In this document: piece by piece, positions 1 to 64,000 of the stretch
Layout of the letters: every line of letters begins with the position of its first letter
Numbering within the stretch: the stretch's first letter is position 1
DNA from: Lachnospiraceae bacterium
GTDB lineage: Bacteria; Bacillota; Clostridia; Lachnospirales; Lachnospiraceae
Direction: 5' to 3'
Length of the DNA: 64,000 nt
Assembly (NCBI GenBank): GCA_900168235.1
Contig: FUZG01000006.1
Span: 1 to 64,000 of the forward strand
Translations under genes and position numbers: made by a program
The notes under the pieces: model-generated
Databases searched by the model: none
Told to the model about the DNA's origin: nothing
The model's input: only the letters and a program-made list of their open reading frames with translations

Positions 1-88
1 TGTTAGCCATAAGATTTCGCCCATCACCGAAGGTGATTTAATTAGCGAAATCTGTTACTGGAGTGAGCTGCAAGCGAATGACAGTGAC
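1..88 (+). repeat. Dispersed structured repeat, family B, left end cut by window
   Basis: This stretch aligns with the reverse complement of the MITE-like element at 58357-58502. It keeps the hairpin arms 13-20/45-52 and 23-28/32-37, but with paired base changes. The right end, TGACAGTGAC at 79-88, is a degenerate form of the terminal repeat TGAACAGTAAC seen in the other copy. The left end lies outside the window, so a target duplication cannot be checked. It codes for nothing recognisable. Confidence 0.8.
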
Positions 89-133
89 GTTATTTCGGGA
101 TGTAAAAAATTTGAATTCGATGTTCGGTTTTTG

Positions 134-162
134 TTGCACATGGCGACAAAATAATGTACAAT
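134..162 (+). promoter_or_regulatory. Promoter of the tRNA-Asp/tRNA-Val transcript
   Basis: TTGCAC (134-139) and TACAAT (157-162) are separated by 17 bp, and the first tRNA starts 14 bases after the -10 box. This is a good sigma-A type match and the only one seen between the repeat and the tRNA genes. Confidence 0.65.
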
Positions 163-175
163 AAGTATTGTGTTT

Positions 176-249
176 GGCCCACTGGCTCAGTTGGTTAGAG
201 CGCCGCCCTGTCACGGCGGAGGTCGACGGTTCAAGTCCGTCGTGGGTCG
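176..249 (+). tRNA. tRNA-Asp (GTC)
   Basis: A 74-base cloverleaf. The acceptor arms GGCCCAC and GTGGGTC pair over 7 bp with one G-U, and the anticodon stem CCGCC/GGCGG encloses loop CTGTCAC with anticodon GTC. The T arm carries the GGTTCAAGTCC pattern. The discriminator is G249 and CCA is not encoded. It is followed six bases later by tRNA-Val. Confidence 0.97.
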
Positions 250-255
250 TTTTGT

Positions 256-328
256 GGGATCTTAGCTCAGCTGGGAGAGCATCTGCCTTACAAGCAGAGG
301 GTCACAGGTTCGAGCCCTGTAGGTCCCA
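256..328 (+). tRNA. tRNA-Val (TAC)
   Basis: A 73-base cloverleaf with acceptor arms GGGATCT/AGGTCCC (one U-G pair), anticodon loop CTTACAA with anticodon TAC, and T loop GGTTCGAGCCC. The discriminator is A328 and CCA is not encoded. It probably shares a transcript with the tRNA-Asp just upstream. Confidence 0.97.
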
Positions 329-348
329 CTTTTTTATTTGATTTTTCT

Positions 349-375
349 AAGCAGACCAATATGGTCTGCTTTTTT
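349..375 (+). terminator. Rho-independent terminator after the tRNA pair
   Basis: Perfect 10-bp stem AAGCAGACCA/TGGTCTGCTT with a 3-base loop, followed by a run of T. It sits 21 bases after tRNA-Val and ends that transcript. Confidence 0.9.
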
Positions 376-558
376 GCTTATGGGCTTTAGCCTGGTCCGG
401 GGTTATATCAAAATCACCTTTCCGCCGACAATAAAGTTGTTCAGGCGGTATTGCAGGAAAGGAAATCTATGGCGAAGCGTGTCATTGTTGACAGTGAAAG
501 AAACTGATGTCATATGCGAAGAAAGTTTTGCTCATGGATCGTGTGATATATGCATATA
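376..558. other. Intergenic stretch with no convincing gene
   Basis: The only long open frame (338-559) runs through the terminator and has no ribosome site or family resemblance. A 12-codon frame starting ATGGCGAAGCGT follows an AGGAAAGG-like site, but it is too short to support as a gene. Confidence 0.5.
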
Positions 559-600
559 AGAAAGCGTCAGACTGGATATAACTCCTGTCTGGCGCTTTCT
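559..600 (-). terminator. Terminator downstream of lrgB
   Basis: Inverted repeat AGAAAGCGTCAGAC/GTCTGGCGCTTTCT with a 14-base loop. On the minus strand it follows the lrgB stop by about 65 bases. The T-run is weak, so it may act in both directions or mainly as an mRNA end stabiliser. Confidence 0.65.
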
Positions 601-665
601 CATTATATTTATATATATTCATTTAACTCGTCGATATCGTGACAAATGAATAGGTTCATAAAATA

Positions 666-1364
666 TTAGAGGAACATAGCATAAACAGATGCGGCTACAA
701 CTGTTAAGAGACCGGATACAGCGATTGAAAGGCTGCTCATTGCACCTTCGATCTCGCCGATCTCCATCGCTTTTGCAGTACCAATAGCATGAGAAGAGGA
801 GCCGATCGCGATACCCTTTGCGATGGGTTCTTCGATACGGAAGATCTTACATACAGGCTCGGCAATAATATTTCCGATAACACCAGTTACGATGATGACA
901 GCGACTGTGATGGTGACATATCCGCCAAGCTCTTCGGAAACACCCATTCCAATAGCGGTTGTAATGGATTTCGGAAGCATGGTCACGTATTCTTCGTGAG
1001 AAAGACCAAGGATCATAGCACATACAAGTACAGTAGAGAGGCTTGTGATGACTCCGCTTACGATACCTGCTGCAATGGCACTGAAGTTTTTCTTCAGGAG
1101 CTCAACCTGCTCATAAAGCGGGATAGCGAGGCACACAGTTGCGGGGGTTAAGAGGTAGCTCAAGTACTTGGCACCTTCATTATAAACCGCATATTCAACG
1201 TTTCCTGCTAACAGGACTGCGATAGTGAATACTATAGAAATAAGCAGAGGATTCAGTATAGCCAGATGAAACTTTCGTTTCAGGTATGAACCAAGTGAAT
1301 AGGAAACAAGGCTTACTGTAACGCCTGCAAAAGTTGAAGTTGTAAATAATTCGTTCATGATCAC
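666..1364 (-). CDS. lrgB: LrgB/CidB-family membrane protein
   Basis: A 232-residue, very hydrophobic protein with seven or so membrane segments. It has the family signature near the C-terminus (KGIAIGSSSHAIGTAKAMEIGE), the usual LrgB hallmark, and the usual family length. LrgB works with the small holin-like LrgA in the cytoplasmic membrane. In Staphylococcus and Bacillus the pair has been linked to control of murein hydrolases and to pyruvate transport. The start ATG (1362-1364) overlaps the lrgA stop by 4 bases, so the two are translationally coupled; a second ATG two codons later (1358) is also possible. No LytS/LytR pair lies beside it, so its control is unknown here. Confidence 0.93.
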   Translation of the reverse strand: MIMNELFTTSTFAGVTVSLVSYSLGSYLKRKFHLAILNPLLISIVFTIAVLLAGNVEYAVYNEGAKYLSYLLTPATVCLAIPLYEQVELLKKNFSAIAAGIVSGVITSLSTVLVCAMILGLSHEEYVTMLPKSITTAIGMGVSEELGGYVTITVAVIIVTGVIGNIIAEPVCKIFRIEEPIAKGIAIGSSSHAIGTAKAMEIGEIEGAMSSLSIAVSGLLTVVAASVYAMFL

Positions 1365-1720
1365 TTATCACCCTTCTTTCCAAATCTGATAACCGCCTGG
1401 GTAACCCAGCCGCTGAATACCATAACGGTAAGGGATGTGATGACTGTGATGATCAGGACCTTTGTAAGCATAGGTTTAAGGACACCCCAGGATTCAAGAA
1501 GACCAACTCCGGCAGGAATGAACATGACGGGCATGATCTCGATAAGAAACTTTCCTGTTTCCTTAACAGAATCAAGCTTCAGGATTCCTGTCATGAGCAG
1601 GATAAATAGAATGATCATTCCGTATATGCTCGCAGGAACGGGCAGAGGGAGAAAGATCTTTAGCAGCTCTCCGATGAAGGAAATAGCCAAAATAATGAAA
1701 AATTGTCGAAGGTATTTCAC
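1361..1720 (-). CDS. lrgA: LrgA/CidA-family holin-like protein
   Basis: A 119-residue protein with four predicted membrane helices and a short charged tail (GKKGDK), typical of LrgA/CidA. The central PAGVGLLES motif is characteristic of the family. It starts with GTG (1718-1720) behind a GAAAGGA ribosome site. It is first in a two-gene operon with lrgB, with a 4-base overlap. It probably forms oligomers in the membrane and works with LrgB in pyruvate movement or autolysis control; the direct role in this organism is inferred only. Confidence 0.92.
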   Translation of the reverse strand: MKYLRQFFIILAISFIGELLKIFLPLPVPASIYGMIILFILLMTGILKLDSVKETGKFLIEIMPVMFIPAGVGLLESWGVLKPMLTKVLIITVITSLTVMVFSGWVTQAVIRFGKKGDK

Positions 1721-1747
1721 GGTTTTGTCCTTTCGATTTATTGTTAT

Positions 1748-1777
1748 TATTTAGCTGCTGAATACGGTAACTGTCAA
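1748..1777 (-). promoter_or_regulatory. Promoter of lrgAB
   Basis: Read on the minus strand: TTGACA (1777-1772), 18 bp, TAAATA (1753-1748). The -10 box lies about 28 bases before the lrgA start codon. The -35 is a perfect consensus. Confidence 0.65.
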
Positions 1778-2022
1778 TTAAAAGCCGCTTCAGTAACATT
1801 CTTTCTGATTATATCGCCTGAAATAGCGAGTTCAAGTAGCTGCGAGGAATATTGTGAGATTTGGTGATGTTTGAAATTAATGAAAAAAGCCGTTGGGATG
1901 CGCTTGTAAAAGGTGAACAAAAGAATTGATGTATATTACTGATGCGTGATCGAATCGTGGCTTAAATGGAAGACTTAAGACGTTATGCGGTGTAAAAGTG
2001 ATGTAAATCAGTGTTTTTGGTG

Positions 2023-2051
2023 TTGCTGTTTTAAGGGTGTGATACTATAAT
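2023..2051 (+). promoter_or_regulatory. Promoter of the flavodoxin gene
   Basis: TTGCTG (2023-2028), 17 bp, TATAAT (2046-2051). The leader to the start codon at 2141 is about 80-90 bases. The rest of the 420-base gap between lrgA and this gene shows nothing else I recognise. Confidence 0.75.
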
Positions 2052-2140
2052 CCAAGAAGATGTCAGTACAAAAAAATGTACAATTAAGTCTGGATAATGC
2101 TGAACATGGCGGGATTTAATATGAAAGAAGGGTGTTGCTT

Positions 2141-2581
2141 ATGAAATCACTAATTATTTACGCATCTCATCATCATGGAAATACTGAAAAGCTTGTAAAG
2201 CATATGGCGGAAAACTATGATATTAAGTTGGTGAATGCAGAGAAGGAAGATCAGGTAGACTATGATGGATATGACCTTATCGGATTTGCTTCGGGCATGG
2301 ATTTCGGTAAATTTTATCCTCAGGTAACCGATCTTGCAGAGAAGCTCCCGGCGGGGAAGAAGGTATATGCATTGTACACCTGCGGAATGGACAGCAGTAA
2401 TTACGGCAAGCAGATCGAGGAGATAGCAGAACATACAGATTGTAAATACCTTGGCAAATTCGGCTGTAAGGGTTATGATACCTATGGACCGTGGAAGCTC
2501 ATCGGAGGAATAAATAAAGCTCATCCGAGTGAGTCTGAAATGGCAGATGCATGCGCATTTTATGAGAGCATCAGTAAATGA
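2141..2581 (+). CDS. Flavodoxin-family protein
   Basis: 146 residues. The N-terminus SLIIYASHHHGNTEKL is the FMN phosphate-binding loop of the flavodoxin fold (strand 1 followed by a T/S-rich loop with GNT). The conserved GFASGMDFGKFY and YTCGMDSSNYGK segments fit the FMN ring-binding loops. It is a cytoplasmic one- or two-electron carrier or a small FMN oxidoreductase; the partner is not shown by the context. I chose ATG at 2141 because AGAAGGG ends 8 bases before it; the GTG three codons upstream lies inside that ribosome site. It is a single-gene transcript with its own promoter and terminator. Confidence 0.88.
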   Translation: MKSLIIYASHHHGNTEKLVKHMAENYDIKLVNAEKEDQVDYDGYDLIGFASGMDFGKFYPQVTDLAEKLPAGKKVYALYTCGMDSSNYGKQIEEIAEHTDCKYLGKFGCKGYDTYGPWKLIGGINKAHPSESEMADACAFYESISK

Positions 2582-2612
2582 GTAAAAGATAATATAATAA
2601 AGCAAAGAAGCT

Positions 2613-2654
2613 GGTCACCGGAAGTCAGAATTTTTCTGACCCGGTGACTTTTTT
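2613..2654 (+). terminator. Terminator of the flavodoxin gene
   Basis: Long stem GTCACCGG/CCGGTGAC, extended internally by GTCAG/CTGAC, then TTTTTTA. It lies 32 bases after the stop codon. Confidence 0.9.
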
Positions 2655-2664
2655 ATATTTTTCT

Positions 2665-2745
2665 GAGCACCTGGCGAGGTATTGTCGAGCCTGACGTAAC
2701 TTGTCGGAGCAACTGGAGAGGCTTTATCGATCCTGGCGTAACGTG
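2665..2745 (+). repeat. Dispersed paired-hairpin repeat, family A, decayed copy
   Basis: Two units of about 40 bases that resemble the better copies at 15943-16060 and 45951-46035: GAGCACCTGGCGAGG...TCGAGCCTGACGTAACTTG, then a more diverged unit ending CCTGGCGTAACGTG. The inner GGC/GCC pairing remains in unit 1, but the outer stem pairs are largely lost, so this copy seems to be degenerating. Confidence 0.7.
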
Positions 2746-2812
2746 TTGTATCGCAGGGGCTGAATGTGGAAGATACTTCGACTGTCAAACATGGCGATAT
2801 TTTTTGATCAGA

Positions 2813-2842
2813 TGTACAAAAAAATACTCGCTGTGCTATAAT
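2813..2842 (+). promoter_or_regulatory. Probable promoter of the molybdenum operon
   Basis: TGTACA (2813-2818), 18 bp, TATAAT (2837-2842), giving a leader of roughly 45 bases before the MocA-ModE start. The leader is too short for a Moco riboswitch. The ModE-like domain of the first gene makes autoregulation near this site plausible, but no clear palindrome is seen. Confidence 0.55.
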
Positions 2843-2891
2843 TTGTCTGACGAATACTTTTAAAAAATAATTCGCTTGAGCGGAGGACTTT

Positions 2892-3860
2892 ATGAAATAC
2901 GGGGCTGTAATAGTTGCTGCGGGCATGTCCACACGGATGAATGGCTTTAAGCAGCTTATGAAGATCGGTGACATGACCTTTGCGGAAAGGGTAATAACAA
3001 ACTTCCAGAGAGCCGGGGTTAGGGACATAGCCATAGTAACAGGCTACAGAGGCGATGAGCTTGAAAAATCCCTTAAGGGTACCGGAGTGGTATTTCTAAG
3101 AAATGAAAATTACGAAACTACGCATATGTTTGATTCAGCGGTGATAGGTCTTCGATATCTGAGTGACAGGTGTGATTCGGTTTTCTTTTGTCCGGTTGAT
3201 ATCCCGTTTTTTATGACAGATACGGTGAAAAGCCTAATGGAAAGCCATGAGAAAGCTGATGTTCTGATCCCATATTCTAATGATAAAGCAGGGCACCCGA
3301 TACTTCTAAGCAGTACGGCCGTCAAATATATACTTTCGTATAACGGTGAGAACGGGATACGGGGAGCGTACAAAAAAATGTCGGAAGAGGGTGTGGGAAC
3401 GGTTGGATCTGTGACGGTTCAGGATGATGGAGCGCTGATGGATGCTGATACCCGTGAAGACTATCAAAATCTGCTGGAACTTCATAATTCAAGACTTATA
3501 AGGTCCGAGGTCAGTGTCAGCTTATGCAATACAAAGAGTTTTTTTGACAGGCAGACGGCTACGTTATTTCGGCAGATAGATACGCTCGGAAGTGTGAGGG
3601 AAGCGTGTGAAAAATGCGGGATATCGTACAGCAAAGGCTGGGCGATACTCCATGAATGTGAAGAACAGCTCGGATACCGAGTGGTAGACCGTCAGCAGGG
3701 CGGAAAAGACGGCGGGATGTCAGAACTTTCCGAAAAAGGGAAAAAGCTCATTGAACGCTATGAAAAGTTTGATCTGGAAATGAATGAGATCGGAAAGCAA
3801 AAATTTGATGAGATATTTATGAATGGAGAATGGCTGAAAAAGGAGAAATCTGAAGTATGA
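2892..3860 (+). CDS. MocA-type molybdenum cofactor nucleotidyltransferase fused to a ModE-like DNA-binding domain
   Basis: 322 residues in two parts. Residues 1 to about 190 are an NTP-transferase of the MobA/MocA family: VIVAAGMSTRMNGFKQ is the nucleotide-binding loop with the catalytic Arg/Lys, and FFCPVDIPFF holds the metal-binding Asp. Such enzymes attach CMP to molybdopterin to make the cytosine dinucleotide cofactor of molybdenum hydroxylases. Residues about 205-310 are a LysR/ModE-type winged helix (FRQIDTLGSVREACEKCGISYSKGWAIL), as in the ModE N-terminal domain. The fusion probably couples cofactor synthesis to control of the operon. Start ATG follows GGAGGA. The stop overlaps the next start by 4 bases. 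No molybdate-binding (MOP) domain is seen, so the sensing input is unclear. Confidence 0.9.
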   Translation: MKYGAVIVAAGMSTRMNGFKQLMKIGDMTFAERVITNFQRAGVRDIAIVTGYRGDELEKSLKGTGVVFLRNENYETTHMFDSAVIGLRYLSDRCDSVFFCPVDIPFFMTDTVKSLMESHEKADVLIPYSNDKAGHPILLSSTAVKYILSYNGENGIRGAYKKMSEEGVGTVGSVTVQDDGALMDADTREDYQNLLELHNSRLIRSEVSVSLCNTKSFFDRQTATLFRQIDTLGSVREACEKCGISYSKGWAILHECEEQLGYRVVDRQQGGKDGGMSELSEKGKKLIERYEKFDLEMNEIGKQKFDEIFMNGEWLKKEKSEV

Positions 3861-4894
3861 AACTCATGAAAACGCAGGACGCAGTGGGACAGATGCTCTG
3901 TCACGATATCACGCAGATAATACGTGGATCAAAGAAAGGTCCTGTTTTTAGAAAAGGACATATCATCAGGGAAGAGGATGTGCCGGTACTGCTGTCGGTT
4001 GGAAAGGACCATGTTTATATCTGGGAAGTGAACGAGAACATGATGCATGAAAATGATGCAGCGCTGGTTCTCTATGATCTCTGCAAAGGTGAAAACTTGA
4101 GCAGAACGGATGACATTAAAGAAGGAAAAATCGAGCTAGTTGCGGAGTGCGACGGTTTCATAAAGATAGATAAGGAAAGGCTTTATAAAGTAAATTCCTA
4201 TGGTCAGATGATGATAGCCACAGTGCATAATAACTATCCTGCCAAAAAAGGACAGCATGTGGCGGGGATGAGGATCATACCTCTCATCATCGAAAAAGAA
4301 AAGATGGAAGACATAAGAGCACAGGTCGGAAACGAACCGATAATGAAGCTCATTCCATATAAAAAGAAAAAGGTCGGAATAGTGACCACAGGTAATGAAG
4401 TTTTTTATAAAAGAATAGAGGATACCTTCACTCCTGTCGTAAAGGCAAAAATCGAAGAGTATGGCGGAGAGGTCATTGCTCATGAGATAAGTTCTGATGA
4501 TCCTGAAATGGAGATCGGGTGCATAAAGAAGGTATTGGATGCGGGAGCGGAAGTTGTTTTGTGCACAGGAGGAATGAGTGTAGATCCTGATGATAAGACA
4601 CCATACGCGATAGGTCAGGTAGCAGACAGGATAGTGACATATGGTTCACCGGTACTGCCCGGAGCAATGTTCATGCTGGCGTATAAGGGGCAGAATGATG
4701 AGATACCTATAATGGGACTTCCGGGATGCGTGATGTTTGCGGGAAGAACTGTGTTCGATCTTATACTTCCAAGGATTTTTACAGATGAAGTCGTTACAAA
4801 AGAAGATATAGACAGGATGGGAATGGGAGGATTTTGTATGCATTGTCAGAACTGTAATTATCCAAACTGTGCATTGGGAGTATCCGGAGCTTAA
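3857..4894 (+). CDS. MoeA-related molybdopterin-binding protein with Cys-rich tail
   Basis: 345 residues. The centre and C-terminal half carry the MoCF_biosynth fold: KKVGIVTTGNEVF, VLCTGGMSVDPDD and PIMGLPGCVMF, which match the molybdopterin-binding motifs of MoeA/MogA. The N-terminal half is shorter than in classical MoeA (about 400 residues) and resembles the clostridial molybdopterin-binding proteins found beside xdhC. The C-terminus ends in a Cys cluster, CMHCQNCNYPNC, which may bind iron-sulphur or another metal; this is not part of textbook MoeA. Probable job: molybdenum insertion or handling of the cofactor for a hydroxylase. Coupled to the MocA-ModE gene by an ATGA overlap. Confidence 0.85.
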   Translation: MKLMKTQDAVGQMLCHDITQIIRGSKKGPVFRKGHIIREEDVPVLLSVGKDHVYIWEVNENMMHENDAALVLYDLCKGENLSRTDDIKEGKIELVAECDGFIKIDKERLYKVNSYGQMMIATVHNNYPAKKGQHVAGMRIIPLIIEKEKMEDIRAQVGNEPIMKLIPYKKKKVGIVTTGNEVFYKRIEDTFTPVVKAKIEEYGGEVIAHEISSDDPEMEIGCIKKVLDAGAEVVLCTGGMSVDPDDKTPYAIGQVADRIVTYGSPVLPGAMFMLAYKGQNDEIPIMGLPGCVMFAGRTVFDLILPRIFTDEVVTKEDIDRMGMGGFCMHCQNCNYPNCALGVSGA

Positions 4895-4928
4895 ACTATT
4901 CAGTTAAAAACGGGAGGCATATAAGATC

Positions 4929-5963
4929 ATGGGATTTTACGAGGAGATAAAAAAACTAAGTAAGTACAGCAGTAATTACGCTCTGACAGTGCTTGAAGGA
5001 GATTTTGCAGGAGAAAAGGCGCTTATTTCGGATAGCAGGCTTATCTGGAGCTCTAAGGAAAACGGTTTTCTTGAAAAAAACATAACGGATGTTTTATCTA
5101 AGATCGACAGCGGAGTCGTGGATATTTCAGGGACTGATGTTTATGTGGAAGAGCTGGGACACGAGAAAAAACTGGTGGTCTGCGGAGCGGGTCATGTGTC
5201 TGCACCTATCATAAAGATCGGTAAACTGACGGGATTTAAGGTTATCTGCGTTGAAGATAGAGATTCTTTTGCCGATGATGCGAGAAATGCAGGAGCGGAT
5301 GAGGTTTTATGTGATGATTTTGGAAAAGCGCTGGACAGTATCCCGGGAGACAGTGATACATTTTTTGCTATCGTGACCAGAGGACATACCTGGGATATTG
5401 ATTGTCTAAGAAGCATTTTTAAGAAGGAGTATGCGTATATCGGTCTTATGGGCTCGCCCCGCAGAACCGGCATGGTAAAAGAAAGGCTTAGAGCTGAAGG
5501 TATTTCAGAAGAGCTCCTTAATACCATTCACACGCCGATAGGTCTCGGAATAGGTGCGGAGACTCCGGAAGAGATAGCTGTTGCTGTAATGGCAGAGATC
5601 ATAGAAGTTAAAAACCGTATGAAGAGAAATTTTGGGTATCCAAAAGAAATCCTCGGACCGATCCTTGCAGAGTATCAGGGGGACGGCGACGGTAGAAAGA
5701 TACTCGCGACTATAGTGAGGAAGAATGGCTCTGCGCCTCGTCAGACGGGAACCAAAATGCTTATCATGCCGGATAAGACCTGCATCGGAACAATAGGCGG
5801 CGGAAGTGCAGAAGCGGAAGTCATGAGTAAAGGCGCGGAGCTTCTGATGGAGCCAGGTGAAAGAACGGTACTCCATCATGTGGATCTGACAAAGACAGAA
5901 AATACTGTTAATGGTATGGTCTGCGGCGGAAATTTTGATGTCCTTATGGAGACGATCTTATGA
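4929..5963 (+). CDS. XdhC/CoxI-family molybdenum hydroxylase maturation factor
   Basis: 344 residues. The XdhC Rossmann domain comes first (KKLVVCGAGHVSAPIIKIGKLTGFKV, then VTRGHTWD and YIGLMGSPRR), followed by an XdhC_CoxI-type domain at the C-terminus (ILATIVRKNGSAPRQTG, IGTIGGGSAEAEV, VCGGNFDVLME). This is the reverse of the order in single-domain XdhC proteins, but common in clostridia. XdhC proteins bind the cofactor and promote its sulfuration and insertion into xanthine-dehydrogenase-type enzymes. Its presence with MocA points to a molybdenum hydroxylase encoded elsewhere. ATG at 4929 follows GGGAGG by a slightly long spacing. The stop overlaps moaA by 4 bases. Confidence 0.9.
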   Translation: MGFYEEIKKLSKYSSNYALTVLEGDFAGEKALISDSRLIWSSKENGFLEKNITDVLSKIDSGVVDISGTDVYVEELGHEKKLVVCGAGHVSAPIIKIGKLTGFKVICVEDRDSFADDARNAGADEVLCDDFGKALDSIPGDSDTFFAIVTRGHTWDIDCLRSIFKKEYAYIGLMGSPRRTGMVKERLRAEGISEELLNTIHTPIGLGIGAETPEEIAVAVMAEIIEVKNRMKRNFGYPKEILGPILAEYQGDGDGRKILATIVRKNGSAPRQTGTKMLIMPDKTCIGTIGGGSAEAEVMSKGAELLMEPGERTVLHHVDLTKTENTVNGMVCGGNFDVLMETIL

Positions 5964-6961
5964 TAGACAGATTTGGGCGAAAAATTGAATACATGCGGAT
6001 CTCCATTACAGACAGATGTAATCTGAGATGCAGATACTGCATGCCTGCCGGAATTAAAACAGAAAAGCTTCCTATGGACAAAATTTTGACATACGAGGAG
6101 ATTGTCGAAGTAGTAAGAGCTGCGGTGGACTGTGGGATAACCAGATTTAAGATAACTGGCGGAGAGCCTCTTGCGAGGAAGGGATGTCCGGAGCTTATCA
6201 GGATGATAAAGAAGATACCGGGAGTACAGCAGGTCACAATGACAACAAACGGCGTACTTCTTGAAAAGTTTCTGCCGGAGCTTATGGATGCAGGGCTTGA
6301 TGCGGTAAATATCAGTCTTGATACATTGAATCCGCAAACTTTTAAGGTTATTACAGGGTATGACTATTTTGAGAATGTGATCCGCGGGATAAACAGTGCA
6401 GTGGATGCAGGGCTTCCTGTAAAGATAAATTCGGTGCTTCAAAAGGGCGTGAATGATAATGAGTGGGAAGAGCTCATAAATATTGCAAAGGATAAAAAAG
6501 CAGATGTGCGTTTTATCGAAATGATGCCTATAGGCTGCGGAAGAGACTATGAAGAAGTGAGCAATGAAAAGGTTTTCCAAAGAATCAGGGACAAGTATCC
6601 TGCGGTCATCGAAGATATATCGATACATGGCAACGGCCCTGCGAGATATGTGAAAATACCGGGCTTTATGGGCTCTATAGGGTTTATAAGTGCCATTCAC
6701 GGCAAATTCTGCGGTGAGTGCAACAGGATAAGGCTCACAGCCGCAGGAAGGATAAAACCCTGCCTCTGCTATGGGAATACGTATGATGTCTTTTCAGTTT
6801 TCAGAGGAAATGAAACATCTGATATTTATTCGGAAAAGTCGAGGCATGAGATGCTGAAAAGCGTCATCAGAAAAGCGGTAAACAATAAACCTGCACAGCA
6901 TTGTTTTGAAAAGCTGTCGGAAATAACGGAGAGCCGGGAAATGGTTAAGATTGGCGGATGA
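5960..6961 (+). CDS. moaA: GTP 3',8-cyclase MoaA
   Basis: 333 residues, the normal length. Radical SAM motif CNLRCRYC lies at residues 20-27, followed by ITGGEPL. The second cluster motif FCGECNRIRLTAAGRIKPC lies in the C-terminal part and binds the [4Fe-4S] that holds GTP. The protein ends in Gly-Gly, the conserved MoaA tail that reaches into the active site. It catalyses the first step of molybdopterin synthesis together with MoaC (10708-11205). ATG overlaps the xdhC stop (ATGA), and its own stop overlaps the next gene in the same way. Confidence 0.97.
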   Translation: MIDRFGRKIEYMRISITDRCNLRCRYCMPAGIKTEKLPMDKILTYEEIVEVVRAAVDCGITRFKITGGEPLARKGCPELIRMIKKIPGVQQVTMTTNGVLLEKFLPELMDAGLDAVNISLDTLNPQTFKVITGYDYFENVIRGINSAVDAGLPVKINSVLQKGVNDNEWEELINIAKDKKADVRFIEMMPIGCGRDYEEVSNEKVFQRIRDKYPAVIEDISIHGNGPARYVKIPGFMGSIGFISAIHGKFCGECNRIRLTAAGRIKPCLCYGNTYDVFSVFRGNETSDIYSEKSRHEMLKSVIRKAVNNKPAQHCFEKLSEITESREMVKIGG

Positions 6962-7887
6962 GCATGGGAAAGATCATAGCGGTTTGTATAAGTGAAAAAA
7001 GAGGAACTCAGAAAAAGCAGGTAGAAAGTATAGAGCTGAAACCGGAACACGGAATAGTCGGCGACGCTCATGCGGGAAACTGGCATAGACAGGTGAGTCT
7101 CCTTTCATTTGAGAAGATCGATGAATTTAGAAAGCGCGGAGCTGATATAGATTTCGGAGCGTTCGGAGAAAACATAGTCTGCGAAGGTTTTGATCTGAGA
7201 ACACTTCCTGTAGGAACGAGATTTCAGATAGGAGATGCACTTCTGGAACTTACCCAGATCGGAAAGGCGTGCCACTCGCACTGTGAGATCTACAAGACCA
7301 TGGGTGACTGCATAATGCCGAGAGAGGGCGTTTTTACGATCGTCTTGAAAGGTGGTACAGTGAAGCCCGGAGATGAGATCGAAATGATCCCGCCTTCAGA
7401 CGACCGTCCTTTTACAGCAGCAGTGATAACGCTTTCTGACAGAGCATCAAAGGGTATATATGAGGATAAATCGGGACCCGTGATCAGGGAAATGCTGGAA
7501 GAGGACGGCTATCAGGTGATAGAGCAGATGGTGCTCCCTGACGGAAGAAATCGTCTGGAAACAGAGCTTATGAGGCTTTCTGACCAGAGACAGGTAAACG
7601 TGATATTTACTACAGGCGGGACCGGATTCAGTGAGCGGGATCTGACGCCTGAGGCAACGAAGGCAGTGTGTGACAGGGAAGTGCCGGGAATCGGAGAAGC
7701 GCTGAGAAATTACAGCATGCAGTTTACTCCAAATGCCATGCTTTCCAGACAGACAGCAGGAATCCGAAAGAGGACCCTTATCGTTAATCTTCCGGGAAGT
7801 CCAAAGGCATGCAGCGAGGATCTGGAGTTTCTGCTGGGACCGCTAAAGCACGGTGTTGGGATATTGCGGGGAACAGTATCGGAATGA
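6958..7887 (+). CDS. MOSC domain fused to MogA/MoaB-type molybdopterin adenylyltransferase
   Basis: 309 residues. Residues 1-140 are a MOSC domain (GIVGDAHAGNWHRQVSLLS, FGENIV, and the conserved Cys in IGKACHSHCEIY), a module proposed to bind sulfur or cofactor as in YiiM/MOSC proteins. Residues about 148-309 are MogA/MoaB: AVITLSDRASKGIYEDKSGP, FTTGGTGFSERDLTPEAT and LIVNLPGSPKAC are the molybdopterin-binding motifs. MogA adenylates molybdopterin before molybdenum insertion. The fusion may hand the cofactor from adenylation to a sulfur-carrying step; that part is inference. ATG at 6958 overlaps the moaA stop; a second ATG at 6964 is possible. Confidence 0.92.
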   Translation: MSMGKIIAVCISEKRGTQKKQVESIELKPEHGIVGDAHAGNWHRQVSLLSFEKIDEFRKRGADIDFGAFGENIVCEGFDLRTLPVGTRFQIGDALLELTQIGKACHSHCEIYKTMGDCIMPREGVFTIVLKGGTVKPGDEIEMIPPSDDRPFTAAVITLSDRASKGIYEDKSGPVIREMLEEDGYQVIEQMVLPDGRNRLETELMRLSDQRQVNVIFTTGGTGFSERDLTPEATKAVCDREVPGIGEALRNYSMQFTPNAMLSRQTAGIRKRTLIVNLPGSPKACSEDLEFLLGPLKHGVGILRGTVSE

Positions 7888-7900
7888 GAGGTGAGTTGTC

Positions 7901-8869
7901 ATGAAAAAAATTGCGAAGGTTGTAACGGCATTGATCACAGCGTCTGCACTAGTTATGAGTCTCACCGCGTGCGGAGCATCTGATAAAGTGTCTGCGGCAG
8001 GAACTTCAAGCGGAGAGGGGGCTGACACGGCATCATCTGCGGGAATAGTGGAAGATACAGCATTTTCTACTGAAGTGATGCAGGATGAGACAGAAATGAC
8101 AGAGAATGATCCGACTGAGATACAGGTATTTATCGCAGCGTCTCTTAATAATGTCATGCAGGAAGTTGCCGCGAAATATAATGAGAAAAATCCTGATGTG
8201 AAGATTGTATTTAATGCAGATTCTTCGGGAACGCTGCTTGCTCAGATAGAGGAAGGTTATGCATGTGATGTGTTTTTCTCAGCTGCGCAGAAGCAGATGA
8301 ATATCCTGCAGGATGATGATGGTCTCGTGGTTGATGGCACAAGGCACAATGTGGTCAACAATCAGGTCTGTGTGATAAAGAGAAGTGATACAGAGACTGC
8401 TGTAACAGGACTTTCTGATATTTCCAAGGCATCATCCATAGCTCTTGCTGACGGTTCTGTTCCGGTTGGAAAGTACACCCGTGAAGCTATGGTAAATGCA
8501 GGGATTCTTCCGGAAAATGAGGATGTTTCAAAGATTTCAACGAAAGAGGTATCGGACGCACTTGGCGGAGTTGAGATATCCGAGCAGTCGAATGTGTCAA
8601 AAGTTCTGGCAGCGGTTGTTGAAGGCTCCTGTGAAGTAGGAACAACGTATTATTCAGATACATACGGATACGAAAAAGACATTGAAATAATTGAAAAGGT
8701 TCCGTATGAGCTTACAGGAGATGTGATCTATCCTGTGGCTCAGATAAAGAACGACGAAGCAGATGATGCAGAAGTAAAGGCTGCAAGGGACTTTGTGGAT
8801 TTCATCGTGTCTGATGAAGCGAAGGAGATTTTTGATAAATATTACTTTGATACAGATGTTGAGAAGTGA
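7901..8869 (+). CDS. modA: Molybdate ABC transporter substrate-binding lipoprotein ModA
   Basis: 322 residues. Lipoprotein signal with lipobox LTACG (Cys near residue 25), then an acidic Ser/Thr-rich linker to about residue 68, then the ModA fold: VFIAASLNNVMQEVA (oxyanion-binding Ser), FNADSSGTLLAQIEEGYACDVFFSA and VEGSCEVGTTYYSDTY. It captures molybdate or tungstate outside the membrane for ModBC. The linker is longer than in Gram-negative ModA, as expected for a surface-anchored lipoprotein. It follows the MOSC-MogA gene by 13 bases. Confidence 0.93.
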   Translation: MKKIAKVVTALITASALVMSLTACGASDKVSAAGTSSGEGADTASSAGIVEDTAFSTEVMQDETEMTENDPTEIQVFIAASLNNVMQEVAAKYNEKNPDVKIVFNADSSGTLLAQIEEGYACDVFFSAAQKQMNILQDDDGLVVDGTRHNVVNNQVCVIKRSDTETAVTGLSDISKASSIALADGSVPVGKYTREAMVNAGILPENEDVSKISTKEVSDALGGVEISEQSNVSKVLAAVVEGSCEVGTTYYSDTYGYEKDIEIIEKVPYELTGDVIYPVAQIKNDEADDAEVKAARDFVDFIVSDEAKEIFDKYYFDTDVEK

Positions 8870-8932
8870 CTATTGGGACGATGCAGGAATCACAGCTTTA
8901 CAGACGGCATATGATCATGACGTGGGAGTACT

Positions 8933-9631
8933 ATGAACGAGCTTTTTTCTGTCCTTTCGGGACTGGACTGGAGTCCGCTCCGGATATCGCTTAAAACAGG
9001 TGCGGCAGCGACATTTTTTTGTTTTTTTCTTGGAATATTTACAGCATATAAGGTCATGGATATGAAGCCCGGGAAAAGAGCGGTGATAGACGGGATATTG
9101 ACACTGCCAATGGTGCTTCCGCCTACCGTCGCGGGCTTTTTTCTCCTGCTCATTTTTTCGAAAAGGAGATCTATCGGCATTTTTTTATGGGAGACATTTG
9201 ACATCAAGGTCGTTCAGAGCTGGCTTGGCTGTGTGATAGCGGCAATGGTCATTGCATTTCCGCTCATGTACAGAAATGCCAGGGCAGCGTTCGAGCTTGT
9301 GGATCAGAATCTGATTTATGCCGGAAGGACTCTGGGGATGTCGGAATGGGAGATTTTCTGGCGGGTCATAATGCCGACAGCTAAACCCGGTATCGCAGGC
9401 GGAACGATACTGACCTTTGCAAGGGCGCTGGGGGAATATGGCGCAACATCCATGCTCGCAGGAAATATTCCGGGAAAAACAGCTACGGTTTCTCAGAGGA
9501 TAGCAATGGTCATACAGGATCAGGATTATCTGACGGCAGGCGTATGGGTTGCGGTAGTGCTGTTTATCGCGTTTATGGCAGTGTTTGCTATAAACATCAT
9601 TACGGGAAGCTCCGGGAAAATACGGCGGTGA
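8933..9631 (+). CDS. modB: Molybdate ABC transporter permease ModB
   Basis: 232 residues with five to six membrane segments and the ABC permease EAA loop (LGMSEWEIFWRVIMPTAKPGIAGG). ModB-specific features include LPMVLPPTVAGFFLL and FARALGEYGATSMLAGNIPGKT. It forms the membrane channel of the ModABC importer. A 63-base gap separates it from modA, and it is followed within 5 bases by modC. ATG at 8933 sits behind GGGAG. Confidence 0.95.
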   Translation: MNELFSVLSGLDWSPLRISLKTGAAATFFCFFLGIFTAYKVMDMKPGKRAVIDGILTLPMVLPPTVAGFFLLLIFSKRRSIGIFLWETFDIKVVQSWLGCVIAAMVIAFPLMYRNARAAFELVDQNLIYAGRTLGMSEWEIFWRVIMPTAKPGIAGGTILTFARALGEYGATSMLAGNIPGKTATVSQRIAMVIQDQDYLTAGVWVAVVLFIAFMAVFAINIITGSSGKIRR

Positions 9632-9636
9632 AATAA

Positions 9637-10695
9637 GTGGGGATAGAAGTTGATATCAGACGCAGGCTCGGTGAATACGAGCTTGATATGTCTTTTAGTG
9701 AAAATTCAAAACGTATAGGAGTACTTGGGGCCTCCGGTTCAGGAAAGTCCATGATGCTAAAGTCCATCGCCGGGATCGAACTGCCTGACAGCGGTCGGAT
9801 AGTATTAAATGACAGGGGTCTTTATGATTCAGAAAAGCATATTGATATAAAGCCTCAGAAAAGAAATGTTGGTTATCTTTTTCAGAACTATGCACTTTTT
9901 CCGACGATGACTGTTGTACAAAATATTGCTGTCGGTATCAGGAGACCGAGAGAGGAAAAAGCTGAGCGTATAAGCGAAATGATAAGTAAATTTCAGCTCA
10001 CGGGTCTGGAAAACAGGTATCCTGCAGAACTGTCCGGCGGGCAGCAGCAGAGAACGGCACTGGCGCGAATAATGGCATATGAACCTGAAGCGATACTTCT
10101 TGATGAACCATTTTCTGCACTGGACTCGTATCTAAAGGATCACATGCAGGCTGAGCTTATGGAGATGCTTTCTGATTTTGAAGGCACGGTCATAATGGTA
10201 TCCCATTCAAGAGATGAGATATACAGGTTCAGTGATACGCTCCTCATTGTTGATCAGGGCAGGATCATGAACCATGGAAGGACGAAGGATATTTTTTCGC
10301 ATCCTGAGACAAGATCTGCAGCCATGCTCACAGGATGCAAAAATTTTTCGGCAGCGGATATTATTGATGCACACACCATTTTTGCGAAGGGCTGGGGAAT
10401 AACTCTTAAAGTAAAGCAGGAGATTCCAAAGGACACACATTTTATAGGATACAGGGCTCATCAGTTTGAACCTATATGGGGAGAATGTACAGAAAATTGC
10501 ATTAAGTTTAATCTGTCATCGAGAGCTGACCTGCAGTTTGAGAGGAACTTTTATATCAAGCCTGAGTGCCCTGAGTACAGCAGAGAAGCTGTCATAACAT
10601 GGTATGTTCAGAGAGATAAATGGGAGTCCCTTGATAAAAAAGGACTGCCGGATTTTTTGCGCTTTAGGGAAGAAGATATAATGTTTTTGAAGTAA
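9637..10695 (+). CDS. modC: Molybdate ABC transporter ATP-binding protein ModC
   Basis: 352 residues, starting at GTG 9637 behind GGCGGTG. Walker A is GASGSGKS, the Q-loop is FQNYALFP, the signature is LSGGQQQR, Walker B is AILLDEPFSALD and the switch His lies in VSHSRDE. The C-terminal 120 residues do not show an obvious TOBE/MOP repeat but have the length of one, so transport-linked control by oxyanion binding is possible but not visible. It powers import with ModAB and completes the transport block inside the cofactor operon. Confidence 0.94.
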   Translation: MGIEVDIRRRLGEYELDMSFSENSKRIGVLGASGSGKSMMLKSIAGIELPDSGRIVLNDRGLYDSEKHIDIKPQKRNVGYLFQNYALFPTMTVVQNIAVGIRRPREEKAERISEMISKFQLTGLENRYPAELSGGQQQRTALARIMAYEPEAILLDEPFSALDSYLKDHMQAELMEMLSDFEGTVIMVSHSRDEIYRFSDTLLIVDQGRIMNHGRTKDIFSHPETRSAAMLTGCKNFSAADIIDAHTIFAKGWGITLKVKQEIPKDTHFIGYRAHQFEPIWGECTENCIKFNLSSRADLQFERNFYIKPECPEYSREAVITWYVQRDKWESLDKKGLPDFLRFREEDIMFLK

Positions 10696-10707
10696 CGGAG
10701 AATATAT

Positions 10708-11205
10708 ATGTCATTGATCGATAATAATAGCTCAAATGAGTTCACCCACTTTGACGAATCGGGAAATGCCGTCATGGTGGATGTTTCTGAAAAGAATGTA
10801 ACAAAAAGAACTGCTGTCGCAAAGGGAACCATAAAAGTCACGTCAGAGGTTTTTGATGCGATACGCGGAAAGAAAGTTAAAAAAGGCGATGTTTTAACGG
10901 TCGCACAGGTCGCGGGGATAATGGGAACGAAAAAAACATCGGAACTGATACCTATGTGTCACCTGCTGAATTTGACAAATTCAAAGGTTTGGTTTGAAAT
11001 GAAAGAAGACGACCTGTCGATCGATGCATTCTGCCTGGTAAAAACAGAAGGGAAGACCGGAGTAGAAATGGAAGCGCTGACAGGCGTAAATATTGCTCTT
11101 CTCACCATTTACGATATGTGTAAAGCCATTGATAAACGTATGATCATGACCGATATCCATCTTGTAGAAAAAAATGGCGGGAAAAGCGGAGATTTTTTGT
11201 TTTAA
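10708..11205 (+). CDS. moaC: Cyclic pyranopterin monophosphate synthase MoaC
   Basis: 165 residues. Family signatures: MVDVSEKNVTKRTAVAKG, IMGTKKTSELIPMCHLL, VKTEGKTGVEMEALTGVNIALLTIYDMCKA and the C-terminal LVEKNGGKSG. It converts the MoaA product to cyclic pyranopterin monophosphate. It lies 12 bases after modC, so the operon mixes synthesis and transport. MoaD and MoaE, needed for the next step, are not in the window. Confidence 0.97.
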   Translation: MSLIDNNSSNEFTHFDESGNAVMVDVSEKNVTKRTAVAKGTIKVTSEVFDAIRGKKVKKGDVLTVAQVAGIMGTKKTSELIPMCHLLNLTNSKVWFEMKEDDLSIDAFCLVKTEGKTGVEMEALTGVNIALLTIYDMCKAIDKRMIMTDIHLVEKNGGKSGDFLF

Positions 11206-11217
11206 GGATTTATATAT

Positions 11218-11823
11218 ATGAATGATAATGAGATTCAGTGGGATAAACTGCTTGGGATAAAGACTACAGGAAGAGATGATTCCAATGCGGATCAATATCG
11301 TTTTCCCTATGAACCTACGCCCTACTCTGTACTTGAACGACTCGCAAACAGCGGATATATCCGAAAGAAAAATCAGCTGATTGATTACGGATGCGGAAAA
11401 GGCAGAGTAGGTCTTTTCCTGTCGTATCAGACGCGGTGCAGATCCATCGGTGTGGAGTACGACGAACGTATTTATAAGGATGCCGCAGCTAACGGAGAAA
11501 AAGGTGTGTCAGGTTCAAGAACAGTGTTTCTCATGGAGAATGCGGAAAATTATAAGGTTCCGCCGGAAGCTGACCGCATGTTTTTCTTTAATCCTTTTTC
11601 GGTTGAGATCCTGAGACATGTCATTGCAAGGATAATCGAGTCATATTATGAAGAGAATAGAGAGATCATGCTGTTTTTCTATTATCCGTCGGATGAATAT
11701 GTGTCTTATCTGATGACTGTTGATGAGCTGGAATTTATGGATGAGATAAGCTGCGCAGACCTTTTTGACGGTAATGATCCGAGAGAGAGGATCATGATCT
11801 TTAAGACTGCATCTATGGGGTGA
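11218..11823 (+). CDS. Class I SAM-dependent methyltransferase, substrate unknown
   Basis: 201 residues. LIDYGCGKGRVGLFL is the SAM-binding motif I, GVEYDERIYKDA fits motif II (acidic residue for the ribose), and FFFNPFS occupies motif IV. The substrate cannot be read from the sequence. It is packed between moaC (12 bases before) and the GT4 gene (3 bases after), so it is very likely co-transcribed with the molybdenum genes, though nothing shows that it belongs to their pathway. Confidence 0.82.
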   Translation: MNDNEIQWDKLLGIKTTGRDDSNADQYRFPYEPTPYSVLERLANSGYIRKKNQLIDYGCGKGRVGLFLSYQTRCRSIGVEYDERIYKDAAANGEKGVSGSRTVFLMENAENYKVPPEADRMFFFNPFSVEILRHVIARIIESYYEENREIMLFFYYPSDEYVSYLMTVDELEFMDEISCADLFDGNDPRERIMIFKTASMG

Positions 11824-11826
11824 TTT

Positions 11827-13293
11827 ATGAAAGTATGTTTATTAAATGATTCTTTTCCGCCGGTCATAGACGGTGTGGCGAATGTCGTGACAAATTATGC
11901 ACATATCCTTACTGCAAAGCATGGAGCAGAAGTGATGGTAGGCACACCCAGGTATCCTGATGCGGACTATGATAACTATCCGTTTCAGGTGGTGCCTTAC
12001 AGAAGCTTTGATACTACAAAAATAGTAAAAGGATATCGTGCAGGAAACCCTCTGGCGGTGCGTTCTGCAAAGAGAATGATAGATTTTCAGCCGGATATAA
12101 TCCATTCCCATTGTCCGGTTTCATCAAACGTGCTGGCAAGGCTTGTGAGAAACGAGACTTCAGCGCCTGTGGTTTTCACCTATCATACGAAGTTTGACGT
12201 AGATATCGCAAGAGCGGTAAAGGACAAATTTTTGCAGCAGGAGAGCATAAAGGTGCTTGTCAATACTATCTCTGCCTGTGATGAAGTGTGGTGCGTAAGC
12301 GAAGGCGCCGGAGAAAATCTGAAATCTCTCGGCTACGAGGGCGAATACAGGGTAGTGTCAAACGGCGTTGATTTTGAAAAGGGAATGGCATCTGAGGAAG
12401 CTATAAAGGAAGCTACAGGTGATTATGACCTTCCGGAAAACGTGCCGTTATTTTTATTTGTAGGTCGAATGATGGCGTACAAGGGAATACCGCTGATACT
12501 CGATGCTCTGAAAATGCTGAAAGAAAAAGACATTGATTTTCGTATGGTATTCGTGGGTAAGGGCGCAGATCTTGATGGATTTATCGCAACGGCGGAAGAA
12601 TATGGTATCTCTGATAAAGTATTTTTCACGGGGGCGATCTATGACAGAGAAGCTCTCCGTGCATGGAATACGAGAGCGGATCTCTTTGTATTTCCATCAA
12701 CTTACGATACGAACGGCATAGTCGTTCGCGAGGCAGCGGCATGCGGTCTTGCGAGTGCTCTGATACGCAATTCATGTGCGGCAGAGGGAATAACGGACGA
12801 CAGGAACGGATTCATCATTGATGAAAACGCGGAGTCTCTTGCAGAACTCTTAACAAGAGTCAGCAAGGATCTGGATCACGCCCGTAAGGTCGGTGAAAAT
12901 GCTATGAATGAGATCTATATCTCATGGGAAGACGCCGTCAGCGACGCATATGACCGCTACGGAGAAATCCTGGAGGATGTCAGAGCCGGAAAAATGGAGA
13001 TCCGACGCAAGACCATGACGGATCACATGCTTGATGCAACGGCTGATTTTATAAATAAAACTGACAAAATTCTGAACATTCCAAGAAAGACCTTTGAAGG
13101 TATGATAGATAACACCATGGAAATGGTTGATTATATCATAGATGCACAGGAACGCAGAAATGAGGAGCTTCGCAGTATTTTTGACAGTGCGGAGCAGAGC
13201 ATGGCTGAAATGTATGAAAAGCAGGAACGCATGACTGACAGTATCAGAAAAGGGTTTAAGGAAGTGATAGATGATGCAAAGAGACTGGTATAA
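11827..13293 (+). CDS. GT4-family glycosyltransferase with C-terminal helical extension
   Basis: 488 residues. It has the GT-B fold: N-terminal domain with PPVIDGVANVV (acceptor loop), IIHSHCP and VFTYHTKF; C-terminal domain with FVGRMMAYKGI and PSTYDTNGIVVREAAACG, the donor-binding E-x7-E region of family GT4. The nearest resemblance is to diacylglycerol glucosyltransferases and other membrane-surface enzymes, but the acceptor is not certain. Beyond about residue 395 there is a charged helical or coiled-coil extension absent from minimal GT4 enzymes, which could dock it to membrane or partner. Its last 23 bases overlap the start of the following GH13 gene. Confidence 0.88.
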   Translation: MKVCLLNDSFPPVIDGVANVVTNYAHILTAKHGAEVMVGTPRYPDADYDNYPFQVVPYRSFDTTKIVKGYRAGNPLAVRSAKRMIDFQPDIIHSHCPVSSNVLARLVRNETSAPVVFTYHTKFDVDIARAVKDKFLQQESIKVLVNTISACDEVWCVSEGAGENLKSLGYEGEYRVVSNGVDFEKGMASEEAIKEATGDYDLPENVPLFLFVGRMMAYKGIPLILDALKMLKEKDIDFRMVFVGKGADLDGFIATAEEYGISDKVFFTGAIYDREALRAWNTRADLFVFPSTYDTNGIVVREAAACGLASALIRNSCAAEGITDDRNGFIIDENAESLAELLTRVSKDLDHARKVGENAMNEIYISWEDAVSDAYDRYGEILEDVRAGKMEIRRKTMTDHMLDATADFINKTDKILNIPRKTFEGMIDNTMEMVDYIIDAQERRNEELRSIFDSAEQSMAEMYEKQERMTDSIRKGFKEVIDDAKRLV

Positions 13294-14935
13294 AACCGCA
13301 GTCTTTTATCAGATATGGGTCAGAAGCTTTGCTGACGGAAATGGTGATGGCATAGGAGATCTTTATGGCGTGTACAAAAAATTGCCGTACATAAAATCTC
13401 TCGGAGTAAATGCGATATGGTTCTCGCCGCTCTATCCGTCGCCAAACGCAGATTTTGGATATGACATTTCTGACTACTGCGATATTCATCCGGATTACGG
13501 AACTCTGGATCAGTTTAAGAAAGTGCTGGACAGGGCTCATGAAATGGGAATCCGTGTAGTTATGGATCTCGTTATAAATCATACGTCAGACGAGCATAAA
13601 TGGTTTAAGGAAAGCTGTAAGGGCAAAGATAACGAGTACAGTGATTATTACATCTGGCGGGATAAGCCCAACAACTGGAACTCGATCTTTGAAGGAAAAG
13701 CCTGGGAGTATAACGAAGAGAGAGGTCAGTATTATCTGCATATTTTTGCAAAAAAACAGCCTGATCTGAACATGGATAACCCGAAGGTACGGGAAGAAGT
13801 TAAAAAGATCATGCGTTTCTGGCTGGATATGGGAGTCGATGGTTTCAGAGAGGATGTCATTACTTTTATATCTAAAAAAGAAGGACTTCCGGATGGTCTT
13901 CCGTTTTTACCCATAGTAAATGGTATGCCCTATTATAAGGATGGACCGCATATCATCGAGTATCTGAAGGAATTTCGGGAAGTGAGCGACGAGTACGGTG
14001 CAGTCCAGATAGGTGAAGGACCTATGACTACGGTGCGTTCTGCGCTTAAATATCTGACGGGACCGGAAAAGACGCTGGACCTCATGTTTTCCTTTGATCA
14101 TATGCTTGCGGACTGTTTTTATACAGAGTATCTTCACAGGAAATTTGATCTCGTGAAGTTAAAGCGCGCATTTTCAAAGTGGCAGAGAGCTCTGAACAAT
14201 GACGGATGGAATACGTTATATCTGGAAAATCATGATCATCCGAGGATCATAAGCAGATATGGAAGTGAACGGCACTGGAAAGCGAGCGGAAAGATGCTTG
14301 CGGCGTGCTATATGTTTCAGAAGGGAACACCTTTTATCTATCAGGGGCAGGAGATAGGCATGACTAACATCCGCCTTCGGGATATAGCTCATTATGTGGA
14401 TGTTTCCTCGATCATGAATTTCAACTTATTCAATACGGATGACCCTATAAATAAGAGGATGGCGAGGATACATATTTCCAGCAGGGACTCCTCAAGGACT
14501 CCTATGCAGTGGAATGGTACAAAGTATGCCGGTTTTTCCCGTGTGAAACCGTGGTTCTATGTGAATCGGAATTATAAGACTGTAAATGTAAAGGCAGAGG
14601 AAGAAGATCACGGAAGTATATTAAATTTTTATCGGAAATGTACTGAGCTGAAGAGCAGTAGTAAGACGCTGATATACGGCTCATATCGTGAGTTTTTCCC
14701 GAAGAACCGCCATATATATACTTACGAACGAAAGTGGGATAATATTTCATATTTGGTGATATGCTCATTTTCAAGTCACGGCAGACACTGGAATATACCG
14801 GATGAATATGTGGGGAGGATAGGAAAGCTGGCACTTTGCAATTATCCGATGCCTGTATCCACTGCTATATCACAAAAACCACGTGATCTCCTGAGACCAT
14901 ACGAGGTGCGGGTGTACCGCTATAAACTGAAATAG
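13271..14935 (+). CDS. GH13 alpha-glucosidase (oligo-1,6-glucosidase/trehalose-6-P hydrolase type)
   Basis: 554 residues, no signal peptide, so cytoplasmic. GH13 regions are intact: DLVINHTS (region I), GFREDVI with the nucleophile Asp (II), QIGEGPM with the acid/base Glu (III) and ENHDHPR (IV). GNGDGIGDLYG and the loop FGYDISDYCDIHPDYGT place it in the oligo-1,6-glucosidase/alpha-glucosidase subgroup. It cleaves non-reducing alpha-glucosidic ends of small sugars; the exact bond is undecided. Two adjacent ATG codons (13271, 13274) lie inside the end of the GT4 gene, a 23-base overlap that suggests coupling. The gene pair could make and turn over an alpha-glucoside, which is inference. Confidence 0.92.
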   Translation: MMQRDWYKTAVFYQIWVRSFADGNGDGIGDLYGVYKKLPYIKSLGVNAIWFSPLYPSPNADFGYDISDYCDIHPDYGTLDQFKKVLDRAHEMGIRVVMDLVINHTSDEHKWFKESCKGKDNEYSDYYIWRDKPNNWNSIFEGKAWEYNEERGQYYLHIFAKKQPDLNMDNPKVREEVKKIMRFWLDMGVDGFREDVITFISKKEGLPDGLPFLPIVNGMPYYKDGPHIIEYLKEFREVSDEYGAVQIGEGPMTTVRSALKYLTGPEKTLDLMFSFDHMLADCFYTEYLHRKFDLVKLKRAFSKWQRALNNDGWNTLYLENHDHPRIISRYGSERHWKASGKMLAACYMFQKGTPFIYQGQEIGMTNIRLRDIAHYVDVSSIMNFNLFNTDDPINKRMARIHISSRDSSRTPMQWNGTKYAGFSRVKPWFYVNRNYKTVNVKAEEEDHGSILNFYRKCTELKSSSKTLIYGSYREFFPKNRHIYTYERKWDNISYLVICSFSSHGRHWNIPDEYVGRIGKLALCNYPMPVSTAISQKPRDLLRPYEVRVYRYKLK

Positions 14936-14949
14936 ATACAGAAAAGTAT

Positions 14950-14984
14950 GAGCACCTGAGACAGTGTAAAAGTCTTAGGTGCTC
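14950..14984. terminator. Hairpin between convergent GH13 and yitT-type genes
   Basis: GAGCACCTGAGAC/GTCTTAGGTGCTC stem with a 9-base loop and no strong T-run on either side. Its position between convergent genes suggests a shared transcription end. Confidence 0.55.
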
Positions 14985-15061
14985 TGCTGCGTCTAAACTA
15001 TAATGCAGAATGTTATAAATGCTGCAGGATTTGAAAAAAGTAAGAAAACACGACTGATGGA

Positions 15062-15931
15062 TCACCTGTATTTTTTCACTAATGAGAACCCCCTGCCTTC
15101 TACAGTGTTTACACGGCTTACTGCGATAAAGCTTACGGGATCGATCTCTTTTATCGCTGCCTCTACACTTGGAAGAGCACGGTTCTGAACGATGGTTATG
15201 AGAACATTCTGGGGATTTTTCAGATATCCTCCCTCTCCGTATAAAACAGTGACGCCGTGGTCGAGGTCGAGAAGTATCCGCTGGCGGATCTCTTCTGCAT
15301 GTTCACTGATGATGGTGACCTGAGTGCGGCTCTGTCCCATGAGGAGAAAACGGTCCAGAACAACAGTATAGAGGAGTATCATGACTACGCCGTACAGGAC
15401 GTTTTCAATAGGTGTAAATAATGCCTGCGCGATAATAACGGCGAAATCAAAAAAGTACATGGTGAGTGACAGGGGCAGTCCGAAGTGTTTTTTGAGGCTT
15501 AATGGAGGAATGTCCATACCGCCTGTCGAAGCTCCTGCATGTATGACCATGCCGAGAGAGAAACCTATTCCTACACCGGAAAAAATGGTACAGAGAAAAA
15601 TATCGTTTGTCAGAATACGGTTTCCGAGAAAACGATTTATTATCTCAAGTGACATAGGATATGTAAATGTGCTGAGGATGGTGGCTGCAGCAAATTTTTT
15701 ACCAAGGTCGAAATAGCTCCAGAGGAGAAGCAGGCCATCAAGCACGAGGATAGACGCAGACATGGGAATATGCTGTGTGCGCTGAAGTGCCAGCGCGATA
15801 CCTGTTGTACCGCCTGTTACGAGTCCTGACGGCTCGAGGAAGAGTCTTACCGTCAGAGCATACAGGAATGTGCCGATGACGGTCATGGTCACTGATTTTA
15901 TAATGTCTTTTTTACTTGTCTTGCTGTTCAT
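15062..15931 (-). CDS. YitT-family membrane protein (DUF161/DUF2179)
   Basis: 289 residues: five predicted membrane helices in the first 200 residues, including the family motifs LFLEPSGLVTGGTTGIAL and VIHAGASTGGMDI, then a soluble DUF2179 domain (RTQVTIISEHAEEIRQ, TVLYGEGGYLKN). The family is widespread in Firmicutes and its substrate is unknown; membrane transport of a small molecule is often suggested. The frame stays open far upstream, but I place the start at ATG 15931 because GGAG lies 8 bases before it and the upstream codons run through a family A repeat. The repeat ends only about 12 bases from the start codon, so it may influence expression. Confidence 0.88.
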   Translation of the reverse strand: MNSKTSKKDIIKSVTMTVIGTFLYALTVRLFLEPSGLVTGGTTGIALALQRTQHIPMSASILVLDGLLLLWSYFDLGKKFAAATILSTFTYPMSLEIINRFLGNRILTNDIFLCTIFSGVGIGFSLGMVIHAGASTGGMDIPPLSLKKHFGLPLSLTMYFFDFAVIIAQALFTPIENVLYGVVMILLYTVVLDRFLLMGQSRTQVTIISEHAEEIRQRILLDLDHGVTVLYGEGGYLKNPQNVLITIVQNRALPSVEAAIKEIDPVSFIAVSRVNTVEGRGFSLVKKYR

Positions 15932-15942
15932 ATAATGTCTCC

Positions 15943-16060
15943 AAAAAATACCTTGATAAGTGCTCCGCATAGCAAGTTGCGCTAGGCTCGAAAATACCTC
16001 GCCAAGCGAACTTACATAGCACGCACTAGGCTCGAAAATACCTCGCCAAGTGCTCCGCAT
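15943..16060 (-). repeat. Dispersed paired-hairpin repeat, family A, best copy (2.5 units)
   Basis: Read on the minus strand. Unit I (16060-16020) has stem GCACT-T-GGC/GCC-T-AGTGC. Unit II (16020-15972) has stem AAGTT-CGCT-T-GGC/GCC-T-AGCG-C-AACTT. Both keep the loop GAGGTATTTTCGA. A third, broken unit (15970-15943) begins GGAGCACTT and merges into the ribosome site region of the YitT-type gene. The 45951-46035 copy shares the same two-unit layout almost base for base. Confidence 0.85.
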
Positions 16061-16065
16061 AAATA

Positions 16066-16094
16066 AATGGTCAGGGATGTTTTCCCTGACCATT
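16066..16094. terminator. Strong hairpin next to repeat A
   Basis: Perfect 12-bp stem AATGGTCAGGGA/TCCCTGACCATT with a 5-base loop, followed by a smaller hairpin CAGTGC/GCACTG. It has no T-run and lies between divergent promoters, so it may be part of the repeat cluster and not a true terminator. Confidence 0.45.
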
Positions 16095-16203
16095 CGTGGA
16101 TCGCAGTGCGTCTGCACTGAATACGAGTACTAATTTATCGTAAATTCTCTGTTTATGCAATCGCCTCTTTAATTATTGTGGTATATATGATAATATTAAA
16201 TAG

Positions 16204-16226
16204 ATTAATTTATTAAATCGATTAAT
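16204..16226. promoter_or_regulatory. Candidate ROK operator upstream of the ROK gene
   Basis: AT-rich site with ATTAAT boxes at 16204-16209 and 16221-16226 around TTATTAAATCG. ROK repressors of the NagC/XylR type bind TTAAT-rich palindromes of this kind. A matching site (TTATTAAAT-2-ATTAATTA) lies at 17599-17625 in front of the sugar operon. A promoter TTTAAT-17-TAATAT sits immediately upstream. Confidence 0.6.
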
Positions 16227-16254
16227 TATTGGACTGCGAAGGGGACAATTATCT

Positions 16255-17451
16255 ATGTTTACGCCGGATCATGGATTTAATCAGGAATATATGCAGGAGC
16301 TCAACAGAGCGCTTTTAATAAAGCTTTTAAGGAAAGAGGGGATCTGTGCACGGACGGTTCTTGCAAAGAAATCGCGGTTAAAACAGGCTACGGTCACTAA
16401 TATCATAAATGATTTTATTGAATGGGGAATCGTCAAGGAAGTGGGATTCCTTGTGGGAAATAAGGGAAGACGGAGTATAGGTATCACGCTGAAGAACGAT
16501 GAGTTTGGCGTGATAGGAATACAGCTCGCGAGAAAATATTTTTCCGTGGGTGTATTTGATCTGTCCGGAAATTCTGTTGATCAGAGTAAGCAGGAAATAG
16601 GATCTGCAGGTACTCCGAAGGATACTATGAAAAAAATTTCAACGGAGATCAGGTCATTTATCGAGAAACATGCAGACAGAAAGATGCTCGCCATAGGAAT
16701 GGCGGTTCCCGGTCCTTTCAGCGTGAAAAAAGGGCGTATTGAGCTCATGACCGGATCAAGCGGATGGAATGATATTTCTATTCAGGATCTGCTTGAAGAG
16801 GAATTTGGGCTTCCTGTTTTTCTTGAAAATGACGCGAACTGCGGTGCACTGGCACAGTACTGGTACAATGACGAGCAGTATGAAAAGGAAGTCATGGTGT
16901 ATATAGCAGCGGGGGCAGGTATCGGCGCGGGTATCATGAATCAGGGTGAACTCGTTGAAGGAACGCTCGGAATGGCAGGAGAGATAGGGCATATGTCTAT
17001 CAATTTCGGAGGTCCCAGATGCGCCTGCGGTAATTTCGGGTGCCTGGAGCTTTACTGCTCAGCGTCTGCGTTTGTAAAGGAAATGAACAGAGTCCTGAAG
17101 CCTGCGGAAGATTATACCTTTGCCGAAGCGAAAGAACTCGTAAAAGAGGGAAATCCTATCGCCATGGAAATTTATTCCAACTGCTGTGATAAACTTGGGG
17201 CGGGGGTAGTAAACGTGATAAATGCCTTTAACCCGGCGGTCGTGGTGATAGGAGATGAGATGTCGCACGTTTCATCAAAAGTAATGTTGGAACGGGTAAA
17301 GAGAGAAGTGAAGATACGTGTACTTCCTGAAGTATATGAGAATATGATAATTTCCATGAGTGTTACAAAGGATTCCATGCTTCATGGGGCTGCTATCGTT
17401 TCACTTCGGGATATTTTTCGTGATCCGAAAAAATATTTTTCTCGCGAGTAA
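16255..17451 (+). CDS. ROK-family transcriptional repressor (NagC/XylR type)
   Basis: 398 residues. The N-terminal winged helix (about 18-75) contains RTVLAKKSRLKQATVTNIINDFIEWG. The C-terminal ROK sugar-kinase-like domain has MAVPGPFS, LENDANCGALAQYWY, AGAGIGAGI and the zinc motif GHMSINFGGPRCACGNFGCLE (C-x-C-x4-C). It probably senses a sugar and represses transcription. The similar candidate operators before this gene and before the operon that starts at 17694 suggest autoregulation and control of that operon. ATG at 16255 follows AAGGGG. It is monocistronic, with a terminator at 17504-17543. Confidence 0.93.
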   Translation: MFTPDHGFNQEYMQELNRALLIKLLRKEGICARTVLAKKSRLKQATVTNIINDFIEWGIVKEVGFLVGNKGRRSIGITLKNDEFGVIGIQLARKYFSVGVFDLSGNSVDQSKQEIGSAGTPKDTMKKISTEIRSFIEKHADRKMLAIGMAVPGPFSVKKGRIELMTGSSGWNDISIQDLLEEEFGLPVFLENDANCGALAQYWYNDEQYEKEVMVYIAAGAGIGAGIMNQGELVEGTLGMAGEIGHMSINFGGPRCACGNFGCLELYCSASAFVKEMNRVLKPAEDYTFAEAKELVKEGNPIAMEIYSNCCDKLGAGVVNVINAFNPAVVVIGDEMSHVSSKVMLERVKREVKIRVLPEVYENMIISMSVTKDSMLHGAAIVSLRDIFRDPKKYFSRE

Positions 17452-17503
17452 TGTAAGTTGTTCTCTTTTTAAAACAAAATTTGTACTTGTACACAGAACA
17501 ATC

Positions 17504-17543
17504 GGGTTGGCTTTGGTCATAATGACGAAAACCAACCCTTTTT
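17504..17543 (+). terminator. Terminator of the ROK gene
   Basis: GGGTTGG/CCAACCC stem with an inner GTCAT/ATGAC pairing and a TTTTTATATT tail, 52 bases after the stop codon and directly before the next promoter. Confidence 0.9.
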
Positions 17544-17564
17544 ATATTAAAAAAGCAAATAATA

Positions 17565-17593
17565 TTGACAAAGAGATTGGGTGTGTCTATTAT
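17565..17593 (+). promoter_or_regulatory. Promoter of the sugar operon
   Basis: TTGACA (17565-17570), exactly 17 bp, TATTAT (17588-17593). It is a near-consensus promoter, and the candidate ROK operator begins only about 6 bases downstream, where a bound repressor would block initiation. Confidence 0.85.
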
Positions 17594-17598
17594 AAACT

Positions 17599-17625
17599 TA
17601 ATTCAATTATTAAATGAATTAATTA
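17599..17625. promoter_or_regulatory. Candidate ROK operator of the sugar operon
   Basis: TTAATTCAATTATTAAAT followed by GAATTAATTAA. It shares TTATTAAAT-2-ATTAATTA with the site at 16204-16226 and overlaps the likely transcription start. A second inverted repeat, TGAAA-5-TTTCA (17652-17666), lies in the leader and could be an RpiR site. Confidence 0.65.
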
Positions 17626-17693
17626 ATAAAACAGCTTTGCAGCTATATGATTGAAAAATACTTTCACAAAGCAGACAGCAAAGGAAAGGATAA

Positions 17694-18524
17694 TTGGAAA
17701 AACAGGTTCTTAAAAATATTAAGCGTCAGATGGATGACATGTTTCTGGCAGAAAGAAAGGTCGCGGATTTTATTCTCGCAAATCCAAATGAGACGGTAGG
17801 GTTAAACGTCTCGGATCTGGCAGAGAAGAGCGGCGCCAGTGATGCGACAGTCATCAGGTTCTGCAAGAGGCTGGGGTATAAAGGCTTCTACCAAATGAAG
17901 CTCGCACTTGCAGAAGAGCTGGGACGGCATCAGATGACAGGGTATACAGACCCGATGGACAATCCAAAGAACGCCGGGGAAGTTATCAAGTGTCTGACCC
18001 GTGATCTATTAAGGATAGCGGATCTCATGGATAACGAAAAAGCCAACCGATGTGCTGAGATGATATGTTCCGCAAAAAAGGTTTATATCATGGCAGTCGG
18101 CAATACGATCCCGGTAGCCATGGATTTTTCTTTCAGGCTTTGCAGGATAGGGATAAATGCAAGGTGTGAACCGATCGTTGAGTACGCAGTTGCAGCTCTT
18201 GCAAACGCAGAAAAAGATGATCTTCTGATAGCAGTTTCACATTCGGGGAGTTCGAAATATGTTATTCAGGCGGTTGAGATCGCGGCACAAAAAAATGTAC
18301 CGGCTATAGCGGTAACGAGTTCCAGCAGTAATCCGTTAGCCCGGGAAGCACTTTTTTCACTTCTTACTACAGTAGATGATCCGTTATTTGGGGAGTACGG
18401 ATCGGCAACTCACATTTATGATCAGGCTGTACTTGACGCGGTGTTGTATCTGGTGTCACAGAAGTTGAAACAGAGCGGTGACATAGGCAATATCGAGGCA
18501 GTACTTGCAGAATACAAAATCTGA
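17694..18524 (+). CDS. MurR/RpiR-family transcriptional regulator
   Basis: 276 residues, starting at TTG 17694 behind AAGGAAAGGA. The N-terminal HTH_6 domain (about 1-80) contains NVSDLAEKSGASDATVIRFCKRLGYKGF, the family hallmark. The SIS domain (about 125-260) binds phosphosugars: VYIMAVGNTIPVAMDF, LIAVSHSGSSKYVI and IAVTSSSSNPLA. It is the first gene of the operon, so it probably senses the phosphorylated intermediate made by the kinases that follow. With the ROK repressor nearby, the operon may answer both to free sugar and to phosphosugar. Confidence 0.92.
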   Translation: MEKQVLKNIKRQMDDMFLAERKVADFILANPNETVGLNVSDLAEKSGASDATVIRFCKRLGYKGFYQMKLALAEELGRHQMTGYTDPMDNPKNAGEVIKCLTRDLLRIADLMDNEKANRCAEMICSAKKVYIMAVGNTIPVAMDFSFRLCRIGINARCEPIVEYAVAALANAEKDDLLIAVSHSGSSKYVIQAVEIAAQKNVPAIAVTSSSSNPLAREALFSLLTTVDDPLFGEYGSATHIYDQAVLDAVLYLVSQKLKQSGDIGNIEAVLAEYKI

Positions 18525-18540
18525 AGGGACAAAATCTGAT

Positions 18541-19866
18541 ATGCCGTACGTTGATCATTATGAGAAGTATCTGAACGAAATTCCGGAAGACATTGAAACT
18601 TGCAGAAAAACAGGACACAGGATCGTATTCGGATATACATCCGATACGGATGTCCTGCTGAAGCTGGATCTCGATGAGGTCAACAAGCTTTTTGAAAAAT
18701 ACGGAAAAGAAGCCAGCGGACGAAATGGTGATGAGACCATAGACTCCATGGAAGACTTCGCTCGGATCATCTCTTACTACATGATGAACGGATTGGGGGG
18801 AGAAGCTGATATCACTGATTTCGATGTGGTTCAGTATCTATTAGATCACTTCAAGCACAGGTTCCTGATGGGAGGGACAGGAGCCCAGGGGGCGGCTGCG
18901 ATGGCATCCGCCGGTATGCCGGTTCTGGCACATATCTCCGATAAAAACAGGATCGTCTGTAACGAAATGAATTACGAAGGACTTGAATCCATAAAGGGAG
19001 GAGTAAGAGTTCCCCTTATGAATATGATGGAAGGAAGCCCTGTATATCACGTGATCTTTTCGTATACGAAAGGCGACAGATTTACTTACAAAGGAAAAGA
19101 ATACGAGGTTCCGGTGGCGAACCGCCTGATCCTCGATTATGACACGATCCACAAAGATATCGTGGTGGATGAAAGCTTTCGGAAGTATCTGGAAGAAAAT
19201 GCAGACCAGATAATCTCCTACAACATCAGCGGTTTTAACGCAGTAGTTGATACGGAACTTGCCGAGTCAAGGATGAAAGAGCTCGCGGAACATTATAAGC
19301 GGGTAAAGAAAGCGAATCCGAACTGCATCATCTACTTTGAAAGTGCTCATTACCTGAATCAGGAAGTGAAGCGGATCGTTTACAGGGAAATATCCAGATA
19401 CGTGGACATCATGGGAATGAATGAGGAAGAGCTGGTAGCTCACGCATCAGAGCTCGGATGTGAGGTTGATAAATCAAGTCTTCCGGATGTGATCCGCGGA
19501 ATGGATGTGGTCATTGATAAGTATCAGATAAACGGAATAATACTTCACACGAAAGATTATTCCATGTATTACGGTACAGAGCTCTGTATCGATGTGAATC
19601 TGGAAAAAGCAATGACCATCGGAAATCTGCTTTCAGGCACAAAAGCAAGAATAGGCAGATACGGAAATCTGGAGGACTGCAGAGAAAGCCTGAAACAGGG
19701 ATTGAGTCCTGAAGGACTGAAATTTGCAGATGAGATTGAAAAAATGAAACTGAACAGAAAGGCTTATCTGGTGCCGTCCAGATACATGGAAAAGCCTGCC
19801 TGCACAATAGGACTTGGGGATACGTTCGTTGCAGGTGTACAGTTTGCATGGGTTAAGAGAGGGTAA
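18541..19866 (+). CDS. ADP-dependent glucokinase/phosphofructokinase-family sugar kinase
   Basis: 441 residues. The fold is of the ribokinase superfamily in its ADP-dependent branch: the length and the C-terminal catalytic motif CTIGLGDTFVAGVQFA, with GxGD carrying the base Asp, match the ADP_PFK_GK family of archaea and animals. A GGTGAQGAAAMA segment and the repeated substrate-domain features agree. Such kinases are uncommon in bacteria. The true phosphoryl donor and sugar are not shown by sequence alone. I set the start at ATG 18541, behind AAGGGA and just after the RpiR stop; an upstream in-frame TTG (18505) would lie inside that gene. FGGY kinase follows after 3 bases. Confidence 0.78.
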   Translation: MPYVDHYEKYLNEIPEDIETCRKTGHRIVFGYTSDTDVLLKLDLDEVNKLFEKYGKEASGRNGDETIDSMEDFARIISYYMMNGLGGEADITDFDVVQYLLDHFKHRFLMGGTGAQGAAAMASAGMPVLAHISDKNRIVCNEMNYEGLESIKGGVRVPLMNMMEGSPVYHVIFSYTKGDRFTYKGKEYEVPVANRLILDYDTIHKDIVVDESFRKYLEENADQIISYNISGFNAVVDTELAESRMKELAEHYKRVKKANPNCIIYFESAHYLNQEVKRIVYREISRYVDIMGMNEEELVAHASELGCEVDKSSLPDVIRGMDVVIDKYQINGIILHTKDYSMYYGTELCIDVNLEKAMTIGNLLSGTKARIGRYGNLEDCRESLKQGLSPEGLKFADEIEKMKLNRKAYLVPSRYMEKPACTIGLGDTFVAGVQFAWVKRG

Positions 19867-19869
19867 TGT

Positions 19870-21378
19870 ATGGGTTGTTATATGGGGGTTGATCTCGGGA
19901 CTTCCAGCATGAAGACCATCATCATTGATGAGTCCGGCAGGGTACTCGGGATTGATTCAGAAAGTTATCAGTTCGCATCGCCTTTTAATAATTACGCAGA
20001 GCAGGAACCGGAGGACTGGTGGAAGGCCTGCGTGATGACTATACGCGGAGCGATGCAGAAGGGCGGACTTAAGGGAGACGATATAAAAGGGATAAGTTTC
20101 TCGGGTCAGATGCACGGACTGGTGACACTGGATAAAGATCTGAAGTCAGTACGACCTACAATTCTTCATTGTGACGCGAGGAGTATAAAACAGATAGACG
20201 AGATAAAAGAGCTCTTTGGAGAAAAAAAAATCCGTGAGCTCATGATGAATCCGGTTTATACAGGGTTTTTACTTCCGTCACTCTTGTGGGTTCGGGAAAA
20301 CGAACCTGAAAATTTTGAAAAAATATCACACGTTTGTCTCCCAAAGGATTACCTGAAAGTAAAGCTCACGGGAGATGTCACATCAGATTATGCGGATGCA
20401 TCCGCAACGCTTGCCTTTGATATAAAAAACGGCAGGTGGTCAAATGAGATCCTTGAAAAAATCGGCTTCCCTATAGAATGGTTCCCTGAATGTTATGAAA
20501 CATGCGATGTTGTGGGAACTGTTACAAGGGAAGCAGCTGAGGAGACGGGCTTATCCCCGGGTACTCCGGTGATCGCCGGAGGCGGAGATCAGGTCATGCA
20601 GCAGATAGGAAACGGAATCACGAAGGTTGGACAGGCATCTGCCAATATTGGTACCAGCGGTCAGGTATCGTTTCAGAGCAGCAGTCCTATACTGAATCCG
20701 CGCCTCAGCACAAACACCTTTATCGGATATAAAAAAGACCACTGGTTCACAATGGGAGCCATCATGAATGCAGGGCTCTGTTTTAAGTGGTTTAACAGTA
20801 TTTTTGAAAAGGTGGATTACGAAGAACTGAATACGGATATTTCAAAAGTAAGTCCGGGGAGCGGCGGAGTGATCTTTCTCCCGTATCTGAACGGAGAGCG
20901 GACGCCGCATCTTGATCCGAACTTGAGCGGAGCGTTTATAGGAGTGAATCTCAGGACCGGAAAACCTCAGCTTGAGAGAGCGGTCATGGAAGGTGTGAGC
21001 TTTGCCATGAACCAGTGCATAGAGGTCTGTGAGGAATTAGGACTCCATGCGGATACCATCATTGCATCAGGAGGCGGCTCTCACAGTATCCCGTGGCTTC
21101 ATATACAGTCTGATATATATAACAGACCGTTGAAAGTGGCTGATACGGATGAACAGGCAGGACTCGGAGCTGCCATCGCAGCGGGAGTCGGTGCAGGAAC
21201 ATTCTGTGATATTGATGAGGGATGTGAAAGAGTGGTCCGGTACAAAGATTTTGAAATCCTTCCGGATGCAAAAAATCACGAGATCTACATGGAGTATTAC
21301 CAGATCTATAAAGAAGCCTTCCATAGATGCTGTGAAACCCTTCATGAGGTGACACTGCTTGGAAGAAAGAAGAGGTGA
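19870..21378 (+). CDS. FGGY-family carbohydrate kinase, xylulokinase-like
   Basis: 502 residues, the family length. N-terminal phosphate loop MGVDLGTSSMKTIIID, FSGQMHGLV, the second-domain motifs GGGDQVMQQIGNGI, YLNGERTPHLDPNLSG and IASGGGSHSIPWL all match xylulokinase. It phosphorylates a ketose, probably D-xylulose or a close relative, with ATP. The neighbouring D-lyxose isomerase-like gene would supply D-xylulose from D-lyxose, which supports that reading. The stop overlaps the GTG that could start the ABC ATPase. Confidence 0.9.
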   Translation: MGCYMGVDLGTSSMKTIIIDESGRVLGIDSESYQFASPFNNYAEQEPEDWWKACVMTIRGAMQKGGLKGDDIKGISFSGQMHGLVTLDKDLKSVRPTILHCDARSIKQIDEIKELFGEKKIRELMMNPVYTGFLLPSLLWVRENEPENFEKISHVCLPKDYLKVKLTGDVTSDYADASATLAFDIKNGRWSNEILEKIGFPIEWFPECYETCDVVGTVTREAAEETGLSPGTPVIAGGGDQVMQQIGNGITKVGQASANIGTSGQVSFQSSSPILNPRLSTNTFIGYKKDHWFTMGAIMNAGLCFKWFNSIFEKVDYEELNTDISKVSPGSGGVIFLPYLNGERTPHLDPNLSGAFIGVNLRTGKPQLERAVMEGVSFAMNQCIEVCEELGLHADTIIASGGGSHSIPWLHIQSDIYNRPLKVADTDEQAGLGAAIAAGVGAGTFCDIDEGCERVVRYKDFEILPDAKNHEIYMEYYQIYKEAFHRCCETLHEVTLLGRKKR

Positions 21379-21383
21379 AAGTT

Positions 21384-22898
21384 TTGAGTAACAGCGAGTA
21401 TATTCTGAACTGCGACGGCATATCGAAGGCTTTCGGCGGAACGCAGGCACTGAAGGATGTCCAGCTTCACGTGAAGCCCGGCGAGGTTCACGCACTGCTG
21501 GGAGAGAACGGAGCAGGAAAATCAACACTGATGAAATGTGTCATAGGTCTTATCAAACAGGATTCCGGAACCATGGAATTTGAGGGAAAACCTTATCAGG
21601 TAAACGGACCTATAGATGCATTGAACAGCGGTATCTCAATGATCCATCAGGAGCTGAATCCTGAGCCGTATCTGACAGTTGCGGAAAGCATTTTCCTGAA
21701 AAGAGAAAACACAAGGGGAATCCTTCTCGATAAGAAAGCGCAGAACAAGAGATGTCAGGAAGTGCTGGATAAATTTGATGTTTCCTACAATGCGACAACG
21801 AAGATGAAGGAGCTCACGCTGGCGCAGGTTCAGATGGTTGAGATCATAAAGGCAGTGTCCTGTGACTCGAGACTTATCATCATGGATGAGCCCACGTCAT
21901 CTCTTGACTCCACAGAAACAGAACAGCTTTTTGAAGTGATCCGTGATCTGAAATCAAAGGGAGTTGCGATCATTTATATCTCACACCGTATGGAAGAGAT
22001 TTTTGAAATCTGCGACCGTGTTTCGGTTTTCAGAAACGGAACCTATGTAGATACGAAGTCCATGGAGGGAGTTACAAGGGATGAACTTATCTCCATGATG
22101 GTAGGACGTGATGTAAAGAGCGTATTTCCGAAGGTTGACTGCAAGATCGGCGAGACGGTGTTCAAGGTTGAAAACCTGTGCGGTGACGCATTTCATGACA
22201 TCAGCTTTGAGGTCCATGCGGGAGAAATACTCGGTATTGCGGGACTCGTAGGATCAGGAAGAAGTGAGACTATGAGAGCGATCTTTGGATTGGATCCTAT
22301 AACATCCGGAAAAATGTACCTGGAAGGAAAGGAGATCACAAATAAGAATCCAAGGTCAGCAATAAAAAAAGGAATCTGTATGGTAAATGAAGACAGAAAG
22401 AACTACGGTCTCTGTCTCCTGCGTTCCATAAGAGAGAATATCTCACTTCCAAATCTTCCTGCGAGACAGAAGGGATTGATACTTAATCAGAAACGTGAAA
22501 AGCAGGAATGTCAGGAAGCTGCTGAGAAACTGACAGTAAAAGCTGCAAGTATCGAACACAACGGTTTCTCACTAAGCGGAGGTAATCAGCAAAAAGTTGT
22601 ACTTGCAAAATGGATACTTGCTAATCCGAAGGTCCTGATCCTTGATGAGCCGACTCGAGGCGTAGACGTCGGCGCAAAGTCTGATATTCATACACTTATG
22701 TGTGAATTTGCAGCAAAAGGAATGGCGATCATCATGATATCGTCGGAACTTCCGGAAGTAATGGGTATGAGTGACCGGATCCTTGTTTATCACGAAGGAA
22801 GGATAAGCGGAACGATACAGCGAAAAGAAATCCTTGATAACCACATTACACAGAAGGACATTCTGGCGATGGAATTTGCACAGCACAATAAGGACTGA
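21384..22898 (+). CDS. CUT2 sugar ABC transporter ATP-binding protein (RbsA/XylG type)
   Basis: About 504 residues with two ABC modules. The first has Walker A GENGAGKST, signature-like LTLAQVQMVEI and Walker B LIIMDEPTSSLD. The second has GLVGSGRSE in place of a canonical P-loop, LSGGNQQKV and VLILDEPTRGVDVG, the usual asymmetry of RbsA/MglA/XylG. It energises import with the permease and binding protein that follow. I prefer TTG 21384, six bases after AGAGGTG; GTG 21375, overlapping the previous stop, is the alternative. Confidence 0.93.
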   Translation: MSNSEYILNCDGISKAFGGTQALKDVQLHVKPGEVHALLGENGAGKSTLMKCVIGLIKQDSGTMEFEGKPYQVNGPIDALNSGISMIHQELNPEPYLTVAESIFLKRENTRGILLDKKAQNKRCQEVLDKFDVSYNATTKMKELTLAQVQMVEIIKAVSCDSRLIIMDEPTSSLDSTETEQLFEVIRDLKSKGVAIIYISHRMEEIFEICDRVSVFRNGTYVDTKSMEGVTRDELISMMVGRDVKSVFPKVDCKIGETVFKVENLCGDAFHDISFEVHAGEILGIAGLVGSGRSETMRAIFGLDPITSGKMYLEGKEITNKNPRSAIKKGICMVNEDRKNYGLCLLRSIRENISLPNLPARQKGLILNQKREKQECQEAAEKLTVKAASIEHNGFSLSGGNQQKVVLAKWILANPKVLILDEPTRGVDVGAKSDIHTLMCEFAAKGMAIIMISSELPEVMGMSDRILVYHEGRISGTIQRKEILDNHITQKDILAMEFAQHNKD

Positions 22899-22915
22899 CA
22901 GGAGGAGAGAGAAAA

Positions 22916-23884
22916 ATGTCGGAAAAGAAAAAGTTTTATCAGACGGACGAGTTCCGTATGTTCATGGGTAAATACGGTATCGGCGTAATCCTGATCTTTA
23001 TGATCTTCGTTATCGCAGTAATGAAGCCCAGATTTATCTACCCGAGCAACATACTGAACGTACTCACACAGATATCGGTAAACTGCCTAATAGCGTATGG
23101 TATGTGTCTCGCCATCACCACCGGAGGAATCGATCTTTCGGTCGGACCGCAGTTAGCGCTGGTATCAGTCCTTCTCGGTCAGTTCATCGTAGTACGCAAC
23201 ATGAATATCGGGCTTTCGATAATACTTGCTCTTGCGGCTACTACATTATTTGGATTCATAAACGGAGTCCTGATAGCGAAGTTCAATATGGCGGCATTCG
23301 TAGTAACGCTTGCGACGCAGCTCGTCATACGATCCATAGCACAGATCATTTCAGATGGTAAGGGAATGTCAATGGCATCCCAGGCATTTAAGGATATCTA
23401 TTCAGGAACACTAATAGGAGTTCCGCTTCCCATCATTTACATGGTAGTAATCTCGGTAATCATGTACATCGTGATGCACTGGACAAAGTTCGGCCGCTAC
23501 GTATTTGCAGTAGGCGGAAATGTAAATGCAGCTATCGCATCCGGTGTGGACGTTTTCTGGACAAAGGCTCTTTGCTATACGATCTCAGGTCTCCTTGCAG
23601 GAATCGCAGGTGTTATCTTCACAAGTAAGACAGGTTCTGCACAGTCAAATATCGGTGTTGCGTATGAGACAGATGCAGTTGCAGCCTGCGTACTTGGCGG
23701 TACTTCATTCGCAGGAGGTATTTCTACAGCACCTGGCGTACTCCTCGGAGCAGTAATCATCGGATGTATCTATAACGGAATGAACTTCTTAAATATCGGT
23801 TCTTACTATCAGTACATGACAAAGGGAATCATCATTATCTTTGCGGTACTCCTTGACATGGTCATCAATAAGAAGAACAGATAA
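22916..23884 (+). CDS. CUT2 sugar ABC transporter permease (RbsC type)
   Basis: 322 residues with eight to ten membrane segments. Family motifs: ITTGGIDLSVGPQLALVSVL, GFINGVLIAKFNMAAFVVTLAT, AVGGNVNAAIASGVDV and CVLGGTSFAGGISTAPGVLLGA. It probably works as a dimer in the membrane. It begins 17 bases after the ATPase gene behind AGGAGG. A 107-base gap before the binding protein may hold a processing or internal promoter site; I see no clear one. Confidence 0.94.
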   Translation: MSEKKKFYQTDEFRMFMGKYGIGVILIFMIFVIAVMKPRFIYPSNILNVLTQISVNCLIAYGMCLAITTGGIDLSVGPQLALVSVLLGQFIVVRNMNIGLSIILALAATTLFGFINGVLIAKFNMAAFVVTLATQLVIRSIAQIISDGKGMSMASQAFKDIYSGTLIGVPLPIIYMVVISVIMYIVMHWTKFGRYVFAVGGNVNAAIASGVDVFWTKALCYTISGLLAGIAGVIFTSKTGSAQSNIGVAYETDAVAACVLGGTSFAGGISTAPGVLLGAVIIGCIYNGMNFLNIGSYYQYMTKGIIIIFAVLLDMVINKKNR

Positions 23885-23991
23885 GCAATATTTTGTACAT
23901 ATATTAACCCGATAATCTGGGACGGTAAGTGAAAAAATACCGGCCAGCTTATAAATCAAACCTATACTAATCATTTTAGGAGGAAGAAAGC

Positions 23992-25086
23992 ATGAAAAAG
24001 AAGGTTGTAGCAGCTCTGTTGGCATCAGTTATGGTTATGAGTCTCACAGCATGCGGAAGCAGCGGATCATCAGGCGGCGCAGCATCTGCACCGGCATCAG
24101 AAGCACCTGCATCCGAGGCTCCGGCTCAGTCAGAAGCAGCTCCGGCATCAGAAGCTGCAGCAGAAGGTGAGGCAGCAGCAGATACAGCCGCTTCAGGCGG
24201 AGATCTGAACGGCGATGGAAAGATCATCGTTGGATATATTTCAAAGAATACAACTGACGTATTCCATGCAACACTTAACGGTGCGGCAGAAGAGAGACTT
24301 GATTCTCTCGTAGCTGACGGAACTATCGATGAGTGGACAGGAATCCTTGACGGAAATACTGATGCTGCAAAGCAGTGTGACCTTGCACAGGACTGCATCA
24401 ACTATCCTTGTGACTACGTTATCATCCTTCCGGCTGAGTCAACAGCTTCTGATCCTGCTGTTACATCAATGGCTGACGCAGGCATCGGCGTTATCGTTGT
24501 AAACTCCGCAACAGACAGCACAGACTCCGCAGCAATGGCATTTGCAGGATCTGATGACGTATATGCCGGCGAGCTCATGGGCAATTATGTTATGGAACAT
24601 GTTGAAGGCGGCGGAACATTCGTACACTGCCAGGGTATCATCGGAAACTCAGCACAGATCCAGCGTGGAGAAGGTATCGCAAATACTATCGAGAAGGATT
24701 CAGGCTGGACAAAGGCGGCTGATGTTCCGTGTGACTGGGATGCTTCAAAGGCTGTTAATACAGTTGATGACTATCTCGCACAGTATGGTGACGATCTGAA
24801 GGCTGTTATCTGCGATAACGATGATATGTCCTCTGCAGCACAGGCTGAGTGTAATGCAAAGGGCCGTGAAGACATCGTATGTATCGGTGTTGACGGAAAT
24901 CAGGGACCTCTTCAGATGGTTAAGGAAGGCACACTTGGCGCAACAGTTCTTCAGGACGGCGCAGGACAGGTTAATGCAGGTATCGACGCTATCGTAGCTT
25001 CTATCAAGGGTGAGACCGTTGAGAAGAAGATCATCGTTCCGTTCGTACTGGTAACTCCTGACAACGTTGACGAGTATCTGAAGTAA
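23992..25086 (+). CDS. Sugar-binding lipoprotein of the CUT2 transporter
   Basis: 364 residues. Lipobox LTACG (Cys near residue 21), then a 45-residue low-complexity linker built from PASEA repeats, then a Peripla_BP_4 domain: IIVGYISKNTTDVFHATL, DYVIILPAESTASDP, VVNSATDSTDSAAMAF and ICDNDDMSSAAQAE. It binds the incoming sugar at the cell surface. Codon use here is biased to a small codon set, and AGGAGGAAG precedes the start, both signs of high expression. A hairpin follows the stop and may set its level apart from the metabolic genes downstream. Confidence 0.93.
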   Translation: MKKKVVAALLASVMVMSLTACGSSGSSGGAASAPASEAPASEAPAQSEAAPASEAAAEGEAAADTAASGGDLNGDGKIIVGYISKNTTDVFHATLNGAAEERLDSLVADGTIDEWTGILDGNTDAAKQCDLAQDCINYPCDYVIILPAESTASDPAVTSMADAGIGVIVVNSATDSTDSAAMAFAGSDDVYAGELMGNYVMEHVEGGGTFVHCQGIIGNSAQIQRGEGIANTIEKDSGWTKAADVPCDWDASKAVNTVDDYLAQYGDDLKAVICDNDDMSSAAQAECNAKGREDIVCIGVDGNQGPLQMVKEGTLGATVLQDGAGQVNAGIDAIVASIKGETVEKKIIVPFVLVTPDNVDEYLK

Positions 25087-25109
25087 TTACTTTTTTAATA
25101 ATTCACGGG

Positions 25110-25144
25110 AACCCCATTGGAGAACCCTCCATTGGGGTTTCTTA
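25110..25144 (+). terminator. Partial terminator or processing hairpin inside the sugar operon
   Basis: AACCCCA-T-TGGAG paired with CTCCA-T-TGGGGTT, followed by TTCTT. It lies 23 bases after the binding-protein stop. Hairpins in this place often raise binding-protein mRNA over the downstream genes. Confidence 0.65.
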
Positions 25145-25182
25145 CAGAGACTGGATGGTATGTATAAGGAGGTAAAGCTGCT

Positions 25183-26055
25183 ATGTTAATGAACATGAAG
25201 GATCTGTTGGAGGTCGCCAACAGGGAGAATTTTGCAATTCCGGCATTCAACATCGGTACCGGACAGATGCTGACCGGTATCATAGAGGAATGTGAGGCTC
25301 AGAAGTCTCCGGTGATCCTGGCGATCCACCCGAATGAACTGAAATTTCAGGGTGATGCGTTCATTCAGCAGGTTATAAAAGCTGCTAATGACACTCGTAT
25401 ACCGTGTGTTATTCATCTGGATCATTCGGGAGTAAAGGATATTGAGAGGGCTATTCGTGATGGATTTACATCTGTCATGATCGATGCTTCTCATGAGTCC
25501 TTTGAGGATAACGTGGCAGTCACAAAGAGGGTCGTAGAGCTGGCGCATCCCCTGGGCGTATCTGTAGAAGCAGAACTCGGAACTATCGGAAGCACAGACA
25601 ATGACTCAGAAGTTGACGGCGGAGCCTCCGACATCATTTATACAAAGCCGGAAGAAGCGGTGAAATTTGTAGAGGAAACAGGCGTTGACTGTCTCGCGAT
25701 CGCCATCGGAACAGCTCACGGTCTGTATCCGAAAGGATTTAAGCCGGAATTAAAGCTGGAGCTCTTAAAAGAGATCAAGAAAGTCGTAAGTGTACCGCTG
25801 GTACTTCACGGTGGTTCAGGCAACCCGGATGAGGAGATCGGACAGGCTGCAAAGCTTGGAATAAATAAGATCAATATTTCGTCTGATATTAAGGATGCTC
25901 TCTATCAGAAACTTAGAGTGATCCTTGCAAACGATCCAAAGGTCAGAGAGCCTTTTGAGCTTTATCCTGAGGCTCTTGAAGCTATGAAGGATGTTGCCCG
26001 TCACAAGATCAAGCTCTTTGGTTCTGATGATAAGGTTAAATATTACACACTGTAA
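25183..26055 (+). CDS. Class II ketose-bisphosphate (fructose-bisphosphate-type) aldolase
   Basis: 290 residues. Zinc and substrate motifs of class II aldolases: HLDHSG (zinc His and Asp), VEAELGTIGSTDND, IAIGTAHGLYPKG (zinc His) and LHGGSGNPDEEI (zinc His). It splits a ketose phosphate into DHAP and an aldehyde. Beside a ketose kinase and a triose/DHA kinase, its substrate may be a ketose 1-phosphate or bisphosphate from the imported sugar and not only fructose 1,6-bisphosphate. It starts at ATG 25183 after AAGGAGG; a second ATG lies two codons later. Confidence 0.9.
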   Translation: MLMNMKDLLEVANRENFAIPAFNIGTGQMLTGIIEECEAQKSPVILAIHPNELKFQGDAFIQQVIKAANDTRIPCVIHLDHSGVKDIERAIRDGFTSVMIDASHESFEDNVAVTKRVVELAHPLGVSVEAELGTIGSTDNDSEVDGGASDIIYTKPEEAVKFVEETGVDCLAIAIGTAHGLYPKGFKPELKLELLKEIKKVVSVPLVLHGGSGNPDEEIGQAAKLGINKINISSDIKDALYQKLRVILANDPKVREPFELYPEALEAMKDVARHKIKLFGSDDKVKYYTL

Positions 26056-26085
26056 TCGTCTTCTAAAAATAAGAGAGGTATTCGT

Positions 26086-26763
26086 ATGAAACGTTCTGTT
26101 ATTAACACCAATATCGAATGGGCAATGGATCTGTGTAAAAAAATGAACTTTAATCTGCCGGAATTTTTCTATTGGAAGCCGGAAGAATGGGAAGAGAAGA
26201 AAGATATCACTGACCGTATGACATCAGTAGGCCTTGGATGGGATGTAACTGATTATGGTACCGGTGATTTTGATAAAGTAGGAGCAGTTCTCGGAACACT
26301 GAGAAACGGCGTTATGGGCGACATGAAGAGACCTTACTGTGAAAAGATCATCGCAATGAAGGACGGACAGCTCCTTCCGCGTCATTTCCACTATGAAAAG
26401 ACAGAGGACATCATCAACAGATGCGGCGGAACACTTTGTGTAGAGGTATGGAACAGCAAGCCTGAATCTGAAGGCTACGAAGTTGACTACGAATCCGACG
26501 TGACAGTTTACTGCGATGGTATCAAGGTTACTGTACCTGCAGGCGGTGTTGTAAAGGTTACACCCGGAAACAGCATCACCCTTACTCCATATATTTATCA
26601 CCGTTTCTATGCAGAGGGCGGAGATCTGATCGTAGGTGAAGTTTCTAAGGTTAATGATGATGCAAAGGATAATCATTTCTCAGAAGAGATAAAACTCACC
26701 ATCGAAGAGGATGAGCCGGTACGTCATCTCCTGTGCGGCGGTTACGTAATGGAACACGTATAA
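26086..26763 (+). CDS. D-lyxose isomerase-family protein
   Basis: 225 residues, matching the D-lyxose ketol-isomerase family (YdaE-like cupin). The metal site is visible in LLPRHFHYEKTEDIINRCGG (His, His and Glu of the cupin motif), and a later ITLTPYIYHRFYAEGG gives the last His. Known members convert D-lyxose to D-xylulose and D-mannose to D-fructose. Xylulose is the expected substrate of the xylulokinase-like gene in the same operon. It follows the aldolase by 30 bases and precedes the DHA kinase by 23. Confidence 0.88.
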   Translation: MKRSVINTNIEWAMDLCKKMNFNLPEFFYWKPEEWEEKKDITDRMTSVGLGWDVTDYGTGDFDKVGAVLGTLRNGVMGDMKRPYCEKIIAMKDGQLLPRHFHYEKTEDIINRCGGTLCVEVWNSKPESEGYEVDYESDVTVYCDGIKVTVPAGGVVKVTPGNSITLTPYIYHRFYAEGGDLIVGEVSKVNDDAKDNHFSEEIKLTIEEDEPVRHLLCGGYVMEHV

Positions 26764-26786
26764 GACCATATTCGCCGGAGGGTATT

Positions 26787-28532
26787 ATGGTAAAGAAAAT
26801 ACTGAACAGAGACGTATCAAACGTTGCAGAAGAGATGCTTTTAGGCTATCTCGAGGCATATCATAAATACTACAAAAAAGTAGACGGATACAACGCATTT
26901 TATTATAAAGGACGTAGGCGCAATAAAGTTGCACTCGTTATCGGCGGCGGAACAGGCCATGAGCCTATGTTTCCGGGCTTCGTAGGAGCAGGACTGGCCG
27001 ATGCGGCTGCATGCGGGAATGTATGCGCGTCCCCTAACCCTCAGATCGTGAAGGAAGCGGGAAAAGCTGTTGATGACGGGAAAGGCGTACTTTTTGTATA
27101 CGGGTGTTATGCCGGAGATAATCTGAATTTTGACCTGGGAGAGGAGATGCTGAATAAAGAGGGCATAAAAACTGCCCATGTCCGCGTGTGGGACGACCTT
27201 GCATCTGCTCCAAAGGAAAAAATCGAAGACAGGAGAGGTATCGCGGGTGACGTATTCGTGATCAAGGTCGCAGGAGCTGTCTGCGATTCAGGAGCCAATC
27301 TAAGTGAGGCAGTCCGTATCACGGAGAAAGCCCGTGACAATACCAGCAGTATCGGCATCGCCATCAGTCCGTGCACTCTTCCCGGAAATGACGGTCCGAA
27401 CTTTGAACTCGGCAGCAATGAAATGGAATACGGAATGGGTATCCACGGTGAAGCTGGAATAGAGCGAACAAAGCTTGCTCCTGCGGAAGAAATTGTGGAA
27501 CGGATGTATTCTGAGCTCAAAAAAGAGATGGGGCTTAAGTCCGGCGAGGAAGTGGCTGTCCTTGTAAACGGTCTTGGCTCTACACCTCTTCTGGAGCTGA
27601 ACATAGTCTACTATGACCTTTATAAGCTCATGAAGAAAGATGGGATAAAGGTCTATGACGCTGATATCAAGTGCTATGTGACTTCTCAGGAGATGGGTGG
27701 CTTTTCAATCTCGTTCATGAGGCTTGATGCAGAGCTGAAAAAGTACTATGATGCGCCGTGCTTTTCTCCTTATTATGCGAGAGGAAATGCGGATGTAGTG
27801 CTTAATTCCGATATGGACGCTGATGAGGAACTTTATGCATCAGAGGATGATGACGAGGATGTGAAGATCACACGCAGTAAGTCAGGTCCGTTGTCTGAGC
27901 TTAATTCCGAAGATGCCAGAAATATGCTGATATATGTAGCCGATAAGGTTATGAAGAACAAGGGTTATCTGACTGAGATCGATAGCGCGATAGGCGATGG
28001 AGATCATGGAATCGGCATGTACGGCGGCATGAAAAAGGCAAAGAAACGTCTCATTCATATGAAGGGTGAAGATGATGTTTATAAGCTTTTTGAAGAGGCA
28101 GGAACTGAGATGCTTAACTCCATGGGCGGAGCGTCCGGTGTGATATTCGGAAGCCTGTACCTTGCAGGAGCAAAGGACATGACGCCGAAGCACAGTATCT
28201 CTGCGGAAGAACTCGCTGAAATGGAGAGAAAGTCCTTAAAGGCTATTCAGGAACGCGGCAAGGCTGAGGTAGGAGACAAGACAATGGTGGATGCGCTTGC
28301 ACCTGCGGTTGAAGCGCTGGAAGAGAACAGAGCCGAAAATCTGGTGGATGCGCTGAAGGCAGCAGAAGAGGCTGCGGCAAGAGGCGTAGAAGACACCAAA
28401 AAGTACGTGGCGAAATTCGGACGGGCAAAGTCGCTCCATGAAAGAGCCATAGGACATCAGGATGCCGGTGCAACATCGGTGTCACTGATCTTCCAGGGAA
28501 TGAGAGAATTCGTGGAAGACAGGATGGATTAG
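26787..28532 (+). CDS. Dihydroxyacetone/tetrulose kinase, fused DhaK-DhaL type
   Basis: 581 residues, the length of ATP-dependent DHA kinases. DhaK part (1 to about 330): GGGTGHEPMFPGFVGAGLADAAACG and the substrate-linking His in MGIHGEAGIERT. DhaL part (about 380-575): IGDGDHGIGMYGGMKKA with the Mg-ATP Asp residues, and GGASGVIFG. It uses ATP directly, as there is no PTS DhaM. Substrates in the family include DHA, glyceraldehyde and erythrulose, so it may phosphorylate an aldolase product. The frame opens further upstream, but ATG 26787 has GGAGGG in place and gives the normal N-terminus. Confidence 0.92.
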   Translation: MVKKILNRDVSNVAEEMLLGYLEAYHKYYKKVDGYNAFYYKGRRRNKVALVIGGGTGHEPMFPGFVGAGLADAAACGNVCASPNPQIVKEAGKAVDDGKGVLFVYGCYAGDNLNFDLGEEMLNKEGIKTAHVRVWDDLASAPKEKIEDRRGIAGDVFVIKVAGAVCDSGANLSEAVRITEKARDNTSSIGIAISPCTLPGNDGPNFELGSNEMEYGMGIHGEAGIERTKLAPAEEIVERMYSELKKEMGLKSGEEVAVLVNGLGSTPLLELNIVYYDLYKLMKKDGIKVYDADIKCYVTSQEMGGFSISFMRLDAELKKYYDAPCFSPYYARGNADVVLNSDMDADEELYASEDDDEDVKITRSKSGPLSELNSEDARNMLIYVADKVMKNKGYLTEIDSAIGDGDHGIGMYGGMKKAKKRLIHMKGEDDVYKLFEEAGTEMLNSMGGASGVIFGSLYLAGAKDMTPKHSISAEELAEMERKSLKAIQERGKAEVGDKTMVDALAPAVEALEENRAENLVDALKAAEEAAARGVEDTKKYVAKFGRAKSLHERAIGHQDAGATSVSLIFQGMREFVEDRMD

Positions 28533-28554
28533 ATAAACAGAATAATATGAATTC

Positions 28555-28595
28555 CGAGCCTATGGTTATACACATCTGAGCCATAGGCTCGTTTG
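28555..28595 (+). terminator. Terminator of the sugar operon
   Basis: Perfect 11-bp stem CGAGCCTATGG/CCATAGGCTCG with a 15-base loop and TTTG after it, 23 bases past the stop codon. Confidence 0.85.
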
Positions 28596-28923
28596 CTATA
28601 TTTGTTTCGAGGCTGGATGCATCTAAATTATGAGTTTTGAATACGTTTATTCTCCACGAGTTTGGCCAATTTTACGTTGGCAACGATCAAAAATATGTAC
28701 GGAAGCATATAGGATATATGATCAATTTATGATAAAATTTAATGTGCAAATATTTGTATAAGTATATTATACGTATGTTCTGTCTAATGAGATATTTATG
28801 CAAAATACTTGGTATTTTGTCGGCAAAACATAAAATTTGATAACAGTAAGGCTATATTATTTATGAATCATTAGATAATAAGCGTGTATTGGGCAAAAAC
28901 AACTAATGATAGGGTGGTTTGAA
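28596..28923. other. AT-rich intergenic stretch before the ATPase gene
   Basis: About 330 bases without a gene, much richer in A+T than the preceding operon. It contains a perfect inverted repeat CAAAATAC-TTG-GTATTTTG at 28801-28819, a possible operator. Several TATA-like boxes are present but no well-spaced -35/-10 pair stands out. The base composition changes sharply near 28600, which marks the left edge of the foreign-looking block. Confidence 0.6.
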
Positions 28924-30972
28924 ATGGCAAAAAAAGTGGGGATTTCAACAATCAATGGCAAGCAGATTACAATAGCAGGAAATAGATCTATAGTTCGTGC
29001 GGTAAGAGATTTAGGAAAATTTGGACTAATTACTTTTTCAAGGGAAATAAAATTTAAAAGTACTGTTTATGCGATTCATTTCTTTAAGCCAACAGCTTTT
29101 TTAAGAAATATGTATAGTTTGGGAAATGAAGTCTTAGTCATCAGTTGTGAAGATGGAATGAAGGACTTTAAGAGTCGTACAAAAGATTTTATTGATTACA
29201 TATTAGTTACAAATAGTGAATTCAAAAATCGGCTTGATAAAGTAACATGTATTGTTATCGATGGGAATGAGGATATTTTAAAAATAGTAAAAAATGACAG
29301 AAGCGTGAATCCGGATTCTAGAATAATAGTTCCGTTTTGTGTTTCTGAATTAGATGGAAGTTTAACGGAAGAATTTTTTAATAATAGAATGAGAGAGTTC
29401 CTTTATGAAAAAGATTTATTTGGAATTGCAGTTCCGTTAAGAGATGATACTCTGTTTTATGGGAAAGATAGGACGAATGTCATCTCTGAATTATATGCTA
29501 GATATATGCATGGCGAAGAGGGCGGTCTTTTTGGATTACGACGTATTGGAAAGACGTCTATTCTATATTTGCTCAAAAAAAGAATTAGAGAGAGTGGTGG
29601 AATAGCGTGCTATTTTGATTGTTCGAGCGCTCATCATTATAGATGGAATGAATTTCTAAAGTATATAGTTGAAAACATTATTTCAGAAAATGAAATAAAT
29701 TCAGAAAATGAAAATATTAGTGATTTGATATTATCTGACTTTGATTTATCGGAAGAGCGGTATAGTGAGAAAAAGGCATCTCAAAGTTTTGCACAAGATA
29801 TTCAAACCATATATCAGAAAAAGGGTAATAAGAGAATACTAATTATTCTTGACGAGATTGAGAGTATAAGTCATTCAACTTCTCCGTCGGAGTCTTGGGG
29901 ACATGGTTTGGATGCATTATTCTTTTGGCAGGCGATAAGATCATTGATTCAAATGCGTAGTGAATGCATGGCGTTTGTTGTTGCCGGAGTTAATCCTATG
30001 TGTATAGAAATGCAAAAGATAGGAACATATGACAATCCTATTTTTGGAATGCTTAATCCGATTTATGTCTCATTGTTTGAGTATGATGATATCAAGAAAA
30101 TGATTTCAGACATTGGTGGTAGACTAGGTTTGAAGTTTGAGGATGAAGTATTCACAAAGCTTATGGAGGATTATGGTGGACATCCATTCTTGATAAGACA
30201 GGTATGTAGTAAAATCAATAATAATTTCTTGTCACAAAATATAGAAAGACCTGCTAATGTAACTAGATACAGTTATGTGATAAAAAATGAGGAATATCGT
30301 CAGGGGATGACGAGTGTTATTGAACAGATTTTAGGGGTGATTGAGAATTATTATCCAACTGAATTTGAATTATTGAAAAGACTTGCGCTTGATGGAAGAA
30401 ATGCATTTAAAAAAGAAGTGGCTTTAGGGGAAAAGGGAATACAGCATTTGGTGGGGTATTGTCTTATTGAAAAGTCGGAAGGGGAGTATTTTATACGAAT
30501 AAAATCTATTGAGGATTATATTAGAAGTAAATATATATATGATTCAACTCTTGATGAACAAAGAGATAAAAGGGCGAGAATAAATATACGTAGAGATGAT
30601 ATTGAAGGAAAATTGCGTGAATTAATAAAGTTTACATTAAAGACCAAGTATGGAAAAAAAGCAAAAGAACATTTAATTGCATATGCTGAAAAGGCAACAC
30701 CTGATAAAAATCAAAAGACAAAAATGCTTAATGCTTCATCATTAAGTGATGCAATTACCGAACTGTATCTATCACAAATAAAAGGCATAATTGATAAGGA
30801 ATGGAAGAACTTCGCTACAATTTTTCCGGATAAAAGTAAGTATGAGGCATATATGGATATACTTAATAGATCAAGAAATGTTGGAGCGCATGCAAAGCCC
30901 GTATCAGATGAGGATGAAGTGACATATGGAATAGTATTTGATTATTTTGAGAAAGCATTAGAAGATGTATAA
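28924..30972 (+). CDS. P-loop ATPase (STAND/archaeal ATPase type) with C-terminal HEPN-like motif
   Basis: 682 residues. Residues 1 to about 180 form an N-terminal region I cannot assign. Walker A GLRRIGKTS is at 204-212 (the GxRRxGKTS type of archaeal/STAND ATPases), Walker B ILIILDEIES begins near 306, and GGHPFLIRQVC near 418 fits the sensor/helical lid, followed by a winged-helix-like part. The last 90 residues are helical and contain RNVGAH at 651-656, an R-x4-H with polar residue after Arg, the catalytic motif of HEPN ribonucleases. Such ATPase-HEPN joins occur in anti-phage and toxin systems; that role is inferred. Start ATG 28924 is chosen for AGGGTGG seven bases before. Codon use is A/T-rich, unlike all neighbours, and it stands alone between two terminators: likely acquired. 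Confidence 0.75.
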   Translation: MAKKVGISTINGKQITIAGNRSIVRAVRDLGKFGLITFSREIKFKSTVYAIHFFKPTAFLRNMYSLGNEVLVISCEDGMKDFKSRTKDFIDYILVTNSEFKNRLDKVTCIVIDGNEDILKIVKNDRSVNPDSRIIVPFCVSELDGSLTEEFFNNRMREFLYEKDLFGIAVPLRDDTLFYGKDRTNVISELYARYMHGEEGGLFGLRRIGKTSILYLLKKRIRESGGIACYFDCSSAHHYRWNEFLKYIVENIISENEINSENENISDLILSDFDLSEERYSEKKASQSFAQDIQTIYQKKGNKRILIILDEIESISHSTSPSESWGHGLDALFFWQAIRSLIQMRSECMAFVVAGVNPMCIEMQKIGTYDNPIFGMLNPIYVSLFEYDDIKKMISDIGGRLGLKFEDEVFTKLMEDYGGHPFLIRQVCSKINNNFLSQNIERPANVTRYSYVIKNEEYRQGMTSVIEQILGVIENYYPTEFELLKRLALDGRNAFKKEVALGEKGIQHLVGYCLIEKSEGEYFIRIKSIEDYIRSKYIYDSTLDEQRDKRARINIRRDDIEGKLRELIKFTLKTKYGKKAKEHLIAYAEKATPDKNQKTKMLNASSLSDAITELYLSQIKGIIDKEWKNFATIFPDKSKYEAYMDILNRSRNVGAHAKPVSDEDEVTYGIVFDYFEKALEDV

Positions 30973-31026
30973 AAAACGAGAATATGAAAGCTTTTCTGTA
31001 AATAAGGAATGAGCGATTTCGTAAGG

Positions 31027-31064
31027 GCCTCCTGTGATATAAACTCACTCACAGGAGGCATTTT
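31027..31064 (+). terminator. Terminator of the ATPase gene
   Basis: GCCTCCTGTGA/TCACAGGAGGC stem with an 11-base loop, then ATTTTAT. The right arm also contains AGGAGG nine bases before a 12-codon frame (31068-31106), so the mRNA beyond may still be read; I do not call that frame a gene. Confidence 0.75.
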
Positions 31065-31102
31065 ATAATGGCGAAGAGAGAAAAGAAATTCATTGATAAA
31101 TC

Positions 31103-32419
31103 TTAATATCCCCTGTCTTTTAAATCCTTAACCATTTGGACGTAAAACTCGCGGACGTCAAAACCATCTATATTTTCCATATTCAGATCAATGGTGTCTC
31201 CGTGAGATATGCCCCGGATGCCGTTTACTGTCAAAAAAGTGTATTTTGATCCCCAGGAAAATGAATTGCATCCTACAAGTCCGTCATTTTCGCCGTCAAA
31301 GAGATCCACAAACTTGTGTGTCAGATTAAGGGGAAAGCGTCCGCCTTCGGAAACGTTGAGTTTTGAACCAAAGCTCTGGCAGAATACCCCCGGCGGATCA
31401 TTCATGATGCTATCAAGCGCCGATGCTTTTTCGCTTGTGAGATCCCATACAGCTGATTTAAAGTCAGGGTTTTTGTCGCCAAGTTTTTTCAGTACGGAAT
31501 TATAATTTGCGGCGACACCGTCGAGAAATCCCGGATCAACCTTGTGCAGCAGCCAGTCGGCAAATTCGCATCCTCTGTGGGGCGCACAGACTGTGGACAG
31601 GCTTGCAGTATATTTATCCATGCCGAGCATAGATATCGCATATCTGGCATCGAGACCGCCCTTTGAGTGAGCTATGATATTTACCTTTTCACAGCCCGTG
31701 GTATTTACTATATCGAGGATCCTCGCGGCGAGTTCCTTCGCAGAGTCTTCCACGGAGGCTGCTGACTGGTGCTGACCGTAGTATAAGACAGCACCATTTT
31801 TTTCAAGTGCTTTCGGTATCCTTCGCCAGTAATTAAAGTATGTATAATCCCGGAAAAATACGCCGTGGACTAAAAGTATCGGATATTTTGTGCGGCATAT
31901 CTGTTCCGGTGCACGTTCTCTGTCTCTAACGAGACGCATATTTTCAAACTCGATCTCACGTCCTGTGATGATCAAAATTTTGTCCAGAACCCATAAATGT
32001 ACGAAAGGGATCATTCCTGCGGCGATGCCGATAACTCTCCATTTAATTCCAAGCTGTTTAGAATGGATATACACCCGTATGATACCGTTCCAAAAGATAA
32101 GAGTACAAAATAAGAGCACATTCAGAGAATTGGTGATCAGCGGAAATTCACTCTTTTTCCATATCCCGATTAATAAACAGATAATGAATATCAGAAAACT
32201 CAGTACCGCAGTATTCAGAAAGATAATCAGCTGATTTCTGCCGTGACGGAGTTTGGTCAAACTCTTGGTTTCTAACGGTTTGGAAGTAAACGAAGATAAA
32301 ACTATCACGACCAGTGCAAGAAGCAGTGCGGCTCCAAACTTGAGTGGGATTCCCGTGACCGTCCTGAAAATACGGTAATTAGAAATGACTGTATAAAATA
32401 AACTATAAATAATAAGCAT
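31103..32419 (-). CDS. Membrane-anchored lipase/esterase (alpha/beta-hydrolase)
   Basis: 438 residues. The first 150 residues have four to five membrane helices. The catalytic alpha/beta-hydrolase domain follows: PILLVHGVFFRDY (oxyanion loop), IIAHSKGGLDARYA with the nucleophile Ser in A-H-S-K-G, and a C-terminal GISHGD with the likely catalytic His; an Asp in LFDGENDGLV is a good acid. It resembles bacterial triacylglycerol lipases fused to a membrane anchor; the domain's side of the membrane is uncertain. The start ATG 32419 has AGGAGAG before it. It is single and convergent with the ATPase gene. Confidence 0.85.
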   Translation of the reverse strand: MLIIYSLFYTVISNYRIFRTVTGIPLKFGAALLLALVVIVLSSFTSKPLETKSLTKLRHGRNQLIIFLNTAVLSFLIFIICLLIGIWKKSEFPLITNSLNVLLFCTLIFWNGIIRVYIHSKQLGIKWRVIGIAAGMIPFVHLWVLDKILIITGREIEFENMRLVRDRERAPEQICRTKYPILLVHGVFFRDYTYFNYWRRIPKALEKNGAVLYYGQHQSAASVEDSAKELAARILDIVNTTGCEKVNIIAHSKGGLDARYAISMLGMDKYTASLSTVCAPHRGCEFADWLLHKVDPGFLDGVAANYNSVLKKLGDKNPDFKSAVWDLTSEKASALDSIMNDPPGVFCQSFGSKLNVSEGGRFPLNLTHKFVDLFDGENDGLVGCNSFSWGSKYTFLTVNGIRGISHGDTIDLNMENIDGFDVREFYVQMVKDLKDRGY

Positions 32420-32580
32420 AACGACTCTCCTGACAAAAGTATATTACAAATGAGTGCATTTTAGGGACTTAAATCAGCGTAAGATAGTACACGATTTTTC
32501 AAAGAAAACAGAAGAAAAAACATGGCAGATGTCTAATACTGAATGTATAGAAGTCTTGAAAAAAGGAGAATCAGTATAAG

Positions 32581-33948
32581 ATGAAAAAACTTGCTATGGA
32601 CGAAAAATTGGTCATGAGACCGATAGTAGGATGTCTCGTACACTCTCATTTTTGGGAAGGACCATGCAGAGCGGGACACAAAGAAGACATGACTCATGAA
32701 GCAGAAGATAAGGCAGCAACTGCTTATGTGGAGAAGATGAAGAAAGAACTGGAAAACATCAATCCCGAAGCAGAACTGCTCCCTGTCATCGATGCCAGAT
32801 ACGAAGAGAAATTCGTGGTATCAGAAGAAGTTTATGCTGAAATAGAAGAAGACATGGATAAGATCGACTGCTTCCTCTGTATGGGATGGCGTATACCGAA
32901 GCTTGAAAGATACAAGAAGCCTGTAGTCATCATGCAGAACGGAAATGAAGGAATCGATTTCGCTGCATATTGCAGGAATATCGGTGTGGAAGCTTACGTA
33001 GCAATGGATATGCGGGATCTGAACGAGATCGTGCACTACCTCTGGGTCAGAAAAGCTGTTGCTTCTACAAGAGTGCTCTGTCTCTCAGCTGCATCTCAGC
33101 CTACCTTCGGAATCCAGTCTGTAATAAGAGATCCGGAAGTTATTCGTCAGAAATATGGTCTCGAAGTGATCAAGCTTCCTTTCTATGAGATCGTAAAATA
33201 CATGGATCAGATCACAGATGAAGAGGCTCGTCCGCTTGCAGACAAATATCTGGCAGGTTCCTCTGATACCAAGGTAAATAAAGAATGGTTCATAAACGAC
33301 ATCAAATATTACCTTGCTGCAAGAAAGATGATGGATGTTTATCAGTGTAATGCGTTCACTACAGCATGTCATGAATTATGTACATCGGAGATTCCGCAGA
33401 ATCGTAAATTTACGCCGTGTATGTGCCATTCCATCATGAAGGATGAGCGCATCCCGAGTGCCTGCGAAGAAGATCTCAATGCATTTCTTGCCATGTGCAT
33501 AATGCAGTATCTCGGAAACCGTCCTGCATTTATGGGTAATCCAAATCATGAAACAGATGAGCTCCTTCGTATTCATCACGCAGTTCCTGCACTCTGCATG
33601 AACGGTTACGGAAGCAAGCCGATGGAATACAAGCTGTGGGCATTTACAGGACAGGGCTTCGGCGGAAAACTCCAGGTAGATTTCTCGCAAAATGAAAGTG
33701 ATGATATAACCCTTGGACGTTTCAATCCTGCAGGTGATACAATATGTGTAAAGGAAGGACAGGTGCTCCGTTCGGAATACGATGAAGTGTATTGTTCGCC
33801 GTATTATTACATTCAGATGGATGATGCCAGAACATATATGCATAATCTTGCAGGCTTTGGCCATCATCAGGTGCTTGTATTCGGAGCATATGCTAAGGAA
33901 ATAAAAGAGTTATCAAGATACATGGGATTTAAGATAGTCGAGGGATAA
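32581..33948 (+). CDS. L-fucose/L-arabinose isomerase-fold protein
   Basis: 455 residues, in the FucI/AraA-like group by length, by the N-terminal pattern (VGCLVHSHFWEG) and by the C-terminal barrel segment (GRFNPAGDTICVKEGQVL) followed by HHQVLVFG. The sugar is not known. Classical FucI proteins are about 590 residues, so this is the shorter group often annotated as fucose isomerase-like. It may isomerise an aldose released by the GH31 enzyme at 42219. It shares a strand with the class V PLP enzyme that starts 20 bases downstream, which suggests co-transcription. Its ribosome site AAAGGAG sits somewhat far (about 14 bases) from ATG. Confidence 0.75.
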   Translation: MKKLAMDEKLVMRPIVGCLVHSHFWEGPCRAGHKEDMTHEAEDKAATAYVEKMKKELENINPEAELLPVIDARYEEKFVVSEEVYAEIEEDMDKIDCFLCMGWRIPKLERYKKPVVIMQNGNEGIDFAAYCRNIGVEAYVAMDMRDLNEIVHYLWVRKAVASTRVLCLSAASQPTFGIQSVIRDPEVIRQKYGLEVIKLPFYEIVKYMDQITDEEARPLADKYLAGSSDTKVNKEWFINDIKYYLAARKMMDVYQCNAFTTACHELCTSEIPQNRKFTPCMCHSIMKDERIPSACEEDLNAFLAMCIMQYLGNRPAFMGNPNHETDELLRIHHAVPALCMNGYGSKPMEYKLWAFTGQGFGGKLQVDFSQNESDDITLGRFNPAGDTICVKEGQVLRSEYDEVYCSPYYYIQMDDARTYMHNLAGFGHHQVLVFGAYAKEIKELSRYMGFKIVEG

Positions 33949-33968
33949 ATATTTATAACGGAGGCGGC

Positions 33969-35096
33969 ATGATCTACTTAAATAATGCAGCCACATCCTA
34001 TCCCAAACCGGACATAGTCATAAACAGCATAAATAATGCATTAAATGCCCTCCCTTCCGGTCAGTTCAGAAGCGGGGGCATTTTAAGTGATGATGATCTT
34101 TTTTCAGAGTGCAGGAAAAAGCTGGGGCTTGTTTTAGGGATAAAGGATGCGGACAGGATATTTTTTTCATCAGGATCCACAGAAGGACTGAATCAGATCC
34201 TCTTCGGACTTGGGTTCAGGGCAGACGAATACATGACTACAGCCACAGAACATAATTCTGTACTTCGTCCTCTTTTTAATATGGGAAGCGGAGAGCCTGT
34301 GATCATTTCCTGCGATGAGAATGGAATCGTGTCTCCGGAAAATATCAGAAAAAGTCTGAATCAGAATATAAAAGCATTGGTCATAAATCACTGCTCTAAT
34401 GTCACAGGCGCTGTGCAGGATATGGAAGAAATCGGAAGAATCGCGAAGGAATACGGTCTGCGTCTCATACTTGACTGCTCCCAGAGCGCAGGATGCATGG
34501 AGATCAGGATCGATGACTGGAATGTATCGGCATGTGCTTTTACAGGTCATAAAAGCCTCATGGGAGTCCAGGGAACAGGCGGATTTTATGTAAAAAAGGG
34601 GATAGAACTGAAACCCCTGACCTATGGCGGAACAGGCAGAGACTCAAGAGTGATCAAGTATGAAGGGGCTTACGAGTATGAAACCGGAACCCGCAATGCG
34701 CCCGGTATAGCAGGGTTAGCGTCTGCGCTGGATTTCCTTCTTGAAACCGGGATTGATATCATAGAGAAAAAAGAGAGAGAACTTACGGAATTTTTTGTAT
34801 CAGAAATAAAATCTATTCCCGGAGTCAGGATATACGGGGAAGAGATCGAAAAAAGAGGACCGGTTGTGAGCGTTGGAATATCTGGCGTGAAACCGTCCGA
34901 TGCTGCATATATCCTTCAGAATGGGTATGGCATCGTGACGAGAGCAGGCCTCCAGTGCGCTCCTCTTATCCATAAGTATATCGGTTCAGGAGAAGACGGC
35001 GTGCTGCGGCTCAGTTTCTCGTATTTCACAAGTAAAGAGGAGCTGGAAGCAGCGATAGACGGAATAAAAGATATAGCCATGTCGGCAGAAGGATAA
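33969..35096 (+). CDS. Class V aminotransferase-fold PLP enzyme (cysteine desulfurase-like)
   Basis: 375 residues. IYLNNAATSYPKP, the ATEHNSVLRPL segment, LDCSQSAGC and the PLP Lys in FTGHKSLMGVQGTGGF mark the NifS/SufS group. A Cys-containing loop (GLQCAPLIHKYIGSGEDG) occupies the place of the catalytic Cys segment of desulfurases. It probably takes sulfur (or selenium) from cysteine. Its place behind an isomerase-like gene and before regulators is unexpected for iron-sulphur assembly, and no SufU/IscU scaffold is near. Start ATG follows GGAGG. Confidence 0.86.
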   Translation: MIYLNNAATSYPKPDIVINSINNALNALPSGQFRSGGILSDDDLFSECRKKLGLVLGIKDADRIFFSSGSTEGLNQILFGLGFRADEYMTTATEHNSVLRPLFNMGSGEPVIISCDENGIVSPENIRKSLNQNIKALVINHCSNVTGAVQDMEEIGRIAKEYGLRLILDCSQSAGCMEIRIDDWNVSACAFTGHKSLMGVQGTGGFYVKKGIELKPLTYGGTGRDSRVIKYEGAYEYETGTRNAPGIAGLASALDFLLETGIDIIEKKERELTEFFVSEIKSIPGVRIYGEEIEKRGPVVSVGISGVKPSDAAYILQNGYGIVTRAGLQCAPLIHKYIGSGEDGVLRLSFSYFTSKEELEAAIDGIKDIAMSAEG

Positions 35097-35099
35097 AAA

Positions 35100-35384
35100 A
35101 TGATCATAGATAGAAGGCGTTCTCTTGAGACCTGTACGGAATCAGGATGGGATGCAGAAGATCTGCTCACAGATACAGAAATTGACGATGAATTTGTGCA
35201 TAAACTGAAAAGACTTGAAGGATCCCTCATATACATGAAAGCCTTGAAAAAACCTTTTTTTAAGCTGGAATATCATGACTATGTGATAAAGGGAATAAAG
35301 GGTGACTTATTCTTCAGAATGGCGTACCATAAAGACAGTAAATATAAAGTGGATGAAGCCATAGAGCGCTTGAACGGGGAATGA
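35100..35384 (+). CDS. Small conserved-looking protein of unknown function
   Basis: 94 residues, charged, no signal peptide or membrane segment. It begins 3 bases after the PLP enzyme and ends 6 bases before the AraC gene, so it is very probably a real co-translated gene. The first half is acidic (ESGWDAEDLLTDTEIDDEF) and the second half basic with aromatic residues (FFKLEYHDYVIKG). I do not recognise the family. It might assist the PLP enzyme, as it is always expected to be made together with it. Confidence 0.7.
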   Translation: MIIDRRRSLETCTESGWDAEDLLTDTEIDDEFVHKLKRLEGSLIYMKALKKPFFKLEYHDYVIKGIKGDLFFRMAYHKDSKYKVDEAIERLNGE

Positions 35385-35390
35385 TCCTGC

Positions 35391-36254
35391 ATGCTGATCT
35401 TCAAGGATACATTACAACTTGATAAAGAATTTCCTTTTAAGATAAATCGTTATGATCTAAAAGCGGAAGATAATTCCGGAGAGACATATCACTATCATGA
35501 TTTCTGTGAGATAACCTGCATCGAAGAAGGTGAAGGAATCTACCATGTAGGCGGAAAAGATTATGAAGTCTCTAAGGGAGACATTATGATCTTCAACAAT
35601 GTGGAACCGCACGGCTGGACCATAACCCGGAAAAATATGAAGGTGCTGGTCCTTATTTTTTCTGCAGAGCTCGTGACGGATCCTCTGGATTCCTACATAG
35701 CAGACTATATGAAACCATTTATCGAGAGAGGAAGTAATTTCAGAAATAAGCTTGAAAAAGAAGATGCACGGTCAAAAAACATATATGAACTGTTAAGAGA
35801 ATGTTTTACCGAATCAGAGGAAAAAGAAGCAGGATTTCAGAATATCATCAAAGCAGACGTGATAAAAATCCTGACATTTCTGATACGTCATTATCAGAGA
35901 GAAGATATGATCCCGGAAGACAGGATCGGTGAAAAAAAGCAGGCTGTGAACCGGCTTGGATCTGCGTTGGAATTTATCAACGAGCACTTCACAGAAAATA
36001 TCTCTCTGGACCAGGTTTCTTCCATGGTCTATATGAGTCCCAACTATTTTAGTTCGTATTTCCGCAAGATCTGCGGATATAAATTCAGTGAATATATCAC
36101 GATAATGAGACTGAAAAAAGCACGGAGCCTTTATATTGCTTCGGATAAGAGCGCAACGGAGATAGCACTCAGCTGCGGATTCAGAAATATGTCCAATTTC
36201 TACAGACTTTACAAAAAATATCTGGGAGCCTTACCCGGAAGAGAAAAGCCATGA
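35391..36254 (+). CDS. AraC-family transcriptional regulator with cupin sensor
   Basis: 287 residues. The N-terminal cupin (about 15-100) has YHYHDFCEITCIEEGEG and KGDIMIFNNVEPHGW, the usual sugar-sensing pocket. The C-terminal double helix-turn-helix (about 190-285) has ENISLDQVSSMVYMSPNYFSSYFRKICGYKF and ATEIALSCGFRNMSNFYRLYKKYLG. It would activate sugar genes, perhaps this locus. The start at 35391 is close behind the 94-residue gene; its stop overlaps the kinase gene by 4 bases. Confidence 0.9.
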   Translation: MLIFKDTLQLDKEFPFKINRYDLKAEDNSGETYHYHDFCEITCIEEGEGIYHVGGKDYEVSKGDIMIFNNVEPHGWTITRKNMKVLVLIFSAELVTDPLDSYIADYMKPFIERGSNFRNKLEKEDARSKNIYELLRECFTESEEKEAGFQNIIKADVIKILTFLIRHYQREDMIPEDRIGEKKQAVNRLGSALEFINEHFTENISLDQVSSMVYMSPNYFSSYFRKICGYKFSEYITIMRLKKARSLYIASDKSATEIALSCGFRNMSNFYRLYKKYLGALPGREKP

Positions 36255-38020
36255 GAAAAAGCATACGCTATATTTTATCTGCATATTTCGTACTGTTCTC
36301 GGCTGCGATTCTTCTGGCAGCATCTATTACATTCGGAATTATCCAGTACAATACCATACGGCAGAATACAGCACAGGAATTAAAAAACCGCTGTATCGCA
36401 ACGGCGTCAAATCTCTCGCAGGAGATCACCCAGATGGACAATATCCTCTTAAATGCCATCGCGTCGAGAGAAATGAAAGCGGATTTCAAAGTGTATATGG
36501 ACGAGTCGAAGCCTTATGACAGGATCAGGGCAAGGCAGAGTTTTGCAGGAGTGCTCACTGCGTTAAAGGGACTGGATTTTTCCATTAGACAGCTGAACGT
36601 ATACGGAACAGAAGAAGGCGGATACGGCATCGGTAACTACAACGGGGAGCTGATATATCCTGTAACAGATCAGTCCTGGTATGAAGATGCAACAAAGTAT
36701 AACGGACTCAGATTTATAGAGGATCCGGCGGAGGATCAGCTGGCATCCGACAGCACCGGAATAGATAAGCACACGCTCTATTTTTCAATATGCAGGATAT
36801 TTTTTGACAACTTCCATAGACCAATGGGATATGTTGAAGTCAAAAAATATTATGACCACGTATTCAGTTCATCCTTTGTTGAAAGCGCTGAGTACACACC
36901 GGATCTTATTGTTTATGACAAGGATGGAAGACAGCTCTATCCCGCAGAAAAGGTTTTTGATTATTACAGCTATAAAAATGATGGGGATATAGAAGTCAGG
37001 AATACCATCACAGGGAAAGCACAGCAGCTGTTTTTTCATGAAACTGAGTCAAATGATATGCTGGTCGTGATCGCTGTAAACAGCAGTGTCTTCATGGCTC
37101 CGGTCTACAGGGCTCTCGGCACTACCTGCATTATATTTGCCCTGTTTTTCGGAGTGTTTTTTATCGCAGCAAACTATATTGCAAAAAGGATCAGTAACCC
37201 GATCCATGAGATTTACAGTTTCTTAAATGAGCCTGGGGAAGGATTCAGGAAACTGGAACTCGCGAATACAGGAATACTTGAAATTGACCGTCTGAAGGAT
37301 TCCCTGAATGAAAATATCCGCGGTAAAAAATCCTCGATGGAACAGCTGATGCTCCTCCGTGAGCAGGAATTGCAGGCTGAAATGCTGGCATTGCAGTCGC
37401 AGATGAATCCGCATTTTCTGTATAATTCCCTAACGTCCATTGCAGAGATGGCAGAAGAGGGGATGACTGTAGAAGTGGCTGAGATGTGTCAGGATATCAC
37501 GTCAATCCTCAGATATATTTCCTCGAATAAGGAGCAGCTCACAACAGTAGAGGAAGAGCTGGAGATGTGCGACAGATACCTTCACTGCATGATCCTGCGA
37601 TACGGGGATGAGCTTAAGTACAGCTTTGAAATAGAAGATGAACTTCTGGACTGCATGATTCCAAAGCTTTGTGTTCAGCTCTTGGTGGAAAATGCGATAA
37701 AGTCTGTGACCAGGCAGAGTCCGCCATGGAAGATAGATATAAAGGGGAAGCTGGAAGGCAGCAAGTGGTCTGTTACTGTAATGGATGACGGACCCGGATT
37801 TGATCCGGAAGTCGACAGGAAGCTCCGGCAGGATATGGACAGGATACTTGAAACAGCAACACTTCCCAGCTTAAAGATACAGGGAATGGGAATACTGAAT
37901 ATTTTTATAAGACTCTATCTTCTTAACGGAATACCTTTTGTATTTGATTTTGGAAACAAACCGGAAGGCGGTGCTTTTGTCACCGTAGGAGGGTACTATG
38001 ATAAGGATAGACCGCTTTAA
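36251..38020 (+). CDS. YesM-type sensor histidine kinase
   Basis: 589 residues. Two membrane helices (about 8-30 and 280-302) bracket an extracellular sensor of dCache type. A linker leads to the His_kinase domain with the phospho-acceptor in LQSQMNPHFLYNSL, then the N box QLLVENAIKS and the G box VMDDGPGFD. This LytS/YesM class phosphorylates AraC-type regulators such as the gene that follows. It probably detects an external glycan signal or a loaded binding protein. ATGA overlap with the AraC gene; its 3' end overlaps the response regulator by 23 bases. Confidence 0.93.
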   Translation: MRKSIRYILSAYFVLFSAAILLAASITFGIIQYNTIRQNTAQELKNRCIATASNLSQEITQMDNILLNAIASREMKADFKVYMDESKPYDRIRARQSFAGVLTALKGLDFSIRQLNVYGTEEGGYGIGNYNGELIYPVTDQSWYEDATKYNGLRFIEDPAEDQLASDSTGIDKHTLYFSICRIFFDNFHRPMGYVEVKKYYDHVFSSSFVESAEYTPDLIVYDKDGRQLYPAEKVFDYYSYKNDGDIEVRNTITGKAQQLFFHETESNDMLVVIAVNSSVFMAPVYRALGTTCIIFALFFGVFFIAANYIAKRISNPIHEIYSFLNEPGEGFRKLELANTGILEIDRLKDSLNENIRGKKSSMEQLMLLREQELQAEMLALQSQMNPHFLYNSLTSIAEMAEEGMTVEVAEMCQDITSILRYISSNKEQLTTVEEELEMCDRYLHCMILRYGDELKYSFEIEDELLDCMIPKLCVQLLVENAIKSVTRQSPPWKIDIKGKLEGSKWSVTVMDDGPGFDPEVDRKLRQDMDRILETATLPSLKIQGMGILNIFIRLYLLNGIPFVFDFGNKPEGGAFVTVGGYYDKDRPL

Positions 38021-38765
38021 TGTTCTTATTGTCGATGACGAGCATCTTATCCGCCAGTCCATCAGGCGGAAAATAGAAGGAATCAGTGATTCTTTTCGTA
38101 TCGCAGATGAATGCAGTGACGGAGAGAAAGCACTGAAGCTCCTTAAGGAAAAAGATATTCATATCGTTTTCACGGATATACGTATGCCCGTAATGGACGG
38201 GCTGAGACTGGCGTCTGAGATCCATGCCCGTTATCCTGATATCGTGACTGTTATCCTGTCCGGATATGCAGATTTTTCCTATGCCCAGACTGCTGTGCGG
38301 GAGGGAGTTTTTGATTATCTGTTAAAACCTGTTACAGCGGAAAATCTGAAAGATGTGCTGGAACGTATAGAAGTCACTCTCCAAAAAAAATATGAGCTTC
38401 TGGGAGATCCGTCTCTAAGCAAAAGGAGTGCGAAGGAGAGTGTGGACTATGCGGTCCACTATATGAGAGAACGTTACATGGATGATATAGACCTGGGTGC
38501 GCTTGCGGAGAAAATGGGTTTTACCTCCGCATATCTTACAAAGCTTTTCAATAAATTTCTTGGTGAAGCGCCGCTGAAATATCTGACTTCCATAAGGATC
38601 AATGAAGCAAAAAAGATACTTCTTACCACGGATGAACCCATTGCCAGAGTAGGAGAGATGGTGGGGTATCCGGATCAGTTCTACTTTAGCCGGACCTTTA
38701 GAAAATATACCGGTTATAACCCTTCAACATATAGAAAGGCAGAAGAAAAGGGGCTTCCGAAATGA
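37998..38765 (+). CDS. YesN-type response regulator (REC + AraC HTH)
   Basis: 255 residues. The receiver domain has VLIVDDEHLIRQ, the phospho-acceptor Asp in IVFTDIRMPVMDG, and Lys in DYLLKPVT. The C-terminal AraC DNA-binding domain has DLGALAEKMGFTSAYLTKLFNKFLG and YPDQFYFSRTFRKYTGYNPSTYR. It pairs with the overlapping kinase gene. Its likely targets are the transporter operon on the other strand and the GH31 gene, whose shared upstream region has an 11-bp direct repeat. Confidence 0.94.
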   Translation: MIRIDRFNVLIVDDEHLIRQSIRRKIEGISDSFRIADECSDGEKALKLLKEKDIHIVFTDIRMPVMDGLRLASEIHARYPDIVTVILSGYADFSYAQTAVREGVFDYLLKPVTAENLKDVLERIEVTLQKKYELLGDPSLSKRSAKESVDYAVHYMRERYMDDIDLGALAEKMGFTSAYLTKLFNKFLGEAPLKYLTSIRINEAKKILLTTDEPIARVGEMVGYPDQFYFSRTFRKYTGYNPSTYRKAEEKGLPK

Positions 38766-38780
38766 GGAAGCCCCTTTTTA
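38748..38780. terminator. Bidirectional terminator between the response regulator and the transporter operon
   Basis: Perfect stem AAGGGGCTTCC/GGAAGCCCCTT with a 7-base loop and T-runs on both strands. Its left arm and loop overlap the last codons of the response regulator, and it follows the stop of the binding-protein gene on the minus strand. Confidence 0.9.
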
Positions 38781-38801
38781 CGTGTGCTGAATTTTTATAT
38801 G

Positions 38802-40178
38802 TCAGTTCCAGTTTGAATCGCCTGCTGCGCCTGCGAGCTGTGCACGTTCGTCGTCGATCGCCTGCAGAACTTCTTCACTTGTCATATCTCCGGTGAACAT
38901 TGCAGCAAGGTTTGCGGAAATGTCCATCCACTGCTCATTAAAGTACTTAACTACATCCTGCAGAACCATTCCTGAGTGTGCATCGTCATAGGAACCAAGG
39001 AAATCAAGAGTAGTCTTGGAATACTCAGGAGTCTGTCCCATGTCGATCGGAAGATTCTCAACATCAGATGCATTGTCGATGAGGTACTGGATGTTGTCCT
39101 TCTGAACGATGTACTCCAGATACTTCTTAGCTGCATCGATATTCTTGGAACCGGAATAGATGAAGCGTGAAGGACCTGTAGGATGGATATTCAGGTACTG
39201 GTTATCAAGGATCGGAAGCAGGAATAATCCAAAATCATCCTCTGTGTAACCTGCTGTGTTCTGATCGTTTGCAACGATGGAAGAAATCGCACCGGGCTTT
39301 AACATGCAGATCGCAAATTCGCCGCTTGCCATGTAGCTCTCTGCGTTTGCAAATTCATCAGACATGTAGTTGTCGCCGAAATAACCCTTCTGAGCAAGAG
39401 TGTTCAGCTGATCCAGCATGGTCTTCATATTTTCGTTATCAGCGAATTTTGCTTCGTTTTTATTGAGCTTATCGATGATGCCGGGATCAAGCTTATCAAG
39501 TACCTGAGCACTTGCAGTCCAGAGCATTGTCTGGTGCCAGCCGTCAGCTACAGGTTCATAGATCGGTGTCACACCGCTTGCAAGGAGCTTGTCACAGTCA
39601 GCTGTGAGTTCGTCGAAGGTCTTCGGAACATCATTGATGCCTGCTGCCTCGAAGAGCTTTTTATTGTACACCATGTAATAGTCTGTGGTGGTGTCGTAAT
39701 AGGTGAGACCGTAATTCACACCGTCTACGCCTGTCTGCTCTGCGGAGAACTCGCTGTAGGCACTTGCCCAGGACTCGTTGGAAAGATCGACAGCATTTTC
39801 TGTAACGTTATAAGTGGTAGCAAGAGCGAAACCGGACTGTGCACCCCAGATATCCGGACCTTCTCCGCTGTTCAGTCTTGTGAGGAGCAGATCCTGATAC
39901 TGATCTGCGGGAACGATCTCATAATCAACGTGAATACCTGTCTCTTCTTCAAATTTCTTTCCAAGTTCCTGTTCGGAGTCCTCTACCCAGTCCTGGCTGG
40001 CCATTACTGTGATTGTGGTCCCGGCTGCACTGCTCTCGCTGCTTCCGCTTTCCTTTGACTCGGATGCGGCAGCGGAACTTCCTGCTGCGGATGCTGATGA
40101 AGCACTGCTTCCTCCGCAGGCGGTGAGTGAAACTACCATAGCTGCTGACAGCATGATTGACACGATCTTCCTTTTCAT
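38802..40178 (-). CDS. CUT1 sugar-binding lipoprotein (SBP_bac_1 family)
   Basis: 458 residues. Lipobox LTACG (Cys near 21), a Ser-rich linker, then the family 1 binding-protein fold: EETGIHVDYEIVPADQYQDLLLTRLNSGEGPDIWG and the aromatic-rich sugar cleft in the C-terminal lobe. It takes up oligosaccharides for the two permeases encoded upstream on the same strand. No ATPase is in the operon, so a shared MsmK-type ATPase from elsewhere is expected. GGAGG lies before the ATG. Confidence 0.93.
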   Translation of the reverse strand: MKRKIVSIMLSAAMVVSLTACGGSSASSASAAGSSAAASESKESGSSESSAAGTTITVMASQDWVEDSEQELGKKFEEETGIHVDYEIVPADQYQDLLLTRLNSGEGPDIWGAQSGFALATTYNVTENAVDLSNESWASAYSEFSAEQTGVDGVNYGLTYYDTTTDYYMVYNKKLFEAAGINDVPKTFDELTADCDKLLASGVTPIYEPVADGWHQTMLWTASAQVLDKLDPGIIDKLNKNEAKFADNENMKTMLDQLNTLAQKGYFGDNYMSDEFANAESYMASGEFAICMLKPGAISSIVANDQNTAGYTEDDFGLFLLPILDNQYLNIHPTGPSRFIYSGSKNIDAAKKYLEYIVQKDNIQYLIDNASDVENLPIDMGQTPEYSKTTLDFLGSYDDAHSGMVLQDVVKYFNEQWMDISANLAAMFTGDMTSEEVLQAIDDERAQLAGAAGDSNWN

Positions 40179-40199
40179 AGTTGCCTCCTTATAAATAAT

Positions 40200-41033
40200 T
40201 TATCCCTTAACCGCACCTGCGGTCTGGTTTCCAACGATATATTTCTGACATGCGAGATACATGATGAGTACGGGAGTACATGTCAGGATGACATCTGCGG
40301 ATATCAGGTTCCAGTTCAGTTCAAACTGACCGAAGAAATTGTAGATTGCAAGGGTCATTGGCCATTTTTCCGAGGAATGAAGGAAATATAACGGCATCAT
40401 AAACTCGTTCCAGTTATTCAAAAAACAGAGAACTGCAGATGTTACAACTGCACTTTTTAGCATTGGGAAAATAACCTTTATATACAGCTGCCAGGGCGTG
40501 CATCCGTCAAGAACGGCGGCTTCGTCCAGATCAACCGGTATCTTGGATACGAATCCATAGATCAGGAATACAGAAAAGGGCGTCTGCATTGCGACGTATA
40601 AAAGGATTATACCAAGTGCTGTGTTATTGAGGTGAGTGATCTGCATGGTCTTTGTGAGTGTAACGTAATTAATGGGAATGACCATACCGAGAACCACGAA
40701 CATGTAAAGCCTGCTGAAAGCTTTAGTGCGTCTTCTTGAGAAAACATAGGCTGCCATCGAAGCGAACATAATGGTTATTACCATTCCGCCGCCTGCATAG
40801 AAGAGGCTGTTGAAGAAGCTTCTCATGAGCTTTCCCTTTTCAATGACTGTACCAAAATTTGTAAATATCCACTGTTTTGGAAGAGTCATTGAAAGCGCCA
40901 TGGTCTCGCCGTTTGACTTAAAAGCATTCAGTACCACGAGGATCATAGGCAGCAGTACTGTAAGGGATGCGCACCAGGCGAGGAGATTCTTGAGTACTAC
41001 CTGAAGAGTTTTATTTTTTGATGAATAAACCAT
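40200..41033 (-). CDS. CUT1 ABC transporter permease, MalG/YesQ type
   Basis: 277 residues, six membrane helices, with the EAA loop DEAAVLDGCTPWQLYIKVIFPMLKSAV near residue 190 and a C-terminal QKYIVGNQTAGAVKG typical of MalG-type permeases. It pairs with the preceding permease gene, whose stop overlaps its start by one base (TAATG). Confidence 0.94.
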   Translation of the reverse strand: MVYSSKNKTLQVVLKNLLAWCASLTVLLPMILVVLNAFKSNGETMALSMTLPKQWIFTNFGTVIEKGKLMRSFFNSLFYAGGGMVITIMFASMAAYVFSRRRTKAFSRLYMFVVLGMVIPINYVTLTKTMQITHLNNTALGIILLYVAMQTPFSVFLIYGFVSKIPVDLDEAAVLDGCTPWQLYIKVIFPMLKSAVVTSAVLCFLNNWNEFMMPLYFLHSSEKWPMTLAIYNFFGQFELNWNLISADVILTCTPVLIMYLACQKYIVGNQTAGAVKG

Positions 41034-41908
41034 TACTCAACCACCTCATCTTTTGTAAGGATCTTAACCATAAAATATCCGAGGAATATCATAAAGATAA
41101 ACAGAACAGAACTTATGGTAGTGCCTTCTGCATAGAGTCCCTTTGACATCATCTTGAATACTCCGGTATAGAGTACCTCAGTCCTGTGACCCGGACCGCC
41201 GTTTGTGAGAGCGTAAACCATATCAAAAATCTTCAAGCCGTAGATCACATTCAGGACGATCGTAACCGCAAGAGTCTGACGGAGCATTGGAAGTGTCACA
41301 TACTTAAATCGCTGCCATGCATTTGCACCATCGATGGCGGCTGCTTCGTAATAGATATTCGGGATAGCAAGGATTCCTGCGATGAGAAGAGTCATGATGT
41401 AACCAACACCTCTCCAGATATCAACACCCATTACTGAAAAGAATGCGATCTTTGGATCTACGAGCCATTTTTGTGTCAGGGCGTCGAGACCTACAGCGCG
41501 AAGGAGTGTGTTCAAAAAACCGATCTTCGGATTCAGGATAGAAGTAAAGGTAAGACCTGTTACCAGGATAGGCAGTACTGATGGCAGGTAGAGAACTGCC
41601 CTGTGAAAATTTTTGCCCTTAATATCCCGGCTGAGTGCTACTGCAAAGAGAAGTCCCAGACCTGTCTTCATTATCACTGTTACAAATGTGAAGAGCAGAG
41701 TGTTTGTAATGTAGGTCAGATACTGGCCTTTAGCGGAAAAAACTTCAAGGAAATTCTGAAAACCTACAAAATGCAGTTCCTTAGAATAAGCTGACCAGTC
41801 TGTGAAGGAATAACATATTCCCATGATGCCGGGGATGACGCTGAGCAGCGTATAGATCAGAACAGAACCGGCAGCAAAGTACCATGGATAAATTTTTGCC
41901 TTATTCAT
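41033..41908 (-). CDS. CUT1 ABC transporter permease, MalF/YesP type
   Basis: 291 residues with six membrane helices and the EAA loop YEAAAIDGANAWQRFKYVTLPMLR. It is the first gene of the minus-strand transporter operon. The longest frame begins at TTG 41920, but GGGAG lies between that codon and ATG 41908, which is the better start. The upstream region is shared with the divergent GH31 gene. Confidence 0.93.
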   Translation of the reverse strand: MNKAKIYPWYFAAGSVLIYTLLSVIPGIMGICYSFTDWSAYSKELHFVGFQNFLEVFSAKGQYLTYITNTLLFTFVTVIMKTGLGLLFAVALSRDIKGKNFHRAVLYLPSVLPILVTGLTFTSILNPKIGFLNTLLRAVGLDALTQKWLVDPKIAFFSVMGVDIWRGVGYIMTLLIAGILAIPNIYYEAAAIDGANAWQRFKYVTLPMLRQTLAVTIVLNVIYGLKIFDMVYALTNGGPGHRTEVLYTGVFKMMSKGLYAEGTTISSVLFIFMIFLGYFMVKILTKDEVVE

Positions 41909-42082
41909 TTTTTCTCCCAACTCTTTTTAGTAGTGTCTGCAATGAACACCAAAACGTTTCGCTCTATGTGATACAGTTTACTGATAAATCCTGTTTGCCT
42001 CCATGCAGGTATTTGTAAAAAATATGCAATTTTTTAACTTATACTTGTTTGGGATTGTGGGATATTGCGTTTAAAAAGCCTG

Positions 42083-42118
42083 TATATATTGAGGTGTTTG
42101 GTCAAAATATATATTGAG
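42083..42118. promoter_or_regulatory. Direct repeat in the divergent transporter/GH31 control region
   Basis: TATATATTGAG occurs at 42083-42093 and 42108-42118, start to start 25 bp, just over two helical turns. Tandem direct repeats are the usual sites of AraC-type proteins, and two such regulators are encoded just upstream. The pair ends 40 bp before the GH31 -35 box. Confidence 0.6.
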
Positions 42119-42157
42119 CGTGCCTTTTTTATCGCCCGATAGTTAAATTTGGTCATC

Positions 42158-42185
42158 TTGAAAAACAGGCATGCGGATTTAAGAT
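42158..42185 (+). promoter_or_regulatory. Probable promoter of the GH31 gene
   Basis: TTGAAA (42158-42163), 16 bp, TAAGAT (42180-42185), giving a leader of about 27 bases to ATG 42219. Confidence 0.5.
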
Positions 42186-42218
42186 TATGGTTAAGATAAA
42201 AAAATAGGGCGGTGGAAT

Positions 42219-44573
42219 ATGAATATTAAAATAGAACCAATAAGAGCAGATATTTCAAGAGTTCGTGTCTCATTAAAGGAGTTAAAAGAGTACAAAAGTG
42301 AGCTGATTCAAGAGAAATCTGAACCTGTAGATCACTCAGATCTCCATGCTGAAATTGACTCCGAAAACGGAAAAATTTCATGGGAATATAAGGGACGCAC
42401 ATTATTAAAATATATTGTGCATGAACTTACTGAGAAGCCTGTTTATGCATTTACAACGGATGGTGAAGAGCCTGTCATCGATAGGGTAAAAACCGTGGAC
42501 GGTGAAAGAAACTTCATAAAAAACCTGAAGAAGAAGGAAGTGAGGAAGGCTTATTCCGCATCCATAAACCTGGAACTTCAGGATGATGAGGGGATATATG
42601 GTCTCGGACAGGCGGAAGAAGGAATTTATAACCTTAGACATCAGTACAAATATTTGTACCAGCATAATATGCGTATTCCGATGCCTGTATTATTTTCAGA
42701 TAAAGGATACGGGATACTTGTTGACTGCTGTTCGCTGATGACATTTGAGGATACTGATAACGGAGCCTGTCTGTTGCTGGATACAGTGGATGAACTAACT
42801 TACTATTTCATTGCAGCTGAGAACGCCGGAGACTTTACGGCAGCTGTGAGATTTCTAACTGGAAAGGCGTCAATGCTGCCGGATTGGGCATACGGCTACG
42901 TGCAGTCAAAGGAACAGTATTATTCTGCATCAGAGATGCGGGATGTGGTCAAGCGCTACAGGGAGTTAAAGGTGCCCATTGACTGTATCGTGCAGGACTG
43001 GAACAGCTGGAGACCGGAGCACTGGGGTGAAAAGAAGCTCGATGAAGCCCGTTACGGAGATGTGAAAGAGAGAATGGATGAGATTCATGATATGAACGTC
43101 CACACCATGATCTCTGTATGGCCAAATATGAACTCCAATACGGATGACTATGCGGAGTTTATGAGCAGAGGCTTTCTTTTAAATGATCTCGCTACATATG
43201 ATGCATTTAATGAAGAGGCCAGGAAGCTTTATTGGAAGCAGGCGAAAGAGGGGCTGTATGATAAAGGATTTGATTCGTGGTGGTGTGATTCCACGGAACC
43301 TTTTTCAGGACCTGACTGGGGCGGAAGCGAAAAGAGAGACGATGCAGAACGCTACAAGTTGGTAGGCGGTGAGCATAAGAAATATCTGGACCCTGAAAAG
43401 GCTAATGTATATTCCTTATACCATGCGAAGGGAATATATGAAAACCAGAGAAAGGATGATCCTGAGAAGAGAGTTCTGAACCTCACGAGATCCGGATATA
43501 TTTCCGGTCAGAAATACGGAGCGATGCTCTGGTCAGGTGATACTGCTGCTAAGTGGGATATCTTAAAAAAGCAGATAACGGAAGGCTTGAATATGGGTAT
43601 TTCCGGCTATCCTTACTGGACACTTGATATAGGTGCTTTCTTTACGGTGGGTGATAAGTGGCAGAATCGGGGCTGCGGATGTAATAATGACCCTTCGCCG
43701 AAGTGGTTCTGGCAGGGAGACTACAATGAAGGTGTGAAGGATGCAGGATACAGGGAGCTCTATGTCCGCTGGCTTGAGTTCGGATGCTTCCTGCCCATGT
43801 TCCGCTCCCACGGCACGGATACTCCGAGGGAAGTATGGAATTTCGGTGCTGAGGGGGACATGGAATATGATGCAATTAAGAAATTTATAGATATAAGGTA
43901 TCTGCTGATGCCTTATATCTATTCCATGGCAGCGGCTGTATATCATGAGAATTTTACCATTATGCGGAGTTTTCTTTTTGATTTTATGGATGATAGCAGA
44001 GCGAGGGGAATTCATGATGAGTTCATGTTTGGCGAATCCATCCTAGTATGCCCTGTGACAGAACCCATGTATTATCTCCCTGAAAATAAACGAATCGAAA
44101 TGAGTGACGCGGAACGGGGACGGCTTTGTTACCTTCCTGAAGGCTGCGGTTGGACTGATTTCTTTAGCGGAGATCATTATGAGGGAGGAGAGGATATCTT
44201 CATCAAAACTCCTCTTGATAAGATACCGGTATTCGTCCGTGACGGAAGTATCATACCCATGCAGGAAGGGCTCGATCATGCGTCAGACAGACCTCTTGAT
44301 GACCTGATAATAGCAGTTTATCCCGGATGTGATGGATCATATACTCTCTACGAAGACGCAGGAAATGGATATGGTTACGAGAAGAGCGAATACAGCGCGA
44401 TAGACTTCAAGTGGACAGATCAGGGTGACAGAGCCCATGGCACACTTCATATCGGCGCCAGAAAGGGAAGCTTCCCGGGGATGCCCGTGGAAAGAGTGTT
44501 CCGCGTACGGATAGATGGTGCAGAGGAAAAGATGGTTACGTATAGGGGAGACTGTGTGAAGGTGGAGAATTAA
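42219..44573 (+). CDS. GH31 glycoside hydrolase (alpha-glucosidase/alpha-xylosidase type)
   Basis: 784 residues, no signal peptide, so intracellular. An N-terminal beta-sandwich (about 1-215) contains GIYGLGQAEEGIYNLR. The catalytic barrel has the nucleophile Asp357 in WWCDSTEP and the probable acid/base Asp near 441 in MLWSGDTAAKWD. The D-x-T-E-P form of the nucleophile motif is the one seen in several alpha-xylosidases, different from the typical W-x-D-x-N-E alpha-glucosidases. It would remove a terminal alpha-linked sugar from the oligosaccharide imported by the divergent CUT1 transporter. The exact sugar is not certain. Confidence 0.9.
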   Translation: MNIKIEPIRADISRVRVSLKELKEYKSELIQEKSEPVDHSDLHAEIDSENGKISWEYKGRTLLKYIVHELTEKPVYAFTTDGEEPVIDRVKTVDGERNFIKNLKKKEVRKAYSASINLELQDDEGIYGLGQAEEGIYNLRHQYKYLYQHNMRIPMPVLFSDKGYGILVDCCSLMTFEDTDNGACLLLDTVDELTYYFIAAENAGDFTAAVRFLTGKASMLPDWAYGYVQSKEQYYSASEMRDVVKRYRELKVPIDCIVQDWNSWRPEHWGEKKLDEARYGDVKERMDEIHDMNVHTMISVWPNMNSNTDDYAEFMSRGFLLNDLATYDAFNEEARKLYWKQAKEGLYDKGFDSWWCDSTEPFSGPDWGGSEKRDDAERYKLVGGEHKKYLDPEKANVYSLYHAKGIYENQRKDDPEKRVLNLTRSGYISGQKYGAMLWSGDTAAKWDILKKQITEGLNMGISGYPYWTLDIGAFFTVGDKWQNRGCGCNNDPSPKWFWQGDYNEGVKDAGYRELYVRWLEFGCFLPMFRSHGTDTPREVWNFGAEGDMEYDAIKKFIDIRYLLMPYIYSMAAAVYHENFTIMRSFLFDFMDDSRARGIHDEFMFGESILVCPVTEPMYYLPENKRIEMSDAERGRLCYLPEGCGWTDFFSGDHYEGGEDIFIKTPLDKIPVFVRDGSIIPMQEGLDHASDRPLDDLIIAVYPGCDGSYTLYEDAGNGYGYEKSEYSAIDFKWTDQGDRAHGTLHIGARKGSFPGMPVERVFRVRIDGAEEKMVTYRGDCVKVEN

Positions 44574-44644
44574 ATGGACTGGAATTAAGAAAAAAATACT
44601 TATTCTAGCCCGATAAGATATTGGCGCGGGGACATTAAGTAAAA

Positions 44645-44697
44645 AGCGTGCTGTTTCGACGGATTTATTCCGTTGAAAACAGCACGCTAAAATATTT
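44645..44697. terminator. Bidirectional terminator after GH31 and the 42-residue protein gene
   Basis: Very long stem AGCGTGCTGTTT/AAACAGCACGCT, extended inward by CGACGG/CCGTTG, followed by ATATTTTTT on plus and CTTTTTACTT on minus. Confidence 0.92.
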
Positions 44698-44703
44698 TTT
44701 ACT

Positions 44704-44832
44704 TTAATTACTATGTTTGAACATTTTCAATTCCTCTGCTGCGATGGAACCAAAGATAAAGATTCCCATAGCAGAAATTGAAAGAACAAATGCATAAGAA
44801 AATAATGTACCTATCATACTCATAATATCCAT
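44704..44832 (-). CDS. Small single-helix membrane protein, 42 residues
   Basis: A frame from ATG 44832 to TAA 44704, with a perfect AGGAGG six bases before the start codon. It encodes MDIMSMIGTLFSYAFVLSIS followed by AMGIFIFGSIAAEELKMFKHSN: one hydrophobic helix of about 28 residues and a charged, Lys/His-ended tail. It has its own terminator right after the stop. I do not recognise the family. The strong ribosome site, membrane helix and tailored terminator support a real gene, perhaps a regulator or subunit of a membrane complex. It diverges from the LysR gene, which may control it. Confidence 0.7.
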   Translation of the reverse strand: MDIMSMIGTLFSYAFVLSISAMGIFIFGSIAAEELKMFKHSN

Positions 44833-44965
44833 ACCTGCCTCCTATCGATTTCATATCAAACAGATGTCACTGATTTATATGCGGAAACAGCTCCTTTACT
44901 TGATTTCAGTATATAATGTGTTTTGTGAAAAGAAAAACGACAATATTTTATAACTGTGATAAGTA

Positions 44966-44994
44966 TTTCTTTACACCAGACATGGTATTATAAT
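44966..44994 (+). promoter_or_regulatory. Probable promoter of the LysR gene
   Basis: TATAAT at 44989-44994 with an overlapping extended -10 reading (TGG-TATTAT at 44983-44991). The -35 (TTTCTT) is weak, as expected where an activator or an extended -10 is used. Confidence 0.5.
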
Positions 44995-45035
44995 TTTGAT
45001 AAATTAAAACCGGATCATTATCGGAGGAAGGACAG

Positions 45036-45932
45036 ATGGATAAGATAAATGCTGAAGTTTTTCTGAAAGTCGCTGAGACAGGAAGCTTTAGAAGCGCTGC
45101 AGACATGCTGGGTTATACGCAGGCAGGAATAAGCTATATCATAAGCTCCATGGAAAAAGAGACAGGGTTAAGCCTGTTTCTTCGGGAGCACAGCGGTGTA
45201 AGTCTTACCCGCGAGGGTGAAGAGCTGCTCCCATATATGAAACAGCTAAAAGTCTGGGAACGGCAGTTTCAGCAAACTGTTGATGAATTAAATGGTCTTG
45301 AACGAGGTACTCTTCGTGTACAGATTTTTGACAGTATCTCAATCCACTGGATTCCCGGCATCGTCCGAAGATTTCATGACGATTATCCCGGGGTAAAGAT
45401 AGAGCTTATATCAGAGGAAGACAGCGCCCGTCAGGAACAGATGGTTCAGAGCGGTGAAGTTGACTGCGGTTTCTTCCTTACAACGGTTAAATCTGATATA
45501 GACTACTATCCTCTGCTGGAAGAAAATCTGCTGGCGATCGTTGCAGAAGATCATCCGCTGGCAGCCCTTGACCGTTTTCCGATAAAAGAGCTTGGAAAAC
45601 ACCCCTTCATAAGCATGAAATACGATGACCATACAGGTATCGGAGCGATATTTAAGAAGCGTAAGGTAAAACCGAAGACTGCGTTTCAGATGGATAATGA
45701 CTATGCTGCGATGGGAATGGTAAGTAAAGGACTTGGATTTTGTATTTTCCCTGAGCTTCTCTTAACAGACATGCCTGAGGGTCTTAAATGCATGGAGTTT
45801 GACGAACCCCAGAAAAGAACTATAAGTATCGGAACTGCATCTATTCAAAATGCTTCCGGCGCATGCAGAAAATTTATCGAATATACAAAAGAATGGGTTC
45901 AGGAATATATAAAAGGGGCGGATCCGTTTTAA
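45036..45932 (+). CDS. LysR-family transcriptional regulator
   Basis: 298 residues, the family length. The N-terminal winged helix has FLKVAETGSFRSAADMLGYTQAGISYIISSMEKETGLSLFLR. The C-terminal LysR substrate-binding domain runs from about 90 to 290 (LRVQIFDSISIHWIPGIVRRF, VDCGFFLT). LysR proteins usually control a divergent neighbour, here the 42-residue membrane protein gene, and often themselves. The ligand is unknown. GGAGGAAGG precedes the start. Confidence 0.93.
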   Translation: MDKINAEVFLKVAETGSFRSAADMLGYTQAGISYIISSMEKETGLSLFLREHSGVSLTREGEELLPYMKQLKVWERQFQQTVDELNGLERGTLRVQIFDSISIHWIPGIVRRFHDDYPGVKIELISEEDSARQEQMVQSGEVDCGFFLTTVKSDIDYYPLLEENLLAIVAEDHPLAALDRFPIKELGKHPFISMKYDDHTGIGAIFKKRKVKPKTAFQMDNDYAAMGMVSKGLGFCIFPELLLTDMPEGLKCMEFDEPQKRTISIGTASIQNASGACRKFIEYTKEWVQEYIKGADPF

Positions 45933-45950
45933 GAATCCGCCTTGTTTTTT
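45917..45950 (+). terminator. Terminator overlapping the LysR 3' end
   Basis: GGCGGAT/ATCCGCC stem with an 11-base loop and TTGTTTTTT. The left arm lies in the last codons (Gly-Ala-Asp-Pro-Phe). Repeat A begins at the next base. Confidence 0.85.
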
Positions 45951-46035
45951 CGGAGCACTTAGCGAGGTATTTTCGAGCTTAGTGCGTGTTATGCAAGTTC
46001 GCTTGGCGAGGTTTTGTCGAGCCTAGCGTAACTTG
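45951..46035 (+). repeat. Dispersed paired-hairpin repeat, family A, intact two-unit copy
   Basis: Unit 1 stem GCACT-T-AGC/GCT-T-AGTGC; unit 2 stem CAAGTT-CGCT-T-GGC/GCC-T-AGCG-T-AACTTG. It aligns to 16060-15972 on the minus strand with few differences, and AGC/GCT here replaces GGC/GCC there, a paired change. It lies between the LysR terminator and the end of the convergent HExxH gene. Confidence 0.85.
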
Positions 46036-46045
46036 TTTTTGGCTT

Positions 46046-46501
46046 TTATGCAACTGCATCGAAGTTCATCCCTGTATATTTTGCTCTGTCCTGAGATTTC
46101 AGGCTTTTCTGATAAGGATTTTCTTCGTTCACGTACTTTATCTGAGTATAAGTTGTTCCGCCTGCCACGTAGGTTCTGCCGCATTCAGGACAAACAGCTG
46201 TCTTTATTCTGACAGATGCGTTAAGAACCTTACCATTATTCATGGCAGCTTCAGAATATGCATTGGCTACATGCTCACCTTCATGGGCACGTACCGCTGC
46301 TCCCGCAGCTTCCGGCGAAACATGCTGCGCCGATTTAAAGGAGACATTTTCGTCTGAACCGTCCTGATATTTACGGTTTTTACAGGTTTCACATTCCGCA
46401 GGTGAAGACCTTCTGCCGGCTGCTTTTACATCTGATTCATTCGGGTTCAGTATAGGACCGGTTGACCCATAACCACCGATACCGCCTATTCCTAATGACA
46501 T
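46046..46501 (-). CDS. Cys-rich HExxH protein, SprA-related-like
   Basis: 151 residues. The N-terminus is Gly-rich (GIGGIGGYGSTG), followed by a C-x2-C near ECETCKNRKYQDGSD, then VRAHEGEHVANA, an HExxH zinc-peptidase-type motif (His-Glu-Gly-Glu-His) like the one in the SprA-related family, then CPECGRTYVAGG with a second C-x2-C. The four Cys may bind one zinc, and HExxH a second. No signal peptide is seen. Function is unknown: a small metallopeptidase or a metal-binding structural protein. A strong AAGGAGGTG stands before the ATG; the leader contains a G/C hairpin. Confidence 0.72.
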   Translation of the reverse strand: MSLGIGGIGGYGSTGPILNPNESDVKAAGRRSSPAECETCKNRKYQDGSDENVSFKSAQHVSPEAAGAAVRAHEGEHVANAYSEAAMNNGKVLNASVRIKTAVCPECGRTYVAGGTTYTQIKYVNEENPYQKSLKSQDRAKYTGMNFDAVA

Positions 46502-46653
46502 AGCCGCACCTCCTTATGCATGTGGTACATATCCCCGAGAATCCGTTCGCGGGGGGCATAAATGTACTATGTATACATTATATCAATGTTATCGGCATTA
46601 TCCTGCATTTTAATAAGTGCAGATGGTTGATATTGTATTAATAAAACCTTTTG

Positions 46654-46682
46654 TTGAACACGTTGTTAAAATTCCATATAAT
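46654..46682 (+). promoter_or_regulatory. Promoter of the zinc-ribbon operon
   Basis: TTGAAC (46654-46659), 17 bp, TATAAT (46677-46682), then GGAGG at 46702 before the first gene. Confidence 0.8.
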
Positions 46683-46716
46683 GTATCTGTAAATATACAG
46701 TGGAGGCAATGTGGTT

Positions 46717-47070
46717 ATGGGTTTTTTAGATAGTCTTAGCGGACAGATCACTAACGCAGGAAAGGATATCAAAAAGAAGGCGGCTGATACAGCTGAAACT
46801 ATGCGTCTTCAGAACGAGATCCGTGCAAATCAGACAAAGATCGACAAGTTCTGTGAAGAGCTTGGAAAGCGTGTGTATGAGGATATCAAGGATAATCCGG
46901 ATGAAAAGTACGCATACTATGTTGATAATATAATGAAGCTTCAGGAACGTATCGAGGATGATCAGAGAAGCCTTCAGGGGCTTAAGTCTGTGAGAGTATG
47001 CCCGGAATGCGGTGCATCAGTTGATGGGGATTCTGCGTTCTGTACATGCTGCGGAACTAAGCTTAATTGA
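46717..47070 (+). CDS. Coiled-coil protein with C-terminal zinc ribbon
   Basis: 117 residues. Residues 1-90 are helical and charged with heptad-like spacing, and the tail holds a zinc ribbon CPECGASVDGDSAFCTCCG (two C-x2-C pairs). It begins MGFLDSLSGQITNAGKDIKKK, an amphipathic start. I take ATG 46717; a GTG two codons upstream is closer to GGAGG and is the alternative. It is followed within 13 bases by an SPFH/zinc-ribbon gene with the same type of ribbon, suggesting that the two proteins act together. Confidence 0.75.
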   Translation: MGFLDSLSGQITNAGKDIKKKAADTAETMRLQNEIRANQTKIDKFCEELGKRVYEDIKDNPDEKYAYYVDNIMKLQERIEDDQRSLQGLKSVRVCPECGASVDGDSAFCTCCGTKLN

Positions 47071-47083
47071 AGGGAGAGAGTAA

Positions 47084-48232
47084 ATGGCAATTATTGATGT
47101 TGTAAAATTTGATGGTCTGAAGTCCAGAGACTGGATCGTTTATAAGCATCCGTCAGATCAGCTTGTTCTCGGAACACAGCTCACTGTAAAAGAGGGACAG
47201 GTCGCGATCTTCATGAAGGACGGACAGATCGCAGATATCTTTGAACCAGGCAGATATACACTTACAACAGAAAATCTCCCGATCCTCAGAGGTCTTGTAA
47301 ACATTCCTTTTGGTGGAACAACACCTTTTCCGGCAGAGGTTTATTTCTTAAATACACTTACAAAGCTGGATATTCCGTGGGGAACAGCAGACCCGATGCA
47401 GGTCATCGATCCTAAGTTCAAGATAAAGCTTCGCATCCGTGCATTTGGTCAGATGGGAATGAAGCTTTCAAACCACAAGGTATTTTTCACAGAGCTCATC
47501 GGTGCTATGCCTCAGGCAGAAGCCGTTAATTACGAGAGGATCTATGACTTCTACAGAAGCCTTATCATCCAGAAGGTAAAGGTCATCATTTCAGGAATGA
47601 TCATCAATGATCAGATTTCTGCACTTGAGATCCAGCCCAGACTCGAGGAGATCTCTGATAAGGTTAAGGAAAAGATTACAGAAGAGATCGCAAAGTATGG
47701 TCTTGATGTTTCAACCTTCTATGTACAGTCTGTAAGCTTCCCTGATGAAGACTTTGCAAAGATCAACAGGATCCTTGAGGATCAGGCAGCGTTCGACATC
47801 ATGGGTGACAAGAACTATGCAATGAAGAGAAGCTTTGACGTATATCAGGATGCAGCCAGAAACGAAGGCGGAGTTTCCGGCGCTATGGCAGCAGGCGGAA
47901 TGGGAATCGGCGTAGGTGCAGGTATCATGCACTCCATGCAGACTCAGATGCCTAATCCCATGATGCAGCAGTCTGCACAGCCTCAGGCTGCCATGCAGAA
48001 GTGCCCCAGCTGCGGTGCAGATAACCCGGCTAACAGCAAGTTCTGCTGCAACTGCGGAAAGCCCATGGTCATCCCGAAGATCACATGTCCGGGATGCGGA
48101 GCACAGGTTGCAGAGGGCAGTAAGTTCTGTAATGAGTGCGGTATGTCACTTGTTCCGAAGGTTTGTGAGTGCGGAGCTACACTTGCGCCCGGAAGCAAGT
48201 TCTGTAATAATTGTGGCAAAAAAGTAGACTAA
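47084..48232 (+). CDS. SPFH/band-7 domain protein with three C-terminal zinc ribbons (YdjI-like)
   Basis: 382 residues. The SPFH-like core (about 20-240) contains VKEGQVAIFMKDGQIADIFEPGRYTL and the helical part (YERIYDFYRSLIIQKVKVIISG). A Met/Gln-rich linker leads to three zinc ribbons from about 305 to the end: CPSCGADN...CCNCG, CPGCGAQ...CNECG and CECGA...CNNCG. It resembles the YdjI/virion-core-like group found in phage-shock-type operons of Firmicutes. It probably forms membrane-edge scaffolds. Strong ribosome site GGGAGAGAG. Confidence 0.85.
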   Translation: MAIIDVVKFDGLKSRDWIVYKHPSDQLVLGTQLTVKEGQVAIFMKDGQIADIFEPGRYTLTTENLPILRGLVNIPFGGTTPFPAEVYFLNTLTKLDIPWGTADPMQVIDPKFKIKLRIRAFGQMGMKLSNHKVFFTELIGAMPQAEAVNYERIYDFYRSLIIQKVKVIISGMIINDQISALEIQPRLEEISDKVKEKITEEIAKYGLDVSTFYVQSVSFPDEDFAKINRILEDQAAFDIMGDKNYAMKRSFDVYQDAARNEGGVSGAMAAGGMGIGVGAGIMHSMQTQMPNPMMQQSAQPQAAMQKCPSCGADNPANSKFCCNCGKPMVIPKITCPGCGAQVAEGSKFCNECGMSLVPKVCECGATLAPGSKFCNNCGKKVD

Positions 48233-48247
48233 GGAGAGTAAAGAGAA

Positions 48248-48694
48248 ATGGCAGAAAGAATTTGTAAGAATTGTGGTGCACCTATTGATGCAGGAGCTAC
48301 AGAGTGCAGATATTGCAGAACTCCTGTAGGATCAACACCGGATATGGTAAATAATTCCTATTCACAGGGAAATGCATTTAACGGCGCAAAGAGCGATGAG
48401 GAAGAGCACAAGATCCATGCTATCCTTGCATATCTCGGAATCCTCGTACTTGTTCCGATCCTTGCAGCTAAGGATTCACCGTTTGCACGTTTCCATGCAA
48501 ATCAGGGACTTATCCTTCTCATCGTAAATATCGCTAGCACTGTTATTTTCAGCATGCTTCCCAGCATGTTCAGCATTGCACGTACAGGTATCAGCATCGG
48601 TACTTTTGTTCTTATGATCATGGGTATCATCAACGCAGCAAATCTTCGTACACAGAAGCTTCCTGTTATCGGCGATATCACAATCCTGAAGTAA
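48248..48694 (+). CDS. Zinc-ribbon membrane protein (DUF4870/Tic20-like)
   Basis: 148 residues. The N-terminal zinc ribbon ICKNCGAPIDAGATECRYCRTP (four Cys) precedes a polar linker and three membrane helices from about residue 56, with the DUF4870 signature FARFHANQGLILLIVN. Third gene of the operon, 15 bases after the SPFH gene. The shared zinc ribbons in all three suggest a membrane-associated complex that responds to envelope stress. Confidence 0.82.
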   Translation: MAERICKNCGAPIDAGATECRYCRTPVGSTPDMVNNSYSQGNAFNGAKSDEEEHKIHAILAYLGILVLVPILAAKDSPFARFHANQGLILLIVNIASTVIFSMLPSMFSIARTGISIGTFVLMIMGIINAANLRTQKLPVIGDITILK

Positions 48695-48706
48695 GGTCGG
48701 TTTTTA

Positions 48707-49459
48707 ATGATTGAAGCAGTATGCGTTCAGGGAAGAGGCGTGGACATGGATCGTGCGAGACGTCTTGCCGAGAAATTCGGTACGGAAGTCACGGACAAGA
48801 TCCCGGATGATAAACATGCGATGTACTTCCTTTTTGATAAGACAGGGCTGTCATTTATTGCAGGAAAACAGGAACTGAAAGGTGATCTTTCACGGATGCT
48901 GAAAAGAGTGACAGGAGGACACCTTGCACATGAGATAATCCTGAAAGCCGCCAAGCAGAATACAGAAGCGGAGCAGGGGACACTCAGAGCTGTTGACTGT
49001 ACGGCAGGTCTTGGCGAAGATTCATTTCTGCTGGCAGCGGGAGGCTATCAGGTAGAACTTTTTGAACATAATCCCGTAACTGCAGCACTTCTCCATGATG
49101 CGCTGATAAGAGCCAGAAAGAATCCGGAGATGCAGGAGATCGCAAAGCGCATGACGCTTCGTGAAGGTGACAGCAAGGAACTGCTGGCATCGCTTACCTA
49201 TGAGCCGGATCTGATATATCTGGATCCTATGTTTCCTGAGAAAAAGAAGAGTGCAGAGACAAAGAAGAAGCTTCAGGTTCTTCATAAGATTGAAACACCC
49301 TGTGCGGATGAAAATGAGCTTATTCAGGCGGCAATAGATGCAAAGCCTAAAAAGATCGTTATCAAACGTCCGCCGGAAGGCCCGTATCTTGCAGGAATGA
49401 CTCCTACGTATTCTGTTACAAGGAAAGCCGTTCGTTTTGACTGCATTGTTTTTAGCTAA
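48707..49459 (+). CDS. rsmJ: 16S rRNA m2G1516 methyltransferase RsmJ-like
   Basis: 250 residues. The SAM fold has VDCTAGLGEDSFLLAAGG (motif I) and LIYLDPMFPEKKKSA, the D-P-M-Y/F-P catalytic pattern of RsmJ (YhiQ), plus the late KPPEGPYL-like region (IKRPPEGPYL). It methylates a guanine in the 3' part of 16S rRNA. It follows the zinc-ribbon operon by 12 bases, so it may be co-transcribed, though the link is probably just shared transcription. Confidence 0.9.
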   Translation: MIEAVCVQGRGVDMDRARRLAEKFGTEVTDKIPDDKHAMYFLFDKTGLSFIAGKQELKGDLSRMLKRVTGGHLAHEIILKAAKQNTEAEQGTLRAVDCTAGLGEDSFLLAAGGYQVELFEHNPVTAALLHDALIRARKNPEMQEIAKRMTLREGDSKELLASLTYEPDLIYLDPMFPEKKKSAETKKKLQVLHKIETPCADENELIQAAIDAKPKKIVIKRPPEGPYLAGMTPTYSVTRKAVRFDCIVFS

Positions 49460-49471
49460 ATATGAAAAAAT

Positions 49472-49517
49472 ATCCCAGAGCTTAGAGGTTTTCTCAGAGC
49501 TCTGGGATTTCTTTATG
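49472..49517 (+). terminator. Terminator of the zinc-ribbon/rsmJ operon
   Basis: ATCCCAGAGCT/AGCTCTGGGAT stem with an inner GAGG/CTC pairing and TTTCTTTATG, 12 bases after the rsmJ stop. It may also serve the convergent GH13 gene. Confidence 0.85.
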
Positions 49518-49529
49518 TATATCTTTTAT

Positions 49530-51503
49530 TTATTTCTTTTTTGAAACCTTCTTTGTCTTAGCAGCTGCATTTTTAGGAGCTTTTGCAGGTGCTGCCTTCG
49601 CTTCCTTCTGCTTATAGATAGCTGCGAGCTTTTTAGGCTTTCCTTCAGGATCCTTAAATGAGGTGATGAGCCATGCAAATCCGTAGCTTGTAAGAGGTAC
49701 TGCGGAGGCATTTCGTTCTTCGCCTGTCATCAGATCGTAGAAACGCTCAGATTCATTTATCCATGCGGTCTCATCGGAATCGGAGAAGTTGAAGAGTGCG
49801 ATCATCTTCTGGTCTTTATAGTAACGTCCGATGCCGAGGACATGGTCGTTATAAGTTTCAACTACCCATGTATCAGCTTCGCTCACAAACACATCAAATG
49901 CCTTTCTGAGCTTTACAAGCTTCTGGATGCCTGCATAGATACGGCCTTCGCGTGTCTCGGGCTTTTTTCTGTTCACAGCGGCTTTCCAGTCAAAGTCTCC
50001 GCGGTGGATGTATCTGGAATCGTCCCATTTCAGAGGATCCTTATGGTATGAGTAGTCATTTAAGAGACCGATCTCATCACCTGAATAGATGATGGGGATA
50101 CCGCTCTGTGTCAGGAGGAAAGCGTGGAGCATGAGGTCAAGCCTGATTCCCCGGTCGATCTTCCAGTCAGTACGTTCATACTCGGCGGCTTCTATACCGC
50201 AGAGAGAGGCGGTAGTTCCGCAGAGACGGGCATCCTTGAGTCTCGGATCGTCATTATAGAGCTCACCGCGGCCGTCTTTTCCGAAAATCTTTCCGCTTAA
50301 TGTATCGTTGAGGAATTTCTTGTGCTCAGCTTCCACAACTCCGAACTGCTTTAAGAACTCGTAGTCAAGACCCCATCCGATGTCGTCGTGACAGCGGAGA
50401 TAGTTCAGGAAGGTATACTGCTTTGGAAGGGCAAAAACAGAGCCCAGCTGATGCTTCATGAGGCGGACGTCACCTGTTGCTACAGTGTGCCAGGTACTTG
50501 CCATGGTGGTAACGTTGTAGAGCATCTGGCACTCCGGTCTGTCCACTGTTCCGAAGTAAGGAACTACCTTTGACGGCTCCATTACAACTTCGCCGAGGAG
50601 TAGTGTTCCCGGACATACCACGTCGCATGCCATGTGCATGATGCGGACGAGGGTATGAACCTGAGGCAGATTTCTGCAGTTTGTTCCGAGAGTTTTCCAG
50701 ATATATGGTGTCGCATCCAGACGGATGATATCTACGCCGTGGTTGCAGAGGTTCAGCATGTTGGCAGTCATATCGTTGAAAACAGTGGGGTTATGGTAGT
50801 TCAGATCCCACTGATACGGATAAAAAGTAGTCATGACTACCTTGTGAGCCTCTTCGCACCAGGAGAAATTACCCGGAGCAGTCTGAGGAAATACCTGCGG
50901 AACTGTTTTTTCGAGATCATTAGGGATATTCCAGTTATCAAAGAAAAGGTATCTGTCCTGATATTCCTTTTCACCTGCCTTTGCACGGCGTGCCCACTCG
51001 TGGTCTTCGCTTGTATGGTTCATGACGAAGTCGAGGCAGATGCTTATCCCCATGGAATGACAGCGTTCAGAAAGGTTAGAGAGATCTTCCATAGTTCCAA
51101 GCTTTGGATCGATCTTTCTAAAATCGGACACAGCGTAACCGCCGTCGCTCTTTCCCTCTGTGGTCTGGAGAAGCGGCATCAGGTGCAGATAGTTTGCACC
51201 GAACTGTTTGATGTAGTTCAGGTGCTTATTTACGCCGTTAAGAGTCTGACCGAAGCAGTTTACGTACATCTGCATGCCGAGCATATTGTTGCCGGAGTAC
51301 CAGCGCGGATCAGCTTCCCTCTTGCGGTCGAGTTCCTTGAGTGACTCACCTCGTTTTGCATAGTACTCATGGAGCATATAAACAAAGTACTCAAATGCCT
51401 GCTGGTCATTACCGTAAAGCTCGGCATAGAGCCATTTGATCTCGTCGTAGCACTGTTCAAGTCGTCTTCTGAATTCCGGTTCGTAACTGTCAAAGCTTAT
51501 CAT
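49530..51503 (-). CDS. GH13 amylosucrase-type enzyme with Lys/Ala-rich tail
   Basis: 657 residues. All GH13 motifs are present: LDFVMNHTSEDHEW (region I), IIRLDATPYIW with the nucleophile Asp (II), LLLGEVV with the Glu acid/base (III) and YLRCHDDIGWG (IV). The N-terminal helical domain before the barrel and motif spacing match amylosucrase (subfamily 4), which moves glucosyl from sucrose or hydrolyses it. The final 35 residues (KQKEAKAAPAKAPKNAAAKT...) are Lys/Ala/Pro-rich, unlike standard members. No signal peptide. I place the start at ATG 51503 behind AAAGGAAA; the open frame runs 36 codons further without a ribosome site. Confidence 0.88.
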   Translation of the reverse strand: MISFDSYEPEFRRRLEQCYDEIKWLYAELYGNDQQAFEYFVYMLHEYYAKRGESLKELDRKREADPRWYSGNNMLGMQMYVNCFGQTLNGVNKHLNYIKQFGANYLHLMPLLQTTEGKSDGGYAVSDFRKIDPKLGTMEDLSNLSERCHSMGISICLDFVMNHTSEDHEWARRAKAGEKEYQDRYLFFDNWNIPNDLEKTVPQVFPQTAPGNFSWCEEAHKVVMTTFYPYQWDLNYHNPTVFNDMTANMLNLCNHGVDIIRLDATPYIWKTLGTNCRNLPQVHTLVRIMHMACDVVCPGTLLLGEVVMEPSKVVPYFGTVDRPECQMLYNVTTMASTWHTVATGDVRLMKHQLGSVFALPKQYTFLNYLRCHDDIGWGLDYEFLKQFGVVEAEHKKFLNDTLSGKIFGKDGRGELYNDDPRLKDARLCGTTASLCGIEAAEYERTDWKIDRGIRLDLMLHAFLLTQSGIPIIYSGDEIGLLNDYSYHKDPLKWDDSRYIHRGDFDWKAAVNRKKPETREGRIYAGIQKLVKLRKAFDVFVSEADTWVVETYNDHVLGIGRYYKDQKMIALFNFSDSDETAWINESERFYDLMTGEERNASAVPLTSYGFAWLITSFKDPEGKPKKLAAIYKQKEAKAAPAKAPKNAAAKTKKVSKKK

Positions 51504-51658
51504 ATGGATTTTTCCTTTATAAATATTTTTGATGATGTCAGGGTCAAAAGGTACAAATCTGATTGTGACTTCACAAAGAGGATTTGGAACTTGGGACCCG
51601 ATTCGTGACATAAAGGGACCTACAATTTTAAATCGGCTAAAATTTGTACTCCCTCAAG

Positions 51659-51693
51659 TGTACTGATACGCTGTTTGGAAGAGTATCGGTACA
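51659..51693. promoter_or_regulatory. Inverted repeat upstream of the GH13 gene
   Basis: TGTACTGATAC/GTATCGGTACA with a 13-base centre and one mismatch, about 155 bases before the GH13 start and 38 bases beyond the end of the Nudix gene. It has no T-run, so an operator or an RNA hairpin in the leader is more likely than a terminator. Confidence 0.45.
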
Positions 51694-51730
51694 TTAGTAC
51701 TATACAACGGTACAACTTGCGTGAAAAGCG

Positions 51731-52360
51731 TTAAACAGCGAATTTTTTGCTGTAATACTCAATAAATTTATAAATGATCCAGGCGGTCATTCCCCAGATC
51801 AGGCCGTGGGGAGTTTTGTAAAAATAAAAGTTCCTTTTTATCTCACTGAACGGGTAGTCTCTGCCGCAGGGAATAAGGTCAAAAGGAAAGGAATCAGACG
51901 GGCAGAGTTTTAGTCTGGCGTGATGGATCTCGGGAGGGTTATTTATAAACCAGCTGACAGGCAGGCTGAATACCCGCGAGGTCTCGTCTTTATTAAAGGT
52001 TCCTTCATAATCGTGAAGCACTCCGACGTAAGAGCGCACAGGGCTGCCGCCGGGACCTGATATCTCAAACATTGGTGCAAGCAGTTCGATGGTGTCTTTA
52101 TATATCAAAAGCTCCTCGCTGGTCTCGCGGACCGCAGCATCTTCAAAGGTTTCGTTTTCCTCGACTGCACCGCCGGGCAGGCAGATCTCGCCGCCCTGAA
52201 CGATGTTGTCATTTCGTACTTCAAAAAGTATCTCGATATTTAACGGATCGTCAGAATCTTTATATAAAAGCGGGATAAGCACTGATGCTTTCCGTGTCTC
52301 ATTAAAATGCAGTGTTTCCAGCGTATGTTCTTTTAATTCGCCTAAAAAATCAGATTTCAT
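51731..52360 (-). CDS. Nudix hydrolase, CoA pyrophosphatase-like
   Basis: 209 residues. The Nudix box GGAVEENETFEDAAVRETSEEL fits G-x5-E-x7-R-E-x2-E-E. The upstream PLLYKDSDDPLNIEILFEVRN and the position of the box match the CoA pyrophosphatase (YeaB/NudL-like) group, which removes 3',5'-ADP from CoA or acyl-CoA. It probably controls CoA turnover. Next to a phosphopantetheine-using gene set (54990-58355), a link to recycling of CoA or faulty acyl groups is possible but not shown. Confidence 0.9.
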   Translation of the reverse strand: MKSDFLGELKEHTLETLHFNETRKASVLIPLLYKDSDDPLNIEILFEVRNDNIVQGGEICLPGGAVEENETFEDAAVRETSEELLIYKDTIELLAPMFEISGPGGSPVRSYVGVLHDYEGTFNKDETSRVFSLPVSWFINNPPEIHHARLKLCPSDSFPFDLIPCGRDYPFSEIKRNFYFYKTPHGLIWGMTAWIIYKFIEYYSKKFAV

Positions 52361-52385
52361 ATCTTACCTCATATATCATTTAATA

Positions 52386-54761
52386 TCAGATCAGTCCCAG
52401 ATTACGCGCGGCAAGGACTGCGTCTGCTTTGCCATTTACGTTCAATTTTTTGTAGTTTGTCTTAGCGTGATAACGCACGGTCTCGAGCTTCATGTGCTCA
52501 CGGTCAGCAATCTGCTGGAGGGTAAGTCCTTCTGCCTGAAGCTTCAGAACAGTGATGGCGTGTTCTGAGAAATTAAGGAGACCTGTATTCTGCGGCTTTA
52601 AGTAGAGCGGGTAGTGGATAGCCATTTCCTCTGTTTCGAGATATACCCGCCTGAACCAGTCAGGGTCTATTCCCGCGGTATGAATTGCCTGCTCACGGAT
52701 GGCTTTTAACAGCGGGTAGACTGCTATTCCTTCACGGGAGATCAGACGGGTAAATTTATATGTGCATATTTTTGCCAGAGCTCCTATGAGGGTATTCTTA
52801 AAGCTCTTGCTTCCGCTCCTGTACTGCACGATGGCTCGGAGCAGACCAATCTCCATAGTGAGATAGTGGCGGTCGTATTTTTCTGCATAGTAGGACAGTT
52901 TATCAAGGAGTGAACGGGCTGAGGTCAGTTCGTTCGCGGTGAGGTAGGTGCGGATCTTTGTGAGATACCTGTACCGCTCCATTATGAAGAACTCGTGGGT
53001 TTCATCCGGCGCTTCCTTGAGCCAGCGGGTTATCGCCGCCTGATTTCCGTTATAAAGCGCTATACGGAGACGCAGGGCGCGGACATTTGGAATAAGAGCC
53101 GGTTCGCCCTGCTCACGGCACCGTGCTTCAAAGGATTCCGCGAGCTGTTCTGCGGTTTTCAGATCGCCGTCTGACAGGTGGATACGGCACATGATGCCTA
53201 TACCCGAGAAAACAGATTCCATGACACCGCCGTGCTCGGCTTCCAGTATTCCCTGATTTATAAGCGGCATTGTGAGACGGCTCGATTCGCCTTTTTCATA
53301 ATAGCTTTCTCCGAGTGAAATAGACGCGATGCCTTTTCCGTATCTTCCAAGTATTTCCTGAAGGAGATAACCGGAATTTTTGAAGATCTCTGTATCGCTT
53401 TTACTCCATTCACAGAAGTCCTTACCGGAGTTCATGACTGAAGGCATATTACTGGTGATAGAAAATTCGGGCAGCCGGATTCCCTGATCTACCATGTAGG
53501 ATGGGATCTTTCCGAGGATTCCGGCGGTGCTCGCAGAACCCCTGTGAGGGAGTGCTATATCGAGATAGAGGAGTCTTCCGATGGCTTCTCTTTTTCTGAT
53601 GCCGGAGGAGGTTTCTGCATAGCTTTGGAGCTGTCCGTACCAGTACTCACTGTTTTCTGTTTCCATGAGGAGGGAGTACATCATACTCATACCTGACATC
53701 ATTATGGGATCACCTATGATCTCGGTTTTTGGGAGTTTCAGATAGTATTTTCGGAGATCATAGTAGTAGCTGTTGCTGGGATTGCGCCTGGAATTTCGCA
53801 CGAGGAGTTCGTGGATACGGCCGATCTTTCCGCTTTTTTCATATAAACGGAGTGCGCGGGGGATATCATCATGAAGCTCATAATATAATCCGGCGTTATA
53901 GGCGTAGTCGTTCATGTTCAGAGTTCCGAAAAATTCGTCAGCTTTTTTACGGAGAAAATCAAGTACGATGGGACGGATACGGTAGTATTCGTCGTCGTGA
54001 TAGATAAAGTTGCCTGTTTCAAAGGCTTCGTTAATGATCTGTGAAACGTAGGGGTTTCCGGTTACAAATTCGGCAAGTTCTGCATTAAATTCATCAACTA
54101 CGCTCATCTGCATCATGAAGTCGAGGAGTGAGCGGGGCCAGTCGGGCATGATCACGTATTCGAGATAACGGTCATAGACTTTTCGTACAGTCTGATAATT
54201 TTTTTCTGTGATTCGTCCACCTTCGGGGAGCTGATGCATTATTCCCCGCAGGAAGTAGACATTGCCGTTTGTGACAGCGGTTATCTTATGGAGCATTTCT
54301 TCGGATGCAGTGATGTGGGAGAGGGCAAGGTACTGACGTGTCTTAGCTGTGTCAAACTGCAGAAGCTCTTCATCGATCATGCTGAAGGAACGGTCCATGT
54401 AGATACGTCCGAACCAGTTCAGGTCACGGCTTCTGGATATGAGGATGAGCCATACGTCTTTACGCATGGCGAGGTCGAGAACACGCTCCTGATTTTTGGG
54501 AGCGAACATTAACTGCAGATCGTCTATCACGACGCTCATGCGGCGTTTACCCTCGTTTGATGAGGGGATGACGGAGAGGTCGGGTTCTCCTGATCTGCAG
54601 GAAAAATACATATATTTTCTGGATGCAAAAAATTGCTTTATGAGTTCCGTTTTTCCGAAGCCTGCAAAACCGCTTATAAAAACCGGAGTTCCCATGGTGC
54701 CGGCTTTTTTCAGTATCTGAAATGCATCTTCCGGACAAATGTAATTTGATGATCTTGCCAT
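52386..54761 (-). CDS. Large ATP-binding LuxR-family regulator (MalT/LAL type)
   Basis: 791 residues. The N-terminal STAND ATPase has Walker A GFAGFGKTE and Walker B VVIDDLQLM. The centre is a helical array resembling MalT TPR-like repeats. The C-terminal LuxR helix-turn-helix (last 60 residues) has LKLQAEGLTLQQIADREHMKLETVRYHAKTNYKKLNVNGK. Such proteins activate transcription when they bind an inducer and ATP. It is divergent from the ACP/ligase/condensation operon and separated from it by 228 bases containing a palindrome, so it is the likely activator. ATG 54761 is chosen because GGAGGG is six bases upstream. Confidence 0.92.
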   Translation of the reverse strand: MARSSNYICPEDAFQILKKAGTMGTPVFISGFAGFGKTELIKQFFASRKYMYFSCRSGEPDLSVIPSSNEGKRRMSVVIDDLQLMFAPKNQERVLDLAMRKDVWLILISRSRDLNWFGRIYMDRSFSMIDEELLQFDTAKTRQYLALSHITASEEMLHKITAVTNGNVYFLRGIMHQLPEGGRITEKNYQTVRKVYDRYLEYVIMPDWPRSLLDFMMQMSVVDEFNAELAEFVTGNPYVSQIINEAFETGNFIYHDDEYYRIRPIVLDFLRKKADEFFGTLNMNDYAYNAGLYYELHDDIPRALRLYEKSGKIGRIHELLVRNSRRNPSNSYYYDLRKYYLKLPKTEIIGDPIMMSGMSMMYSLLMETENSEYWYGQLQSYAETSSGIRKREAIGRLLYLDIALPHRGSASTAGILGKIPSYMVDQGIRLPEFSITSNMPSVMNSGKDFCEWSKSDTEIFKNSGYLLQEILGRYGKGIASISLGESYYEKGESSRLTMPLINQGILEAEHGGVMESVFSGIGIMCRIHLSDGDLKTAEQLAESFEARCREQGEPALIPNVRALRLRIALYNGNQAAITRWLKEAPDETHEFFIMERYRYLTKIRTYLTANELTSARSLLDKLSYYAEKYDRHYLTMEIGLLRAIVQYRSGSKSFKNTLIGALAKICTYKFTRLISREGIAVYPLLKAIREQAIHTAGIDPDWFRRVYLETEEMAIHYPLYLKPQNTGLLNFSEHAITVLKLQAEGLTLQQIADREHMKLETVRYHAKTNYKKLNVNGKADAVLAARNLGLI

Positions 54762-54811
54762 ACTTAACCCTCCATATCCTTTGAACCCTGACATCATCTT
54801 AGCATGTTTCA

Positions 54812-54880
54812 GGGTAGTCTGAGATAGATATTATTCAAAAAAATATTTAAAAACATGATAAAACTACCCGAGCGGGTAGT
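54812..54880. promoter_or_regulatory. Candidate LuxR operator sites in the divergent region
   Basis: A perfect 18-bp palindrome ACTACCCGAGCGGGTAGT (54863-54880), and another copy of its half GGGTAGT at 54812-54818 inside TCAG-GGTAGT-CTGA. LAL/MalT proteins bind repeated short G-rich sites; the sites are between the regulator and the ACP gene. Confidence 0.6.
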
Positions 54881-54989
54881 GTGATGTGATAGGAGAGTAT
54901 GTTAGAACATATGGCAGAAAATAAAACGTAACTGTTTTAAGCACATCAAAAACACGTCAAAGCACATATCTTTAAGGGGAGGCAATACT

Positions 54990-55241
54990 ATGGCAGACAT
55001 AAAAATGTTTGATGAGATCCGTGATATTCTTTTGAACTACGCAGAGGTAGGAGCAGAGGAGATTAATACTGAGACAGATATCATCGAGGAACTGGGACTT
55101 GATTCCTTTAGCTTTATCTCGATGCTGGGGGAGGTAGAGGAGACCTTTGATATCTCTATCTCAGAGGAAGAGATGGAAGAAGCATTCCATCTGTTCACAC
55201 CTGCTGACATCATCAAGTTTGTAGCAAAGAAAGCTGCATGA
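54990..55241 (+). CDS. Stand-alone acyl/peptidyl carrier protein
   Basis: 83 residues, acidic, four-helix carrier fold. The phosphopantetheine Ser is in ELGLDSFSFISML (D-S motif). It is not the housekeeping AcpP: the helix 2 sequence and the operon with a ligase and condensation protein mark it as a dedicated carrier. A strong GGGGAGG stands before ATG 54990. Upstream there is a long leader with a 10-codon frame (54899-54931). Confidence 0.93.
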   Translation: MADIKMFDEIRDILLNYAEVGAEEINTETDIIEELGLDSFSFISMLGEVEETFDISISEEEMEEAFHLFTPADIIKFVAKKAA

Positions 55242-55282
55242 TCATTGGATTTTAAGTAATAAATATAATGGGGGAAATTTAA

Positions 55283-56881
55283 ATGACATTACAGGAAAAG
55301 ATCGATCGCAATATCACGGATTTTCGTTCGTTTTTAAGGGAACTGGCTGATAAATACGGCGATACACCTGCAGTACGGGAGTACCATGGAAAAGAGCTGG
55401 TGGACAGAAACTATCTGGAGCTTAAGAGAGATGCTGATGCAGTGAGCAGATTTTTGCTCGCTCAGGGTGCAGAGGAACGGATGCATATCGCAGCTGTCGG
55501 TGCCACAAGCTACCAGTATATCGCAGCTTATTTTGGAACTGTTGATACTGCAAATGTCATAGTTCCCACAGAGGCGCAGCTTTCAACAGAGACCCAGTGC
55601 GAACTTTTCCATATGGCAGATGTTACGGGTCTTTTCTTTGATAAGCACTTTGAGGATGCGATCCCGGAGATCCATGAGAAGTGTCCTGATATCAAATTAT
55701 TCATCTGTCTCACTGACGGAGTAGAGTCCCATGATCTGGGCGATATCCATATCCACAGCATCAATGAGATCGAAAAGGAATATGCAGAGGGTGAAGAGAT
55801 CATTGTTCCGCTTGAGCATGATACTTTCAGCACGATCCTTTTCACATCCGGTACGACGAGCGCCAGACCAAAGGCGGTAATGCTGTGTCACGGCGGTATC
55901 ATTGACAATATTTTTTCCGGAGAGCTGGAACAGCGTGATTCGACGAATAAAGTAAAGCTTATCGCGCTTCCTATCCACCACGCCCTGAGCTTTAACACAG
56001 ATATCTGCATGGGATTCAGAAACGGTGACACGGTATTCGTAAATGATTCCATGCTTCACATCGCAAAGAATTTCAAGGTTGCAAAGCCTTATACGGCAAT
56101 ACTTGTTCCCATGATCTTTGAAAACTTCTATCACAAGATCATGAAAGCCCATGAGGTTCATCCCGAGGTTGATCTGAAGGCTATGGCACGTGATGTTTTC
56201 GGCGGAGAAGTAGAAGTTTTCTACTGCGGAGGAGCACATTTAAGAGCAGAGATCGCGGATGCGTTTGCAGAGTGGGGCATGCCGGTATTTGAAGGCTACG
56301 GCATGACAGAATGCTCACCGAGAGTCGCAGCAAATATGCCTTGGAGATACCGCAGAGATTCTATCGGAAGGGTAGTTGATAACGCTCACGTCCGAATAAA
56401 GGACACAGAGCTTCAGGTAAAGAGCCCGTCTGTAATGCTTGGTTACTACAAAGATCCTGAGGCGACAAAGGCTGCATTTACTGAAGACGGGTGGCTCAAG
56501 AGCGGTGACATCGGATATATCGATGAAGACGGATTTATCTTCCTGCAGGGACGTATAAAGAATCTCATCATCCTTAGTAACGGTGAAAACGTGAGCCCTG
56601 AGGAGATCGAGACGAAGCTGTACGACTGCACATTTATAAAGGAGTGTCTGGTATATGAAGAAAACGGTCAGATCACAGCAGAAGTATTCCCGGACGCTGA
56701 ATACGCTGAAATGCATAAGGTTACGGATGTTGAAAAAGAGATATCAGCAGCAATAAAAGCTGTAAATAAATCAATGCCGACAACAAAGTCTGTCCGCAGC
56801 GTGAAGTTCAGATATGAGCCCTTTGAGAGGACAGCTACGAACAAGATCAAGAGAACCGGACGAGGCAAAAAGGCAGCATAA
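55283..56881 (+). CDS. AMP-forming acyl/aryl ligase (adenylation enzyme)
   Basis: 532 residues. P-loop ILFTSGTTSARPKAVML (A3), YGMTECSP (A5), SGDIGYIDEDGFIFLQGR (A7/A8) and the C-terminal Lys in NKIKRTGRGKK (A10) are all visible. It activates a carboxylic acid as an acyl-AMP and passes it to a CoA or, more likely here, to the carrier protein encoded 41 bases upstream. The acid is not predictable from the sequence; size and motifs fit medium/long-chain acyl or aryl ligases. Confidence 0.92.
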   Translation: MTLQEKIDRNITDFRSFLRELADKYGDTPAVREYHGKELVDRNYLELKRDADAVSRFLLAQGAEERMHIAAVGATSYQYIAAYFGTVDTANVIVPTEAQLSTETQCELFHMADVTGLFFDKHFEDAIPEIHEKCPDIKLFICLTDGVESHDLGDIHIHSINEIEKEYAEGEEIIVPLEHDTFSTILFTSGTTSARPKAVMLCHGGIIDNIFSGELEQRDSTNKVKLIALPIHHALSFNTDICMGFRNGDTVFVNDSMLHIAKNFKVAKPYTAILVPMIFENFYHKIMKAHEVHPEVDLKAMARDVFGGEVEVFYCGGAHLRAEIADAFAEWGMPVFEGYGMTECSPRVAANMPWRYRRDSIGRVVDNAHVRIKDTELQVKSPSVMLGYYKDPEATKAAFTEDGWLKSGDIGYIDEDGFIFLQGRIKNLIILSNGENVSPEEIETKLYDCTFIKECLVYEENGQITAEVFPDAEYAEMHKVTDVEKEISAAIKAVNKSMPTTKSVRSVKFRYEPFERTATNKIKRTGRGKKAA

Positions 56882-56909
56882 AACAAGGGTAGATGGGAAA
56901 GAGGAGTAT

Positions 56910-58355
56910 ATGACAGAACGGTTGATCAACGGTGTAATGGTAAAAACCTGGCCTTTAACTGATGTTCAGGGCGGTCTTTACAAGGTATTCGCGCACTACG
57001 CAAGTATTCAGGAAATGAATCTTGGTGTGGGATTTTATTTCAAGATGGACATGAACGAGGAACTCATGCGTCAGTCCATGAGAGAAGCAATCGGATATAT
57101 GGAGGCATTAAATGTCCGTTTCGGGCAGGATGAGAATGGAGAAATGTACCAGTACATCAATCCTGAGCCCTGGAATGAGGAGATGCCTTTATGGGATCTG
57201 TCTGATCTGTCAGAGAAGGAAGCAAAGGAATATCTGACGAAGGTTACGTCAGAGCCGATCGATTACCTGCACAAAAATATGACCATCGTGAGTCTCGTGA
57301 AGTTAAGAGACGGTTTCAGCGGAGTGTATATCAATTTTAATCATATGCTTGCTGACGGCTATTCCATAAATATGTTCATGACCTATCTCGCGGTGATCTA
57401 TTTCTCACATGCAGCGGGTAAGGAGATAGACCTTCCGAGGAAGAGCGACTACATAAAAATGATCGAAAAGGAATTGGAATACAAGGGTTCTGAGCGTGAA
57501 AAAGCAGATCATGAATTTTGGAACAGCACTCTTGAGGAAGGCGAGCCGATTTATACTCATCCGACAGCAGCACCGAATAATGCGAGGGTGAGACAGCTTA
57601 GAGAAAAGGGTGAGACCAGATATTTTGAAAATACCATCAGTCCCAAGGCTTCTATCGATTCTGAGATCATTGGCGGAGAGAGAGCAGAAAAACTGGTGGA
57701 TGCCATTGCTGAAAATAAGCTTTCTGAAAATGCCCTTGCAACACTGGCATTGAGAAGCACGCTTTCCCTCTTAAATCACAGGGAAACTGATATCGCGGCA
57801 CGTGTAATCGTAAACCGCAGAGGTACGATAAACGAGCGCTATTCAGGCGGAAACAGGATGACATTCCTCACATGGAGAAGCATCATCGATGATGATATGC
57901 CGGTACGTGATGCACTGAAGGAAATGATCGACAGCCAGAAAAAGATTTTCCGTCATGCGGACTATAACTCCATGAAGAGACTTGCTGAGCGCGGTCAGTA
58001 TTTCGGAAATCCGCCTCTCGCAACATACGAATCCGTGACATTTACATATCAGCCAAATACGGTCCAGATAGATCCGAGACTTCCTGAGATGAAGGCTGTG
58101 TGGTACTCAAACAGCAGTACATCAAATATCTGCTACTTAACTCTTGAGCACATGCTCGGAAAGAAAGATTACGTATTTATCTATGAGCGTCGAGTTGAGG
58201 AAATGAGTGAAGAGGAGATGCATTTCTTTACAGAACTCATGATGGAGTGCATGGAGAGCGCAGTAGAGCATCTTGACGGAACAATAGGCGAAGTCCTCGA
58301 TGAAGTTCAGGCACGCCATCCTGAACTGTGCGAAAGCGAGATGCGGGCAGTGTAA
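56910..58355 (+). CDS. Condensation-domain (NRPS C-domain-like) acyltransferase
   Basis: 481 residues. The condensation/WES-acyltransferase fold is supported by FNHMLADGYS near residue 168: the His-x3-Asp-Gly of HHxxxDG is intact, with Asn in place of the first His, as in several stand-alone transferases. The C-terminal half has the paired-lobe motifs of the family (RVIVNRRG). It would move the acyl group from the carrier to an amine, alcohol or thiol acceptor. The frame is open upstream, but ATG 56910 has AAAGAGGAG before it, 28 bases after the ligase. A MITE is inserted exactly at its stop codon. Confidence 0.86.
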   Translation: MTERLINGVMVKTWPLTDVQGGLYKVFAHYASIQEMNLGVGFYFKMDMNEELMRQSMREAIGYMEALNVRFGQDENGEMYQYINPEPWNEEMPLWDLSDLSEKEAKEYLTKVTSEPIDYLHKNMTIVSLVKLRDGFSGVYINFNHMLADGYSINMFMTYLAVIYFSHAAGKEIDLPRKSDYIKMIEKELEYKGSEREKADHEFWNSTLEEGEPIYTHPTAAPNNARVRQLREKGETRYFENTISPKASIDSEIIGGERAEKLVDAIAENKLSENALATLALRSTLSLLNHRETDIAARVIVNRRGTINERYSGGNRMTFLTWRSIIDDDMPVRDALKEMIDSQKKIFRHADYNSMKRLAERGQYFGNPPLATYESVTFTYQPNTVQIDPRLPEMKAVWYSNSSTSNICYLTLEHMLGKKDYVFIYERRVEEMSEEEMHFFTELMMECMESAVEHLDGTIGEVLDEVQARHPELCESEMRAV

Positions 58356-58356
58356 G

Positions 58357-58502
58357 GTTACTGTTCACTCGCTTACAGCTCGCTCCAGTAACGGATTTTG
58401 CCAATTAAATCGCCTTTGGCGATGGGCAAAATCCAATGGCTCGCCTTCGTTATTGGGGCATAACTGCGCAGCGTAGTGCGCAGTTTGCCTCTGAACAGTA
58501 AC
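58357..58502 (-). mobile_element. 146-bp MITE-like element, family B, with 8-bp target duplication
   Basis: Perfect 11-bp terminal inverted repeats GTTACTGTTCA (58357-58367) and TGAACAGTAAC (58492-58502). The flanks carry the perfect direct repeat AGTGTAAG (58349-58356 and 58503-58510), which includes the TAA stop of the upstream gene. The interior folds: GATTTTGCC/GGCAAAATC (58394-58402/58425-58433), ATCGCC/GGCGAT inside it, and AACTGCGCA/TGCGCAGTT (58462-58470/58477-58485). No protein is coded. A diverged copy is at 1-88. It is a non-autonomous insertion whose transposase is not in the window. Confidence 0.88.
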
Positions 58503-58564
58503 AGTGTAAGTTCTAAAAATATTTCAGAAATTTTAATATGTTTATTTCGGATAATGCGTTAAAA

Positions 58565-58583
58565 TAGAGGTAACTAATCTCTA
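58565..58583. promoter_or_regulatory. Inverted repeat before the DtxR/MntR-type gene
   Basis: TAGAG-9-CTCTA palindrome overlapping a TAAAAT -10-like box (58560-58565), 20 bases before the ATG. It fits autoregulation by a metal-dependent repressor, but does not match the usual DtxR box closely. Confidence 0.4.
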
Positions 58584-58602
58584 CCCAACGGGAGTCTAAT
58601 TT

Positions 58603-59001
58603 ATGAGTGAAAGATCAACGCAGGCCGTACATAAACATGAATCTGAACAGGATTACCTTGAAACGATCTTAAAGATCAAAAAAGAAAAAGGAAGCTGTTA
58701 TGCAGTTGATGTATCCAGAGCACTGAATATTTCAAAGCCGTCTGTTACTATAGCTGTAAATAAACTGGTGGCTAAGGGATATATCATCCGTTCGGAAGGA
58801 AAAGAGCTGACTCTTACTGACGAAGGAGCAAAGATCGCAAAGAAGATCTACGAGCGTCATCGTTTCCTGAAGACATGGCTCATGAAGATCGGTGTTTCCG
58901 AAAAGACAGCAGAAGAGGAAGCCTGTATGCTCGAGCATGATATCAGCCAGAGCACATTTCAGAAAATGAAAAAGGCTTATAAGGAATATTATTCCGAATA
59001 A
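58603..59001 (+). CDS. DtxR/MntR-family metal-dependent repressor, short form
   Basis: 132 residues: a winged helix (about 15-75, VDVSRALNISKPSVTIAVNKLVAKGYI) and a dimerisation/metal domain with RHRFLKTWL and EEACMLEHDIS. The metal ligands are D17, E20, and the Cys, Glu and His of the C-x2-E-H motif, as in IdeR/DtxR; no SH3-like third domain. It probably senses Fe2+ or Mn2+ and represses metal uptake genes, none of which are in the window. Start ATG 58603 has GGGAG ahead of it. Confidence 0.92.
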   Translation: MSERSTQAVHKHESEQDYLETILKIKKEKGSCYAVDVSRALNISKPSVTIAVNKLVAKGYIIRSEGKELTLTDEGAKIAKKIYERHRFLKTWLMKIGVSEKTAEEEACMLEHDISQSTFQKMKKAYKEYYSE

Positions 59002-59012
59002 GAAAAGTGATG

Positions 59013-59038
59013 CGGAGGAGCGAAAGCTCCTCCGTTTT
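59013..59038 (+). terminator. Terminator of the DtxR/MntR-type gene
   Basis: CGGAGGAGC-GAAA-GCTCCTCCG with a tetraloop, followed by TTTT, 11 bases after the stop codon. Confidence 0.92.
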
Positions 59039-59162
59039 GCACGTGTCTGAAAAAGTTTCAATTATTTTCCCTTAAATAAAAGTTTTAAGCCTTAATCTGC
59101 CGATAACAATAAGGGTATGTGTTTTTAGGAGAAACATTTTACATGGATTGTTGGGGTGGCAG

Positions 59163-61085
59163 ATGAAAAATTCAGTTACTAGGCAATTTATATATACTGT
59201 GAGCCTGATATTTGTGCTTCAGGTCGTGATGCTCGCCGGAGTTTTTAATACATTTTACAAAAAATCAAAAGCGGATATAAAAGCTCTAGGTGTCAGTAAT
59301 ATGAAAAGTCAGGCGGCAATGGTAGAAAACTATCTGAATAAGGGCGGGGATGTGCTTTGGTTTGCGGCAGAATCCGTTGACTATATGCTGAAGAGCGGAT
59401 CGGACAGTGAGCAGATCTTTCAGTATCTGAGAGGCGCCACTTATCAGATGCAGGAACAGTTTGATGCAAATTTCACCGGAATTTACGGGTGTCTTAACGG
59501 AGAGTATGTTGACGGATCAGGATGGGTTCCGCCTGAGGACTATGATCCGACAGAAAGAAGCTGGTATAAAGAAGCAAAGGAAGCCGGAGGAAATATGATA
59601 CTGTCGAAGCCCTATGTGGATGCCCAGACAGGAAGTATCATCATTTCCTACAGCCAGCTCTTATCTGATGGAAAAAGTGTACTCTCTCTCGATATCGTGC
59701 TGAATGAAGTCCAGAACATCACGGAACATATGACCATGGAAGGTGTTGGCTATGGTTTTATAGTTGATGAGAGCGGTCTGGTAATTTCCCATGCAGACAA
59801 AAATGAGATCGGTAAAGACTATTCCGAGGGCGGAGAGTGGATGGATCTCTTAGCCCGGGATCAGTCTGACGACGGATATGGATTTGAAACAAAGATCGAT
59901 GGCAAGCTGTGCACTGTTTTTACGAAAAGGATCGTAAATAAGTGGCACGTTGTGATCGTTTCTCAAAATACGCTGATGTACAGAGATCTCCATCTGCAAA
60001 TTTTTGCCAGCGTTTTCTCGACGATCCTCGTATATCTCATAATCGTTATCTTCTGCATGTATTCTGTTCGCAGTATTTCAGGAGCGGAGCGGAGAAGACA
60101 GGAGAGTCTGGAACAGATAAAACAGCTGAACACGAATATCATCCGTTCCCTTGCGTCTACCATTGATGCAAAGGACCGTTATACAAGCGGTCATTCCCAG
60201 AGAGTGGCGAACTATGCGGTCATGATAGCAAAGCGCATGGGGAAATCCGAGGCAGACCAGAGAGTTATCTATTATGCAGGATTGCTTCATGACGTGGGAA
60301 AGATACGTATTCCCGAGGCGGTCATCAATAAGCCGGGACGCCTCACAGAGGAAGAGATGGATGCGATCCACGTTCATTCCGTGAGCGGTTATGACATCCT
60401 TATCGATATTTATGATGACGAACGGATATGCCAGTGCGCAAAGTATCATCATGAACGGTATGACGGAACAGGTTATCCAAACGGTCTTGAAGGAGAAAAC
60501 ATACCTGAGATCGCGCGGATTGTGGCTGTAGCAGATTCCTATGATGCAATGGCGAGCGACAGAGGTTACAGGAAAGCCCTGCCTCAAGATGTAGTAAGGA
60601 AAGAGATCGTCGAAGGCAAGGGTACCCAGTTTGATCCGGAGATCGCGGACATCATGCTGGATATCATTGATGAAGACCCTGAGTACAGGCTTCGTCAGAA
60701 AGAGAACTGGATACGGAACGTGCTCGTGATCGACGATGAAGAGATCATCATAAGGGATGTAAAGCACATTCTGGAAAAAATGGAAGACACACATGTTGTA
60801 GGAGCACAAAATGAGAAAGAGGCGGTCTCTGTCCTTAAGGAAATGGAGATCGATATCATATTGCTGGATCTGAAGATGCCTGATACGGATGGATTTGAGC
60901 TATTCGAAAAAATCCGTGAAAAATGGTCTGTCCCTGTGATCTTGATGACAGGTGACAAGAGTCGTAAGACCATACAGCGCATAAGTGATCTGCGCATAGA
61001 CGATTACATTACAAAACCTCTTAATGAAGCAATAACCCGTGAGGCAGTTCACGGTCTTCTTCACAGGATAGATACGCGGTTTTGA
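59163..61085 (+). CDS. Membrane HD-GYP phosphodiesterase with sensor and receiver domain
   Basis: 640 residues. A membrane helix (about 8-30), an extracellular dCache-like sensor (about 35-275), a second helix (about 278-300), then an HD-GYP domain: HSQRVANYA, LLHDVGKIRIP (HD), HHERYDGTGYP (the GYP-type loop, complete) and VADSYDAMASDRGYR. The last 120 residues are a receiver domain with IDDEEIII and the phospho-acceptor Asp in ILLDLKMPDTDGF, then Lys in YITKPL. HD-GYP enzymes degrade c-di-GMP. It sits directly before a hybrid kinase gene, its likely phosphodonor. ATG 59163 preferred over TTG 59148 because GGGGTGG lies between. Confidence 0.92.
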   Translation: MKNSVTRQFIYTVSLIFVLQVVMLAGVFNTFYKKSKADIKALGVSNMKSQAAMVENYLNKGGDVLWFAAESVDYMLKSGSDSEQIFQYLRGATYQMQEQFDANFTGIYGCLNGEYVDGSGWVPPEDYDPTERSWYKEAKEAGGNMILSKPYVDAQTGSIIISYSQLLSDGKSVLSLDIVLNEVQNITEHMTMEGVGYGFIVDESGLVISHADKNEIGKDYSEGGEWMDLLARDQSDDGYGFETKIDGKLCTVFTKRIVNKWHVVIVSQNTLMYRDLHLQIFASVFSTILVYLIIVIFCMYSVRSISGAERRRQESLEQIKQLNTNIIRSLASTIDAKDRYTSGHSQRVANYAVMIAKRMGKSEADQRVIYYAGLLHDVGKIRIPEAVINKPGRLTEEEMDAIHVHSVSGYDILIDIYDDERICQCAKYHHERYDGTGYPNGLEGENIPEIARIVAVADSYDAMASDRGYRKALPQDVVRKEIVEGKGTQFDPEIADIMLDIIDEDPEYRLRQKENWIRNVLVIDDEEIIIRDVKHILEKMEDTHVVGAQNEKEAVSVLKEMEIDIILLDLKMPDTDGFELFEKIREKWSVPVILMTGDKSRKTIQRISDLRIDDYITKPLNEAITREAVHGLLHRIDTRF

Positions 61086-61117
61086 CATCTCTGTGAGGTT
61101 GTGAGAGAGGTGCACAT

Positions 61118-63592
61118 ATGAAAGAGATCAAGATCGACAGAAAATATCTGGAGATAAATATAAAGAAGATAAAGCTCATATATTCACTGCTGATCTTGTA
61201 TGACATCTATCTCTGGCTCGATAATTTTCAGCGCGGGATCTATTCCACAGGAATCGTGTCCCTGATAGGCGGATCGATCCCCGCGATAACGCTTGTTGTA
61301 TTACTTGGTTTCCGTCCTGAGGGAAGGACTCAGGAGCGCATAGCATATGCGTCCATCGTGGTATCAAGCTTCGTTTACTGGTTTATTTTTGGATGGTTCA
61401 TGTTCACCGGAGGCACAGCCGGTACCAGTATTTTTCTGGTATTTATGGCTGCGCCTGTGGCTTATTATTTCTTTAATCTTTTCTTTGGTTCAATTTTTTG
61501 CGGTGTGCTCTTTCTGGAGGTTGCGCTCTACATGTGGACACCGCTTTCTGACTATGGTTATCAGTTCCCTGAAATGTATGAGCAGCGTCTCCCCATGTTC
61601 CTTTTTATAGAAACAGTTCTTTGCGCTCTTGCCCAGTATGAAGCAGTAAAAGCAGGCATCATGCAGGATAGGGCGATAGAGGAAGCGAAGTTTGCAAATT
61701 CGGCAAAAACAGATTTCCTTGCAAATACAAGTCATGAGATACGAACGCCTATGAACTCGATTCTCGGCTTCTGCGAGCTCATCCTTCGTGAAGACAGCAT
61801 CAGCGCGAGAGTGCGGGACTACTGTCTTAATATACAGAGCGCCGGAGATAATCTCTTACATATCATTAATGACATTCTGGATGTGTCAAAGATAGAAGCG
61901 GGAAAGATCGAGATCGTAGACGAAGAATTTAAGCTGGAACGCCTTGTGAAGGACGTTGTAAATGTATCAATGATGAGAAAAAAGGAAAGAGGACTGGAAC
62001 TTATCGTAGATATGGACGGCAATATACCTGCGAGACTTTACGGAGATATGGGCAGGATACGCCAGATAATGATAAATCTCGTGACCAACGCCATAAAATA
62101 TACGTCTAACGGCGGAATCTACATGCGTATCGGTGTAAAGAGAAAGGATACGCCGATCCTCGTTGTCAGGGTTGAGGATACAGGCGTAGGCATAAAACCG
62201 GAGGATCTTGAGCGGATATTTCAGAGCTTCGAGCAGGTGGATAAGACAAGGACAAGACCAATAGAAGGAACAGGCCTGGGACTCACTATCTCAAAAAGGC
62301 TTGCAGATCTCATGGGTGGTGTCATTACCGTTGAAAGTGAGTATGGATGCGGCGCAGTTTTTACCATGTGGATACCTGTAAAGATCAGGGATCTGAGCCC
62401 CATCATAAAGGATCACAATTCGCTGGAAGAGGAGTACGGTATCTGCACGGATATTAATAACATACATCCGCGTCTCAGGAATAAATATAATGCACACATT
62501 GAGGATATGTGCTCTTTTTTGCACATGAGGATGCTTCCTGTCCCGACAAAGGAAAAAGACCGGAGTTCCAGATATGAAGGGCTGAAAGGATGCTTTGTCG
62601 ATGCTGCGATATATGAAGAATATAAAGAAAGATTTGACCGGATATCTGAAAAAACGGAGATCATCCTGATAGGTGATGATTTTAGCCAGAGAGCAGAGTC
62701 AAAGGATCTGAAAATGATCTATAAACCGCTTTACCTGTTGTCGTTTATGGATTTTGTGGGAAAAGATGCGGAAGACTCAGATACAACCTTGAGCGGAGCA
62801 TATATGAGGTTCACTGCACCTACCGCAAAAGTGCTGTTAGTCGATGATAATCCTATTAACCTGAGAGTCGAGCGGGGCCTAATGGAAATCTATGATATGG
62901 ATATCACTACGGCGTCCAGCGGTATGGAAGCTCTTCATATAGCGGACAAAGTAGAGTTTGACATTATCTTTATGGATCACATGATGCCTGAGATGGACGG
63001 TATAGAGACTATGAAGCGTATTCATGGAAGGGATATAAAGCGGAATAAAGGGACGCCTGTTATCGCACTGACAGCTAATGCGGTAAAGGGCATAAAAGAG
63101 ATGTTCCTGGAAAACGGTTTCAACGGATTTATTTCTAAGCCCATAGATCTGAATGAACTGGACAGGATACTAAGGAGCTACATCCCGAGGTACAAGATAA
63201 TCGAGAATACGGAAGTGAAAAAACGTAAGACCGAAAAACTTCCTGTTGAAATAGAAAGTATGCTGAATGAGTCAGAATTATTCGACTACGATGAAGCAAT
63301 GAGGAACAGGATAGATGAAGAAAACCTGCTGTTATATATGAAGGGTTATGAGAAGAATTTCAGGGAGCTTCAGGAGTTTTTCGATGCAAAGGACTGGGAA
63401 AACTACACCTTACAGGTCCATTCACTGAAAAGCTCGTCCAGGATGATAGGAGCCGTGAAACTCAGCGAACTCGCGGAAAAAGCGGAGAAATTGTCAAAAA
63501 TACCTGACGAAACGGGTGTTTTTGAAATACAGGACGAGATATTAAAGCTATATACAGATGTATTTAATACGATAAAAAAATATGTATTTTGA
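61118..63592 (+). CDS. Hybrid sensor histidine kinase (TM sensor, HisKA, HATPase, REC, Hpt)
   Basis: 824 residues. The first 175 residues form five or six membrane helices with no large extracellular domain. HisKA has the phospho-acceptor in FLANTSHEIRTPMNSILG (about 202-219), then HATPase N box LVTNAIKYT and G boxes VEDTGVGI and GTGLGLTIS. An inactive-looking spacer follows, then REC with VLLVDDNPINL and phospho-acceptor Asp in IIFMDHMMPEMDG, and an Hpt domain with HSLKSSSRMIGA near the end. All phosphorelay parts are in one protein. It follows the HD-GYP gene by 32 bases, so the Hpt may pass phosphate to the receiver of that protein. Confidence 0.94.
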   Translation: MKEIKIDRKYLEINIKKIKLIYSLLILYDIYLWLDNFQRGIYSTGIVSLIGGSIPAITLVVLLGFRPEGRTQERIAYASIVVSSFVYWFIFGWFMFTGGTAGTSIFLVFMAAPVAYYFFNLFFGSIFCGVLFLEVALYMWTPLSDYGYQFPEMYEQRLPMFLFIETVLCALAQYEAVKAGIMQDRAIEEAKFANSAKTDFLANTSHEIRTPMNSILGFCELILREDSISARVRDYCLNIQSAGDNLLHIINDILDVSKIEAGKIEIVDEEFKLERLVKDVVNVSMMRKKERGLELIVDMDGNIPARLYGDMGRIRQIMINLVTNAIKYTSNGGIYMRIGVKRKDTPILVVRVEDTGVGIKPEDLERIFQSFEQVDKTRTRPIEGTGLGLTISKRLADLMGGVITVESEYGCGAVFTMWIPVKIRDLSPIIKDHNSLEEEYGICTDINNIHPRLRNKYNAHIEDMCSFLHMRMLPVPTKEKDRSSRYEGLKGCFVDAAIYEEYKERFDRISEKTEIILIGDDFSQRAESKDLKMIYKPLYLLSFMDFVGKDAEDSDTTLSGAYMRFTAPTAKVLLVDDNPINLRVERGLMEIYDMDITTASSGMEALHIADKVEFDIIFMDHMMPEMDGIETMKRIHGRDIKRNKGTPVIALTANAVKGIKEMFLENGFNGFISKPIDLNELDRILRSYIPRYKIIENTEVKKRKTEKLPVEIESMLNESELFDYDEAMRNRIDEENLLLYMKGYEKNFRELQEFFDAKDWENYTLQVHSLKSSSRMIGAVKLSELAEKAEKLSKIPDETGVFEIQDEILKLYTDVFNTIKKYVF

Positions 63593-63656
63593 AATGGAAA
63601 AATTGTCCATTTTGATTATCAGCAAAAACTATACAGATTAAAGATTAAGGAGTATA

Positions 63657-63692
63657 ATGAGTCGTATTTTTATCGACAGATGCGTAGGGTAA
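63657..63692 (+). other. 11-codon frame with strong ribosome site, before a terminator
   Basis: ATG 63657 is preceded by AAGGAG (63647-63652). It codes for MSRIFIDRCVG and stops at 63692, one base before the terminator stem. No gene follows on this strand. It could be a tiny peptide, a relic of a longer gene, or chance. Confidence 0.3.
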
Positions 63693-63738
63693 AAAATACC
63701 GCTGGGGTTCATAAATTCGGGTCCCAGCGGTATTTTGT
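63693..63738. terminator. Bidirectional terminator between the hybrid kinase and uridine kinase genes
   Basis: AAAATACCGCTGGG/CCCAGCGGTATTTT stem (14 bp) with a 16-base loop, T-runs on both strands. Confidence 0.92.
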
Positions 63739-63790
63739 GCGTAAACTGTCAAAAAAATTATGCCGATAAATTATTAAAACGTGTTTCTTT

Positions 63791-64000
<210 letters not shown>

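Follow-up and report, generated by a model that had tools for sequence, protein, structure and literature searches.

A short two-hairpin repeat behind intrinsic terminators of Lachnospiraceae is probably a non-autonomous mobile element

The paired hairpin repeat described here, termed family A, is probably a non-autonomous mobile element of ~90 nt, which inserts in one direction only into the T tract of intrinsic terminators, as judged from sequence comparisons. The repeat was noticed at three loci of the window, that is, the whole stretch of 64,000 nucleotides that was analysed. A covariance model built from 23 copies detected it at 104 places in the 3.79-Mb source genome (E <= 0.1), of which 22 copies shared the top score and an identical 87-nt sequence; so many identical copies point to recent spread. 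With a 17-base core and up to 2 mismatches, 156 matches were obtained in the genome and none with the reversed control. Restriction to the three places, which the initial annotation had named as an outcome against a new family, was thus found to be false.

The layout of two tandem hairpins, 44 bp apart, was present at all three loci, one of them degenerate. The core GGCGAGGTATTTTCGAGCC (up to 3 mismatches) matched the window five times, at positions 2673, 15985, 16029, 45961, and 46005, where 0.03 matches were expected, confirming the layout that the initial annotation had read from the sequence. The focal dimer (15971 to 16057, minus strand) scored 110.6 bits in the covariance model (E 2.3e-22) and belongs to a subfamily with the left end ATGCGGAG and the right end CTTGCT. 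Its two hairpins were predicted both as RNA and as DNA, and its folding was better than that of shuffled sequences to the same extent in both (z -2.3). Hairpin I (16023 to 16053, minus strand) pairs GCACT-T-GGC with GCC-T-AGTGC and contains a T.T mismatch and a tandem G.A/A.G step. Hairpin II (15972 to 16015, minus strand) has a longer stem with one bulged base and the same apical core. Directly behind the right end of the dimer lies a third, partial unit, ATGCGGAGCACTTATCAAGGTATTTT (15945 to 15970, minus strand). The dimer at 45951 to 46037 on the plus strand represents the main subfamily (116.3 bits, E 1.1e-23); the genome holds 21 further copies with an identical sequence. Folding of the 45951 copy gave z -2.9 as RNA and -3.8 as DNA (identical copy L001). 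The plus-strand copy at 2663 to 2747 (63.7 bits, E 2.3e-11) also keeps the layout; it is degenerate, mainly in the second unit, and folded no better than shuffles (z 0.06), which corrects the initial description.

The hairpins are conserved as structures. Among 119 distinct hairpin units, five stem positions kept pairing through changes, beyond any of 1000 shuffles in which the relatedness among the hairpins was still present. The stem variants included CACT/AGTG, CGCT/AGCG, TACT/AGTA, ATCT/AGAT, and GCGT/ACGC, and the correspondence between CACT/AGTG of unit I and CGCT/AGCG of unit II, pointed out earlier, is seen in the sequence. The region GAGGTATTTTCGA had been taken for a constant loop. 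By folding and covariation, it is better described as a short loop closed by one or two further pairs, which stack on the tandem G.A/A.G step; the constant T.T mismatch lies below. The mismatch was kept in 113 of the 119 hairpins and the step in all 119, a universality that is partly built in because the collection of units required the letters GAGG and CGA. Since the G.A pairs form on one strand and are absent from the other, one strand appears to be recognised in folded, single-stranded form, be it RNA or DNA.

Family A occurs in four forms. In addition to the dimers with units 44 bp apart, there are dimers of 137-138 bp with an extra hairpin module of ~50 bp, which occurs only inside family-A elements. 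Solo units of ~43 bp begin with the left half of unit I and continue with the right half of unit II, the product expected if the two units recombined. Head-to-tail copies meet at the junctions CTTGTT|TTCGGAG, TTTGTT|GTGCGGAG, and CTTGCT|ATGCGGAG. By their left ends (TTCGGAG, ATGCGGAG, and GTGCGGAG), the copies fall into three subfamilies whose linkers and right ends match accordingly. The ends, TTCGGAG... and ...CTTGTT, form no terminal inverted repeat, and no gene was seen in the element. A long autonomous version was rejected, as the sole longer regular form was the 137-138-bp variant, likewise without a gene.

None of the Rfam covariance models matched the elements, as the initial annotation had asked to be checked. 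The literature search, confined to open-access papers and thus weak evidence, returned neither a repeat of this kind in Lachnospiraceae nor any terminator-targeted miniature element. Together with the genome-wide occurrence, these results bear out the impression of a new-looking family. Matches were found in 14 of 37 genomes of the genus (the source genome and 13 others) and in none of 24 genomes from other families of the order, counts in which weak matches are lost under stricter filters. Exact matching against 84,980 species genomes gave 52 stretches, which came from Lachnospiraceae bacteria, Ca. Lachnoclostridium stercoravium, an uncultured Roseburia, a Butyrivibrio, [Clostridium] aminophilum, and the Clostridiaceae strain 1XD21-29. 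Phages, plasmids, and IMG/VR contigs were rejected as carriers, since none of them gave a match.

Some of these copies stand in wider repeats. The copies in G033 (L075, L086, L096, ~position 1512) also have their flanks in common, with a 5' hairpin AACAGGCC...GGCCTGTTT and a 3' hairpin ATGACTTT...AAAGTCAT, as if the dimer and a terminator-like hairpin were now spreading as one larger repeat. In several rumen genomes (L159, L162, L164, L169, L175, L177), the dimer lies within a larger repeat that has GGGGACG at one boundary and GGGGAC at the other; this kind of sequence flanks RAYT-like genes in other genomes examined. In L146, L165, and L178, monomers of 54-56 bp are arranged in tandem, and their linker and repeated motif co-vary (GGCAT with ATGCC, GCAT with ATGC).

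The position of the copies was then compared with terminators, for which the criterion was a same-strand hairpin ending in a T-rich tail just upstream of the copy. Such a terminator lay immediately 5' of the element, with the left junction in the T tract, in 78 of the 87 testable copies (those with a recognisable left end and flanks of 60 nt, leaving out the second copy of each tandem), and several of the other nine appear by eye to have imperfect terminators. A terminator-type hairpin was found in the downstream flank of 7 of the 87, against 6.4% of random 60-mers. The mean folding energy was -20.4 kcal/mol for the upstream 47 nt, -6.5 kcal/mol downstream, and -7.1 kcal/mol for random sequence. 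Position -4 was T in 99% of copies, and the commonest junction 5-mers were TTTTT (21), TTATT (17), and TTGTT (11). In the window, a terminator hairpin and T tract directly precede the 45951 copy (45917 to 45950, plus strand) and the 2663 copy (2613 to 2662, plus strand), the latter hairpin being kept in G014. With ORFs called by a simple length rule, 93 of 100 copies were intergenic, and the comparison with gene ends that had been proposed at the outset placed 82 of these 93 after the end of a gene on the same strand, at a median of 66 nt past the stop codon. Terminators were also found upstream of the element in NK4A144 (13 of 14 copies) and a related MAG (6 of 6). In Ca. L. stercoravium, related elements lay behind terminators in 0 of 11 cases; hence, terminator targeting belongs to one lineage and not to the hairpin. 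Copies of that organism (L128, L131, L136, L143, L144, L148, L151, L161, L171) have GGTATAATA or GGTATACTA at both boundaries; these sequences resemble an extended -10 promoter motif.

Mobility is indicated by four copies for which relatives have orthologous sites lacking the element, the terminator being kept at three. G014, G009, and G031 retain both the flanking genes and the terminator at C19:270643; the terminator is also kept in these three genomes at C19:274902, where the source genome has a solo unit, and in G014 at the 2663 locus of the window. The fourth empty site lies upstream of yitT in the same three relatives. These genomes are only ~70-90% identical in the regions concerned, and the gained bases are accordingly not fixed to the base. 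Another site, C19:284169, was set aside because it is rearranged in the relatives. Neither the junctions nor the best empty site showed a target duplication, within the approximate boundaries.

The focal element lies between a terminator-like hairpin on the minus strand, TGGTCAGGGA/TCCCTGACCA followed by TTTATTT (16061 to 16092), for which the class-wide test above also speaks, and the GGAG ribosome site (15939 to 15942, minus strand) of a yitT-family gene with its start codon at 15931 (PF02588, E 1.3e-48). Indeed, the third, partial unit reaches this GGAG, in agreement with the initial annotation, which had the repeat abutting the ribosome site. The same annotation supposed that the repeat may act in the mRNA leader. 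A conserved role there is not supported, since the three relatives lack the element upstream of yitT, and the prevalence of copies just past the terminator at the 3' end of a same-strand gene further counters it. The next gene upstream of the focal element is divergent (16255). If transcription starts further upstream, the element is in the yitT leader, and this in the source genome only among those compared.

From these observations, a mechanism may be outlined. The element would move as a folded single strand, more likely of DNA than of RNA. An enzyme supplied in trans would recognise the hairpins and join the left end of the element to a target consisting of a hairpin plus TTNTT. The right end of the element, hairpin II plus TTGTT, resembles this target and would itself serve as an insertion site, which would explain why second copies sit exactly behind first ones. 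Landing behind terminators spares genes and transcripts and would permit a high copy number.

Searches for Y1 transposases, group II introns, and RVT_1 found no enzyme or autonomous partner, and several explanations were weighed. A narrower form of the proposal, that family A derives from REP or IS200/IS605 and is moved by a Y1 (HUH) transposase, either TnpA or TnpA-REP, seems plausible to us, though we would not expect it to be the correct one. It accounts for the subterminal hairpins in direct orientation with a mismatch or bulge in the stem, for the GGAG or GTAG tag 5' of hairpin I (compare GTAG of REP; PMC8266576), for the lack of target duplication, and for the likeness of right end and target; moreover, the source genome has Y1 genes. 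However, these carry other ends, the hairpins of the IS200 and IS605 copies being unrelated. When 22 carrier genomes were searched, none of 65 Y1 loci, RAYT-like ones included, had family-A hairpins within ~1.5 kb on either side, no Y1-like frame was found beside family-A copies, and Y1 transposases were rejected as carriers. Furthermore, no Y1 was detected in 10 of the 22 genomes, some of them incomplete drafts, but also including G021 (93% complete), G022 (95%), and Ca. L. stercoravium. One host IS200 copy (L031 ~1250-1320) likewise lies shortly downstream of a terminator-like hairpin. In the window, positions 395 to 477, ahead of the ATGGCGAAG start, resemble the leader of the host IS200 transposase gene (CCTTTCCGCCGACAATAAAGTTGTTCAGGC). 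It is also conceivable, although we consider it unlikely, that family A is a group of minimal elements of two hairpins and a linker without a gene, transferred in folded, single-stranded form by an unrecognised type of enzyme, and that the end motif would set the target, namely hairpin plus TTNTT in one lineage and GGTATAATA in the other. The linker ATACC of the GGTATAATA lineage complements the motif found at either end, and in G024 the motif GGTAC goes with the linker GTACC; the linker of the terminator lineage pairs only with the right end, forming the base of hairpin II. Because the linker complements the end motif and changes with it, it might guide target choice; these are leads and not proof.

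An RNA route, in which reverse transcriptase or intron-type machinery would join the element to the terminator hairpin or to the 3' end of the terminated transcript, appears quite improbable. Group IIC introns target terminator stem-loops or attC sites and insert behind them, with the consensus TTGT/T (PMC7923331), which is strikingly like the TTGTT of the element, and insertion in sense orientation at a transcript 3' end would fit an RNA step. Nevertheless, a group II intron or reverse transcriptase was rejected for the source genome (99.9% complete), in which no match to RF00029 or RVT_1 was found and which yet has the most and freshest copies; RVT_1 was also absent from G021, G024, and Ca. 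L. stercoravium, and the element has no intron core. We regard it as very unlikely that family A is a functional regulatory RNA or leader, a backup terminator, or an insulator held by selection. The covarying structure, the place of the focal copy at the yitT ribosome site, and the resemblance of hairpin II plus TTGTT to a weak terminator would suit such a role, but orthologous sites lack the element, the identical copies indicate recent spread, the neighbouring genes vary, and most copies lie outside the terminated transcript of the upstream gene. Hardly more credible is untargeted insertion followed by selection against copies not behind terminators. Purifying selection alone would give the observed share of intergenic copies; it would not bring the left end into the T tract, give T at -4 in 99% of copies, and keep a single orientation throughout, nor would it leave 90% of copies with a terminator upstream and only 8% with one downstream. 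Insertion of a non-autonomous mobile element targeted to terminators thus remains the explanation we favour.

Group IIC introns aside, we are aware of no small mobile repeat whose insertion is directed to intrinsic terminators in general. An element that finds safe ground by structure and not by sequence would explain ~100 copies without broken genes. Family A serves as a marker of transcript 3' ends in the genomes of Lachnospiraceae; its enzyme, once found, would provide a means of placing short sequences immediately after genes. Another dispersed repeat, ~147 bp long, was also observed, at 58357 to 58502 and partly at 5 to 89 of the window and at G000:C11 ~62990-63140 (L279:986-1140); it has a branched fold (-68 kcal/mol) and many copies in G014, G031, and G009.

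Among known systems, DDE-type MITEs are recognised by terminal inverted repeats and target-site duplication, and family A shows neither. It shares with the modular miniature repeats of Firmicutes, such as BOX and RUP, the size of ~100 bp, the structured and dispersed nature, and the gain or loss of an internal module (here the 50-bp hairpin), but differs in host group and in its terminator-specific position. Like REP/REPIN sequences with their RAYT (TnpA-REP), family A consists of short, dispersed intergenic hairpins at high copy number with a conserved stem mismatch and a conserved tetranucleotide 5' of the hairpin, GGAG (GTAG in G033), which we take to be a REP-type tag; the imperfect palindrome, the tetranucleotide, and the many intergenic copies that define REP are all seen here. 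Unlike REP/REPIN, it is made of two different hairpins in direct tandem and not of inverted pairs, is inserted behind terminators in one orientation, and has no RAYT flanked by its hairpins among the 65 Y1 loci. A REP-like nature, a concern of the initial annotation, is plausible from the architecture, which is like that of REP and IS605, but no matching transposase was found. With IS200/IS605 and their non-autonomous derivatives, family A has in common subterminal hairpins on one strand, the lack of terminal inverted repeats and target duplication, and insertion 3' of a short motif resembling the right end (junctions mostly TTNTT), but no TnpA-bearing copy among the loci scanned has family-A end hairpins. 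As with group IIC introns, the target is a stem-loop followed by a TTGTT-like sequence, behind intrinsic terminators and in one orientation; unlike them, it has no intron domains (no domain V, RF00029) in a genome without RVT_1, and itself ends in a hairpin plus TTGTT instead of merely following one. Family A seems to work most like REP or IS200/IS605-type single-stranded DNA elements (PMC8266576), and its target choice resembles that of group IIC introns (PMC7923331). Because it fails one defining test of each, we file it under neither and rate it as a small non-autonomous mobile repeat with unusual target specificity.

Follow-up and report, generated by a model that had tools for sequence, protein, structure and literature searches.

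The window analysed here is a 64,000-nt stretch of contig FUZG01000006.1 from a Lachnospiraceae bacterium. At positions 52,386–58,355 it carries a large regulator gene and, divergently oriented, three genes for a carrier protein, a ligase and a condensation (C) enzyme:

52386–54797, minus strand: LAL/MalT-type regulator, 803 aa, with Walker A GFAGFGKT, a MalT-like TPR region and a C-terminal LuxR HTH
54810–54817, plus strand: half-site CAGGGTAG, found in 4/4 species at equal spacing, 52–53 nt upstream of the palindrome
54863–54880, no strand assigned: palindrome ACTACCCGAGCGGGTAGT, the proposed LAL operator, a conserved block in a diverged spacer
54990–55241, plus strand: acyl carrier protein (ACP), 83 aa, PF00550 at 2e-9, phosphopantetheine Ser39 (codon 55104–55106)
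55283–56881, plus strand: stand-alone adenylating acyl-ACP ligase, 532 aa, PF00501 at 2e-46, P-loop TSGTTSARPKAVM, Arg347 (codon 56321–56323)
56910–58355, plus strand: stand-alone condensation enzyme, 481 aa, PF00668 at 3e-28, motif NHMLADG with His145 (57342–57344) and Asp149 (57354–57356)

The positions of the four genes were confirmed by open reading frames (ORFs) and Pfam matches, with one correction. The mechanical ORF call placed the start of the C gene at ATG 56814, overlapping the ligase; this start was dropped in favour of 56910, which is most likely the true one because AGAGGAG lies upstream of it and close relatives begin at the corresponding codon. The three plus-strand genes are separated by gaps of 41 nt (ACP to ligase) and 28 nt (ligase to C enzyme), each has a good ribosome-binding site, and a search of the plus strand between them for terminator-like sites found none. 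The ligase, ACP and condensation functions reside on separate proteins, and gene content bears out the initial annotation's description of a three-gene operon without NRPS modules, thioesterase or ketosynthase. The genome encodes one C-domain protein, no second ligase of the window type at 1e-10, a single LAL of the window family and two PPTase-type matches.

The same four genes, identical in order and orientation, are present in three congeners (loci L099–L101: Lachnospiraceae bacteria MC2017 and NK4A144 and an uncultured MAG). Identity to the window proteins is 78% for LAL, 78%–80% for ACP, 84%–85% for the ligase and 87%–88% for the C enzyme; all frames are intact in the four species, and dN/dS lies between 0.04 and 0.09 for the four genes, an approximate range since dS is saturated. 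As judged from these comparisons, the ORFs do not lie together by chance. Loss of the carrier serine or of the condensation His and Asp in relatives, or a lack of co-transcription, had been named in advance as grounds for abandoning the pathway; instead, the serine is found in 25/25 relatives, His145 and Asp149 are invariant in 40/40 sequences, and the co-directional gene order is retained. The flanks of the block differ among the congeners. A Nudix gene (51731–52360, minus strand), suggested earlier as a possible partner, is absent from the same place in 3/3 congeners, where LAL directly adjoins the amylase-type gene from which Nudix separates it in the window. The Nudix gene is, on this comparison, unrelated to the operon, and its absence there indicates either a local insertion in the window or a loss in the congeners. 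Because the block is kept in the congeners and Nudix is missing there, the unit is regarded as LAL plus the three genes.

A search for this gene set in relatives and in known clusters was expected to return fatty-acyl amide clusters, and it did: the window operon is, by sequence, a divergent variant of the FAA/CTA fatty-acid-amide operon family of gut Clostridia. The small pathway is not itself an oddity, as first thought, since the family has been described. By the accounts in PMC13142362, PMC13060934 and other citing papers, Chang et al. (2021) were the first to describe the FAA family. OaaC, OaaACP and OaaA have been reconstituted: OaaA charges OaaACP with a fatty acid, which OaaC then transfers to a small amine (PMC13142362, a 2026 preprint). 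The CTA operon of Blautia wexlerae and other Lachnospiraceae makes oleoyl-, palmitoyl- and linoleoyl-ethanolamine and acyl dopamines; in that survey, which used a 70% identity cut-off, every isolate had T flanked by C and A (PMC13060934).

The best solved relative of the window C enzyme is PDB 12kh, matched over residues 12–464 with an E value of 3.9e-45. This entry is taken to be OaaC of Coprococcus eutactus, because it is named 'Condensation Domain Protein' and its DHRLMDS compares with the (D/H)HxxxDS reported in PMC13142362. The next-best structure match is an NRPS C domain at 1e-7, with VibH at 1e-2; the C enzyme was therefore not assigned as an NRPS starter C domain or VibH-type enzyme, as NRPS C domains match at the 1e-7 level at best, against 4e-45 for OaaC. 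Two maximum-likelihood trees place the window C clade with the FAA-type C enzymes, separated from NRPS C domains by a 100/100 branch. Within the FAA clade the window forms a deep, long branch of uncertain exact position; a basal placement beside one long branch in the first tree was discarded when the addition of class-level sequences moved the window inside the clade. In the ligase tree, the window ligase takes the corresponding position. Similarity to characterised members is limited, with about 23%–30% identity for the C enzyme, and the ligase shows 31%–39% identity to family members and 38%–39% to CTA ligases. Like the OaaC system, the window has three free-standing proteins, full-length homology of the C enzyme and a conserved xHxxxD, and it also has a segment aligning with OaaC 214–224, an insertion in OaaC (PMC13142362). 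It differs in having only about a quarter identity, NHxxxDG rather than the OaaC-type (D/H)HxxxD(S/A), and a different gene order, regulator and residue 347 (Arg). With the Blautia CTA operon it shares the three functions in one operon and the bacterial family, but it lies far below the 70% cut-off of that survey and has the order T-A-C. Published surveys would miss the window branch because of such strict cut-offs.

Among 299 genomes of the same bacterial family, 45 have a C-enzyme match at 1e-10, most at 24%–30% identity; this total includes a few NRPS C domains embedded in large ORFs. In a set of 391 genomes of the class, further free-standing members turned up outside this bacterial family. 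One match each was obtained for 16 of the 48 genomes in the genus: four (the window genome included) carry the window type and the remainder the canonical type, at 25%–32% identity. A plasmid collection held only NRPS-type C domains (20%–27%), with the FAA-type operon absent. The order T-A-C is found in the window and three congeners, as against C-T-A in 50/57 comparison loci, and those congeners are the only comparison loci with T-A-C and the only ones with a LAL. T-A-C is treated as a variant, since gene order is a habit of the FAA/CTA family and not part of its chemistry. Relative to the known family, what is unusual is the T-A-C order, the LAL regulator and the changed ligase pocket.

Some comparison loci have further distinctive features. 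Locus L051 (8757–12717) has the order C-A-T with galactose genes upstream, and a PPTase gene lies beside the operon in L051 and in L157 (6048–6641), which fits the need for holo-ACP. In congener G341, a 1223-aa A-T-C protein (AMP-binding, PP-binding, Condensation) precedes a canonical C-T-A operon at L112 (7808–12925, minus strand); the ligase portion of this protein carries Lys347 and clusters with the window ligase type. Two acyl-amide systems may, from their gene content, be stacked at this locus.

The regulator has the features of the LAL class (approximately 800–950 aa): a P-loop NTPase N terminus, TPR and a C-terminal LuxR HTH, with Pfam matches to TPR_MalT (PF17874, 3e-14) and GerE (PF00196, 1e-7). 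It shares a STAND-like P-loop N terminus, the MalT TPR region and the GerE HTH with MalT/LAL regulators. It is not MalT itself, scoring 69 bits against a cut-off of 537 for the MalT equivalog model. Its homologues elsewhere in the bacterial family (29%–45% identity) sit in unrelated gene contexts, and a standing link between this LAL family and acyl-amide genes was rejected on account of these varied contexts. One homologue adjoins dlt-like genes, with weak ACP and ligase matches only.

In the four-species alignment the spacer between LAL and ACP has diverged, yet ACTACCCGAGNGGGTAGT and the half-site are kept. The palindrome at 54863–54880 is the sole copy in the genome at up to two mismatches. 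A related pattern, ACTAYCC-N4-GGRTAGT (up to two mismatches), was found upstream of the gene's own start in 9/20 LAL homologues, with 0.07 expected from mononucleotide shuffles; these 20 are the discovery set, and the pattern was refined after they had been viewed. After the pattern was fixed, it was found in 3/15 further homologues, against 0.05 expected and a maximum of 1 in 500 shuffles. Its conservation between the divergent genes and its recurrence upstream of LAL homologues indicate that the palindrome is probably the LAL operator. To our knowledge, no binding site has been described for this LAL family, and the candidate offers a handle on the inducers of such operons.

The ligase pocket is the most promising lead. 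The P-loop is longer by one residue in all four species. At position 347, directly after GYGMTECSP, the 45 canonical ligases carry V (42), T (2) or L (1), whereas the window and the relatives at L157–L160 have Arg, and those at L156 and L112 have Lys. In the ligase tree, a branch with support 92/63 separates the R/K347 ligases from the rest. The position aligns with the valine of 'GPVL' in 4-coumarate-CoA ligase, which presumably lines the acid-binding pocket, and we take the site to correspond to a specificity position of NRPS adenylation domains. The hydrophobic fatty-acyl pocket of FAA/CTA ligases is thus not reproduced in the window, as Arg347 lies in the predicted acyl pocket. A positive charge here would not be expected if the substrate were a plain fatty acid, and would suit an acid that bears an additional anionic or polar group; a carboxylate is the partner that we infer for Arg347. 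An acyl substrate other than a plain fatty acid is therefore possible, and given that all 45 canonical ligases have V, T or L at this position, we speak of acyl amides rather than fatty-acid amides. The relatives at L156–L160, from other Clostridia, share with the window the positive pocket residue and the grouping in the ligase tree, and for L156, L157 and L158 the C-enzyme tree shows that grouping as well (there L145, L134 and L142); unlike the window, L156–L160 have the C-T-A order and no LAL. Tentatively, and with more doubt than confidence, the window and these relatives could form a distinct CTA subfamily that loads, for example, dicarboxylic or hydroxylated acids and makes undescribed acyl amides, under LAL control in the genus.

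A mechanism may be proposed from the gene content and order, the family membership and the conservation of catalytic residues and operator, all of which are read from the DNA itself. By analogy with the reconstituted relatives, the ligase would adenylate a carboxylic acid and load it on holo-ACP, the PPTase for which would be encoded at another site in the genome. The C enzyme would then pass the acyl group from ACP to a freely diffusing small amine. A thioesterase would not be needed, as the N-acyl amine would be released in the transfer step. LAL, as an ATP-dependent MalT-type switch, would bind the ACTACCC-N4-GGGTAGT palindrome and, as we infer, turn the operon on in response to a ligand. 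Homology and the conserved residues are in keeping with the core of the earlier proposal, that an acid is loaded on the carrier and transferred to a small acceptor by the C enzyme; nothing in the evidence pointed to the ester or lipid head-group product that had also been suggested. The whole reading, that of a divergent FAA/CTA member acting from ligase through ACP to amine under LAL control at the palindrome, is given a probability of about 0.7.

The physiological role may be a different matter. Upstream of many canonical loci lie a divergent TetR-type regulator gene, an SCP2-like small protein and an alpha/beta hydrolase, names that were Pfam-checked at locus L044 only and are elsewhere inferred from gene size and orientation. 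Such partners fit fatty-acid sensing, and in Blautia, where free fatty acids are toxic, amines restore the growth of CTA+ strains (PMC13060934). The operon could accordingly serve chiefly for detoxification, with free carboxylic or fatty acids being capped by whichever amine is abundant, and the product itself would be no signal. However, the window lineage is without those partner genes and its regulator belongs to another class, and we consider this role a credible possibility that falls somewhat short of even odds. It is compatible with the amine-transfer mechanism favoured here, and the confidences in the two do not add to one.

The C enzyme lacks the first His of the C motif, and its residue after Asp149 is Gly, a minority state in FAA C enzymes. 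Of 32 residues that mark the canonical FAA C enzymes and are rare in NRPS C domains it retains 14, and many FAA-type residues are changed, for example R63Y, R68N, D159Y and P321T. The C-domain superfamily performs both amide and ester formation, with SgcC5 and PapA5-type enzymes carrying out O-acylation. The changed residues would be consistent with a similar O-acylation of an alcohol or of a lipid or sugar head group, giving an ester or modified lipid. Acceptor-synthesis, glycosyl or lipid genes are linked to the operon in none of the four species, though, and amides are what the closest characterised relatives produce (PMC13142362, PMC13060934), so that O-acylation appears unlikely. In the OaaC-type motif, the residue after Asp is S in 42%, A in 36% and G in 17% of cases (PMC13142362). 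Structure prediction of the C enzyme with four sequences gave a mean pLDDT of 38 and was unusable. That the operon is a decayed or fragmentary NRPS remnant, as the low family identity and the altered C enzyme might suggest, is highly improbable and largely refuted by conservation: frames are intact, dN/dS is low, catalytic residues and operator are kept, and relatives share the free-standing three-protein design.

On the comparisons made here, the FAA/CTA family is much wider than published surveys cover, reaching other families of Clostridia, and includes a subclade whose ligase pocket suggests a different acyl group. Products of FAA/CTA operons act on host receptors, including GPR119 and GPR132 (PMC13142362, PMC13060934).

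Further downstream, after an MntR-like gene, the sequence at 59148–63592 reads as a cache-like sensor carrying HD-GYP and receiver domains, together with a hybrid histidine kinase; congeners carry other genes in the place of this pair. An Rfam scan of 48–62 kb gave no match. Directly after the operon, at 58357–58503, lies an element of approximately 147 bp with about 40 genomic copies, many 99% identical, inverted ends GTTACTGTTC/GAACAGTAAC and a predicted fold much more stable than that of shuffles (z −5.8). It looks like a MITE/REP-type element, and similar sequence is found near the operon end in congeners.

What the first reader, a model, noticed from the sequence alone, without database searches (positions are those of the whole stretch)
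58349..58510. MITE-like element inserted exactly at a stop codon, with target duplication
The element 58357-58502 has 11-bp perfect terminal inverted repeats and lies between two copies of AGTGTAAG (58349-58356, 58503-58510). The left copy contains the TAA stop of the condensation-domain gene, so insertion kept the stop and moved the downstream region. Direct repeats and perfect ends mean the insertion is recent or under constraint. It codes for nothing and so needs a transposase from elsewhere.
Basis: seen in the sequence. Interest (0 to 1): 0.78.

Follow-up and report, generated by a model that had tools for sequence, protein, structure and literature searches.

The report
Small hairpin transposon driven by IS66
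The 146-base element is a genuine miniature transposon, one of dozens of copies in this rumen bacterium and its relatives; it carries no genes and is almost certainly moved by the enzyme of a larger IS66-type jumping element found in sister species but not in this genome.

Summary
In detail: 146 bp, perfect 11-bp inverted ends, perfect 8-bp duplication, inserted 1 bp after a TAA stop. It is far beyond chance. The genome holds 43 BLAST matches; 17 of 22 near-full-length copies have different, perfect 8-bp duplications, and eight copies differ from this one by a single base (recent burst). Relatives bring the total to 75 distinct insertions with perfect duplications. Two sister species show reciprocal empty sites in the orthologous gap between the same two genes. 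The family occurs in 33 of 46 genomes of the genus. I found the likely engine: complete 2.2-2.3 kb elements with the same ends, 8-bp duplications, an accessory ORF and a divergent IS66-family transposase (PF03050), in MC2017, MA2020 and two other genomes. In one, each distinct end matches the corresponding end of a miniature relative. The window's own assembly has none, not even at contig ends. The body is a set of hairpins that keep pairing through compensatory changes. The stop-codon landing is not special targeting (9 near-stop of 67, 4.3 expected). Verdict: a new, well-defined family of a known kind (MITE), with an IS66 partner I did not find described before.

The parts
58349..58356 (.). 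left 8-bp target-site duplication AGTGTAAG, holding the TAA stop (58353-58355)
   Evidence: sequence; duplications of 8 bp seen at the other copies
58357..58502 (+). 146-bp miniature inverted-repeat transposable element
   Evidence: best match of covariance model R1, 165 bits
58357..58367 (+). left terminal inverted repeat GTTACTGTTCA
   Evidence: shared with complete IS66-type elements
58371..58379 (+). subterminal small hairpin GCT-TAC-AGC; sequence varies among subfamilies with the pairing kept
58393..58434 (+). central stem GGATTTTGCC / GGCAAAATCC (58393-58402 with 58425-58434)
   Evidence: covarying pairs
58409..58423 (+). inner hairpin ATCGCC-TTT-GGCGAT (58409-58414 with 58418-58423)
   Evidence: covarying pairs
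58462..58485 (+). third stem-loop AACTGCGCA / TGCGCAGTT (58462-58470 with 58477-58485)
   Evidence: covarying outer pairs
58492..58502 (-). right terminal inverted repeat (GTTACTGTTCA on the minus strand)
58503..58510 (.). right 8-bp target-site duplication AGTGTAAG
56814..58355 (+). upstream gene, condensation-domain protein (513 aa), left intact by the insertion
58603..59001 (+). downstream gene, DtxR/IdeR-type metal-dependent repressor (132 aa), pushed 154 bp away by element plus duplication
1..88 (-). second, diverged copy of the same family, cut by the start of the contig

Best explanation
The feature is a type II MITE. Its ends are recognised in trans by the transposase (TnpC, helped by a ~100-aa accessory ORF) of a divergent IS66-family element with the same terminal repeats. 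The transposase inserts the element into AT-rich, mostly intergenic DNA with an 8-bp staggered cut, giving the 8-bp duplications. In this genome the element has amplified recently from one master sequence, but the autonomous partner is no longer (or not) in the assembly, so the copies are orphans. The window copy landed 1 bp after the stop codon of the condensation gene and changed no protein. Shown: copies, duplications, reciprocal empty sites, partner elements with matching ends, absence of a partner in the assembly, covarying hairpins. Inferred: that TnpC acts on the MITE in trans, and whether it works by cut-and-paste or copy-and-paste.
For: 43 matches in the own genome and 47 by covariance model. 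8-bp duplications at different sites; 75 distinct insertions with perfect duplications including relatives. Reciprocal empty sites in the orthologous gap of two sister genomes. NCBIfam transpos_IS66 is the best model for every transposase tested. Published ISDge4 (IS66 family, ISBst12 group) has ends GTGACTACTCAGCA / GTAACTGCTCAGCA and an 8-bp duplication (PMC12898284). No partner in the own genome by PF03050, accessory ORF, TnpC, or contig-end comparison.
Against: The window element shares only 11-13 bp with the partners compared with it, so derivation from one of them is not shown. Several MITE-rich genomes (G000, G009, G034, G063) lack a detectable partner. Scores against NCBIfam's IS66 model fall below its curated cut-off (126-173 of 180 bits). 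No transposition was observed.
Confidence: 0.88

Rival explanations
1. A structured-RNA or regulatory repeat under selection, for example a 3'-UTR stabiliser or processing hairpin that spread by some other route; mobility would be secondary.
For: Very stable fold (z -7.25) and compensatory changes: 12 of 28 consensus pairs with double changes, 97% of cells paired against about 29-36% for slid partners.
Against: Perfect 8-bp duplications at unrelated sites, empty sites and near-identical recent copies show transposition. Both orientations and several gene arrangements occur. No Rfam match and no terminator-like site. Palindromic arms can also be kept alike by templated repair, without selection on RNA.
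Confidence: 0.07
2. A MITE moved by another transposase family with 8-bp duplications (for example IS6/IS26-type or the IS4-family element seen in G033).
For: IS6/IS26 ends also contain ACTGTT (recalled, a lead only); the G033 IS4-family element also makes 8-bp duplications.
Against: No PF13610 match in the own genome. The G033 IS4-family element has different ends (CAATGTCA...) and inserts into the MITE instead of sharing its ends. Every complete large element found with these ends whose transposase I tested encodes an IS66-type enzyme.
Confidence: 0.04
3. A site-specific element that targets stop codons or gene ends.
For: 9 of 67 intergenic insertions lie within 10 bp of a stop codon against 4.3 expected, P about 0.014; G063 has an independent duplication with the stop inside, GATATAAG.
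Against: 58 of 67 are elsewhere; the target shows only AT-richness. AT-rich targets and selection against disrupting genes explain a small excess.
Confidence: 0.01

Closest known systems
IS66 family, ISBst12 group (ISDge4 of Deinococcus geothermalis, PMC12898284)
   Same: 8-bp duplication; similar terminal sequence (GTAACTGCTCAGCA against GTTACTGTTCAGA); IS66 DDE transposase in the partner
   Different: The window element codes for nothing. The partners here have an extra ~100-aa ORF before TnpC, whereas the ISBst12 group is described as single-ORF.
Type II bacterial MITEs in general (review PMC10969869; Coxiella QMITE1/2, Geobacter Chunjie)
   Same: Under 500 bp, short inverted ends, duplications, AT-rich intergenic sites, stable hairpins, similarity to the IS confined to the ends
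   Different: Different ends and partner family (IS66 is not mentioned in that review); a nearly constant 140-147 bp length with compensatory changes, plus 201- and 251-bp versions with extra hairpins in the loops
Correia/NEMIS elements of Neisseria
   Same: About 100-155 bp, transcripts fold into long stems
   Different: Correia has ~24-bp ends with TA at the termini (PMC2229807); here 11-bp ends and an 8-bp duplication

Membership tests
MITE | short (<500 bp), non-coding | tested here: met
   146 bp, no gene in it
MITE | terminal inverted repeats | tested here: met
   11 bp perfect
MITE | target-site duplication of constant length at many sites | tested here: met
   8 bp; 75 distinct insertions with perfect duplications
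MITE | empty sites in relatives | tested here: met
   reciprocal empty sites G009/G014; the window's own insertion is absent from both orthologous loci, whose sequence there has diverged
MITE | an autonomous element with the same ends | tested here: met
   complete elements in G013, G028, G031, G066
MITE | mobilisation in trans demonstrated | not testable with these tools
   needs an experiment
MITE type II | similarity to the partner limited to the ends | tested here: met
   11-13 bp at the ends only for the window element; up to 25 bp for miniature relatives against the G013 element
IS66 family (partner elements) | DDE transposase of PF03050 | tested here: met
   53-74 bits against cut-off 23.1
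IS66 family (partner elements) | NCBIfam IS66 equivalog above cut-off | tested here: not met
   best model, but 126-173 bits against 180: a divergent branch
IS66 family (partner elements) | 8-bp duplication | tested here: met
   GTTCATTT, GAGCTATG, CCTTTGCT, AGAGGATT
IS66 family, ISBst12 group (partner elements) | single ORF | tested here: not met
   a ~100-aa accessory ORF precedes TnpC, so I do not file the partners in this group
IS6/IS26 family as partner | PF13610 transposase in the genome | tested here: not met
   none in the own genome
Known RNA family (Rfam 15) | covariance-model match | tested here: not met
   no match up to E=1

The most novel reading that the evidence does not exclude
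The hairpin body is itself a functional part: a structure kept by compensatory change across the genus (33 of 46 genomes carry the family), acting either as transposition DNA (single-stranded or cruciform intermediate, or internal transposase site) or as an RNA that benefits the element or host, so that the element is more than a pair of ends carried along by IS66.
Probability: 0.2. Interest if true: 0.6.

Novelty: new member of a known kind. Interest (0 to 1): 0.36.

Why it matters
It gives a cleanly defined, recently active MITE family with its likely engine, in a rumen lineage where my library searches found no described MITE, and I found no paper linking IS66 to a MITE. The constant length with covarying hairpins makes a testable question of why some MITEs keep their bodies when in theory only the ends matter.

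Tried and rejected
IS6/IS26-type partner (PF13610): none in the own genome. PF01609 transposases in MITE-rich relatives: the only ones found with MITE ends on both sides were IS4-family copies inserted inside MITEs, with other ends of their own. Searching orphan ends in the own genome for a large partner: none. Conventional IS66 copies (about 285 bits) in G014, G028, G031 and G033: no exact GTTACTGTTCA ends within reach. Contig ends of the own assembly hiding the partner: no IS66-like end at any contig end; many ends share sequence with one another instead. Rfam: nothing. Terminator or promoter role: no consensus site. G063 insertion next to a stop: independent, in a different gene. Literature: no MITE paper for Butyrivibrio; the three hits for MITE plus Lachnospiraceae were off-topic by title and were not read. 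The only paper holding all of MITE, IS66 family, non-autonomous and bacteri was a Paracoccus survey that does not describe an IS66-driven MITE in the passages read.

Full report
Observation. The sequence is as described: AGTGTAAG, a 146-bp element with perfect 11-bp inverted ends, AGTGTAAG. The stop TAA of the condensation-domain gene (56814-58355) lies inside the left duplication, and the insertion point is one base after it. The next gene (58603-59001) is a DtxR-type repressor.

Copies. The own genome (3.79 Mb, 28 contigs, 99.9% complete) has 43 BLAST matches. Eight copies are identical to each other and differ from the window copy by one base in a loop. Of 22 near-full-length copies, 17 have perfect 8-bp duplications and 3 have one mismatch, each at a different target. 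In all fetched loci there are 75 distinct insertions with perfect 8-bp duplications, mostly 143-147 bp long, with 200/201- and 251-bp versions. Targets are AT-rich with no clear motif. With a simple ORF rule, 67 of 75 are intergenic.

Relatives and empty sites. The element is found only within the genus in a sample of 61 genomes. An exact 29-base pattern hits Lachnospiraceae records (NK4A144, MC2017, MA2020, several MAGs). The covariance model finds the family in 33 of 46 genomes of the genus. The orthologous condensation gene to repressor locus exists in G009 and G014 (87-89% identical proteins). Neither has the window's insertion, but each has its own related MITE at a different position in the same gap, and each shows the clean, uninterrupted site for the other's insertion. 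A third relative, G031, has the full-size IS66-type element about 55 bp upstream of a close relative of the same repressor gene.

The engine. Following the ends led to complete elements of 2193-2314 bp with GTTAC[T/A][G/A]TTCA ends, 8-bp duplications, a ~100-aa accessory ORF and a 538-591-aa transposase matching PF03050. NCBIfam's best model is the IS66 transposase, below its cut-off. In G013 the two ends differ from each other, and each matches the corresponding end of a miniature relative (18/18 bp, and 88% over 25 bp). G033 carries a 752-bp internally deleted derivative that keeps the accessory ORF. A published IS66 element of the ISBst12 group, ISDge4, has similar ends and an 8-bp duplication (PMC12898284). 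The own genome has no such transposase, accessory ORF or end at contig termini: its copies are orphans of a recent burst.

The body. The RNA fold is far more stable than shuffles. In 26 aligned copies from many subfamilies, 12 of 28 consensus pairs have compensatory double changes; 97% of cells pair, against 29-36% when partners are slid (the extended structure gives 90%). Single-sided G-U intermediates are rarer than double changes. This would fit templated correction between palindrome arms at least as well as RNA selection; that is my inference and the sample is small. Copies are related, so double changes are fewer events than cells.

Stop codon. Nine of 67 intergenic insertions are within 10 bp of a stop against 4.3 expected (P about 0.014, crude ORF calls). 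This is a mild excess, well explained by AT-rich targets and tolerance at gene ends.

Verdict. A real, recently active MITE family with an identified likely IS66-type partner. Known kind, new family.

Noticed in passing
window 1-88; L314, L334, L339: A second, diverged MITE copy starts the contig just before tRNA-Asp and tRNA-Val (175-329). The same 88 bases are identical near the ends of contigs C10, C13 and C15, apparently carried with a larger repeated region at contig ends (possibly rRNA operons; not checked).
   Followed up: partly
L145, L147, L150, L155, L157 (G033): An IS4-family element (ends CAATGTCAGTAAGTT) has inserted independently at the same position about 15 bp inside MITE ends (duplication TTCACACN) in at least four copies, with a fifth that looks recombined; the MITE end appears to be a hot target.
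   Followed up: partly
L167 11195, L175 1306 and 5463 (G033): Short non-coding elements with the IS4-family element's ends (CAATGTCATT...), probably a second MITE family, at least one sitting inside an IS66-type MITE end.
   Followed up: no
L177, L182, L184, L185 (G033): 201- and 251-bp versions carry additional hairpins inserted in the loops of the basic element, so the element seems to grow by hairpin-in-loop additions.
   Followed up: partly
L198 4636-8590 (G028): The IS66-type element 4636-6825 lies in a larger unit 4636-8590 flanked by GCAACCCG duplications, with extra DNA and a 183-codon open frame: possibly a transposon with passenger DNA.
   Followed up: no
window gap 58356-58602 and its orthologs in G009, G014; L195 (G031): The DNA upstream of the same DtxR-type gene was hit separately by MITEs in three genomes and by the full-size element in a fourth, and both G009 and G014 share an older end remnant (GTTACAGTTCAC) there: a possible insertion hot spot.
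   Followed up: partly
L282 2231-2242 (G031); G033:C1 254957-254984; L168 3338-3690 (G033): Elements often sit end to end within a few bases of each other, suggesting insertion next to existing ends.
   Followed up: no
L199 5023-7215, L289 1334-3647 and others: The ~100-aa accessory ORF of the partner elements has no Pfam or NCBIfam family in the copies tested, but resembles the start of a larger DDE_Tnp_1 transposase in G014 (L190).
   Followed up: partly
window 52386-58355: LuxR-type regulator, acyl-carrier protein, adenylate-forming enzyme and condensation protein close together: a small uncharacterised biosynthetic cluster (names of all but the condensation gene are from reading the sequence).
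   Followed up: no
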